In this document: positions 1 through 35,282 of the stretch, one piece after another
Numbering within the stretch: the stretch's first letter is position 1
Layout: the number at the start of each line of letters is the position of its first letter
Source: a virus
Virus record (IMG/VR): IMGVR_UViG_3300009163_000098
Span: 1-35,282 of that record
DNA length: 35,282 nt
Strand: one strand, 5' to 3'
Position numbers and translations under genes: made by a program
Notes under the pieces: model-generated
The model's input: only the letters and a program-made list of their open reading frames with translations
What the model was told of the DNA's origin: nothing
Database searches by the model: none

Positions 1-648
1 ACTTTGTATGCCTACAATTTGGCTGGCCTCCGCAACACTTCTGTGCTCCAAGAGCACATGGAAGCTGCGCGGATGGCCACCAATATGATGCTGTCACGCT
101 GGTCGAACCAAGGTGTAAATCTTTGGAAAGTTGATCCGGTCACGGTCGCGCTCGTCGAAGGCCAGTCAACATACACGGTCGATTCAAACACTGTGATGAT
201 TCTTGACGCTTACATGGTCATTGACAATGGCAATGGCAGCCCAACAGACCGCATCATAACGCCAGTCAGCCGCACAGAATATGCCAGCTATCCGAACAAA
301 GAGCAGCAGGGCTTCACGACGACATTCTGGTTTGATCGTCTGCTTTCTCCAACAGTCACCCTTTGGCCTGTGCCGGATGGAAACTCAGCGCAATATCTGA
401 AATACTACCGCGTGATTCGCATTGAAGATGCGGCACTCTCGAATGGCCAGACGGTTGACATTCCCTACCTTTGGTTCGAGGCTTTTGCAGATGGGCTCGC
501 CTATCGCCTTGCAAGGGTGTGGAATCCGCCAATGGCTCCGGGCCTGAAAATGCTCGCCGACGAGTCATACAACATCGCCGCTTCTCAGAACATCGAGCAA
601 GCGCAGCAATATATCTCGCCTCAGATCTCCGGCTATTACCGAACATAA
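1..648 (+). CDS. P22 gp4-like tail accessory / head-tail adaptor protein (5' partial)
   Basis: The reading frame is open from the window edge, so the true start probably lies upstream; the first possible start inside is a TTG at 4. The visible 214 residues follow the pattern of the P22 gp4 family: a helical N-terminal part (residues about 8-40, LRNTSVLQEHMEAARMATNM), a short beta element with SRTEYASYPNK, then TLWPVPD, then a helical C-terminus. In P22, gp4 binds below the portal ring and helps keep packaged DNA inside the capsid. The next gene follows after 9 bases with a good AAGGAGG ribosome site, which fits a co-transcribed virion block. The family call rests on recognised motifs only, with no search. 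Confidence 0.72.
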   Translation, partial: TLYAYNLAGLRNTSVLQEHMEAARMATNMMLSRWSNQGVNLWKVDPVTVALVEGQSTYTVDSNTVMILDAYMVIDNGNGSPTDRIITPVSRTEYASYPNKEQQGFTTTFWFDRLLSPTVTLWPVPDGNSAQYLKYYRVIRIEDAALSNGQTVDIPYLWFEAFADGLAYRLARVWNPPMAPGLKMLADESYNIAASQNIEQAQQYISPQISGYYRT

Positions 649-657
649 GGAGGCATC

Positions 658-1392
658 ATGGCATATGCTTCCCAAGCTGGCAGAGCGAGAACAAGCGCAA
701 GAAGTCCCCAAGCGCATGGCATATGCGACCGCTGCGGTTTCCGCTACAACCTTACCGATCTGAACTGGCAGTTCGATTGGCGCGGAGCCTCGCTGCAGAA
801 CATCAAGATGTTGGTTTGCAAAAGCTGCTATGATGATCCGCAGCAGCAGCTGCGCGCCATTGTCGTGCCGGCAGACCCGACCCCGATTGCGAATGCCCGC
901 ATTCAGGATTTTGTCACTGCGGTGACGGACGATTTGTCGATTGTCAGTGCGACCGTTGTTGATCCTTTGACTGGCATCCCGATTCCGTCCACAACTAATA
1001 TTACCACCGAGAGCGGCATCGACCTGACTGCGCAGCCCATAGGTGTCCCTGTAGGGCTCCAGCAAGGCGCAATAATGCCGCTGCAGGGGAATGTAGCTTA
1101 TGCGGTTCAGTTGCCTGTCCTGTCCTTGTCTTCGGCCGGAACCGCCACAATCACTGTGACGTGCAGCTCTGTCCATGGTTTGGCGACCGATGCGCAAGTT
1201 TCCATTGCTGGCGCAACCAACAACACAGCCAACGGTTTCTATTCGGTGACGGTCACAACAGCCACCGCATTCACCTACATGGTCAACTCTATCATACCTG
1301 CAGGCTCGCTATTGACCGGAACGACGAAAGTTCTGACAGCCAAGGTCGGCCTCCCCTACAATTATTCTCAGATACCTCAGGCGGGCGTCTAA
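658..1392 (+). CDS. Virion-associated protein with N-terminal zinc ribbon and C-terminal beta module
   Basis: The 244-residue protein starts at an ATG preceded by AAGGAGG. Residues about 22-60 hold two CxxC pairs (CDRCG and CKSCYD), a likely zinc ribbon. Residues about 165-215 form a Thr/Val-rich beta module with the pattern HG..TDAQVSIAGA..NGFYSVT...AFTY, also seen in the nozzle protein at 7881-9950. The middle segment resembles no family I can name. Placement between a gp4-like protein and the main fibre suggests a minor virion component at the tail vertex. The gene ends directly against the ATG of the fibre gene. The structural role is inferred from context; the metal site is inferred from the cysteines. 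Confidence 0.6.
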   Translation: MAYASQAGRARTSARSPQAHGICDRCGFRYNLTDLNWQFDWRGASLQNIKMLVCKSCYDDPQQQLRAIVVPADPTPIANARIQDFVTAVTDDLSIVSATVVDPLTGIPIPSTTNITTESGIDLTAQPIGVPVGLQQGAIMPLQGNVAYAVQLPVLSLSSAGTATITVTCSSVHGLATDAQVSIAGATNNTANGFYSVTVTTATAFTYMVNSIIPAGSLLTGTTKVLTAKVGLPYNYSQIPQAGV

Positions 1393-3873
1393 ATGGCAAA
1401 CACAACCATCACAAACCTGCCTCTTGCAATTGCTCTGACTGGCACAGAGCAGATGCCGGCAGTTCAATCCACCACCACTGTGCGGCTTACGGTCAGCCAG
1501 ATCGCGACCTACACCTCTTCGACCATGGCTGCGCCGGTTGTCACGATTGGCGGCACAGTTTCGGGCGGCACTCCCGGCAACGGATTGTATGTTAGCTCTT
1601 CAGGGACTCTCGCAGATTTCCCTTATGGTGCCGGCATATTCAACGCAATTAAGATTGCGGCTGGATCGAATGGCTCGCCTGTTTTGTTCAATGGTGCTGG
1701 TGGAACGCCGACATCGCTGACGCTGACGCTTGGTTCAATTTCCATCTCCGGTGCGACTAACGGATATTTGCTTTACAACAACAATGGTTCTTTGGGTGCG
1801 GTTTCTCCAACGGCTGCATCAATATCAATTGGTTCTTTAATCTCTGGCGGCACCAGCGGCCAAGGCCTGTATGTTAATGACGCCAACACCCAGTTGGCTC
1901 AGTTCGCCTACGGCACAGGCGTCCGCACGGCGCTTGGCGTCAATGTTGGTTCCGCTGGCGCTCCGGTGCTTTTCAATGGCGCGGGCGGCCTTCCCTCGTC
2001 CATAGACCTTACGAATGGCACCAACTTGCCGATTTCGGCTGGTACGACAGGGAACCTGCCCGTCACTCGCCTTAACTCCGGCACGGGCGCGACAGCTTCA
2101 ACCTATTGGCGTGGCGACGGCACTTGGTCTGCTGTGTCCGGCGGATCCGGCACAGTCACAAGTGTTGCCCAGACTTTTACCGGAGGCATCGTTTCGGTTG
2201 GCGGCTCGCCAATTACGACATCCGGCACGCTGGCTCTAACGGTTGCTGGCACGTCTGGCGGCATCCCATACTTCAGCAGCACGTCAGCGTGGGCTTCATC
2301 CGCTGCATTGACGCTCAATGGCGTCGTGTATGGCGGCGGTGCGGGCGCGTCTCCCGTCTCAACCGCAGCCGGGACCACGGGGCAGGTTCTCATTGCGACA
2401 ACGAGTAATGCACCTTCTTGGGGTCAGGTCCCTCTCGGCACTGGCGTCACGGGGACACTTCCGGTCGCTAACGGCGGCACAGGGCAATCAACCGCCCTCA
2501 CCCAATATGGCGTCATCTATGGCTCGTCTGCGACAGCTATGGGCAATACTGCGGCAGGAACCACGGGTCAGGTTCTCCTTGCAACAACGAGCGCCGCGCC
2601 CTCTTGGGGTCAGGTTTCCCTCACCGCTGGCGTCACGGGAGTGCTGCCAATTGCCAACGGTGGCACGAACCTCTCCTCTACGCCCGCAAACGGCGCGTTG
2701 GACATCGGTAACGGCACAGGGTTTACCCGCACGACGCTGACGGCTGGCACTAACATTACGATCACCAATGGTGCGGGGTCTATTTCTATTGCGGCAAGCG
2801 GCGGTAGCGGCACAGTCAACTCCGGCACGGCAAACCAGCTCGCCTACTACGCCGCGACTGGCACTGCGGTGTCGGGTAACCAATACGCCAACATCAGTGG
2901 CGGCGCTCTGACGCTTGGCACTCAGAGCAGCGCAACGGCTGGCTCCCTCGTCCTCGCCAACACGAATGCTGGTGCCTTCCCCACGACCATCAAGTCCAGC
3001 GCGTCTGCCACAGCCGCGTGGTCACTGACGCTGCCTGTTTCGGCGGGGACGAGCGCCTATGTTTTGTCCACTGACGGGACGGGCGTCACAAGCTGGGTCG
3101 CAGATGGCGGCCTCATTAGCGTAACAGCATTTCCTTCCTCCGGCACATGGACCAAACCCACTACAGGCTTCGGCGCAAACAGCCGCGTGTATATTCAGGC
3201 GTGGGGCGGCGGCGGGTCTGGAGGAAAAGGTGCTGGCGGAAGTGGTGGTGGTGGCGGCGGATACAATGAGGGGTGGTTTTATCTTTCGCAGTTTCCCTCT
3301 TCCACTTATTCGGTAACTGTTGGTACGGGTGCAGCCGCTGTAACAGCGGTATCCACTAATGGGACCACAGGGGGCACCACATACATCGGTGCTGCCGCTA
3401 CGACCTATATTGCAGCATATGGTGGCGGCGGCAGCACTAGTTCTTTCACCTCTGGTGGTGGCGGTGGGCAGTTAAGTGCGGCAACTACAAATAACGCAGG
3501 TCTTCCCGGTAAACCACTTTTGGGGGCTGTCACTACCGTTTGTATTTCTTATTTCCCACCCGGCAATGGCGGAACACCCACACAAACATATGGGTTTGAT
3601 GGGTTCTATCACGGCGGTGGCGGTAGCTCTTCTGGGGTTGCCGGAAATTCTGTTTGGGGCGGCGGCGGCGGCGGTTGTGGATATAATGCTACAGCGGGTG
3701 GGACATCTGTTTTTGGTGGGAATGGCGGCGCAGGGGTCATAGCAGGTCCGGGAATTGCTGGCACAGTACCGGGCGGTGGTGGCGGGGGCACATTTAGCGC
3801 AGTGGCTGGGTCCGCTACGCAATCTGGTAAAGGCGGGGACGGCCAAATGATTATTACCGTCTTCCCGAATTAA
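1393..3873 (+). CDS. Tail fibre protein with LPVANGGTG repeats and glycine-rich tip
   Basis: The 826-residue protein is low-complexity and rich in Gly, Ser, Thr and Ala. Its middle carries imperfect repeats typical of phage fibres: GVTGTLPVANGGTGQS and GVTGVLPIANGGTN, and two copies of GTTGQVLxATTSxAPSWGQV. From about residue 575 comes a TWTKP segment followed by a glycine-rich domain with several GGGG runs, as in Gly-rich adhesin tips that fold as packed polyglycine II helices. Such tips commonly determine receptor specificity. No strong Shine-Dalgarno precedes the ATG, which abuts the upstream stop, so translation is probably coupled. The next gene has its own AAGGAG. The fibre call is firm; the receptor-binding role is inferred. 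Confidence 0.8.
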   Translation: MANTTITNLPLAIALTGTEQMPAVQSTTTVRLTVSQIATYTSSTMAAPVVTIGGTVSGGTPGNGLYVSSSGTLADFPYGAGIFNAIKIAAGSNGSPVLFNGAGGTPTSLTLTLGSISISGATNGYLLYNNNGSLGAVSPTAASISIGSLISGGTSGQGLYVNDANTQLAQFAYGTGVRTALGVNVGSAGAPVLFNGAGGLPSSIDLTNGTNLPISAGTTGNLPVTRLNSGTGATASTYWRGDGTWSAVSGGSGTVTSVAQTFTGGIVSVGGSPITTSGTLALTVAGTSGGIPYFSSTSAWASSAALTLNGVVYGGGAGASPVSTAAGTTGQVLIATTSNAPSWGQVPLGTGVTGTLPVANGGTGQSTALTQYGVIYGSSATAMGNTAAGTTGQVLLATTSAAPSWGQVSLTAGVTGVLPIANGGTNLSSTPANGALDIGNGTGFTRTTLTAGTNITITNGAGSISIAASGGSGTVNSGTANQLAYYAATGTAVSGNQYANISGGALTLGTQSSATAGSLVLANTNAGAFPTTIKSSASATAAWSLTLPVSAGTSAYVLSTDGTGVTSWVADGGLISVTAFPSSGTWTKPTTGFGANSRVYIQAWGGGGSGGKGAGGSGGGGGGYNEGWFYLSQFPSSTYSVTVGTGAAAVTAVSTNGTTGGTTYIGAAATTYIAAYGGGGSTSSFTSGGGGGQLSAATTNNAGLPGKPLLGAVTTVCISYFPPGNGGTPTQTYGFDGFYHGGGGSSSGVAGNSVWGGGGGGCGYNATAGGTSVFGGNGGAGVIAGPGIAGTVPGGGGGGTFSAVAGSATQSGKGGDGQMIITVFPN

Positions 3874-3882
3874 GGAGAAATC

Positions 3883-4347
3883 ATGTCTACATATGCTGTG
3901 ATATTAACCACGACGAATATCTGCGATAATGTAATAGGCTGGGATGGCTCAAGCGGCCCTTGGTCTCCTCCCGCTGACCATTACGCTGTCAACATCGATG
4001 GCCTAGAGGTTGGCATCAATTTTCACTACGACCCCACCACTCAAGTCTGGACTGGTCCGGCAAGCGGAGAGGCATCATTCGCGCCTGATCTTGTATATCA
4101 AAACCAGACCACAACGCTGTCTTGGACCACGCGCAACGCAACCAGCGTAAAGCTTTCGACGTTTGGGGATCAGCTTTTCCCGGCCAATGGCTCGCAGGAC
4201 TTCACTTTCCCGAACGCTGGGTCGCAAACTATCAAGATCACCATGATTGGTCTGGCCGGTGAATATTCCACGTCCGCCACAGCAAAGGTGGTCCTCACTG
4301 GGACAACCATGCAAGACGCGAACATCACTGGCGGCACGGTGATCTGA
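3883..4347 (+). CDS. Hypothetical virion-region protein with Ig-like C-terminal half
   Basis: The 154-residue protein starts at an ATG preceded by AAGGAG. I do not recognise the N-terminal half, which is aromatic-rich (WDGSSGPWSPP, HYDPTTQVW). Residues about 68-135 have alternating hydrophobic strands (TTLSWTTRNATSVKLSTFG, GSQTIKITMIG) that look like an immunoglobulin-like or Big-type beta sandwich, a fold often used on virion surfaces. The stop overlaps the next start as TGATG, so the two genes are probably translated together. It may be a fibre accessory or assembly protein, but nothing in the sequence proves this. Confidence 0.5.
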   Translation: MSTYAVILTTTNICDNVIGWDGSSGPWSPPADHYAVNIDGLEVGINFHYDPTTQVWTGPASGEASFAPDLVYQNQTTTLSWTTRNATSVKLSTFGDQLFPANGSQDFTFPNAGSQTIKITMIGLAGEYSTSATAKVVLTGTTMQDANITGGTVI

Positions 4348-4622
4348 TGCTGAAATTATCAAACGCCAAATTCGGCAACCTGAGCGCCACGATCTACGAT
4401 TTTGAGGTCTTCGGCGACAAGCTCGCCATGCACTCCCATCAGGAGGCCGACAACCACATAACTGTGGTCAATCGCGGCACCATCCGTGCGCGTGGCAATG
4501 ACTGGGAGATGGTCCTCAAGGTGGGCCAGTTGGCGGATTGGATTGCCGGTCAGGCCCATGAGTTTGAAGCTCTTGAAGACAACTGTCGCATCATCAATAT
4601 CGTGAAGGGTGCGCCGGTCTGA
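4347..4622 (+). CDS. Small single-domain cupin-like protein
   Basis: The 91 residues look like a minimal cupin barrel. The first motif is HSHQEADNH (H29, H31, H37) with a following glycine-containing turn (VNRGTIRA), and the second is VGQLADWIAGQAHEFEAL with H71. These histidines could bind a metal. Cupins range from enzymes to plain sugar- or ligand-binding barrels, so no reaction can be assigned. The start overlaps the upstream stop by one base. The position between fibre genes suggests a role in fibre assembly or surface binding, which is inference. Confidence 0.55.
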   Translation: MLKLSNAKFGNLSATIYDFEVFGDKLAMHSHQEADNHITVVNRGTIRARGNDWEMVLKVGQLADWIAGQAHEFEALEDNCRIINIVKGAPV

Positions 4623-4705
4623 CATAAAAAATTTGCATATCGCAATGATGCGTATGCAGACAGCCCTGAGCTAAATCGGTTCAGGAAATTAAAGGGGAAT
4701 AAAAA
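4623..4705 (+). other. Intergenic leader with two tandem hairpins
   Basis: Two stem-loops lie in this gap. Hairpin 1 (4635-4657) pairs GCATA with TATGC and CGCA with TGCG around an ATGA loop, with one bulged T. Hairpin 2 (4665-4685) pairs CCTGA with TCAGG and extends by wobble pairs. Neither is followed by a T-run, so they are not classical terminators. A CATAAA at 4623-4628 sits six bases before hairpin 1, the same spacing seen in the early promoter modules, but no matching -35 box is present. A processing site or 5' leader for the small gene at 4706 is possible. Confidence 0.4.
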
Positions 4706-4894
4706 ATGGAACTGCATTTCAAATTTTCGGTGGAAGAGGTCAACGCGATCCTCAACGCCCTCGGGCAGCGCCCCTACGCCGAAGTTCAGACCTTGGTTGC
4801 CAAGATCAAAACTGACGGCGAGGCGCAGATTGCTGCAGCCACTCCGGTTTCTCCTGTCGATGCTCCGGCAGCTGCTGAGCCAACTTTCGAATAA
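4706..4894 (+). CDS. Small conserved phage protein of unknown function (62 aa)
   Basis: The start is preceded by AAAGGGGA. The first 40 residues (FSVEEVNAILNALGQRPYAEV then LVAKIK) form two predicted helices; this pattern resembles small proteins I have met near tail-fibre genes of other phages, where no function is known. The last 20 residues are an Ala/Pro-rich tail. It follows the double-hairpin leader and precedes the glycine-rich fibre. It could be a fibre chaperone, but this is only suggested by position. Confidence 0.55.
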   Translation: MELHFKFSVEEVNAILNALGQRPYAEVQTLVAKIKTDGEAQIAAATPVSPVDAPAAAEPTFE

Positions 4895-4907
4895 TTCGAG
4901 CAAAGGA

Positions 4908-4961
4908 GGGTCCCGCCATGTCGATTTACAACATCTTGCTCGGCGCAGCGGGACCCTTTTT
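4908..4961 (+). promoter_or_regulatory. Terminator-like hairpin enclosing the start codon of the second fibre gene
   Basis: A perfect 9-bp inverted repeat, GGGTCCCGC at 4908-4916 and GCGGGACCC at 4948-4956, is followed at once by five T (4957-4961). The left arm overlaps the end of the AAAGGAGG ribosome site at 4902-4909. The 31-base loop contains the ATG at 4918. The layout would hide the ribosome site and could also end transcription inside the first codons unless ribosomes melt it. The repeat is seen directly; the regulatory role is inference. Confidence 0.45.
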
Positions 4962-5712
4962 GTTCTATCGAACGCTTTCAACCAATCAGGCTGACTACAA
5001 TCTTAACAACGAGATGATCGCTGCAGGTTGGGATGGCGTCACTTCTGCCATTGCTAGCATTACGATTAACGCGAGTGTTGAGATAACTGCATCTGCCAAC
5101 ACAATCCCCGCCTTCACCGTCGGCACGCTCCCGACCGGAAGCTCGGTCTACATCACGAACAACGGCTACATCGTGGGCCGTGGTGGTCAGGGCATCGGCA
5201 ATAGCCAAACAGCTCCAGCCACCGCCAACGGCGGCACAGCTTTGTCCGTCTCCAGCGCAGTCTCCATTAACAACGCCAGCGGCGTGATCGGCGGCGGCGG
5301 CGGTGCGGGCGGCGGCGGCGGTGCGACAAGTGCTGATTGCAGCTGCAGCGGCTGCGGTGGTGCCGGCATCGCTGGCATGACGCCTTCTGGTGGCGGCGCG
5401 GGCTATGGTTCTTCTGTATCGGGCGGAACCTATTGGACTAATAATTCCGGATATACGTCATATGTAACATCTGGCACAGGAACTTTGACCGCTGCCGGTG
5501 CCCAGGGAACAGGTGGCAATGCAGGCGGCACAGCCGGTGCCTCTGGAACACTCGGAGTGGCCGGGGCGAGCGGGACAGGGTCCACTGCGTGCGGTCCTGC
5601 CTATGCCGGGGTGGCTGGCCCCGGCACGGGCGGAGCCGCCGGAGCTTGCACATCCGGCAACTCCAACATCACATGGGTCGCCAACGGCACCAGACTGGGG
5701 ACATTAGGATGA
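4918..5712 (+). CDS. Glycine-rich tail fibre / receptor-binding-like protein
   Basis: The 264-residue protein has a short N-terminal segment, then a beta-rich region (residues about 50-75), then NNGYIVGRGGQGIG, a signature seen in glycine-rich fibre and adhesin tips. Residues about 120-245 are dominated by Gly, Ala, Ser and Thr with GGGGGAGGGGGA blocks and several cysteines (CSCSGCGG, ACGP, ACTS). The role is probably host recognition together with the long fibre at 1393-3873. The ATG has a strong AAAGGAGG site, but both lie in the hairpin at 4908-4956. The stop overlaps the next start as ATGA. Confidence 0.66.
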   Translation: MSIYNILLGAAGPFLFYRTLSTNQADYNLNNEMIAAGWDGVTSAIASITINASVEITASANTIPAFTVGTLPTGSSVYITNNGYIVGRGGQGIGNSQTAPATANGGTALSVSSAVSINNASGVIGGGGGAGGGGGATSADCSCSGCGGAGIAGMTPSGGGAGYGSSVSGGTYWTNNSGYTSYVTSGTGTLTAAGAQGTGGNAGGTAGASGTLGVAGASGTGSTACGPAYAGVAGPGTGGAAGACTSGNSNITWVANGTRLGTLG

Positions 5713-5867
5713 CCGATACTCCAAAGTCTCAAAGCGAGCAGCGCATGACAATCTGCAAGGATTGCGACCAGTTCCAGCCCTTCCTCCAACGGTGCGCCGT
5801 GTGCGGGTGCCTCATGCCCCTCAAAGTGCTCCTTGATAATTCTGTCTGCCCCAAGGGTAAATGGTAA
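5709..5867 (+). CDS. Small cysteine-rich zinc-ribbon-like protein (52 aa)
   Basis: I chose the ATG at 5709 because it overlaps the upstream stop as ATGA; the open frame runs further upstream, but only inside the fibre gene. The protein has CKDC, then CAVCGC, then a single C near the C-terminus (SVCPKGKW), a spacing typical of a small zinc-binding knuckle. Similar tiny Cys-rich proteins occur in many phages without known function. It sits between the fibre and lysis genes. No reaction can be assigned. Confidence 0.6.
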   Translation: MTDTPKSQSEQRMTICKDCDQFQPFLQRCAVCGCLMPLKVLLDNSVCPKGKW

Positions 5868-5878
5868 GGGACGCAAGC

Positions 5879-6133
5879 ATGGAACCCCAGACGCTTATCA
5901 ATATCGCCGGGGGCATCACCCTCTCAGTCGTGGGCTGGCTGGCCCGCGAATTGTGGGGCGCGGTCAAGGACTTGCGCGAGGACATCCACCGGATTGAAGT
6001 GGACCTTCCCAAATCATATGTTCAGCGCGTTGATTTTGATGCCAGACTTAAACGCATAGAGGACATGTTCCAGCGTATATATGACAAGCTAGACGAGAAA
6101 GCCAACCGCACAGAAATTCACAGGGGCGACTGA
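5879..6133 (+). CDS. Small membrane protein with C-terminal coiled coil, possible lysis accessory
   Basis: The ATG at 5879 is preferred over an in-frame ATG at 5861 because TAAGGGA lies eight bases upstream and the 5861 start would overlap the previous stop. The 84-residue product has one hydrophobic segment near the N-terminus (INIAGGITLSVVGWLA) and then a charged, heptad-like helical region to the end. This topology resembles inner-membrane lysis accessories such as i-spanins or XhlA-type proteins, and the holin gene follows with a TGATG overlap. No outer-membrane lipoprotein partner with a lipobox was found nearby, so a spanin role is unproven. Confidence 0.55.
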   Translation: MEPQTLINIAGGITLSVVGWLARELWGAVKDLREDIHRIEVDLPKSYVQRVDFDARLKRIEDMFQRIYDKLDEKANRTEIHRGD

Positions 6134-6525
6134 TGGCATTCGGAATTGACGACGCCATTGCGGCAGGATTGAAAATCCTCGACAAGTTTGTGCCAGACCC
6201 ACAGGCTCGACAGAATGCAGAGAACGAACTCCGCTCAAGCCTCCAGCTTTGGGACAAAGGCCAAACGGATGTCAATGCAGTTGAGGCTGCGAACACGAAT
6301 GTTTTCGTTTCCGGATGGCGACCATTTATTGGTTGGGTTTGCGGCGCGGCATTGGCCTATCAATATGTCGCTGCACCCCTTCTAATTTGGATCGCCTCCA
6401 GTTTGCACATCCCATTGTCCACTCCGCCCAAACTGGATGACACGCTGTGGCAGCTCGTTTTCGCAATGCTCGGCCTCGGTGGAATGCGCACCTTTGAAAA
6501 GATCAAAGGAGTGGCGTCCAAATGA
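6133..6525 (+). CDS. Holin of the three-transmembrane family
   Basis: The 130-residue protein matches the three-TM phage holin family by pattern: an amphipathic N-terminus, then SGWRPFIGWVCGAALAY, a second hydrophobic segment (APLLIWIASSL), a polar link (PPKLDD) and a third segment ending LGLGGMRTFEKIKG. Holins form inner-membrane lesions that let the endolysin reach the cell wall. The start overlaps the upstream stop (TGATG) and the stop overlaps the endolysin start (ATGA), making a tight lysis cassette. Confidence 0.85.
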   Translation: MAFGIDDAIAAGLKILDKFVPDPQARQNAENELRSSLQLWDKGQTDVNAVEAANTNVFVSGWRPFIGWVCGAALAYQYVAAPLLIWIASSLHIPLSTPPKLDDTLWQLVFAMLGLGGMRTFEKIKGVASK

Positions 6526-7034
6526 AAACCAATTTTGACGCATCTTTCAAAATGGTTCTGGTCCACGAAGGCGGATTTGTGCACGATCCGCGAGATCCGG
6601 GCGGCGCAACGAACATGGGCGTCACGCAGCGCGCATGGGAAGAATATATCGGCCACCCTGTGTCAGAGCGCGAAATGATTGCTTTGACCAAGGACATGGT
6701 TAAACCTTTTTACAAAGCTAAATATTGGGACAAGATCAAAGGCGATTGGCTGCCCTCTGGCGTCGATCACGCAGCCTTTGATCTGGCAGTCAACAGCGGT
6801 GTGTCGCGGTCAGCGCGCTATATGCAGCGCATTGCTGGTGTGCTGCAAGATGGCATCATAGGGCCGAAATCGCTCGATGCAATCAATGCTTGCCCTCCGC
6901 ACGAGATGATCAATGCGCTGTGCTCAGACCGGCTCGATTTCCTCAAACGTCTTCCGAAATGGAAAACTTTTGGCAAGGGCTGGGAGCTTCGCGTTGCAGA
7001 AGTAGAGCTTGAATCAAATAAAATGGCTGGATAG
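6522..7034 (+). CDS. GH108-type endolysin (N-acetylmuramidase)
   Basis: The 170-residue protein has the glycoside hydrolase 108 signature HEGGFVHDPRDPGG near the N-terminus, with catalytic Glu at position 16, followed by ATNMGVTQRAWEEY. The second half (DLAVNSGVSRSARYMQRIAGVLQDGIIGPKSLDAI) resembles the peptidoglycan-binding domain that accompanies this family. It should cleave peptidoglycan after the holin opens the membrane. No signal peptide is visible, so it depends on the holin. GGAG lies upstream of the ATG, which overlaps the holin stop. Confidence 0.9.
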   Translation: MKTNFDASFKMVLVHEGGFVHDPRDPGGATNMGVTQRAWEEYIGHPVSEREMIALTKDMVKPFYKAKYWDKIKGDWLPSGVDHAAFDLAVNSGVSRSARYMQRIAGVLQDGIIGPKSLDAINACPPHEMINALCSDRLDFLKRLPKWKTFGKGWELRVAEVELESNKMAG

Positions 7035-7103
7035 TCGCAATAAAATTTCTTTCTTTCTATCAAGAAAAGAGGGATAATGTTGCACCATGTGACGGGTGAA
7101 TAA
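7035..7103 (+). promoter_or_regulatory. Candidate late promoter / leader between lysis and adaptor genes
   Basis: The gap begins with a T/C-rich stretch (7045-7060), then A/G-rich sequence, then GATAAT at 7073-7078, which matches five of six bases of the sigma-70 -10 box. A TTCTTT lies 17 bases upstream. A short CACC/GGTG stem (7083-7098) follows where a transcript would begin. The elements are weak and read-through from upstream genes could suffice. Confidence 0.28.
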
Positions 7104-7877
7104 ATGACAACAGGTCTCACATATTCACAATACGTCACACAGATTGCGACCTTGGCTGTCGTTGCCGAGACTGATTCAGCCTATGTGACGATCTTGCCGC
7201 AGATGATTACGTACGCCGAGAACCGGATGTATCGTGATATTGATTTCATGTTTACATCCACTTCCCTGCACGGAACCACGTTCGTGCTGACTGCTGGCAA
7301 TCGAAATCTGTCATTCAATATTGATCTGTCTGCGAACAGCGATGCCGCGACAGGCACATTTGTCGTCAGCGAACAGATCAACCTTTTGACTGATGCCAAT
7401 GGCGATGCCGCCACCACAACGAATCCAGATGCTTGTGTGCGTGTTCCTCTTTTGCCGACAACGAAAGAGTTCCTCGATGCAGTTTATGGCTCTTCGCTGA
7501 CTGCCAATCTCGGACAGCCGAAATATTTTGTCCCCTTTAACGAGACTTTGTTTTTCCTTGGCCCTGTGCCAGATCAAGCCTACCCTGTTGAAGTGGTCGG
7601 AACCTACCGACCCAACAGCCTTTCGGCGACGAACACTTCGACATTCATCAGCCTTTATCTACCTGACATTTTCATTATGGCGTCGATGATTTACATCAGC
7701 GCATACCAGCGCAATTTCGGTCGCCAGTCTGATGATCCGGCGATGGCCCAGAGCTATGAGTCTCAATACAAGGCGCTGCTGCAGAGCGCAATTGTTGAAG
7801 AGGCTCGCAAGAAGTTTGATGCGGCTGGCTGGTCCTCGCAAAGTCCGGCCACCATTGCAACTCCGACAAGGGGCTAA
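7104..7877 (+). CDS. Head-tail adaptor-like virion protein
   Basis: The 257-residue protein begins with YSQYVTQIATLAVV, then PQMITYAENRMYRDIDFMF, the pattern of phage adaptor proteins of the SU10/gp6-like type. A beta region follows (residues about 45-90), then a segment with GQPKYFVPFNETLFFLGPVPD and a helical C-terminal third (FGRQSDDPAMAQSYESQYKALLQSA). Such proteins form the ring below the portal that connects to the nozzle. The nozzle gene follows after only three bases, supporting that reading. The alternative is a generic tail-completion protein. Confidence 0.6.
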   Translation: MTTGLTYSQYVTQIATLAVVAETDSAYVTILPQMITYAENRMYRDIDFMFTSTSLHGTTFVLTAGNRNLSFNIDLSANSDAATGTFVVSEQINLLTDANGDAATTTNPDACVRVPLLPTTKEFLDAVYGSSLTANLGQPKYFVPFNETLFFLGPVPDQAYPVEVVGTYRPNSLSATNTSTFISLYLPDIFIMASMIYISAYQRNFGRQSDDPAMAQSYESQYKALLQSAIVEEARKKFDAAGWSSQSPATIATPTRG

Positions 7878-7880
7878 TCC

Positions 7881-9950
7881 ATGCCCCACAACTCTCTGAA
7901 GCTGATTCCTGGAGTTGATGAGAACAGGACTCCTGCCCTCAACGAAGCAGCAATATCTTATTCCAACCTGATCCGTTTTATTTCTGACCGTCAAGGTTTC
8001 GGACTTGTCCAGAAGCTCGGCGGATGGGCCAAATGGTTCACCAACCCGATCGGGTCAATCGTAAGAGCTCTTTGGGCTTGGGAAGACACCAACAATAATT
8101 CGTATCTCGCTGTTGGCGCAGAAAGCTCTCTTGGCTACATTAAAGATGGCACAACGCGCAATTTCATCGACATAACTCCACAAACATCAATTTCTTCTTC
8201 TGTCTCGGTTCAGGTTTCAACAACTTCTGGATCGAATGAAGTCATCATAAGGCAGGTCGGCAGCAACATAACGAGCTATAACAGTGTTTTCATTGAAACG
8301 CAAATAGCTGTTGGAGGCCTACTGCTTTTTGGTCTTTATCAATGCTATGCATCGACTGCTGATGCCTACAAGATTTATACGTACGATGCTATTGGTGACA
8401 TAGCCAATGCGACCTCGACTGTTGCTCCTCCCGGAGCCGGAGTTGTTGCCAGCTATGCGACGACAAGCGGATCTTCTGTTGTCACAGTCACTTTGGCGAA
8501 TCATGGCTGGACGGTCGGAACATCAGGGCAAAATTATGCAGCTGTGGTTTCGACAACTGTCGGCGGGATCGTTATCCAAGGCAATTATACCGTAACTTCT
8601 GTTACAGCATCCAACACATTCACAATTCAGGCTGCGACAGCTGCAACTTCCACGACGACAGGATCACAGAACGGCGGAAATGCCTATTATAAATACTTTA
8701 TCGGCATTGGTCCGTTGCCAGCAGGAACAGGCTATGGCGCTTCAACTTATGGCGGCGGCGGCTATGGCACAGGCACAGTCCCAACTGCTGCCACCGGAAC
8801 CGCGATAACTGCGGTCGATTGGACGCTCGACAACTGGGGAGAGACGCTCGTTTCTTGTCCTCTTGATGGTCCGATTTATCAATGGAGTCCGGCCACAAAC
8901 AGCTTGATCGCGACGATCATGCCTTTCGCTCCGGTGCTGAATAGTGGCATGTTCGTTGCCATGCCCCAGCGGCAGATTGTCGCTTGGGGATCGACCTTCA
9001 ATGGCATAGCTGATCCGCTTTTGATCCGCTGGTGCGACATTGGCAATTATAACATCTGGCTCGGAACAGTTTCCAATCAGGCTGGCAGCTACCGCATTCC
9101 CAAAGGCTCGACAATCGTCCAGTGTATCCAAGGCCCACAACAGGGTCTGATTTGGACCGACCTCGCCATTTGGGCGATGCAATATGTCAGCCTTCCTTAC
9201 GTTTACCAATTCAACGAGCTCGGCAATGGCTGTGGGCTGATCGGCCGCAAAGCTGCAGGATCAATCAATGGCATTGTCTATTGGATGAGCCAAAGCTCTT
9301 TCTTCCGCCTTGCCGGCAGCGGCGTTGAGCCTGTTGCTTGCCCGATTTGGGATGTCATTTTCCAAGATCTCGACACCACACAGCTTGACAAAATCAGGTT
9401 CGCTGCCAATTCCCGTTTCGGCGAAGTGTCGTGGTATTATCCGACAAAAGGCACAGGCGAGATTGACGCCTATGTCAAATACAACATCCTGTTGAACCAG
9501 TGGGATTTTGGCACACTTCAGCGGACAGCTTGGATCAATCAATCGGTTCTTGGTCCTCCGATCGGAGCAGACTCGTCAGGTTTCATCTATCAGCATGAAG
9601 TCTCCCAGAATGCTGATGGCCAGCCGATGAATTCAAGTTTCCAAACTGGCTATTTTACGCTCGCTGAAGGCGACGTCAAAACCTTTATCGATCAGGTTTG
9701 GCCTGATATGAAATGGGGCTATTACAATGGCACCCAAGGCGCGAACGTCCTGATGACGTTTTACGTCACTGATTACCCCGGCGCAACGCCAATCGCCTAT
9801 GGTCCGTTCACCCTTACGCAAGCCACAGAATACATCACCCCGCGTTTCCGGGGTCGCCTCGTATCAATCAAAATCGAAAGCAATGACATTGATTCTTTCT
9901 GGAGAATCGGCAATATTCGCTATCGGTTCCAGCCAGATGGGAAATTCTGA
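7881..9950 (+). CDS. Tail nozzle / packaged-DNA stabilisation-like protein
   Basis: The 689-residue protein opens with LKLIPGVDENRTPALNEAAISYSNLIRF, resembling the start of P22 gp10/SU10 nozzle-type proteins. The C-terminal two thirds carry tryptophan-rich repeated beta segments (WGSTFNGIADPLLIRWCDIGNY, GLIWTDLAIWAMQYV, GEVSWYYP) consistent with a beta-propeller-like platform. A beta insertion at about residues 190-255 has the HG..NYTVTSV...FTI module also found in the 658-1392 protein. Nozzle proteins close the podovirus tail and release DNA on infection. Start spacing is good (AAGGGG). Stop and next start overlap as TGATG. Confidence 0.65.
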   Translation: MPHNSLKLIPGVDENRTPALNEAAISYSNLIRFISDRQGFGLVQKLGGWAKWFTNPIGSIVRALWAWEDTNNNSYLAVGAESSLGYIKDGTTRNFIDITPQTSISSSVSVQVSTTSGSNEVIIRQVGSNITSYNSVFIETQIAVGGLLLFGLYQCYASTADAYKIYTYDAIGDIANATSTVAPPGAGVVASYATTSGSSVVTVTLANHGWTVGTSGQNYAAVVSTTVGGIVIQGNYTVTSVTASNTFTIQAATAATSTTTGSQNGGNAYYKYFIGIGPLPAGTGYGASTYGGGGYGTGTVPTAATGTAITAVDWTLDNWGETLVSCPLDGPIYQWSPATNSLIATIMPFAPVLNSGMFVAMPQRQIVAWGSTFNGIADPLLIRWCDIGNYNIWLGTVSNQAGSYRIPKGSTIVQCIQGPQQGLIWTDLAIWAMQYVSLPYVYQFNELGNGCGLIGRKAAGSINGIVYWMSQSSFFRLAGSGVEPVACPIWDVIFQDLDTTQLDKIRFAANSRFGEVSWYYPTKGTGEIDAYVKYNILLNQWDFGTLQRTAWINQSVLGPPIGADSSGFIYQHEVSQNADGQPMNSSFQTGYFTLAEGDVKTFIDQVWPDMKWGYYNGTQGANVLMTFYVTDYPGATPIAYGPFTLTQATEYITPRFRGRLVSIKIESNDIDSFWRIGNIRYRFQPDGKF

Positions 9951-10303
9951 TGGCTAGTCTTGACGACATCCTAACAACCCAGAAAAATGGCGTCGTCGCC
10001 CTTTCTGGCATTGGGACAGCCTCTTTGCGCTCTCAAGGCACATTGACCTCTGCGACAGTCACCGCATCCACTTTGATTGTTGCAGGAAAAGGCTACATCG
10101 TAAATTTCTCTGTCACAGTTGCAGGCTCGGCAGTCGGAACGATATATAATTCTGCAACAGTTGCGGGTGCTGCAGCTGCGAATGCCCTCTGTGTCGTGCC
10201 TTCTTCTGTTGGTGTGACCCAAACTGGGCAAAACTTTTCCAATGGGTTAATCATTGTTCCCGGAACAGGGCAGTCAATAAATGTTACCTACGCGATAGGA
10301 TAA
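9950..10303 (+). CDS. Small Ala/Val/Thr-rich virion protein
   Basis: The 117-residue protein begins MASLDDILTTQKNGVVAL, an opening I recognise as recurring in small virion-block proteins of other podovirus-like phages. The rest is alternating hydrophobic strands (TLIVAGKGYIVNFSVTVAGSAVGTIYNSA) and looks like a small beta barrel or decoration domain. There are no charged catalytic candidates. It overlaps the nozzle stop by one base and likely belongs to the tail. Its exact role is unknown. Confidence 0.6.
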   Translation: MASLDDILTTQKNGVVALSGIGTASLRSQGTLTSATVTASTLIVAGKGYIVNFSVTVAGSAVGTIYNSATVAGAAAANALCVVPSSVGVTQTGQNFSNGLIIVPGTGQSINVTYAIG

Positions 10304-10306
10304 TTC

Positions 10307-10930
10307 ATGCCGCTCACAAAAGGTTCCTCGCAAAAGGCAGTAAGCTCCAACATCAGCGAGCTGGTGCATTCTGGCCGTCCGCAGAAGCAAGCGGTCGCCA
10401 TTGCGTTGAACACAGCGCGTGACAGCTTGCGCAAAAAGAGAGCGGCTGGCGGACACACAGTCACGACAAAGACGAGCGGCGCTCCGAAAACGATGCACCA
10501 TCAAGGTCCGATCCATTCGGCTGTTGCTGGACGCACAGACCACCTCCCGATGCATGTCAAGTCTGGCAGCTATGTAATTCCTGCCGACATCATCTCGGCG
10601 ATGGGCGAAGGCAACACCATGGCTGGTTTCAAAACCGCCAAGCGGATTTTCTCCGGCACCCCTTATGCCGGCAAAAGCGCACCCTATGGCCAGAGCTCTG
10701 CGCCTTATGGGGCGACGCTGCCGCGTGCTGATGGCGGAGAAACAATGGGAGACGAGCTCGTCCCGATTGTTGCGGCGGGAGGCGAATACGTCATCACCCC
10801 AGAAGAGGTGGTCATGATCGGCAATGGAAACCTTGATCATGGGCACAAAATATTAGATAGTTTCGTAAAGAAGATGAGAGCCAAAACGATCAAGACGCTG
10901 AAAAAGCTTCCCGGACCAAAGAAGGATTGA
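10307..10930 (+). CDS. Virion-associated protein with two related EYVI-type motifs
   Basis: The 207-residue protein starts KGSSQKAVSSNISELVHSG then QKQAVAIALNTAR, an N-terminal motif common in phage virion genes. Two related segments, SGSYVIPADIISAMGEG (residues about 86-102) and GGEYVITPEEVVMIGNG (about 157-173), look like an internal duplication. Similar motifs occur in internal virion or scaffold-like proteins that precede the giant internal proteins. The C-terminus is basic (lysine-rich) and may bind DNA. The gene runs with four-base gaps between its neighbours. Confidence 0.55.
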   Translation: MPLTKGSSQKAVSSNISELVHSGRPQKQAVAIALNTARDSLRKKRAAGGHTVTTKTSGAPKTMHHQGPIHSAVAGRTDHLPMHVKSGSYVIPADIISAMGEGNTMAGFKTAKRIFSGTPYAGKSAPYGQSSAPYGATLPRADGGETMGDELVPIVAAGGEYVITPEEVVMIGNGNLDHGHKILDSFVKKMRAKTIKTLKKLPGPKKD

Positions 10931-10933
10931 TAA

Positions 10934-11425
10934 ATGTCAAATGAAAGCGGCATAACTCTGGCCACCCCAGAAGACGAAGAGCAGATCCTTGCCATCGCCT
11001 CCAAGGCATGGAAAGAGAATGGTGTTGCGAACATCGATTTTGAAAAAGTTCGCGGCATGATCCGCCCTGCTTTGTACCTTTGGCAGGGTCTTTGTGGTGT
11101 CATGAAACAGCCAAATGGCCGCATCGAAGGCGGGGTTCTCCTTCGCATGACGCAGATGTGGTATTCCAATGCTTGGATCCTCGAAGAGAAAATCATTTTC
11201 GTTGATCCTGAATTCCGCAATGCCAAGGGCGGCAGAGCGCGCAAACTTTGTGAGTTTTCGAAAAAGGTTTCTGATGATCTTGGGATCCCCTTGATGATTG
11301 GTGTTCTTTCGAGCCACCGCACTGCTGCAAAGATCAAACTATATGAACGCCAATTTGGCGAGCCTGCAGGTGCCTTCTTTTTGTATGGCGCTAAAACTGG
11401 CCATGACATTATGATGGAGCATTGA
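10934..11425 (+). CDS. GNAT-family N-acetyltransferase-like protein
   Basis: The 163-residue protein has the GNAT layout: an N-terminal ATPEDEEQILAIA helix, central strands ending KIIFVDPEFRNAKGGRARKLCEFSKKVSD, where FRNAKGGRARKL fits the acetyl-CoA pyrophosphate-binding loop, then a strand LMIGVLSS and a C-terminal HRTAAKIKLYERQFGEPAGAFFLYG. GNAT enzymes transfer acetyl from acetyl-CoA to an amine; the substrate is unknown. Lying between virion genes and two bases before the giant internal protein gene, it might modify a virion or host protein. Confidence 0.68.
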   Translation: MSNESGITLATPEDEEQILAIASKAWKENGVANIDFEKVRGMIRPALYLWQGLCGVMKQPNGRIEGGVLLRMTQMWYSNAWILEEKIIFVDPEFRNAKGGRARKLCEFSKKVSDDLGIPLMIGVLSSHRTAAKIKLYERQFGEPAGAFFLYGAKTGHDIMMEH

Positions 11426-11426
11426 C

Positions 11427-14400
11427 ATGGGTGGTGGTGGCAAGGGCGGTAGCTCTACACAAACGGTATCGATCCCGCCAGAAGTTTTGGCGCGATACAA
11501 TTCTGTCAATGCACGTGCAGAGGAAACAGCTAAGATTCCATTTAAGGAATATAGCCAAGACCCAAGTGCATTTGTCGCACAGCTAAATCAGACTCAGCAA
11601 GCGGGTGTCGCGGGCGCAAGCCAATATGCCAACGCTGCCCAGCCCTATTATCAGCAAGCTGCTGATTACACAAAACAGGGTGCTGGCGCGGCCAATCCGA
11701 TGGCTCTTGATCAGAGCTCCATTGACAAATACATGTCGCCCTACCTCAACAATGTTGTCGGGACGACGATGGCCAATCTGCGCCAGCAGCAGGGTCAGGA
11801 GCAGTCTGGCCTCATGGGCGGCGCAGCCATGTCCGGAGCCTTTGGCGGAGACCGAGCGGGCATCGCTCAGGCCAACCTTGCCAAACAGCAGAACATGGCG
11901 ACAGGTTCAACTCTGGCGAACATTTTGAATCAGGGCTATGGTCAGGCGCTGCAGACTGCTCAGCAGCAGCAGGGCATTGATCTCGGAGCACAACAGGCCA
12001 ACCTCGCCCGACTGACTGGCGCGGGCGCACAGATGGGCGCAATCGGGACAGGCTCGCAAGCTGCGGGCCTCGCTGGGGCGCAGTCTCAGCTCGCTGCTGG
12101 TCAGATCGGCCAGCAGACAGAACAGGCTGGCAAGTCTGCGATGTACAATCAGTTCCTGCAGAAACAGGGCTACCCATTTCAGGTCACACAGTTCTTGGCG
12201 AACATTGCCGAAGGCACTGGTGCGCTGTCTGGCTCCACAACAAACACCGTTCAAGCGTCCGACCGTCGCCTCAAACACGACATCAAAGACATCGGCAAAA
12301 CGCACGACGGCGAGCCTTTGTATTCATACAAATACAACGACGACGACGAAACGACGCATTATGGCCCAATGGCTCAGAATGTCGAGAAACGCCATCCTGA
12401 AAACGTCGGCCTTGCTGGTGGCTACAAAACGGTCGATTATGACGCAGTGGCGGATCGTGCCGCTGAAGCTGGGGAAAAGCAGCATGCCGCCCATGGCGGA
12501 CAGATCCACTCTGAAGGTGGGGTTGTTTTGCCTTTCCGTGCGCGTGAAGGATTCGCCACGAGCGGCGGCGTTGGCATTACCAATCCCGGTGTGGCTGCTG
12601 GGTTCGATCCTGACTTCATCAAGGCGCTGCTTTCCGAGCGTCAAGGCCAATATTCAGCGATGTATGGCCAGCCCGGTGTTCCATTCGGCGCACAAGGCTC
12701 TCCCGGCAGCAAAGGTGTTGTGCCGGCTCCTATGGGTGTTGCCAAGCCACTTACCCCTGCCTCGCCTCCGCCTCGCCAGCAGAGCAGCACGGACAGCGCA
12801 ATGGCGACAGGAAGCAAGATCGCCTCGCTTTATGGCGCAGGAAAGCAAGTCAAAAGTGACTATGAAAGCTGGCAAAAAGACCGAGCTGAAAAGGCTGCGC
12901 TAGAAAAAGCCGCACTGGAAAAAGCTGCTTCTGAAAAGCCAGTGGCTGCAGTTGCCGGCGATCAGCGTGCTGAGGCCAATGTTCCGCTGCCTCCTGCAAG
13001 ACCGACAAATGTGTCAGAAGCTCAACCTGCGTCCGAAACTCCGCAGCCTTCTGCAAGACCGACAAATGTGTCAGAAGCTCAACCTGTTGCTGACAGCCAG
13101 CTTGTTCGACAGGCTTCGCTCGTTTCCGATCAGCAGAGTCCGAGTGATCCGAATCCGCAGCTCGCTGCTTCCGATCAGGTTGCCGACCTTGGCTCTGATC
13201 TTGATTTGGGGGATTCTCTTGGATCAATTGATCCTTCCATGTTCGTAGCTCGCGGCGGCGTGATTGCCGGCAAGCGCAATGGCTATGCCGACAAGGGATT
13301 TGTCACTCCGGGATATGATCCTGAAGTCAAATCTTCTGACATCATGGACCAAACGGTCGATGAAGGCGAAAAAGAATCCAAAGACGACGTTTCTGAATTC
13401 AACTCAATGAAGGCAAAAGCTCCTCCGAAAGAGGAAAAGGATAAAACTGGACAAACCATTGGCGGTCTCGCTGGCAACATTTTAGGTTCCATTGTTGGTG
13501 GGCCCATTGGTGGAGCGATCGGCAGCACAGCTGGCAGCTATCTCGGCTCTCAGTTCGCTTCAGGCGGACTGGCCGAAGGTCGTCAGCATTTCCGCACAGG
13601 CGGTTTGGGCCTTGAAGACCTAACGCGCAACACCCTGCTCGACCCTCCGGTTGATCCTGAAAACCCTGATCAGCCGCAGAAAGCACAGGCGGACGATCTT
13701 GGCCTTGGGCGCGTCCAGATGGCCAAGATTGACACCAACACAGCCACGGATGCGGGCGGCGTTGCGCCTCGTCCTCCGGCTAATATTCCTGACGAGAAGA
13801 AGGTTGAAGCTCCGGTTGCTGAGCGAGAGGCTCCCAAGCCAACAGAGATTGCCAAGCCCACACAGACAGCCAAGCCTCGCCTCAAACAGGACGAGATTTC
13901 TGCACCTTTCTTGGCTGCTGCGAACAAGCTTGCTCCGGACCTTCCCGGTTTCCTCAAAAGCGAAAACTTTTGGATTCCTGCTCTGGCGACATTGGCCACT
14001 GGCCTTTCTTCAAGGGCACCCACAAGGACGCAAGGTCTCGGCGAGGCACTTGCGGGCGGTGTCGGAGCCTACACTGGCTTGCGCGGCCAGAATGCACAGA
14101 TTGCTGAGACAGAGGCTCGCACAGAGAAAACCTTTGCGGACATCGTTAAGGACAACACCTATGAAGTCGGCGGCAGGATGTACTTCCGGTATCTTAAGCC
14201 GGATGGCACATGGGGCTCAATGAGCCAGATTGATTATCTGCGCATGCCTCCGGAGGATCGCAACAAAGTTCAGTTCGATCCGCGCATTTCTGATGCCATG
14301 CCGCAGATCATCGCTGGTTCAAGTTCAGCTCAAGGCGCTGGCACTGGCGCCGGGACAAATACGAACGCTGGGGTCGCTGCCGGTGCAAATCGCACAGTGC

Positions 14401-15245
14401 AGACAACTCCTCGTCCGATTGAAGGCACAGAGATCAAGCCTAATGAGGAAGATCTGGCATTTTCTCGCAAGGATCACGAGGCAATTGTTCAGGGCGGCGC
14501 ACAGCGTTCTGCTCAGGAGCCGGATTTTTACACCCCGCAGAAAGACATGGCGGATGCGTCCTTGAATGTCAGGCCGACTCTGACGACACTCGCGGGCGCT
14601 TTGAGCTCGATGCCTAGAGACAAATCGATCATGGCCAGCGGCAAACCGCAAGAAGTCCTCGCTCCTGTTGCGCAGTACATGAACGGTCTGTTGCGCGTCA
14701 TGGGCTTGCCTGAAGCAGTCAATGGTGAAGATCTTGCCAATTATCAATCTGCTATGAAATCTGTGGCTCAGTATCAGGACAGGGCTGCGAGCGATGCTGG
14801 CCGCAGAGCTTTTGCTGCGTACGAAGCTTTGGCGAAAACGGTCCCTACAACCTTGAATGACCCAAGGGCACAGGGCAAGCTTCTTTCGACCATGTATCAG
14901 GCCAATCAGATCGAGCTTGATAAACAGAAGTATTTTGACAGCATGCGCCAGCACGCGGACAGGTTTGACCCAGTCACCGCGCTGAAAACTGGTCGCTCGG
15001 CGAATGAGGCATTCAACAAAAAGTACAATGCTGAATTTTATGCCACCGAGAAAAAGCACATCGAGGCAATGTTCGGCACACCATTGACTGGAATGAAAGA
15101 TCCCAAAACAGGTCGCGACATGACTGTCATGCAGCTCCTGACGACTAATCCGGGAATTCTGGACAAAGACTACAAAGACCAGATCGTCTCCAAATTCGGC
15201 GGCGATCCCAAAATCCTTCGCTACTTCAACATTTCTTACCCGTAA
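11427..15245 (+). CDS. Giant internal virion protein with internal S74-like chaperone motif
   Basis: The 1272-residue protein starts MGGGGKGGSS. Residues about 15-275 are Gln/Ala-rich helices. Residues about 277-345 read SDRRLKHDIKDIGK..., GPMAQNVEKRHPE and GGYKTVDYDAVADRA, matching the peptidase S74 intramolecular chaperone (Ser278-Asp279 as the expected cut site). This domain is normally C-terminal in fibres. Three GG-box segments (near residues 355, 608 and 711), a Pro-rich repeat region (about 500-560) and a glycine-zipper stretch (GGLAGNILGSIVGGPIGGAIG, near 678) follow. It is probably ejected with DNA and may form part of a trans-envelope channel. The role is inferred from size, position and membrane-like zippers. 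Confidence 0.7.
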   Translation: MGGGGKGGSSTQTVSIPPEVLARYNSVNARAEETAKIPFKEYSQDPSAFVAQLNQTQQAGVAGASQYANAAQPYYQQAADYTKQGAGAANPMALDQSSIDKYMSPYLNNVVGTTMANLRQQQGQEQSGLMGGAAMSGAFGGDRAGIAQANLAKQQNMATGSTLANILNQGYGQALQTAQQQQGIDLGAQQANLARLTGAGAQMGAIGTGSQAAGLAGAQSQLAAGQIGQQTEQAGKSAMYNQFLQKQGYPFQVTQFLANIAEGTGALSGSTTNTVQASDRRLKHDIKDIGKTHDGEPLYSYKYNDDDETTHYGPMAQNVEKRHPENVGLAGGYKTVDYDAVADRAAEAGEKQHAAHGGQIHSEGGVVLPFRAREGFATSGGVGITNPGVAAGFDPDFIKALLSERQGQYSAMYGQPGVPFGAQGSPGSKGVVPAPMGVAKPLTPASPPPRQQSSTDSAMATGSKIASLYGAGKQVKSDYESWQKDRAEKAALEKAALEKAASEKPVAAVAGDQRAEANVPLPPARPTNVSEAQPASETPQPSARPTNVSEAQPVADSQLVRQASLVSDQQSPSDPNPQLAASDQVADLGSDLDLGDSLGSIDPSMFVARGGVIAGKRNGYADKGFVTPGYDPEVKSSDIMDQTVDEGEKESKDDVSEFNSMKAKAPPKEEKDKTGQTIGGLAGNILGSIVGGPIGGAIGSTAGSYLGSQFASGGLAEGRQHFRTGGLGLEDLTRNTLLDPPVDPENPDQPQKAQADDLGLGRVQMAKIDTNTATDAGGVAPRPPANIPDEKKVEAPVAEREAPKPTEIAKPTQTAKPRLKQDEISAPFLAAANKLAPDLPGFLKSENFWIPALATLATGLSSRAPTRTQGLGEALAGGVGAYTGLRGQNAQIAETEARTEKTFADIVKDNTYEVGGRMYFRYLKPDGTWGSMSQIDYLRMPPEDRNKVQFDPRISDAMPQIIAGSSSAQGAGTGAGTNTNAGVAAGANRTVQTTPRPIEGTEIKPNEEDLAFSRKDHEAIVQGGAQRSAQEPDFYTPQKDMADASLNVRPTLTTLAGALSSMPRDKSIMASGKPQEVLAPVAQYMNGLLRVMGLPEAVNGEDLANYQSAMKSVAQYQDRAASDAGRRAFAAYEALAKTVPTTLNDPRAQGKLLSTMYQANQIELDKQKYFDSMRQHADRFDPVTALKTGRSANEAFNKKYNAEFYATEKKHIEAMFGTPLTGMKDPKTGRDMTVMQLLTTNPGILDKDYKDQIVSKFGGDPKILRYFNISYP
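12994..13086 (+). repeat. 36-bp direct repeat, two copies, period 57
   Basis: Identical 36-base units lie at 12994-13029 and 13051-13086 within the giant internal protein gene. The 57-base period keeps the frame and gives a 19-residue unit containing ARPTNVSEAQP twice. This looks like a recent slippage or unequal-recombination duplication in a Pro/Ala/Ser linker. Confidence 0.9.
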
Positions 15246-15254
15246 GAGGAAGCC

Positions 15255-17750
15255 ATGGCAAACAGACCTCCTCTTCAGTTCGGAGATGATTACGCAAACG
15301 CGCCAGCTCCTGCGCCTGAAGCGGCGCAGGGCGATGGATCTGCGCCACCTTTGACCATTTATGGCGATGTAAAACCTAGCATTCCTGTGGGGCCAATGGA
15401 TTCGTCTGCTGCGCCACCTCCCTCATCGCAAAATAGGGAGGTGCGTCCGCCGGTTCAGTTCGGAGAGCCTTATTCTCCGGAGCCGAGCAAGCCTCTTGAT
15501 CTGCGAGACATTGGCATGTCTGCCGCCACTCGTGGAGCAAAAAGCGCAATCGGCACTGTGATTGGCGCTCCGGGATCAATCGAAGAAACTGTCGCCAAAG
15601 ACATTCCTGAATTCCTTCGCAACCGCTATCTCGGAATGAAGGAGCGCCTTGACCTGATCTCTCCGGAGGAGAAAGAGCGCGCTCAAAAAGCGCCTTTGTA
15701 TTCCGGCCAGACTGCAGGTCAGGCCAAAGGCTACAATGCGCCATTCACCGGCAATCCGACCTACAGAGGTGTGACGGAAACGCTGCCAGAGGTTGCGCCT
15801 TTCCTCGGATACAAATCCAAAACGCCTGAAGGCAAGGTCGCTGGCGAAGCGGCTGAAATGGGCGCGCAGGGCATCGCTGGTGGGCCAAGAGGCTTGCTGG
15901 GTAGGGTTGTGACCGGAATGGCTGGCGGTGCGGGCGGAGAGCTTGCAGGACAGGCTGCGGAGCACCAAGGAACGAGCGAGACTGCTGCCCGGTTGGCGGG
16001 GGCACTTGCGGGCGGAATTAGCGCTGGCGCACTCACACATGTCGGAACAGCCTTCCTGCGTTCGGGTAGCGTCGCACAAGACAAGCTGATGCAGAATTTA
16101 TATCATGATATGTCACGCGGCGAAAGCCCAATGACTCTTGAGCAGTTCAACACCGCAATCAAGAATGGCACCCCTGTCACCGTTATGGATTTGGCAGGTC
16201 CGAAAACTAAAGAATTCCTTTCCAAATACGCGGAATATAATGGTGCCAACATCGATAAAGTCAGACAACTTAACAAGTTTTTAGCTGCGCGTTTGCCGGA
16301 GAGCAATCTTCGTTTGCAGGGGACGATCAATCAGCAATATGGGCGCGATGTCGGCAATAGCTTGAGCGCACCCGGAATGACGGATGCGGTTGAGCGTGCC
16401 GGCAAAATTGAACGCGACAAAATGTACACTTTGTTGCGCGATCACCCCGGCGCTCAAACTGTTACGGTGGATGAACTCGGCGATATTCGCAACAATCGCG
16501 TTTGGAGAGATGCAGAGAAATTCGCCAAAGATGCTTCCAATCACAAAGATTGGGGCATCAAAGTCCCGCAAAGAACAGCAGAAGTGCCTTCCGTTCCGGG
16601 ATCAATTCTGGACGAGTATGGCAAGCCAATTATGAAGCCCGGTGCTGCCGCGACAGAAACTCCCGGCAACCTTGCATATTACGACCAGATCAAGCGTGGC
16701 CTTGATGGCATTATCCGCAAAGCAGAAGGTCCGCCTGTTGACACAAACACTTTGGTTCAAGCCCAAGCTGCCAAAGACAAGCTCGTAAAAGCCCTCGATC
16801 GGCAGGTTCCTGACATTCAGGATGCGGCTGGCAATTTGGTCAAAGGCTACGGCAAAACGCGAGACCTTGCCTCGGAAACCTTCAAATCTGGAAGCGCACC
16901 AGAAGCGGGCTACAAATTCTTTGGCATGCAGCAATCTTACAAGCGTTCTGATGTTGAAAAAGTTTTGGCAACCTACACGCCAGAACAGCGTGCGCTATTT
17001 TCGGGTGGGTATGCTGCGCGCCTGAATGAAATTGCAGGCCAACCAAATGGTGTCAAAGCACTCGCAGAAAAGTTTCTCACTGATAGGAATTTCCAAGAGC
17101 GTTCGCGGCTGGCCCTCGGGCAAGAAGCCTATGACACTTTCCGAGCCAAGACCTTTTCTGAAGAGCTTTTAAAGAAAGCTGAAACGATAACTTTTACTAA
17201 TGAAAGGCCGACCAGCGCATCAATGTTCGGGGCAGGAGCGGGCGGCGCTGGGGCGACTGCTCTAACTGCAGGAGAATTCTTGCTTAACAATTTTACCCTT
17301 TCTGGAGAAACAGCCGGCAGAGCAGCCGTGGCTGCAATTGGCACAGCAGCCCTCGGAGCAGGATTCAATCTTGCCGAAAGGCGTATGGCTGCGCAGCTGA
17401 TTCCTTTGGCGACGAAAACTGATCCGCAGTCAATGCAGCGGTTCGTCCGGCTGCTTGATGGCAACCCAATGGCGCGGAGGGTGTTCAACAAAATGAACAC
17501 AGCTTTGAACACTGCAGAGCAGGAAACTGTGAAAGGCTACCTTGCGAAGCCAAGCCAGCCACAGCGCGCAGCTGGCGGGCGGACCGGCTATGCTTCAGGC
17601 GGCGCAATCAGCCCAGACACTCAAGCCGACAGGCTCGTCGCTGCCTCCGAAAGAGCACACAAGGGCTGGCAAGCTGAAACCAAACCTTTGCTGGGTGCTT
17701 CTGACAACACAATCGCTCGCGCTCTTGAACTCGCTAACGCCAACACATAA
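15255..17750 (+). CDS. Large internal (ejection) virion protein
   Basis: The 831-residue protein carries the motif RPPxQFGxxY twice near the N-terminus (residues 4-13 and 64-73). Two long Gly/Ala-zipper regions, around residues 200-265 and 655-710, could insert in membranes. Between them lies a charged helical part. The C-terminus, AAGGRTGYASGGAISPDTQADRLVAASERAHKG then ALELANANT, resembles C-termini I associate with internal proteins of alphaproteobacterial podophages. It likely travels in the capsid and is ejected with DNA, together with the upstream 1272-residue protein. A ribosome site AGAGGAAG precedes the ATG. No lytic transglycosylase motif was seen. Confidence 0.68.
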   Translation: MANRPPLQFGDDYANAPAPAPEAAQGDGSAPPLTIYGDVKPSIPVGPMDSSAAPPPSSQNREVRPPVQFGEPYSPEPSKPLDLRDIGMSAATRGAKSAIGTVIGAPGSIEETVAKDIPEFLRNRYLGMKERLDLISPEEKERAQKAPLYSGQTAGQAKGYNAPFTGNPTYRGVTETLPEVAPFLGYKSKTPEGKVAGEAAEMGAQGIAGGPRGLLGRVVTGMAGGAGGELAGQAAEHQGTSETAARLAGALAGGISAGALTHVGTAFLRSGSVAQDKLMQNLYHDMSRGESPMTLEQFNTAIKNGTPVTVMDLAGPKTKEFLSKYAEYNGANIDKVRQLNKFLAARLPESNLRLQGTINQQYGRDVGNSLSAPGMTDAVERAGKIERDKMYTLLRDHPGAQTVTVDELGDIRNNRVWRDAEKFAKDASNHKDWGIKVPQRTAEVPSVPGSILDEYGKPIMKPGAAATETPGNLAYYDQIKRGLDGIIRKAEGPPVDTNTLVQAQAAKDKLVKALDRQVPDIQDAAGNLVKGYGKTRDLASETFKSGSAPEAGYKFFGMQQSYKRSDVEKVLATYTPEQRALFSGGYAARLNEIAGQPNGVKALAEKFLTDRNFQERSRLALGQEAYDTFRAKTFSEELLKKAETITFTNERPTSASMFGAGAGGAGATALTAGEFLLNNFTLSGETAGRAAVAAIGTAALGAGFNLAERRMAAQLIPLATKTDPQSMQRFVRLLDGNPMARRVFNKMNTALNTAEQETVKGYLAKPSQPQRAAGGRTGYASGGAISPDTQADRLVAASERAHKGWQAETKPLLGASDNTIARALELANANT

Positions 17751-17759
17751 GGTCTCATC

Positions 17760-18623
17760 ATGGTCTCCACATACACCACAAACAAGGTCATCGAGAAACC
17801 CGCCAGCGGTGACTATTCCAATGCATGGGCTGCTCCTGTCAATATTGACTGGGACATAATCGATCAAGCGTTCGGCACAACGACAAGCCTTAACGCAACG
17901 ACGGGATCGGCAACACTTTCTGCTGCGCAATACCGCTCTCTTTTTCTTAACGTCACAGGCGCGATGAGTGCATCTGTGACATATACCCTCCCTGCTTCGG
18001 TGGGCGGGCAATGGGTCATTTACAATTCCACTACCGATTCAAGTGGTGGCCCTTGGACAGTTACGATCTCTCCAGCTGGCGGCGGCGCAAGCATCGTTGT
18101 TCCGAGGCTAACCCGCCTCGTGGTCGTTTCATATTTAAACGCATCAAGTGTGATTGATATTGCGGTTTTGGGCTATCTTCTTGGCAACAGCACTAATGCT
18201 GGCTATCTTACGATGTCCGGCGCAATCACTGCTGGCACAACGCTGTCTGCGGGCACTTCCGTAACTGCCGGGACGACCGTAACTGCCGGCACAAATTCCC
18301 TCGATGGCCTTGGCAATCTGCGTGAGGTTCCAGCCAATGTGCAAACTGGCGCATATGTTCTGGTCGCCTCGGACAGTGGAAAGTTCATCTCAATAACGAC
18401 AGGCGGGGTGACTGTTCCGGCGGGCATTTTTACAGCCAATCAAACCATCACGATCTACAACAACAGCTCATCCAGTCAGGTGATCACTCAGGCTGTCGGT
18501 GTGACTATGAGGAGTGCGGGCACCGCCAGCACCGGCAACCGCACCCTTGCTCAGTATGGTCTTTGCACTTTGCTCTGCACAGGATCCAACGCTTTTGTTA
18601 TCACAGGTGCTGGTGTATCTTAA
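17760..18623 (+). CDS. Fibre-like virion protein at the end of the late block
   Basis: The 287-residue protein starts STYTTNKVIEKPASGDYSNAW and WDIIDQAFG, a pattern of fibre or baseplate attachment regions. A Thr/Ala/Gly repeat stretch (TAGTTLSAGTSVTAGTTVTAGT) spans about residues 160-180, then a beta C-terminal domain (LVASDSGKFISITTGGVTVPAG, FTANQTITIYNNSSSSQVIT) typical of phage fibre ends. It is the last gene of the rightward block, with AAGG before the ATG, and its stop lies just before the two-way terminator. It may form a third, short fibre. Confidence 0.66.
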   Translation: MVSTYTTNKVIEKPASGDYSNAWAAPVNIDWDIIDQAFGTTTSLNATTGSATLSAAQYRSLFLNVTGAMSASVTYTLPASVGGQWVIYNSTTDSSGGPWTVTISPAGGGASIVVPRLTRLVVVSYLNASSVIDIAVLGYLLGNSTNAGYLTMSGAITAGTTLSAGTSVTAGTTVTAGTNSLDGLGNLREVPANVQTGAYVLVASDSGKFISITTGGVTVPAGIFTANQTITIYNNSSSSQVITQAVGVTMRSAGTASTGNRTLAQYGLCTLLCTGSNAFVITGAGVS

Positions 18624-18627
18624 AAAA

Positions 18628-19107
18628 TCAGAGGCCTTTCCATCGGCGACCATGGCGAGGCACCTCTCTTTTTGAAGGCGCAACGTAGACGATCTTTGCA
18701 TGTTCAATGCAATATGATTGATAGGCCTTCGGCTGCGCGCAATATGAATTGTCGTCGAAAATCCAGCGACAATCGAATGGCCCAAGATCAATAATCTTTT
18801 TGCCTTGCGTTTCAACATGCGTCAGCTCTGGGAATGGCTCTGACAAACGGATGTATTTTTCTGGTTTTGTCAGTTTGATTTTGATTGGTTTAATCACAAC
18901 CACCTCCTCTACAGCTTTTGTTTCCGGCGGCGGCAGAACAGCAACTTTCCTTTTTGGATTTCTTTGCTCGCTATTCCGCCCGATGACGCCCATGACGGTG
19001 TTGCGTGTTATCCCAAGGCAGTTTGCTATTTCGCCGGAGGTGGTTTTTTGTCTCCACATTTCAATGATGCATTGATTGCGGAGCACATTTTTCGGACTGG
19101 TTTTCAT
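18628..19107 (-). CDS. GcrA-like transcription regulator
   Basis: The N-terminus (residues about 8-45, IIEMWRQKTTSGEIANCLGITRNTVMGVIGRNS) fits the GcrA helix-turn-helix, with TRN(T/A)V(M/I)G as its hallmark. A Pro/Lys linker follows, then LGPFDCRWIFDDNSYCAQPKAYQSYCIEHA, the cysteine-rich C-terminal GcrA motif that contacts sigma-70 in Caulobacter. GcrA activates promoters containing GANTC sites methylated by CcrM. I chose the ATG at 19107 because GGAGATGAAA lies directly upstream, the same layout as other genes here; an ATG at 19119 would precede the ribosome site. It is the last gene of the leftward operon, between a terminator-like hairpin and the two-way terminator. Confidence 0.8.
   Translation of the reverse strand: MKTSPKNVLRNQCIIEMWRQKTTSGEIANCLGITRNTVMGVIGRNSEQRNPKRKVAVLPPPETKAVEEVVVIKPIKIKLTKPEKYIRLSEPFPELTHVETQGKKIIDLGPFDCRWIFDDNSYCAQPKAYQSYCIEHAKIVYVAPSKREVPRHGRRWKGL
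18630..18673. terminator. Bidirectional rho-independent terminator between converging blocks
   Basis: An imperfect hairpin pairs AGAGGCC (18630-18636) with GGCACCTCT (18659-18667), with an inner CCAT/ATGG stem. On the + strand it is followed by CTTTTTG (18668-18674). On the - strand the same stem is followed by GATTTTTT (18629-18622). It therefore has a U-tract in both directions and lies where the late + genes meet the leftward operon. It overlaps the last codons of the GcrA-like gene. Confidence 0.68.
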
Positions 19108-19120
19108 TTTCATCTCCATT

Positions 19121-19143
19121 TAAAAAGGGCACGTGCGCGCCCT
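19121..19143 (-). terminator. Terminator or attenuator hairpin upstream of the GcrA-like gene
   Basis: On the - strand an 18-base hairpin (19143-19126) pairs AGGGCGCG with CGTGCCCT (one G-U pair, CA loop) and is followed at once by TTTTT. This is a good intrinsic terminator shape. It lies 11 bases after the stop of the upstream gene and 18 bases before the GcrA-like start, so it could limit GcrA expression, or act as a 5' leader hairpin like those in the early modules. Confidence 0.55.
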
Positions 19144-19154
19144 AATGATTGTTA

Positions 19155-19508
19155 TTATGCTTTTTCTTGGACGAGGCTTATTTCGGAAGAAGAAAACCTC
19201 TTTTTGAGTTCAAAAATATCTTCATTCAGCTTTTCTTCCTGATTCTCGTCCGGTGTGGTGAACTGCGCAGAGAATGCCACATTGACAATCGCCGAGATAT
19301 AATTCTCAGGGTCGTTGGGGTTGTTTTGCATCTGCGCCAGATTGAGCGACATTGCGATTATTGATATGTCGTAGGCAGTCAGGTGTGTGTTCAGCATCAC
19401 GGTGGCGATGCGTGCTGCTTGGTCGAACACAAGACCCTTGGGGCCATAAAGATCTTCCAGCTCGTTTATCCTTGCGGTGCTGGACTGAATTATGTCAGAG
19501 TGATTCAT
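19155..19508 (-). CDS. Hypothetical protein, DUF6378-like helical pattern
   Basis: I chose the ATG at 19508 (117 residues) because AAAAAGGAAATGGAA precedes it; a longer frame would overlap the upstream gene. The middle, FDQAARIATVMLNTHLTAYDISIIAMSLNLAQMQNNP then YISAIVNVAFS, resembles the helical DUF6378/Nmad1-like proteins of phages, which may handle nucleotides. The similarity is by pattern only. The C-terminus is acidic and helical. It lies in the row of small genes between the helicase and the GcrA-like gene. Confidence 0.5.
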   Translation of the reverse strand: MNHSDIIQSSTARINELEDLYGPKGLVFDQAARIATVMLNTHLTAYDISIIAMSLNLAQMQNNPNDPENYISAIVNVAFSAQFTTPDENQEEKLNEDIFELKKRFSSSEISLVQEKA

Positions 19509-19522
19509 TTCCATTTCCTTTT

Positions 19523-19807
19523 TCAATGTTTTGTTCCTGGATCGTAACATTTGACAAGATCTGTTGCACCTCTGAGTGTCGAAAGTGCAAGCTCCCTTTT
19601 TGTTTCAACTGCAATCATCATAGACAGATGGCAGATCATTGTTTCCGCCGCTGCATATTTTATTACATTTGCCCGCTCTGATAATATTGCTAGCGATGCA
19701 ACAGATATCGCAACAATGGCTTGCATTCTTTTCGAACTGTCTTGCTCTGCGTCCAGATCATTCAGAAACTTCTGAGGGTCAAAATCTTTCTCGAGCAAGA
19801 ACATCAT
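19523..19807 (-). CDS. Hypothetical helical protein (94 aa)
   Basis: The start ATG at 19807 overlaps the upstream stop as ATGA and is preceded by GGAGAGGG; a second ATG follows directly at 19804. The product is mostly alpha-helical with a charged N-terminus (EKDFDPQKFLNDLDAEQDSSKRMQ) and alanine-rich hydrophobic helices (AIVAISVASLAILSERANVIKYAAAETMICHL). The helices are too polar for clear membrane segments. I do not recognise a family. The stop is 14 bases before the next chosen start. Confidence 0.5.
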   Translation of the reverse strand: MMFLLEKDFDPQKFLNDLDAEQDSSKRMQAIVAISVASLAILSERANVIKYAAAETMICHLSMMIAVETKRELALSTLRGATDLVKCYDPGTKH

Positions 19808-20163
19808 TCACCCTCTCCATCCAAGAAAAAGTTGTCGCTTGAGATTTGCCGCACGACATACATCTCTTTTTTGGTTGAGTAGCGAGCCACATTGATTTCA
19901 TAATGAAACTCTGCCAGATGAAAAATCATCATGGCAAAGATCATTGCGTCTCCGTAGTCTGCGATGACATCCTCTTCCGGATCGAAACTCTTCAGCTCTT
20001 TGTGTATGCGAGTTTCAAACCTTTCGGTGTATTCTGGTCCGATCATATCATCAAACATCGGCGACTCACAAACATAAACGATCTCGTCGCCAAGTTTTCT
20101 GAGATGATCAGTTCCAAACCTAAAGTTTGGATGCGGGACGAATACTCGTTTAAACTTTGTCAT
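19804..20163 (-). CDS. Hypothetical protein (119 aa)
   Basis: The 119-residue product has an N-terminal strand-rich part (KRVFVPHPNFRFGTDHLRKLGDEIVYVCESPMFDDM) and a helical part with DPEEDVIADYGDAMIFAMMIFHLAEFHYEINVARY. The phrase VADYGD/FAMMIFHLAE hints at a small alpha/beta fold, but I cannot name a family. It overlaps both neighbours by four bases, which points to coupled translation in the leftward operon. The C-terminus is acidic (DGEGE). Confidence 0.5.
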   Translation of the reverse strand: MTKFKRVFVPHPNFRFGTDHLRKLGDEIVYVCESPMFDDMIGPEYTERFETRIHKELKSFDPEEDVIADYGDAMIFAMMIFHLAEFHYEINVARYSTKKEMYVVRQISSDNFFLDGEGE

Positions 20164-20600
20164 TTGCTCGCCTTGTGAAGTTCCAGCATCAAAGATTCAA
20201 TCTCGACAGAAATATTCAAAAGTTTCGCTGTCAATTTTTTGATGCGCGTCTCTGTCGGATCTGAATAAACCAAAACCTTTTTGCTTACTCTGTTTTTCTT
20301 ATGGTCGATTGGCTTGCTGTGCTGATTTCGATCAATGTGTTTGATGAACTCATACACCGTCGTGGGGTATCTGCGGCCAGAAGGGCCAATCAGCATGCGA
20401 GAACCGCTGACTCGAATTGCGCCATATTTTTTTAGCATGCACAATGCAGCGCTAACGTTGGGCCATTTCTCGGATGGCAGCTGCAAAGCGGTTGCAGGCT
20501 CTTGATAGCTGAATCTGAATCCGGTGTTATTTCGAGCAATCCACTCATAGACGAGCTGAGAGGTGGATTTTTCTCCACCATTGCGGAATCGGTATGCCAT
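20160..20600 (-). CDS. Winged-helix-like protein with C-terminal coiled coil
   Basis: The 146-residue protein starts at an ATG preceded by AAATGGAGAATGCAAA. Residues about 14-66 (SQLVYEWIARNNTGFRF, then PSEKWPNVSAALCMLKKYGAIRVSGSR) follow the helix-turn-strand order of a winged-helix DNA-binding domain. A basic linker (KPIDHKKNRVSKK) and a leucine-rich helix (IKKLTAKLLNISVEIESLMLEL) follow, suggesting a dimer. It is the first gene after the candidate promoter at 20632-20660 and could regulate the small-gene segment. The function is inferred. Confidence 0.5.
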   Translation of the reverse strand: MAYRFRNGGEKSTSQLVYEWIARNNTGFRFSYQEPATALQLPSEKWPNVSAALCMLKKYGAIRVSGSRMLIGPSGRRYPTTVYEFIKHIDRNQHSKPIDHKKNRVSKKVLVYSDPTETRIKKLTAKLLNISVEIESLMLELHKASK

Positions 20601-20631
20601 TTTGCATTCTCCATTTCACATTTACGAAGGC

Positions 20632-20660
20632 ATTATGCCTCGTTTGCCACGGAAAGAAAA
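20632..20660 (-). promoter_or_regulatory. Candidate early-class promoter on the leftward strand
   Basis: Read on the - strand: TTTTCT at 20660-20655, a 17-base spacer, then CATAAT at 20637-20632. The -35 box and spacing equal those of two early modules at 33713 and 35058. A small palindrome (AGGCA-TAATGCCT type, 20624-20643) overlaps the -10 box and could be an operator. The next gene starts at 20600 with the same AAATGGAGA leader. Confidence 0.55.
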
Positions 20661-20665
20661 CTATT

Positions 20666-22342
20666 TTATTCGTTTTCTGATAGGAAATCGAAAATTTTGC
20701 GGTATTCGTCCAGCGTTAGGTCCGAGATGGACTTCTTGTCCTGTAGGTTTTTGAGGATTTTTGCATCTGGGGACTTATTTGCGATGAGGTCGAAATAGGT
20801 GACTGTGCCGACAGTCCCATCGCGCCATGTGCGACCCTCACTCTGCCACCGGGCGAGGGAATTGAAGCTGTTGGAATAGTAGATGTTTGTGTTGCACAAT
20901 CCCTGAAGGTTGAGCCCTGTGCCGGCAGCTTCTGGCGAGGCGACCAAATACCGCACAGTTGAATTGGCATCGAGGAATGCCGCCTTGTGGCGCTCGCGTT
21001 CGGCTTGAGTCGTCTTGCCGTAATAATGGACTGCGACTGAAGGCAGAACCTCCATAACATTCTCAATGTCGCGATTGAACCTGCACCAGATGATCGCTTT
21101 GCCCTCTCGCTGGTCGAGGATTGATTGAAGCTCGACCAAACGAGGATTTGGTAGGCTCATAAAAGACCCATCATCCATCGGCAAATAGCCACAACTGATT
21201 TGCTGCAGCTTTGTCAAAAGCCCGGCCGCATTGCTGACAGAAGAGAAATCTTTGTTTTGCGCCTGAATGAAAAACTGCTCTTTGAGCTCCTTCATCAGCT
21301 TCTTCTGCTGGTCGGACAGGTGGAACTGGCGCGTGACGTAGACTTTCGGTGGCAGATCCAGCGCCTCCTCGCTCGTGATGCGGAAAATGTGTGGGTCGAT
21401 TTTCTCGTACAGTTTCTCTAGGTTTTTGTAGCCAGTGATCAGCGGACCGAAGTCTGTCTGGCGGACATGGCAATATTCATTGCGGTATGTCGTCACATAC
21501 CTATGGCCCAAAATGTTAGGATCTAGGAATTTAAACTGCGAGAACAGATCGATCACACTCTTGGCGATCGGGGTGCCGGTCATGATCATTTTGTATTTGC
21601 ACAAATTGCCAAACATGATCGCGTTTTTTGTGCGCTGGGCAGTCAGGCTCTTGATGTCCTGGGACTCGTCCACCACCATCATGCATCGGTTTTTGGCTGA
21701 TTTGATAAACTCCATAATGAATCTCTCGCCGTTTTTGGTGATGATGGCGTCAATGTTGATGGCGAATATCTTCAGCCCTTCAAACCTAAGCATGATGGCG
21801 AACTCCGCACAAAATGCTTTTGTTTTGCCGAACACCACAGCTTTGTACGGAACGACCTCGCTCATGTGCTTGGGGATTTCTTCAGCTACCCACTGCTGGT
21901 GGACGCCGTTTTTTGCGATGAGAAGGATATTATCCGTCTTTCCCTCGCACCAACGCTTCCCCATCATGGCGATCGCTGTCCAGCTCTTGCCGGTTCCGAC
22001 GTCCATGAACAGCCCGCAAGCCTCCAGCTCCGAGATTTTCTTCAGAGCCTTGGTTTGGTGCGCACGGGGCTGGGTTTTGAATTTGAATGTAGGCCTGTCT
22101 ACCCCGAGGTCGAAAAGTCCACCCTCGACCACGGCTGGCCCACCCAGCTGCGTTCCATCCTCCACTTCACAGCTTGGAAACACACTGCGCCAAACTTCTA
22201 TGTTGTATGGCGAGCTCTCGAACGAAAAAGTGCGGTTGGTGCCCCAACGCTTGGTTCCTTCGAGGCGGTTCAGCGCCTGCATCATTTTGGAATTGTATGG
22301 GGAGGTTGTGCGCGCCATTCGTCCGTCAATTTTTATGTTCAT
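20666..22342 (-). CDS. SNF2-like DNA helicase/translocase
   Basis: The ATG at 22342 (558 residues) follows AAAAAGGAA; the frame extends further but overlaps the upstream gene more. Helicase motifs are clear: Walker A MDVGTGKS (residues 113-120), motif II VVDESQ (DESQ at 225-228), motif III MTGTP (TGTP at 255-258), and motif VI QSEGRTWRDG (500-509), a variant of the SNF2 QxxGRxxRxGQ box. Superfamily 2 SNF2-type enzymes translocate on duplex DNA with ATP. Here it sits in the replication operon just after the primase-helicase and may aid fork or recombination steps. Its start overlaps the small gene upstream by 17 bases. Confidence 0.85.
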   Translation of the reverse strand: MNIKIDGRMARTTSPYNSKMMQALNRLEGTKRWGTNRTFSFESSPYNIEVWRSVFPSCEVEDGTQLGGPAVVEGGLFDLGVDRPTFKFKTQPRAHQTKALKKISELEACGLFMDVGTGKSWTAIAMMGKRWCEGKTDNILLIAKNGVHQQWVAEEIPKHMSEVVPYKAVVFGKTKAFCAEFAIMLRFEGLKIFAINIDAIITKNGERFIMEFIKSAKNRCMMVVDESQDIKSLTAQRTKNAIMFGNLCKYKMIMTGTPIAKSVIDLFSQFKFLDPNILGHRYVTTYRNEYCHVRQTDFGPLITGYKNLEKLYEKIDPHIFRITSEEALDLPPKVYVTRQFHLSDQQKKLMKELKEQFFIQAQNKDFSSVSNAAGLLTKLQQISCGYLPMDDGSFMSLPNPRLVELQSILDQREGKAIIWCRFNRDIENVMEVLPSVAVHYYGKTTQAERERHKAAFLDANSTVRYLVASPEAAGTGLNLQGLCNTNIYYSNSFNSLARWQSEGRTWRDGTVGTVTYFDLIANKSPDAKILKNLQDKKSISDLTLDEYRKIFDFLSENE

Positions 22343-22535
22343 CTGAATATTTCCTTTTTGCTGCCTCGATGAGGTCATCTAACGATCTGATTCCCAACGG
22401 AGCCCAGTCAGGGCAAACGATGCCTGCCCATGCCCCATCATAACGAGGATTCTTCCGAGAGATGCAGAGGCAGGTTTCGAGCTTGCAACTGCCATAATTC
22501 GTCAACCAATAGATATCGTTTGATTCCATTTCCAT
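22326..22535 (-). CDS. Hypothetical small protein (69 aa)
   Basis: The start is uncertain: ATG at 22535 is chosen; ATG at 22529 and a TTG at 22547 are in frame, the last preceded by AAGGAG. The product contains YWLTNYGSCKLETCLCISRKNP and DGAWAGIVCPDWAPLGIRSLDDLIEAAKRKYSDEHKN. Cysteines at the centre could bind metal, but no known motif is evident. Its first codons lie in the left arm of a long inverted repeat, so its translation may be affected by that hairpin. It overlaps the helicase start by 17 bases. Confidence 0.5.
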   Translation of the reverse strand: MEMESNDIYWLTNYGSCKLETCLCISRKNPRYDGAWAGIVCPDWAPLGIRSLDDLIEAAKRKYSDEHKN

Positions 22536-22634
22536 TTTGGACCCCAATTCCCCTAACTCCTTCCCTATCTCTCTCTTCTTCTACTTCTCTCGAGAGTGTA
22601 GGGAATTGAGGGTAAAAACGGAAATGGAATCAAC
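22520..22634. repeat. Long imperfect inverted repeat around a polypyrimidine loop
   Basis: Arms at about 22520-22556 and 22598-22634 are reverse complements over roughly 37 bases with a few mismatches and single-base gaps. The outer 14 bases, TTGATTCCATTTCC and its complement, are perfect. The loop of about 40 bases is nearly all C/T on the + strand and ends with CTCTCGAGAG, itself a palindrome. A GANTC site lies in each outer arm. The element lies between the primase-helicase and a small gene. Confidence 0.75.
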
Positions 22635-22641
22635 TTTGCTG

Positions 22642-24918
22642 CTATAATGCAGCCCCAAAAATATCTCCTGGAGGCTTAGCCATAGAGCGCAGATCATCAA
22701 ACAGGCTCGTTTTGCGGCGTGTCGTCTCGTTTTGTTCCTCATTTGCCTCCCTGACCATTGTCGCATTGTTCTTTATCGACTTCAAAGAGTGCTTCGACTT
22801 CAGAGTTTCATAGGCTGATTTGTTCATCGCAGCGTGTTGCAGGCGACCACCGATCAAAAATCTTTCCTCGTACCAGATCACGCCACCTTCTTTCATGGCC
22901 TTTCTGATCTCAAGGTCGGTGTCATAGACCTTGCCTTGCACAGCTTGCCGGACCCAAGCGACGACTTCCTTCATTGCGAGGACGACAGGCTCATGGTGGC
23001 GGTTCAGAGCTTCAGCGAGCTCCGCAGCTTCTTGCTGGCCTTCTGTGCGGGAGGCAATGATGAGCTCCTTCTTGCGCTCTGTCATTGGAGCCGGCATACC
23101 TTTTTGGATATAGTTGCCGAAATTCTCCGCCCAATGCTTGACGATGCTGATCCCGCCACTCTTCAGCCAGTTGTGGAAATACTCAAACTTGTCCCTGGAC
23201 CATTTCTCTTCTGTCACCTCGGGATAGAACCAGCGTCTGTCGTCCTCTTCCATGCGGAGTGCCTTCATGGAGTTTGAACAGGCGAACACATGGCACCAGT
23301 TTTCGATTGTGTAGGTCCGCTGGTATTTCTCATTGACTTCGACTTCACGGTCAGTGATTGCCGATTTCAGCTTGTTGTAGGCTTTCCAGCTGTGGCCGGA
23401 ATAGATCTCGTTCACAATGCAGAGCCGTTTGTTGGCGAGCCAGCCGTTGAATTCGCTCTGGACGATTGTGCCTTCCGTAGGGAAGCCGACATTCTGCATG
23501 CCCACGAGCGGCGCGAGGATTGAGCTGCCGAGCGTCGTCTTGCCTACGCCTTGGCGCTCGCTGACCAGCAGGAGGCCATATTCCATTCTTGCTTCAAGGC
23601 GAGCGATGATTGTGGCACACCAGCGCATGACCTCGTATTTCTCTTTTTCATTCGGAAACATATATTCCATAAAATCGAGGAATGGTTGCGGATTGCCAGC
23701 AATTGATTTGACATGGGATGGGGTGTGCAAGTTTATTGCTGATGTTGTGTTGTCAGTTACGACCTTGCCTTTGATGTCCGGGCGATAGCACAGCTTTGCG
23801 CTGCGCCCTGTGTATGCTTTCACAATCAGCTGGGAGGTTTGGTTTGTGTGAGAGAAGCTCGCCAGCATCTTGTTCATTATCTGCTCAGAGCGAACAATCT
23901 CTGGCATCTCGATGCAGACAAAAAGATCGGCCTCTTCGACGTACGACCACATGTCCTTGAAGTTTTTGCGGAGGGCAGTTGTAGGCTTGCCCTTTGGATT
24001 GGGGATTTGGTCGGTCGCCCATGTGGCAGGGTGCAGGCAGCTGCGGAATGAAGGGCCGACATAATAGTTTGCGCCTTCGACTTCCTTAAACATCGTCTTG
24101 GGGAATCCATCTCCGAGGTCAAAGCTCGTCGGCCACTCATTGGTGAACTGAAGGTGGAATGTCGGGATCCGTAGATGGAACGCAATTGAAGGAACTGCCG
24201 CAACACCGGGAGAGTCATTGTCTGAGACGATGTATGCGCGCTTGACACCAGCTTTTTGAAGGATGGCCCATTCTGTGCGGTAAGGTGAAAGTGCTCCGCC
24301 AATCCAACCGAGGTGCGCAGCGTGCTTCAATTCATCTCCCCAAGGGTGCGCAGCGAGCTGTGCCTTTGCCTCTGGAGTTTCCGACTTGACCATCTCAGTC
24401 ATGATCGAGGCTGCTTTGGCACCTTCATGGATGAACACAGTTGTGAATTCATTCAGTTGTTCTGTGCCCCAGATCGGCAGGTTGCCTTCTGGCTCCATCC
24501 GCCGCCACTCGCCATCGTCCCAGAATGTGAATGGTATGTAGCTCTTCTCGCCTTTGCGCTCCATGCGGAGCTGGACCATTACAATCTCTTTGGCGAGGTT
24601 TCGGAAAATGAAAACATCCTGTGGGCGAGCATTCTCAATTTCCTCTGGCACATCTTGGAGGCGCACCAGCGTCTTGATCTGGGGCCACTGCACCGACTGG
24701 CAATCAATTTCAATTGCCATCTTTTCTTTTTCAGTCGGGGCATAGGCTTCTGGCGATTTGACTTTGCCATCATGCTCGACTGTGATGATTGCTACATCTT
24801 GCCAATAGGTGCCATGCTTTTCTTCCACCACGGCTGTCCGCAGAGAGCGTGGCGTTGCACCGATTCGCTTCATGTAAGCATTGAAGGCAGGAATTTCTGA
24901 CAGCGACTTAATTTTCAT
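22642..24918 (-). CDS. Primase-helicase: TOPRIM-like domain plus SF3/DUF5906-like ATPase
   Basis: The 758-residue protein has TOPRIM marks: VFIHEGAKAA (Glu165) and AYIVSDNDSPG (Asp233 and Asp235). After a linker, the C-terminal half carries an ATPase: SERQGVGKTT (Walker A, residues 453-462), RLCIVNE (NE at 503-504) and HVFACSN (543-549, sensor), in the style of phage SF3/DUF5906 helicases. It should lay primers and unwind DNA at the fork with the DnaE-like polymerase just upstream. Its ATG overlaps the polymerase stop as ATGA. No zinc-binding domain was seen at the N-terminus. The C-terminal 100 residues are helical and polar. Confidence 0.83.
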   Translation of the reverse strand: MKIKSLSEIPAFNAYMKRIGATPRSLRTAVVEEKHGTYWQDVAIITVEHDGKVKSPEAYAPTEKEKMAIEIDCQSVQWPQIKTLVRLQDVPEEIENARPQDVFIFRNLAKEIVMVQLRMERKGEKSYIPFTFWDDGEWRRMEPEGNLPIWGTEQLNEFTTVFIHEGAKAASIMTEMVKSETPEAKAQLAAHPWGDELKHAAHLGWIGGALSPYRTEWAILQKAGVKRAYIVSDNDSPGVAAVPSIAFHLRIPTFHLQFTNEWPTSFDLGDGFPKTMFKEVEGANYYVGPSFRSCLHPATWATDQIPNPKGKPTTALRKNFKDMWSYVEEADLFVCIEMPEIVRSEQIMNKMLASFSHTNQTSQLIVKAYTGRSAKLCYRPDIKGKVVTDNTTSAINLHTPSHVKSIAGNPQPFLDFMEYMFPNEKEKYEVMRWCATIIARLEARMEYGLLLVSERQGVGKTTLGSSILAPLVGMQNVGFPTEGTIVQSEFNGWLANKRLCIVNEIYSGHSWKAYNKLKSAITDREVEVNEKYQRTYTIENWCHVFACSNSMKALRMEEDDRRWFYPEVTEEKWSRDKFEYFHNWLKSGGISIVKHWAENFGNYIQKGMPAPMTERKKELIIASRTEGQQEAAELAEALNRHHEPVVLAMKEVVAWVRQAVQGKVYDTDLEIRKAMKEGGVIWYEERFLIGGRLQHAAMNKSAYETLKSKHSLKSIKNNATMVREANEEQNETTRRKTSLFDDLRSMAKPPGDIFGAAL

Positions 24919-27761
24919 TTCTTGGAATCCCCATCTACGAAGCCGATGAACCTGACGTTCTCGACCCTTATCATTCTGAAGCTGTCTGGCACTTTGCCTT
25001 TGATCGCGTAAAGTGCCTTTCCAGGACGTCCGCGATCAACAATTTCCTTGCCGATTTTATCAAACTTGAATCTGTCAACCTTGCAGAATATTCTGTCTGT
25101 GTCATCTGACACTGTCAGATTTAAAGATTGTGTTGGGCCTTTTATCTCATAGCCACGCTTGGCCACATTCACTGCTTCATTCTCGTCGCGAGGCTTGATC
25201 TGCTGCACCACTGCGAAAATCATAGTTGTGTATTCTCTGCCATTGGTCTGAACATCAATGACTTGCGTCACAGGGGTGTGAATGTTCTTTTCCGTTGGGT
25301 CGGGCATCATGCGTTTGACTGCATTGCGGATTGGCCAAAGGCTGTCAATCTCAGTAACAGCATTGTTCAGGAGCTTTTGTGCCTTTTCAGGAAGAGGCTC
25401 TCCTCGCGCACGTGCACTCATAATCGAAGAAACCATTTTCGGGCCGATGCCTTTCACATTCTGCACCGGACCGATCAGGTACTTCTTGCCATTGCGCCAA
25501 CCCACAGACCATTTGTCAATTGAGAGCTCTGAATCGACCGGCAGATATTCAATGCCTTCGGCTGCCATTTCACGCAGCGTTTTAATTTGCTTTTCCGGGT
25601 CCGGCTCATGGCTAAGGGTTGCAGCTGCAAACTCGACAGGGAAGTGTGCCTTCAAATATGCACACCAATAGCTAATCACGCCATAGGCCACAGCATGCGA
25701 GCGATTGAAACACCACGCTCCATATGCGCACAAATCATCCCAGATCTTTTCCAGCTTGTCGGCAGGGATGCCTTTCTTGATTGCACCAGCCTTGAACCTG
25801 TCTCCGAACTGGTCGAAGTATTCTTTGCCGAGGCTCTTCGACATTGCCTTGCGGAGGGCTGTGACGTCCTCCCAAGTCAGATCACCTATTTGGCGACCAA
25901 TCTCCATCACCTGTTCTTGATATGCGACGATGCCGAGCGTGTTTTTCAAATAAGGCTCGAATGCAGGGTGAGGATAATCGACCGGCGAATAGCCGTTCTT
26001 GCGCTTCACCCATTCACCTGTTCCGCCGGAAGCCATTGGGCCTGGACGAGCAAGGGCTGTCGTCGAGACAATGTCCTCGATGTGCTCTGTTTTAATCTGG
26101 TTGGCGATTGACTGCAGCGCCGGACCATTGAATTGAAAGATGCCCGAGAACTGACCTTTGTTAATGACTTCGAATGCTGCTGGGTCGTCCAGCGGAACTC
26201 TTTCGAGATAGTGAATGTCTTTGCCGGCCAGCAGCAATGCATCCTCGAAAACGGAAAGCTGTGTAAGGCCCAGAGCATCAATCTTCAGGAGATTAAGCTC
26301 CTCCGCATCTTTTTTATCGCAATACGTAGCGCCAGTTCTTGAATCAACAGCGACATAATCCGTAACTGGCGTTTCAGTAACCACAATACCGGCTGCATGT
26401 TGGGAAAAATGCCTGGGGTGTCCTTCCATTCGTGCTGCCACCAGAATTTCTGGATACTTATCAAGAAGCTCCTTTCCCGACTGTGTTCCTCTGAATGTGT
26501 CTTCCAATGTTGACAAAGCTCGAGAATCACCGCTCGATCTGACGATAAGAGAATCAAGGACTTTTGTGCAGAGCCATTTCGGTACGCCGAGCGCAGCACC
26601 CGCCTCGTCAACCGCAGACCGAGGGCGAAACAGAGCAACTGTTCCGAGACGCGCAATGTGTTCTCTTCCATATTTGTTCTCCATGTATTCAAAGACCAAA
26701 TGACGTTTCTGGTCTGAAAAGTCGATGTCGATGTCTGGCAGGTCATTGCGCGTTATGTCAATAAACCTTTCGAATAGCAGGTCATATTTCAGCGGATCAA
26801 TAGTTGTGATTTCTAGCAGGTAGCAAACCAAACTCCCGCAAGAGCTGCCACGCGCAGGTCCGCATATCATTTTCTGACGTGCGAACTGCATCATGTCTGC
26901 AATGATGTAGAAATAGTCCTCGAAGTTTTTGTCGAAAATCAAATTCAGCTCACGGTCCATTCTCGATGAATAGGCCTCGTCTGTCAAATCAATGCCGAGC
27001 TTCACTGCGCCAACGCGGCACATTTCCTCCAACGACAAATCGTGCTGTGGAGAAAGCAGCTGTGCGCTCTTTAGCTTTGCGTGGCACAAAGCTCCGACGT
27101 CAGTTTGGTTAGCGATGGCGTCTTCAATAATCTCCGGCCACGCTGTGCGCTTGACCGACGACCTCCATTCGTCTTCGGTCAAGATCCATTGGGAGTAGGT
27201 TTGGGTGCTGGCACCGCGACCACAAAGAACCTCGTAGAAACCTTCATCTTCTTCATTTACAAATTTGTTGTCACCTGTCGCGATGAACTTGTGTCCCATT
27301 TCGAATGCTTGCTTGATGTAGCCTTTTGAGGCAGAGGGTGACAGACCGATATAAAGACCCTCTGCAGGCTTGAACTCATTCAGGAGGGCACGTGACCCAG
27401 CGATCTTTATTACTCCTTCCGCTGCCATTGCCTGCTCGTACGTCAGCAAAGGCTCGTACCGGAACTGGCTGGTGGCGAGCGAGACAAGCTGATTGACAGC
27501 CCCAATGTCATCAATCGCCAGAAATGTCCAGTGGTCGAACACTGGTTTCTTGGCATGGGCCGAAGGTGTGACTGCCAGCTCAACACCGAAAATCGGCTTA
27601 ATGTTGGCATTCTTGCAGAGCTTGTTCCAACGGATCCATCCGAAAGTTGAAGCTCTGTCTGTGATCGGTGCATAACGCCAGCCCAGACCTTTCACCTTTG
27701 CGAAGCAGTCATCAATCATTCCCGCTGCGACACGGAAAGAATATCCGGTGCGGATTCTCAT
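24915..27761 (-). CDS. DnaE-type (family C) replicative DNA polymerase alpha subunit
   Basis: The ATG at 27761 (948 residues) is chosen because it overlaps the upstream stop as ATGA with GGAG before it. An N-terminal PHP-like domain (residues 1-70, RTGYSF... PITDRASTFGW... IKPIFGVELAV) lacks several usual metal histidines. The polymerase palm has GPARGSSCGSLV (301-312) and LPDIDIDFSD, with catalytic Asp345 and Asp347; a third Asp lies in LLKIDALGL. A helix-hairpin-helix (VKGIGPKMVSSI) and a C-terminal OB-like part follow. It is shorter than bacterial DnaE (about 1160 residues). The separate DnaQ-like exonuclease lies two genes upstream. Confidence 0.9.
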   Translation of the reverse strand: MRIRTGYSFRVAAGMIDDCFAKVKGLGWRYAPITDRASTFGWIRWNKLCKNANIKPIFGVELAVTPSAHAKKPVFDHWTFLAIDDIGAVNQLVSLATSQFRYEPLLTYEQAMAAEGVIKIAGSRALLNEFKPAEGLYIGLSPSASKGYIKQAFEMGHKFIATGDNKFVNEEDEGFYEVLCGRGASTQTYSQWILTEDEWRSSVKRTAWPEIIEDAIANQTDVGALCHAKLKSAQLLSPQHDLSLEEMCRVGAVKLGIDLTDEAYSSRMDRELNLIFDKNFEDYFYIIADMMQFARQKMICGPARGSSCGSLVCYLLEITTIDPLKYDLLFERFIDITRNDLPDIDIDFSDQKRHLVFEYMENKYGREHIARLGTVALFRPRSAVDEAGAALGVPKWLCTKVLDSLIVRSSGDSRALSTLEDTFRGTQSGKELLDKYPEILVAARMEGHPRHFSQHAAGIVVTETPVTDYVAVDSRTGATYCDKKDAEELNLLKIDALGLTQLSVFEDALLLAGKDIHYLERVPLDDPAAFEVINKGQFSGIFQFNGPALQSIANQIKTEHIEDIVSTTALARPGPMASGGTGEWVKRKNGYSPVDYPHPAFEPYLKNTLGIVAYQEQVMEIGRQIGDLTWEDVTALRKAMSKSLGKEYFDQFGDRFKAGAIKKGIPADKLEKIWDDLCAYGAWCFNRSHAVAYGVISYWCAYLKAHFPVEFAAATLSHEPDPEKQIKTLREMAAEGIEYLPVDSELSIDKWSVGWRNGKKYLIGPVQNVKGIGPKMVSSIMSARARGEPLPEKAQKLLNNAVTEIDSLWPIRNAVKRMMPDPTEKNIHTPVTQVIDVQTNGREYTTMIFAVVQQIKPRDENEAVNVAKRGYEIKGPTQSLNLTVSDDTDRIFCKVDRFKFDKIGKEIVDRGRPGKALYAIKGKVPDSFRMIRVENVRFIGFVDGDSKK

Positions 27762-27964
27762 TTGGGTGGCTCCGGCAATGGCATCCAATGGGTGGCTTCA
27801 ACCATATAGGAGCAGCATCCGCATCCGTTTGAATTAGGATACATAATAGGGTCTACGCACCAAATTTGGGTCCCATCCCATACCAGAAAAGAGGATTGCC
27901 CATTCTCCCATGTCTTTTCATTGTAGACAGGCTTTGGAGCTGTTTCTATCGGTTGCCAATTCAT
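27758..27964 (-). CDS. DUF551-like small protein (68 aa)
   Basis: The ATG at 27964 overlaps the upstream exonuclease stop as TGATG. The product opens MNWQPIETAPKPV and ends ATHWMPLPEPP, the two hallmarks of DUF551 family proteins common in phages; four cysteines (CV, NGCGCC) lie between. The function is unknown. A cramped position between exonuclease and polymerase suggests it may be made in step with the replisome, but no direct role is known. Confidence 0.72.
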   Translation of the reverse strand: MNWQPIETAPKPVYNEKTWENGQSSFLVWDGTQIWCVDPIMYPNSNGCGCCSYMVEATHWMPLPEPPK

Positions 27965-28494
27965 CACACAACTCCTGTTTCGCGGAGAGCACGGAAGCAA
28001 TTGGCGAGCGCACGTACGTCTGCTTCTGCCCGATGGGCACCGCTGAATGCTTCGCCCATCAGGAGCTCGTGCAGCGATGTCAGGTTCAGCCGGTGGCCTT
28101 TGATATGCTCCGTAGCTTCAACAGTGCAAATGAGTTCCGGCCAATCGACTGTCAGGCCGGCACGCTTCATCTCAAAGTCGACCATGGACTTGTCGTAGCT
28201 CAAATTGTGCGCCACAACTTCGTCATGCCCTTCAATGAACTTCTTCAACTCCTCGGCGTGAACAGAAAACCTAGGCTTTCCGCGCAGATCTTCCGGCTTG
28301 ATGCCAGTGATGCGAGTGGTGACGTCACCAATAGGTATTCCCGGATCAAACAAATGTCCAAGGCTGTTGCACTCGTGCCCTTCAGTGTCCACTGACAGGC
28401 CGAAGAATTCGATAATGTGCGGCTGCCGGTCCAGCGGCAGCAGCTTGTTCTTGATCAGGTCGGTTGTTTCGGTGTCAAAAATGAGCGTCCTCAT
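27964..28494 (-). CDS. DnaQ-like 3'-5' exonuclease (DEDDh)
   Basis: The 176-residue protein has the DEDDh exonuclease set: FDTET (Asp7, Glu9), HNLSYDKSMVD (Asp101), and HRAEAD (His154, Asp159). This is the fold of the epsilon proofreading subunit of DNA polymerase III. It probably proofreads for the DnaE-like polymerase encoded two genes downstream, which has no exonuclease of its own. An AAGGAG precedes the ATG, which overlaps the upstream stop as ATGA. It could also act as a general 3' exonuclease. Confidence 0.88.
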   Translation of the reverse strand: MRTLIFDTETTDLIKNKLLPLDRQPHIIEFFGLSVDTEGHECNSLGHLFDPGIPIGDVTTRITGIKPEDLRGKPRFSVHAEELKKFIEGHDEVVAHNLSYDKSMVDFEMKRAGLTVDWPELICTVEATEHIKGHRLNLTSLHELLMGEAFSGAHRAEADVRALANCFRALRETGVV

Positions 28495-28817
28495 TTGCCA
28501 CGCTCCTTCATTGTGTTTCTGGCATTCAAAATGCCATCAACCTCCTGCAGCATCATCGTGTACACAGCCAAATCATCCAAAGAGTCGGAGTGGCCGCCTC
28601 TGTCGAAGTTTTCAACATACCGGGTAAATTTACCGACCATTTGAACCAACAACCCAATGCGGTTCCAGTGGTCGGCATCTGGCTTCGCGGGCATGACAGC
28701 ATTTTTGAAAAGAGCTTCCATAACGCTGCCGAACCGCTTATAATTGTCGCCGTAGATTTTGTTGCGCTGCTCATAGATGTCAGCTGCGTCATGCAGCATG
28801 TTGGGGACAGTTCTCAT
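28491..28817 (-). CDS. Nmad1/DUF1599-like helical protein, possible nucleotide handling
   Basis: The ATG at 28817 (108 residues) is preceded by CGGAGGATATTGAA. The protein reads AADIYEQRNKIYGDNYKRFG, then DHWNRIGLLVQMVGKFTRYVENFDRGGHSDSLDDLAVYTMML. The K.YGDN motif plus the late DSLDDLAVY acidic motif resembles the Nmad1/DUF1599 and MazG-like all-alpha families, which act on or near nucleotides. The acidic residues may bind a metal. It lies between the HAD phosphatase and the exonuclease. Pattern match only; no enzyme activity is shown. Confidence 0.6.
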   Translation of the reverse strand: MRTVPNMLHDAADIYEQRNKIYGDNYKRFGSVMEALFKNAVMPAKPDADHWNRIGLLVQMVGKFTRYVENFDRGGHSDSLDDLAVYTMMLQEVDGILNARNTMKERGK

Positions 28818-28818
28818 T

Positions 28819-29277
28819 TCAATATCCTCCGACGGCTGGTTGAAGAACGGTAAGCCCGTAGTTGCGTAAGGCTTCGACAACGCTGTCTCGATCATCGACT
28901 GCCAGCCAGACCTCCGAGAGGACATTTTCTTTTGATCCAAACTTCTTCTCCAAAGCTCTAATCTTCATCTCACCATCTTGCGACCAATCGCCATCCGGGC
29001 GCATAATCAGCTGATCGCAGAACAATGCAAGATTGCTATCTTTCAACCACTCTTGAGTTCGCCGCCTGTACTTCTCTGGCCGACCTGTGAGGACGATGAT
29101 GTCACAGGTTTCGGAAAGGGTGCATAGCAGATTGGCTACTTTTACAATTACAGGATCTTCGTTGCAGCGGGAATGAAACTCATCCCACTGCTTTGTTTGT
29201 GCATATTGAATGCGATGGCTGCAATCTGAAAGAGTGCCATCAAGGTCGAACACGACCGTTGCGAAGGGCCAATCCAT
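28819..29277 (-). CDS. HAD-family phosphatase resembling the T4 PNKP 3'-phosphatase domain
   Basis: The 152-residue protein has VVFDLDGTLSDCSHR (Asp11, Asp13), IVLTGRPEKYRRRTQEWL, DQLIMRPDGDWSQDGEMK and VWLAVDDRDSVVEALRNYG. The order and wording match the phosphatase half of T4 polynucleotide kinase. No kinase domain is attached. It may remove 3' or 5' phosphates from nucleic acid ends or free nucleotides. Position next to ThyX and the Nmad1-like gene fits nucleotide metabolism. The stop lies inside the ribosome-site region of the next gene. Confidence 0.8.
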   Translation of the reverse strand: MDWPFATVVFDLDGTLSDCSHRIQYAQTKQWDEFHSRCNEDPVIVKVANLLCTLSETCDIIVLTGRPEKYRRRTQEWLKDSNLALFCDQLIMRPDGDWSQDGEMKIRALEKKFGSKENVLSEVWLAVDDRDSVVEALRNYGLTVLQPAVGGY

Positions 29278-29279
29278 GA

Positions 29280-30011
29280 TTACTTCTTCAGCAAATCTGC
29301 AGCCTTCGCCAGCTGCATCTTGAGGTGCTTGTCGGTCATTCCTGCGGCGACTTCCTCAATCAGCGCAATCGCCTTCTTGTCCTTCGGATCAAAGAACGGA
29401 ATGGTCCAAGGCCAAACCGCAAACACAGCCTCGCGCATCTGGCGGGCGACCATTTGATACTCGCCTTGAACGCGCATCGAATCACGTGCCCGCAAAAGGT
29501 CGACCAGCGATCGCAGATTGTATTTCGCGATAAGATTGCAATGAACATTGATCGGCAGAAGCCCACGTGCATCTTCTAGGCTTTCTCCACGATCAACAGA
29601 CCATTTATATTCTGACAAAGAAATTTCCATGCCATCAATGTAGGCTTCTTTGTCTTTCACAGATTCAGGAACGTGATAGCTGACGCTCGTCATGTCAGTC
29701 ACACGCTGGCTCTGCATCGCGAAGCTGGCTGTGCGAGTGCGAGTGATCTGCTGAGCGCATGCCCGGCTGACATTGTTGATCGAGAAAATGACATCAACAA
29801 ACTCCCAAGAGCTGGGAATTGTATTGCTCATGTATTGAAGCTCTCTGTCAAGCTCTTCGATCGGCATTGCCTCGAATGCCTCATAGCCACTCGGTGTCAT
29901 CTGCAGGCGAGTGTTCTTTGTGTAGGCGAGCAGCCTTGCTGCACCGTAGGTTTCGTCATTCGTGCCTTTGCCGGTGAACCAGATAAGGCTAACTGAAGGT
30001 TGAATGCTCAT
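29280..30011 (-). CDS. thyX: ThyX-type flavin-dependent thymidylate synthase
   Basis: The ATG at 30011 (243 residues) follows AGGAGATGAAA; an ATG at 30017 would precede the ribosome site. The ThyX motif appears as R91-T92-R93-TASFAMQ-S101, where the usual RHRx7S His is Thr. The C-terminal LPINVHCNLIAKYNLRSLVDLLRARDSMRVQGEYQMVARQMREAV matches the conserved end of the family. ThyX methylates dUMP to dTMP with methylenetetrahydrofolate, FAD and NADPH, supplying thymidylate for phage DNA. It may also make a modified pyrimidine, as some phage thymidylate synthase homologues do. Neighbours are nucleotide phosphatases. Confidence 0.85.
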   Translation of the reverse strand: MSIQPSVSLIWFTGKGTNDETYGAARLLAYTKNTRLQMTPSGYEAFEAMPIEELDRELQYMSNTIPSSWEFVDVIFSINNVSRACAQQITRTRTASFAMQSQRVTDMTSVSYHVPESVKDKEAYIDGMEISLSEYKWSVDRGESLEDARGLLPINVHCNLIAKYNLRSLVDLLRARDSMRVQGEYQMVARQMREAVFAVWPWTIPFFDPKDKKAIALIEEVAAGMTDKHLKMQLAKAADLLKK

Positions 30012-30020
30012 TTTCATCTC

Positions 30021-30971
30021 CTATTTCATTCTGTGTTCGTAGGAACCATTCTTGATGATCTTGCGGATCACACGCACGTCATTCACCACATCGTCCATCA
30101 ATAATCCCGGTCGCCATGTGGCAAAGCGTCCGAGGGAATATATGCCGAAATTGTCGCTCGCCCACAGGATGAATCTGCGGCGATCGCCTTCGTCAATCGG
30201 CAGGATCTTTGAATATGGCTGCATTGACAGCTTTGCATCTTGCCATTCACAATCATCCATTCCGAGGCAATACAAAGCGTCCATGACAAGAAGCTCAATA
30301 GCAGATGCATCATTGCTGATTTCCTCAGCTTTGATCTTTAGCTCTTCATTAGTCAATTCAGGGAAAGAAAACTCTATGGTGAGTTTCTGCCCTGTCATGC
30401 TGACGCGATTGAATTCTCGATAAGGATTTGGTACATAAACGCTGACATATGCATCGCTCTGCGGAACCAAACAGTTAATGTTGAATCCATTCACATAGCT
30501 GAAATTCGGGATGTCATCATACTTCAGCAGCTTCATCAACACAGGCATCGGTATTGTAGATGTGATTGGTCTGCTCATGAATTCTAATGCATCGATACCG
30601 ATTTTGACATCGAAAAACACATCTCCAGTGACACGCTTGCGCAGCTCCTGAATTAAGTTTTCCGGCGCGATGTAACGCTCGCTGATTTCACCGTTGGCGG
30701 TCGCTACAGACCGCAGCGAAGCTGTTCCGTTGGTCTTCAATGAATATGCCATGGCGTCAGCGACAGGGTTGCGCCATGGATCGGTAGTCTTCATCATCTT
30801 GACTTTTTTGAACGGAATGTCCAAAGCGTCCCCGACGATGGATGAGCGGAACCGCAGAACCGCTGAGTGATTGTTCGGCAGTGATGCGGCTGACTCCCAA
30901 ATACAAACTCTTTGGTCGCGGATCATGCCTCCTGCCAGAAGGCCAGCCATCCCTGCGCCGATTATGTTCAT
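30021..30971 (-). CDS. FAD/NAD-binding oxidoreductase-like protein
   Basis: The ATG at 30971 (316 residues) overlaps the upstream stop as ATGA with GGAAGGG before it. The N-terminus MNIIGAGMAGLLAGGMI carries a GxGxxG dinucleotide-binding loop (Gly5, Gly7, Gly10) of a Rossmann fold; a Glu at the end of strand 2 (CIWESA) fits FAD binding. The C-terminus (FGIYSLGRFATWRPGLLMDDVVND) resembles the second FAD-contact motif of the GR2/UDP-galactopyranose mutase-like group. The substrate is unknown. Lying between an HD phosphohydrolase and ThyX, it may serve nucleotide or redox chemistry. Confidence 0.65.
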   Translation of the reverse strand: MNIIGAGMAGLLAGGMIRDQRVCIWESAASLPNNHSAVLRFRSSIVGDALDIPFKKVKMMKTTDPWRNPVADAMAYSLKTNGTASLRSVATANGEISERYIAPENLIQELRKRVTGDVFFDVKIGIDALEFMSRPITSTIPMPVLMKLLKYDDIPNFSYVNGFNINCLVPQSDAYVSVYVPNPYREFNRVSMTGQKLTIEFSFPELTNEELKIKAEEISNDASAIELLVMDALYCLGMDDCEWQDAKLSMQPYSKILPIDEGDRRRFILWASDNFGIYSLGRFATWRPGLLMDDVVNDVRVIRKIIKNGSYEHRMK

Positions 30972-31471
30972 TGTTTTCCCTTCCATTCAGCCCATGGCTT
31001 GCCGATGTTTTTGTTCTGTTCGATTTTGTCCCACGCAGCGTCAACCATTAAAATTATGTTGCACCTCATATCGTATGAGTCTGGGTCGGATTGATCGCAA
31101 AGGAAATGGTAAGCCTCCAGCTTGTCAGCCCAATCGAGCCACAATAGGTCTGCTGCTGAAAGATTGTCGTAGGGCGACACCAGCCCAAGGTCGTGGAAGA
31201 AAAGCACCTCTGCATAGTCCTCCGCAGCTTTGATCTCGGGCCAGCGCTGCTTGATAGGAGATGGAATGTCGCCGAACAATTTCTCATGACAATCGTGAAA
31301 CAGTGCCGCTCGCAGGAGGTCAACAGATGGGCTGGGGTGGTACATCGAGAGTATCAATGCCACACCCCAGCTGTGCTCTGCTGTGGTTTGGTTCATTGTG
31401 CGAGTGGTGTGCCAGCGCCTGACCCCACCAGAGGCCAGGAGTTTATGCGTCCTTGGGAAATTGTCTTGCAT
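30968..31471 (-). CDS. HD-domain phosphohydrolase, YfbR-like 5'-deoxynucleotidase
   Basis: The 167-residue protein has VRRWHTTRTMNQTTAEHSWGVALI (His33) and ALFHDCHEKLFGDIPSPIK (His59, Asp60, Glu63), with a later Asp in LDWADKLEA. This is the layout of YfbR-type 5'-deoxynucleotidases, which remove phosphate from dNMPs with a divalent metal. It could feed or balance nucleotide pools with ThyX downstream. The ATG is preceded by TGGAGATGGAAC, and the stop overlaps the next ATG as ATGA. Confidence 0.82.
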   Translation of the reverse strand: MQDNFPRTHKLLASGGVRRWHTTRTMNQTTAEHSWGVALILSMYHPSPSVDLLRAALFHDCHEKLFGDIPSPIKQRWPEIKAAEDYAEVLFFHDLGLVSPYDNLSAADLLWLDWADKLEAYHFLCDQSDPDSYDMRCNIILMVDAAWDKIEQNKNIGKPWAEWKGKQ

Positions 31472-31486
31472 GTTCCATCTCCATTT

Positions 31487-32050
31487 TCATTTAGACTTGG
31501 GTGACTTGATCTTCGCTACACGTCCGGCATACAAGCCGAGAATGTCCAGCGGGATCTCGTCGCCGTTGCGCATCCGTTCCTTCACATGGGCGATCAATGT
31601 CTGCGGATGGACACCCATCTTGGCAGAAACTGCATAGCCCTTGTTTTCTAAGTCAGCCTTGACCGACAGTGCCTCGTTGTGCTGGCTTTTCTCGAACACC
31701 ATCTGCAGCTCGCTCTTGATGAGTGCCGCAGCGCCATTGCTTTCGAGCCAACTGATTGCGGCAGACCGTCTGTCGTCTTCCTTCGGCAGAGAGCCTGAAA
31801 CAAAATCATCGATTGTGATCTTGAACCCTGTTTCAGACTTGAACTCTGACATCCCGCACTCTGCCATCATATCTGGCAGATCGACCGTCTTGAGACGATT
31901 GAGTCGCTTTTTGACGTCAGAGAGATTTTCTTCGAGATCCTCTACGAGCTTTTCCATCGAGATGGCATCTTCCGCCATCGTACGGAATCGCAGAAGGGCG
32001 GGGGATTCATCCCGCCCTTCGTCCTCGCCTATGTCAAATGATATTTGCAC
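31487..32050 (-). CDS. Conserved phage replication-region protein of unknown function
   Basis: The start is a GTG at 32050, preceded by GAGGTGAT. The 187-residue protein has an acidic N-terminus, a coiled-coil stretch (MEKLVEDLEENLSDVKKRLNRLK, residues about 33-55), an MAECGMSEFKSETGFKITID segment, and a C-terminal SWLESNGAAALIKSELQMVF ... GVHPQTLIAHVKERM-type region. This last part matches a phage family that often sits next to replication proteins; I recall it as a DUF7173-like protein but cannot verify this. It may be a structural or DNA-binding adaptor. Confidence 0.55.
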   Translation of the reverse strand: MQISFDIGEDEGRDESPALLRFRTMAEDAISMEKLVEDLEENLSDVKKRLNRLKTVDLPDMMAECGMSEFKSETGFKITIDDFVSGSLPKEDDRRSAAISWLESNGAAALIKSELQMVFEKSQHNEALSVKADLENKGYAVSAKMGVHPQTLIAHVKERMRNGDEIPLDILGLYAGRVAKIKSPKSK

Positions 32051-32058
32051 AGATCACC

Positions 32059-32853
32059 TCAAAAGGGGATTTCTTCGGAATTGACCGGCTCGTCAGCAGC
32101 GACATCGCCACGGACTTCGCCACTCTTGATTGAACCACGGAAGTCCATTGCTTCCTGATACAAATCCTTCCAGTTGTCCATCTCCTGGAGGGTCTGGCCG
32201 CGTTCAATCTTCCACCCTGCCCAGTCGCCCTCGGGATTGCTCTCGTCGACGGTGGACAGATTGTATGCCCGGTAGAAAAGGGGAGGTGTATAGAATGTTC
32301 CATCCTCGCGGCGCAGCTTCTCGCTCGTAGCCAAAGTCAGCCACCGGCGAGCCTTCTTCAGCTGGGTCGAAGCCAGAGGCAAGAAGCACCTCCGCCCACC
32401 AGCTGAAATGTTGAGTCCGAAGAACTGTGCGGTCTCTGCAATGAGATTTCCGTCCTTCGTTGTGGGCCGGTTCTTCTCGTCGCGTGTGCAGTTGTCCATG
32501 ATCGAAGGATCTTCGTGAACCTTGACCAGACCCTTGCCAGTGGAGCGTGGCGCCCACTCGAGGTACTGCTTGACATAGTGCACTGGCAGGAACACGAGTG
32601 GAGATTCAAAAATCTCTTGTGTTCCAACATCGCAGATGTCTCCGATGTTCGCGCCCTTGATGAACTCAGGCTTCTTGGGCTGGACCTGTGGGCTCAGCGC
32701 CTGAAGGATCGTGATGCGCGGAATGATGAGGTCGCGTGCCCCAACATTCTCCAAGCCATCCCCTGCATTCGGCGCAAAAAAGCTGTCTGTCAGGACAGTC
32801 ACTTCAGTCGATGTGTTCTGGGGGATGACGAGGTCTTTGGGTGATTTAGCCAT
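32059..32853 (-). CDS. Putative single-stranded DNA-binding protein
   Basis: First gene of the leftward operon; the ATG is preceded by AAGGAG. The 264-residue protein opens with a flexible part, then DLIIPRITILQALSPQVQPKKPEFIKGANIGD and VFLPVHYVKQYLEW, beta-rich segments with many aromatic and basic residues. The C-terminus is acidic and ends NSEEIPF, very like the D(D/E)xIPF tip by which bacterial SSB recruits partners. I infer an SSB role from this tail and the replication setting; the fold is not the common OB-fold SSB sequence. It could instead be another DNA-processing protein. Confidence 0.5.
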   Translation of the reverse strand: MAKSPKDLVIPQNTSTEVTVLTDSFFAPNAGDGLENVGARDLIIPRITILQALSPQVQPKKPEFIKGANIGDICDVGTQEIFESPLVFLPVHYVKQYLEWAPRSTGKGLVKVHEDPSIMDNCTRDEKNRPTTKDGNLIAETAQFFGLNISAGGRRCFLPLASTQLKKARRWLTLATSEKLRREDGTFYTPPLFYRAYNLSTVDESNPEGDWAGWKIERGQTLQEMDNWKDLYQEAMDFRGSIKSGEVRGDVAADEPVNSEEIPF

Positions 32854-32875
32854 TTAAACACTCCTTGTTCGCTTA

Positions 32876-32936
32876 GGTCTGGGGATCCAGAACCGTTTGT
32901 GGAACGAATATAGCTTGCCCTAGATTTTTATGAAAA
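32876..32936 (-). promoter_or_regulatory. Candidate leftward operon promoter with 5' hairpin leader
   Basis: Read on the - strand: TTTTCA (32936-32931), an 18-base spacer, TATATT (32912-32907), or CTATAT with a 17-base spacer. About twelve bases later a hairpin (32894-32876) pairs GGT-CTGG with CCAG-ACC, one T bulged, loop ATCC. A transcript from this box would start just before the hairpin. The same order of box then hairpin is seen in the four early modules. Leader then runs to AAGGAG and the ATG at 32853. Confidence 0.5.
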
Positions 32937-33012
32937 GCACGAAAATTCTGCACTTTTCTCGAACTATTTTTTAAGTCCCTGTAATTGCTCAGTAATTTTC
33001 TGCACAAAGTTG

Positions 33013-33080
33013 TTGCCTTTCGGTCAGAGATGGTGCATAGTACCTTTGCCGACCGACTCGGCAGAAAATGGAGATAGAAA
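33013..33080 (+). promoter_or_regulatory. Early promoter-leader module 1
   Basis: TTGCCT (33013-33018), 17-base spacer containing GATGGTG, CATAGT (33036-33041). A hairpin TGCCGA-CCGAC-TCGGCA (33047-33063) follows, then AAAATGGAGATAGAAA and the ATG at 33081. A GANTC motif (GACTC, 33055-33059) lies in the hairpin, 13 bases after the -10 box. The transcript should begin just before the hairpin. Confidence 0.68.
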
Positions 33081-33305
33081 ATGACACCTTCAGAAGTTTT
33101 GCTCGCTGTTGCCCGTGCCGAGTTCCGCTGGCCGACCGACCTCGAGCGGGAGATGTTCCCGGGATTCAAAAGCCAAAGCTGGATGATCGCCAGCCTGAAC
33201 AACTACGTCACGGCCATCTTCGATGGGGACTTCATCGAGATCTACAAGGGCAAAGACATCTATCAGTTCCAGGTTTTGCAGATCGATGATCTGATGAGAG
33301 CCTAA
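33081..33305 (+). CDS. Hypothetical early protein (74 aa)
   Basis: First gene of the rightward early cluster, with TGGAGA nine bases before its ATG. The 74-residue product (MTPSEVLLAVARAEFRW, then PGFKSQSWMIASLNNYVTAIFDGDF and YQFQVLQIDDLMRA) is mixed helix and strand and resembles no family I know. It is acidic overall. Its own promoter module and a downstream terminator make it a single-gene unit, as is common for phage host-takeover proteins. Confidence 0.6.
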   Translation: MTPSEVLLAVARAEFRWPTDLEREMFPGFKSQSWMIASLNNYVTAIFDGDFIEIYKGKDIYQFQVLQIDDLMRA

Positions 33306-33319
33306 GCCGGCACAAGGTT

Positions 33320-33357
33320 GGCTGGGTCGAAAAATAATTTCGATTCAGCCACTTTTT
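33320..33357 (+). terminator. Rho-independent terminator after first early gene
   Basis: A 13-bp stem (33320-33332 with 33338-33350, two G-U pairs) joins GGCTGGGTCGAAA to TTTCGATTCAGCC around a five-base AT loop. It is followed by ACTTTTT (33351-33357). Its T-run merges with the start of the next promoter module, so the two adjoining units are separated within about 10 bases. Confidence 0.75.
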
Positions 33358-33361
33358 CTGT

Positions 33362-33431
33362 TTGCCTTTCTGACGGAATGGCGCATAACATCTTTACCGG
33401 CCGATTCGAGCCGCCTAAATGGAGAATGAAA
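33362..33431 (+). promoter_or_regulatory. Early promoter-leader module 2
   Basis: TTGCCT (33362-33367), 16-base spacer with GAATGGCG, CATAAC (33384-33389). Hairpin 33398-33413 pairs CGGC-CG with CG-GCCG, one A bulged, loop ATT. A GATTC (GANTC, 33403-33407) lies 13 bases after the -10 box, as in module 1. Leader AAATGGAGAATGAAA leads to the ATG at 33432. Confidence 0.68.
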
Positions 33432-33689
33432 ATGACCCCGACAATCAACACCAACGGCACCCACCCCGACGACCTCTGCAAGACCTACGGTGCGGCATCT
33501 GATGCCATCCGTACCGCCATTCGTCTGGTGGTCGATATTCAGCCACGTCTGCGCGATTACCCCACACGAGTCGAATGGGCTCAGGCCAACCTTGCCCACG
33601 CTCGCTGGGTCGTGGCCTTGGGCAAGATCCGTGGTGAGCTGGAGGACACCGAGGTCCAAATTTACGATCAGGTGTATGATCAAAAATAA
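33432..33689 (+). CDS. Hypothetical early protein (85 aa)
   Basis: I chose the ATG at 33432 because it follows TGGAGAATGAAA at the spacing used by its sister genes; the open frame runs back to 33318 but through the terminator and promoter. The product is helical: LCKTYGAASDAIRTAIRLVVDIQPRLRDYPTRVEWAQANLAHARWVVALGKIRGELEDTEVQIYDQVYDQK has a long amphipathic core and acidic end. No family is recognised. It sits alone behind its own promoter module. Confidence 0.6.
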   Translation: MTPTINTNGTHPDDLCKTYGAASDAIRTAIRLVVDIQPRLRDYPTRVEWAQANLAHARWVVALGKIRGELEDTEVQIYDQVYDQK

Positions 33690-33712
33690 TTTACCGCACC
33701 CCATCTTTTCTG

Positions 33713-33781
33713 TTTTCTTCTCTGACGTAATGGCGCATAAAGATTCTGCCGGCGAGTTCGCCGCATAAATGGAGATCGAAA
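33713..33781 (+). promoter_or_regulatory. Early promoter-leader module 3
   Basis: TTTTCT (33713-33718), 17-base spacer with GTAATGGCG, CATAAA (33736-33741), directly followed by GATTC (GANTC, 33742-33746). Hairpin 33750-33763 pairs CGGCG with CGCCG around AGTT. Leader ATAAATGGAGATCGAAA leads to the ATG at 33782. Confidence 0.7.
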
Positions 33782-34078
33782 ATGTTTCACACTCACCCAA
33801 TCGACGAAGTTGCAGTCAACGTCTCTGGCACCGACTATTATGCCTACGGCGAGATCCAAGTTGGCTACTTCGTCGAGCCAGCTGACCCGAGCGTCGGCTA
33901 CTTCCAGAGCCAAATCATCCTCGATGGGTTCGGTGGCGCAAAGCTCGAGCTCGTCGACGACGAGGGCAACATCACCGTCGTTTTCGCCGCCGAGGACAGC
34001 GACCTCTGGAAGCAGGTCACCAAGACCTTCTGCGACCAGTCGCTGATCGAGGACATCATCTACAGCGAGCAGTTCTGA
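33782..34078 (+). CDS. Hypothetical early acidic protein (98 aa)
   Basis: The ATG follows the AAATGGAGATCGAAA leader. The 98-residue protein is acidic and beta-rich: IDEVAVNVSGTDYYAYGEIQVGYFVEPADPSVGYFQSQIILDGFGGAKLELVDDEGNITVVFAAEDSDLW. It may be a small beta sandwich, and its charge would suit a DNA-mimic or inhibitor, but this is only suggested. Codons here end more often in C or G than in the late genes. No family is recognised. Confidence 0.6.
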   Translation: MFHTHPIDEVAVNVSGTDYYAYGEIQVGYFVEPADPSVGYFQSQIILDGFGGAKLELVDDEGNITVVFAAEDSDLWKQVTKTFCDQSLIEDIIYSEQF

Positions 34079-34088
34079 CCCTCGCAAA

Positions 34089-34106
34089 GGGGAGCCAAGG
34101 CTCCCC
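34089..34106 (+). promoter_or_regulatory. Strong intergenic hairpin between two early genes
   Basis: Perfect 8-bp stem GGGGAGCC/GGCTCCCC with an AA loop (more realistically 7 bp around CAAG). No T-run follows, so termination is doubtful. It lies where module hairpins sit, 27 bases before an AAATGGAGAATGAAA leader start site, but there is no promoter box upstream. It may protect or split the transcript. Confidence 0.6.
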
Positions 34107-34132
34107 ACTCACCCCGCAAATGGAGAATGAAA

Positions 34133-34411
34133 ATGGCTCGTCCGCGCAAAATCCACCCCTCCCTGCTCTCCGTCAGCCGCAGCCGTTTCCCGGCTGAGAT
34201 CGTCAATGACAGCGAGAAGCGTGGCCAGCTGGCTGCGCCCAAGGTGTTGTTCGGCGAATGCTCCCGCTATGCGGTGGCGCCGATCCACACACGCTTCAGC
34301 ACTATCGTTTGGTTCGTCTGGGACGCCGAGCACGAATACAGCTCGCTGAAGGCTGCCGAGATCATCCGCCAAGAAAACAGCTTCGAGGAAGCTGTCGTCG
34401 ATCTGAATTGA
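34133..34411 (+). CDS. Hypothetical early protein (92 aa)
   Basis: The ATG at 34133 is chosen because GGAGAATGAAA lies just upstream; an ATG at 34127 would fall in that leader. The 92-residue product begins with a basic stretch (MARPRKIHPSLLSVSRSRFPAEIV) and continues APIHTRFSTIVWFVWDAEHEYSSLKAAEIIRQENSFEEAVVDLN. The basic N-terminus may touch nucleic acid. It is co-transcribed with the next two genes (GAGGAGG then ATG, then a TGATG overlap). No family is recognised. Confidence 0.58.
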   Translation: MARPRKIHPSLLSVSRSRFPAEIVNDSEKRGQLAAPKVLFGECSRYAVAPIHTRFSTIVWFVWDAEHEYSSLKAAEIIRQENSFEEAVVDLN

Positions 34412-34421
34412 GGAGGTTCCA

Positions 34422-34625
34422 ATGATCCCGCAAATTATCTGCACCACAAAGATCGTCGAAGGCATTTATTGCGTCTTTTACTTCGGCAAGGCAGCTGGCT
34501 GGGTCTACCCCGCCACCACTCAAAACGGTGACAAAGTTTTCAAGGCTGCGACTGTTCACCACTGCACCAAGCATTTTGATGATCTGGAGAGCGCCGAGCA
34601 CTGGCTGATCGGGGAGTATTACTGA
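34422..34625 (+). CDS. Hypothetical early protein (67 aa)
   Basis: Start ATG with a strong GAGGAGG site. The 67-residue product (MIPQIICTTKIVEGIYCVFYFGKAAGWVYPATTQNGDKVF... HHCTKHFDDLESAEHWLIGEYY) is beta-rich at the start and helical at the end. It contains three cysteines, too scattered for a ribbon. Its stop overlaps the ATG of the endonuclease V gene (TGATG), so both are translated together. The function is unknown; perhaps an accessory to that enzyme. Confidence 0.58.
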   Translation: MIPQIICTTKIVEGIYCVFYFGKAAGWVYPATTQNGDKVFKAATVHHCTKHFDDLESAEHWLIGEYY

Positions 34626-35044
34626 TGACACGCATCAACTGCATTCCTACGCAAGACCTGCACAAAAAGCACCTCATCGCTGAGTATCACGAGATCACTC
34701 GCGTTTTTGGGCTCGTCAAGAGGCTGCTGGCCTCCGGCAAGGATCCGGCCAACTGTGGCGCTCCGGACCAATACGTCCTCGGCACCGGCCATGTGCGCTT
34801 TTTCTACACGCGGCTGGCTTGGATCCAGAACCGCATTGTGGACCTCACAATCGAGATGGACAGCCGTGGCATCAAGGCAAAGGTAGAGATGATCCAGGGC
34901 ATTGCTGACGGAATCCCTGAGCGGTTCTTCGGGGATTGGGAGCCGACAGAGGCTGACATCGCCCTGAACAAGGAGCGCATCGACGAGCGCCTTGTGGACA
35001 TGGCGGCCAAGCCAAAAAGAAAAGTGCCCACTTTAGACGATTAG
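34625..35044 (+). CDS. denV: T4 endonuclease V-like pyrimidine dimer DNA glycosylase
   Basis: The 139-residue protein aligns by eye with T4 DenV along its length: MTRIN, then HLIAEYHEITRVFG, GTGHVRFFY, LTIEMDSRGI and FFGDWEP. The catalytic N-terminal Thr2, Arg3, His16, Glu23 and Arg26 are kept; T4 Arg22 is His here. In T4 the enzyme cuts the glycosyl bond at UV-made cyclobutane dimers and nicks the abasic site. It suits a phage exposed to sunlight. It is expressed from the early block rather than with the replication genes. The Lys-rich end (KPKRKVP) is shorter than in T4. Confidence 0.9.
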   Translation: MTRINCIPTQDLHKKHLIAEYHEITRVFGLVKRLLASGKDPANCGAPDQYVLGTGHVRFFYTRLAWIQNRIVDLTIEMDSRGIKAKVEMIQGIADGIPERFFGDWEPTEADIALNKERIDERLVDMAAKPKRKVPTLDD

Positions 35045-35057
35045 GGCAATATTTCTG

Positions 35058-35126
35058 TTTTCTTTTCTGTCCGAATGGTGCATAAAGATTCTGCCAGCGA
35101 GGCGCTGGCCTAAATGGAGATCGAAA
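35058..35126 (+). promoter_or_regulatory. Early promoter-leader module 4
   Basis: TTTTCT (35058-35063), 17-base spacer with GAATGGTG, CATAAA (35081-35086), directly followed by GATTC (GANTC, 35087-35091). Hairpin 35093-35109 pairs GCCAGCG with CGCTGGC, loop AGG. Leader TAAATGGAGATCGAAA leads to the ATG at 35127. Confidence 0.72.
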
Positions 35127-35282
35127 ATGACCAACATGACAAACGCTTCCCTCGCCACGCAGTTCGCCCTCGTCCACGCTGAAGTCGAAGCTGCCAAGGC
35201 CAAGCTCGAATCCCTCCGCACCCAGATCCTCGAGCAGGGCATGGAGCGCATCGATGGCGACCGCTGCTATGTCCTCGTTTCT
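35127..35282 (+). CDS. Hypothetical early protein, 3' partial (52 codons visible)
   Basis: Starting at the ATG after module 4, the frame stays open to the window edge. The visible protein begins MTNMTNASLATQFALVHAE and continues through an Ala/Glu/Lys-rich helix (VEAAKAKLESLRTQILEQG) to DGDRCYVLVS. The first part looks like a coiled-coil helix. A second in-frame ATG at codon 4 is possible. No family is recognised from this fragment. Confidence 0.6.
   Translation, partial: MTNMTNASLATQFALVHAEVEAAKAKLESLRTQILEQGMERIDGDRCYVLVS

Follow-up and report, generated by a model that had tools for sequence, protein, structure and literature searches.

A repeated module, in which a sigma70-like promoter sequence is followed by a short hairpin at the predicted transcript start and by a fixed Shine-Dalgarno (SD) leader, precedes small genes in an uncultured phage, and our analysis supports the conclusion that its hairpin is selected as a shape and not as a sequence. 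By computation we find the repeated architecture, selection for pairing, a link between the hairpin and the predicted transcription start (+1), conservation in related phages and one gain or loss of a gene at the leader. By analogy with known mRNA stabilizers, we lean slightly towards a function in which a generic 5'-terminal hairpin on early transcripts would block 5'-end-dependent decay.

A module repeated four times in one phage fragment

The window (the whole stretch of DNA that was analysed) comprises the 35,282 bp of an IMG/VR virus record, a phage fragment with a G+C content of 52%. Structural genes run rightward and are followed by leftward replication genes for a SNF2-type helicase, a DUF5906 protein, a DnaE-type polymerase with a PHP domain, ThyX and a PNKP-type phosphatase, a set that also includes relatives of Pam3 gp33 and gp34. 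The gp34-like gene is divergent from a series of small rightward genes that starts at 33081. The 689-aa structural protein has its top match (59%) in MW202675, a circular 61-kb uncultured record, and its next matches (~30%) in Roseobacter, Octadecabacter, Pelagibacter and cyanobacterial phages. The module region had zero BLAST matches among cultured phages, and the early regions of the relatives described below gave short DNA matches only, including to Roseobacter, Aminobacter and Rhizobium phages, which hint weakly at a host among the Alphaproteobacteria.

Ahead of the small rightward genes, which are presumed to be early, four rightward copies follow the same order: a -35-like box, 17 bp, CATAAN or CATAGT, 6 bp, a purine (predicted +1), the hairpin, the leader AAATGGAGA and ATG.

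33013-33047, plus strand: module 1 promoter, -35-like TTGCCT (33013-33018), 17 bp, -10 CATAGT (33036-33041)
33048-33062, plus strand: module 1 hairpin GCCGA-CCGAC-TCGGC, beginning at predicted +1 33048
33066-33083, plus strand: module 1 leader AAATGGAGA with SD GGAG; ATG at 33081, 74-aa gene
33319-33351, plus strand: intrinsic-terminator-like hairpin with a T tract, running into the module 2 promoter
33361-33395, plus strand: module 2 promoter, -35-like TTTGCC (33361-33366), -10 CATAAC (33384-33389)
33396-33413, plus strand: module 2 predicted +1 (33396) and bulged hairpin CGGCCG-ATT-CGaGCCG (33398-33413)
33417-33434, plus strand: module 2 leader; ATG at 33432, 85-aa gene
33713-33747, plus strand: module 3 promoter, -35-like TTTTCT (33713-33718), -10 CATAAA (33736-33741)
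33748-33764, plus strand: module 3 hairpin, at predicted +1 33748
33767-33784, plus strand: module 3 leader; ATG at 33782, 98-aa gene
35058-35092, plus strand: module 4 promoter, -35-like TTTTCT (35058-35063), -10 CATAAA (35081-35086)
35093-35109, plus strand: module 4 hairpin GCCAGCG-AGG-CGCTGGC, at predicted +1 35093
35112-35129, plus strand: module 4 leader; ATG at 35127, gene whose orthologs follow modules in other phages

The hairpins start 0-2 nt past the predicted +1 purine, and the predicted 5' UTRs are very short (about 33-36 nt). The module 4 hairpin itself contains GAGG. A scan based on architecture only (promoter, purine +1, hairpin within 5 nt, SD and ATG) recovered the four modules and nothing else in the window, compared with an average of 0.05 in 40 shuffled windows, and so confirms the four copies and positions proposed in an earlier sequence-only reading. 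That reading gave the spacer as 16-17 bp; it is 17 bp in all four copies when the module 2 -35 box is read as TTTGCC. It was also right that the arms differ and yet pair in every copy, although bulges interrupt the stems of modules 2 and 3.

The stretches from +1 to SD of the four modules have a mean minimum folding energy of -8.7 kcal/mol, against -3.4 +/- 1.0 kcal/mol for shuffled sequences (p = 2e-4, the lowest value that 5,000 shuffles allow). Of 31 gene starts checked elsewhere in the window, only 3 are preceded by a structure at least as stable as -6 kcal/mol, and one of these is the promoterless variant discussed below. Rfam covariance models had zero matches up to E = 1 in window positions 32860-35282.

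The layout recurs in related uncultured phages

Relatives were gathered from viral contigs by means of the gp34-like protein and DNA patterns, followed by a weight-matrix filter, and the hairpin formed no part of any of these searches. Among the matches listed, about ten related uncultured phages share the module layout, each carrying no more than five copies. The architecture scan found five copies in G001 (L386), five in G003 (L387) and four in L060; among the matches listed, one to three copies each occur in L024, L040, L043, L044/L045, L053/L054, L096 and L275, and weaker or longer forms in L105/L111/L113/L118/L149, L335, L355, L356 and L381. In several relatives the modules occupy the same site as in the window, divergent from the gp34-like gene. 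Their -10 boxes are CATAAT-like or TTTAAT-like, and the conservation of the TTTTCTTTT-like box is partly a selection effect because several of the scans required it.

The matches listed for two wider DNA patterns were mostly due to chance, and we kept only those that passed the weight matrix and had an SD. The pattern ATGGYGCATA...AAATGGAGA gave 33 stretches in viral contigs, all of which, apart from those of contig 3300011339_000794 and L024, seem on inspection to be chance or unrelated coding sequence. In nine relatives that are cultured or have complete genomes, the architecture model was applied to long stretches and gave 0 or 1 match each, none of them convincing.

Stems change in sequence and keep their pairing

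Adding the related phages bears out the claim that the hairpin is under selection for structure. Across 24 distinct module copies the mean folding energy is -8.6 kcal/mol, compared with -3.6 +/- 0.4 kcal/mol for shuffles. If the 5' half of one module is joined to the 3' half of another, the stem is lost and the mean weakens from the native -8.6 to -5.4, a gain for native partners of 3.24 kcal/mol, whereas shuffled leaders put through the same test give 0.29 +/- 0.39, with a maximum of 1.25 in 300 trials. Each arm therefore pairs with its own partner and not with the arms of other copies. We rely on this swap, with its shuffled null, and not on a plain count of arm pairing, which is biased in that its arms are defined by the fold.

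The stems are short (4-8 bp) and share no common sequence, and the loops show some similarity within clades (GATTC, GCGA, GAG). Among seven stems selected for equal geometry, two-sided change is seen at 7/7 pairs, and 95.9% of cells pair, versus 65% in column shuffles and 23-46% when the partner is slid by 1-3 columns. Orthologous genes follow stems that differ and are each still paired. For the module 4 gene the stems are CCAGCG/CGCTGG in the window, CTGG/CCAG in L387, CTGGCC/GGtCCAG in L043 and CGGGGCA/TGCCTCG in L275; orthologs in L060 and L096 have GAGG/CCTC and GGCGGT/ACCGCC, and before the DUF932 genes stand GCCAGCG/CGTTGGC in G001 and TGGC/GCCA in L387. Exchange of whole modules by recombination could explain part of these differences, but not the pairing kept in each. 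The case in which one arm changes alone, named in the sequence-only reading as counting against selection, does occur to a limited extent, as a mismatch or bulge in a few copies (L39b, L43, L44 and module 2) that retain the stem. Because the letters of the hairpin vary between copies while its pairing is kept, the hairpin appears to work as a shape.

Chance hairpins in GC-rich leaders might be suspected from such short stems, and are made highly improbable by the shuffled nulls, the architecture scan and the two-sided changes.

The hairpin is tied to the predicted transcript start

With the 5' end inferred from the -10 box only, pairing begins 0-5 nt (median 1) from the predicted +1 in the 24 copies, an offset tight enough to support the earlier proposal that the hairpin lies at the 5' end of the transcript. 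The gap from the last paired base to the SD core is 6-14 nt, mostly 6-7, and so the hairpin is tied more tightly to the predicted +1 than to the SD. In folds of 75 nt, which take in the gene start, other pairings compete with the hairpin and the SD is no more accessible than in shuffles. We rejected the module stems as terminators, given that no U tract follows them; a terminator scan found an upstream terminator-like hairpin at only module 2 among the four modules of the window.

Copies that lack a promoter or a hairpin

The earlier count of four promoter-leader copies holds for all four, but further leaders exist, and two features in the window separate the parts of the module.

34089-34126, plus strand: promoterless variant, hairpin GGGGAGCC-AA-GGCTCCCC (34089-34106), then AAATGGAGA leader (34118-34126)
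20600-20661, minus strand: promoter of the module type with a AAATGGAGA leader and no hairpin, preceding the 146-aa gene 20160-20600

The leader at 34118-34126 is the fifth rightward AAATGGAGA leader of the window and has its own hairpin. Two more exact copies of AAATGGAGA on the minus strand (19113 and 31478) lack such a promoter. A second promoterless hairpin with a AAATGGAGA leader was observed between genes in L386 (near 3313-3366; stem GTGGGAGC-TTCG-GCTCCCAC). These promoterless hairpin leaders may be processing sites or 3' stabilizers of the upstream gene.

Members of the same promoter family without a hairpin include the minus-strand promoter at 20661 in the window, L046 and the L106/L114/L136 group, and their existence indicates that the hairpin is not essential to the promoter. 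L106, L114 and L136 form a sister group in which several near-identical promoters per contig are each followed by a short hairpin-less leader (TTGAAACGAAGGAGA), and these leaders are a natural control for the hairpin.

A proposed decay shield and its alternatives

From sequence we infer promoter activity, early timing, the exact +1 and a protective function. The modules would act as host-type (sigma70-like) early promoters, with transcription beginning at, or 1-5 nt before, the short GC-rich hairpin that is followed by a single-stranded SD leader. The hairpin would hold each early mRNA in a base-paired form at its 5' end, such that the host pyrophosphohydrolase RppH and the 5'-end-dependent RNase E (or RNase J where present) might act poorly on it, which would yield longer-lived messages despite the very short 5' UTRs. 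The idea that the hairpin protects the mRNA, already raised in the sequence-only reading, fits known biology: a 5' hairpin has been reported to stabilize bla mRNA and to impede RppH, and the RppH of B. subtilis requires at least 2 unpaired 5' nucleotides (PMC3997798). The 2-5 unpaired 5' nucleotides that precede the stem in L060 modules would weaken such a block. Also counting against a decay shield are the hairpin-less promoters of the same family (window 20661, L046 and L106/L114/L136), the competing pairings in the 75-nt folds and an SD that is no more open than in shuffles.

A broader and more tentative proposal, which we hold at somewhat below even, is that in one clade of uncultured phages the module evolved into a portable cassette for gene expression. 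Nearly every early promoter would be fused to a 5' hairpin cap free of sequence constraint, any gene placed behind the leader would gain a decay-resistant mRNA, and pairing alone would maintain the hairpin in phages that otherwise have little in common here. If true, the module would represent a natural and repeated use of the 5' hairpin stabilizer principle, with many differing stems serving as evolutionary replicates in one phage group. It would also provide a sequence signature for locating early regions in uncultured phages, and the strength of the constraint that 5'-end-dependent decay places on phage mRNAs could be tested in a natural series with and without hairpins on one promoter type.

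The strongest competitor, though an unlikely one, is a role in translation, in which the hairpin, folded as an independent domain just ahead of the SD, prevents the leader from pairing elsewhere, or is a ribosome standby element. The gap from hairpin to SD core is indeed narrow (6-10 nt in 22/24 copies), and a purely 5'-end function needs no promoterless copies unless the RNA is processed there, so the hairpin leaders at 34089-34126 in the window and near 3313 in L386 favour translation. However, the predicted accessibility of the SD with the native hairpin is not clearly above that of shuffled UTRs, and the hairpin is held more closely to the +1 than to the SD.

We give rather less credence to the module being chiefly a recombination device like those of T4-type phages, in which near-identical promoters and leaders permit gene swaps and the stem-loop is secondary. 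One clear event speaks for it. The window and its near relative G001 are 92-96% identical in the module region and differ at the leader repeat by the gain or loss of one gene: G001 has an additional 76-aa gene plus a promoterless hairpin and leader, and the alignment is interrupted within the 19-bp leader repeat. As a result, promoter module 1 precedes the 74-aa gene in the window, and the promoterless hairpin leader precedes its ortholog in G001. The terminator before module 2 points the same way, but the stems themselves lack a U tract and only 1/4 of the window modules has an upstream terminator. Moreover, recombination needs sequence identity, yet the stems vary while pairing persists. Gene exchange can be compatible with a decay shield.

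A protein site is improbable, be it an operator at +1, an antitermination site of the HK022 put kind or a hairpin promoter of the N4 type, used by a virion RNA polymerase. An inverted repeat at the transcript start and the within-clade similarity of loops would suit such a site, but arms and loops differ within one genome and change on both sides, which argues against sequence-specific recognition, and a conserved -35/-10 pair lies upstream. N4-type promoters have conserved loop and stem letters; the loops here vary. The T7-type RNA polymerase family PF00940 was unmatched in 14 records, a weak result as most records are partial and the control was also without a match.

Relation to known elements

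A search of the literature for the layout or function of the module found no description. No family described so far was found to combine promoter, 5' hairpin and fixed leader in exactly this way, but the earlier statement that none is known with this layout is too strong for the parts, which have been described before.

T4-type phages reportedly carry promoter-early stem-loops (PeSLs), said to have been described by Arbiol in 2010 and Comeau in 2014. Of the known cassettes these are the nearest: a repeated sigma70-like early promoter and a stem-loop lie among small variable genes, with gain and loss at the repeats. The predicted promoters here (four in the window, five in G001 and five in G003) likewise recur between small genes, and the event described above is one clear case of gene shuffling, with its break in the leader repeat. 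In citing text such as PMC4503421, however, the PeSL stem-loop is a transcription terminator, whereas the module stems have no T run after them, lie between +1 and SD, and have arms that change yet pair.

The nearest known mechanism is that of 5'-terminal stem-loop stabilizers, as in ompA, papA and hairpins added to bla (reviewed in PMC3997798). In the module, too, a short hairpin of low sequence specificity lies at or close to the predicted 5' end, with a single-stranded SD leader downstream, and the arm-swap and matched-geometry tests agree that pairing matters and sequence does not. Unlike these single host genes or constructs, the module recurs as a phage cassette whose promoter and leader are fixed, and for which stabilization is only proposed.

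In Cluster K mycobacteriophages many genes are preceded by a conserved SD-like leader (SAS), and immediately upstream of roughly half of these leaders lies an inverted repeat (ESAS), an arrangement that resembles the one here. ESAS are 17-bp repeats with a consensus sequence, and their authors considered RNA pairing to be poorly supported (PMC3203893), whereas pairing is supported here and the stem sequence is not conserved. Neither the 13-bp GGGATAGGAGCCC repeat nor the 17-bp consensus inverted repeats are present, the leader being AAATGGAGA. The intergenic NUUCGG hairpins of T4 gene 32 and phage 7-11 are also phage stem-loops ahead of a gene, with mRNA stabilization proposed or shown (PMC8948821), but they use one fixed type of tetraloop and are not tied to a promoter start, whereas the loops here vary and the hairpin sits at the predicted +1.

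Other features of the early regions

On the minus strand at 32880-32940 of the window, the divergent gp34 operon has a leftward promoter-like sequence and a leader hairpin (TCTGG-ATCC-CCAGA), which relatives including L040 also have. In L058, L059, L062 and L063, upstream of the gp34-like gene, the same -35/-10 type as in the modules is followed by longer GC-rich leaders with repeated hairpins (CGGGACGGGTCGCCC...), which are possibly structured non-coding RNAs. The early region of G001, the closest relative, extends past where the window ends and encodes a 107-aa protein with sigma-70 region 4 only (L386 7752-8072; PF04545, E 6e-7; PHROG sigma factor). This protein could change -35 recognition, which is of interest given the unusual TTTTCTTTT -35 boxes. 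Finally, between modules 3 and 4 of the window (34625-35041) lies a gene for a 139-aa pyrimidine-dimer DNA glycosylase of the endonuclease V type (PF03013, PHROG 1183).
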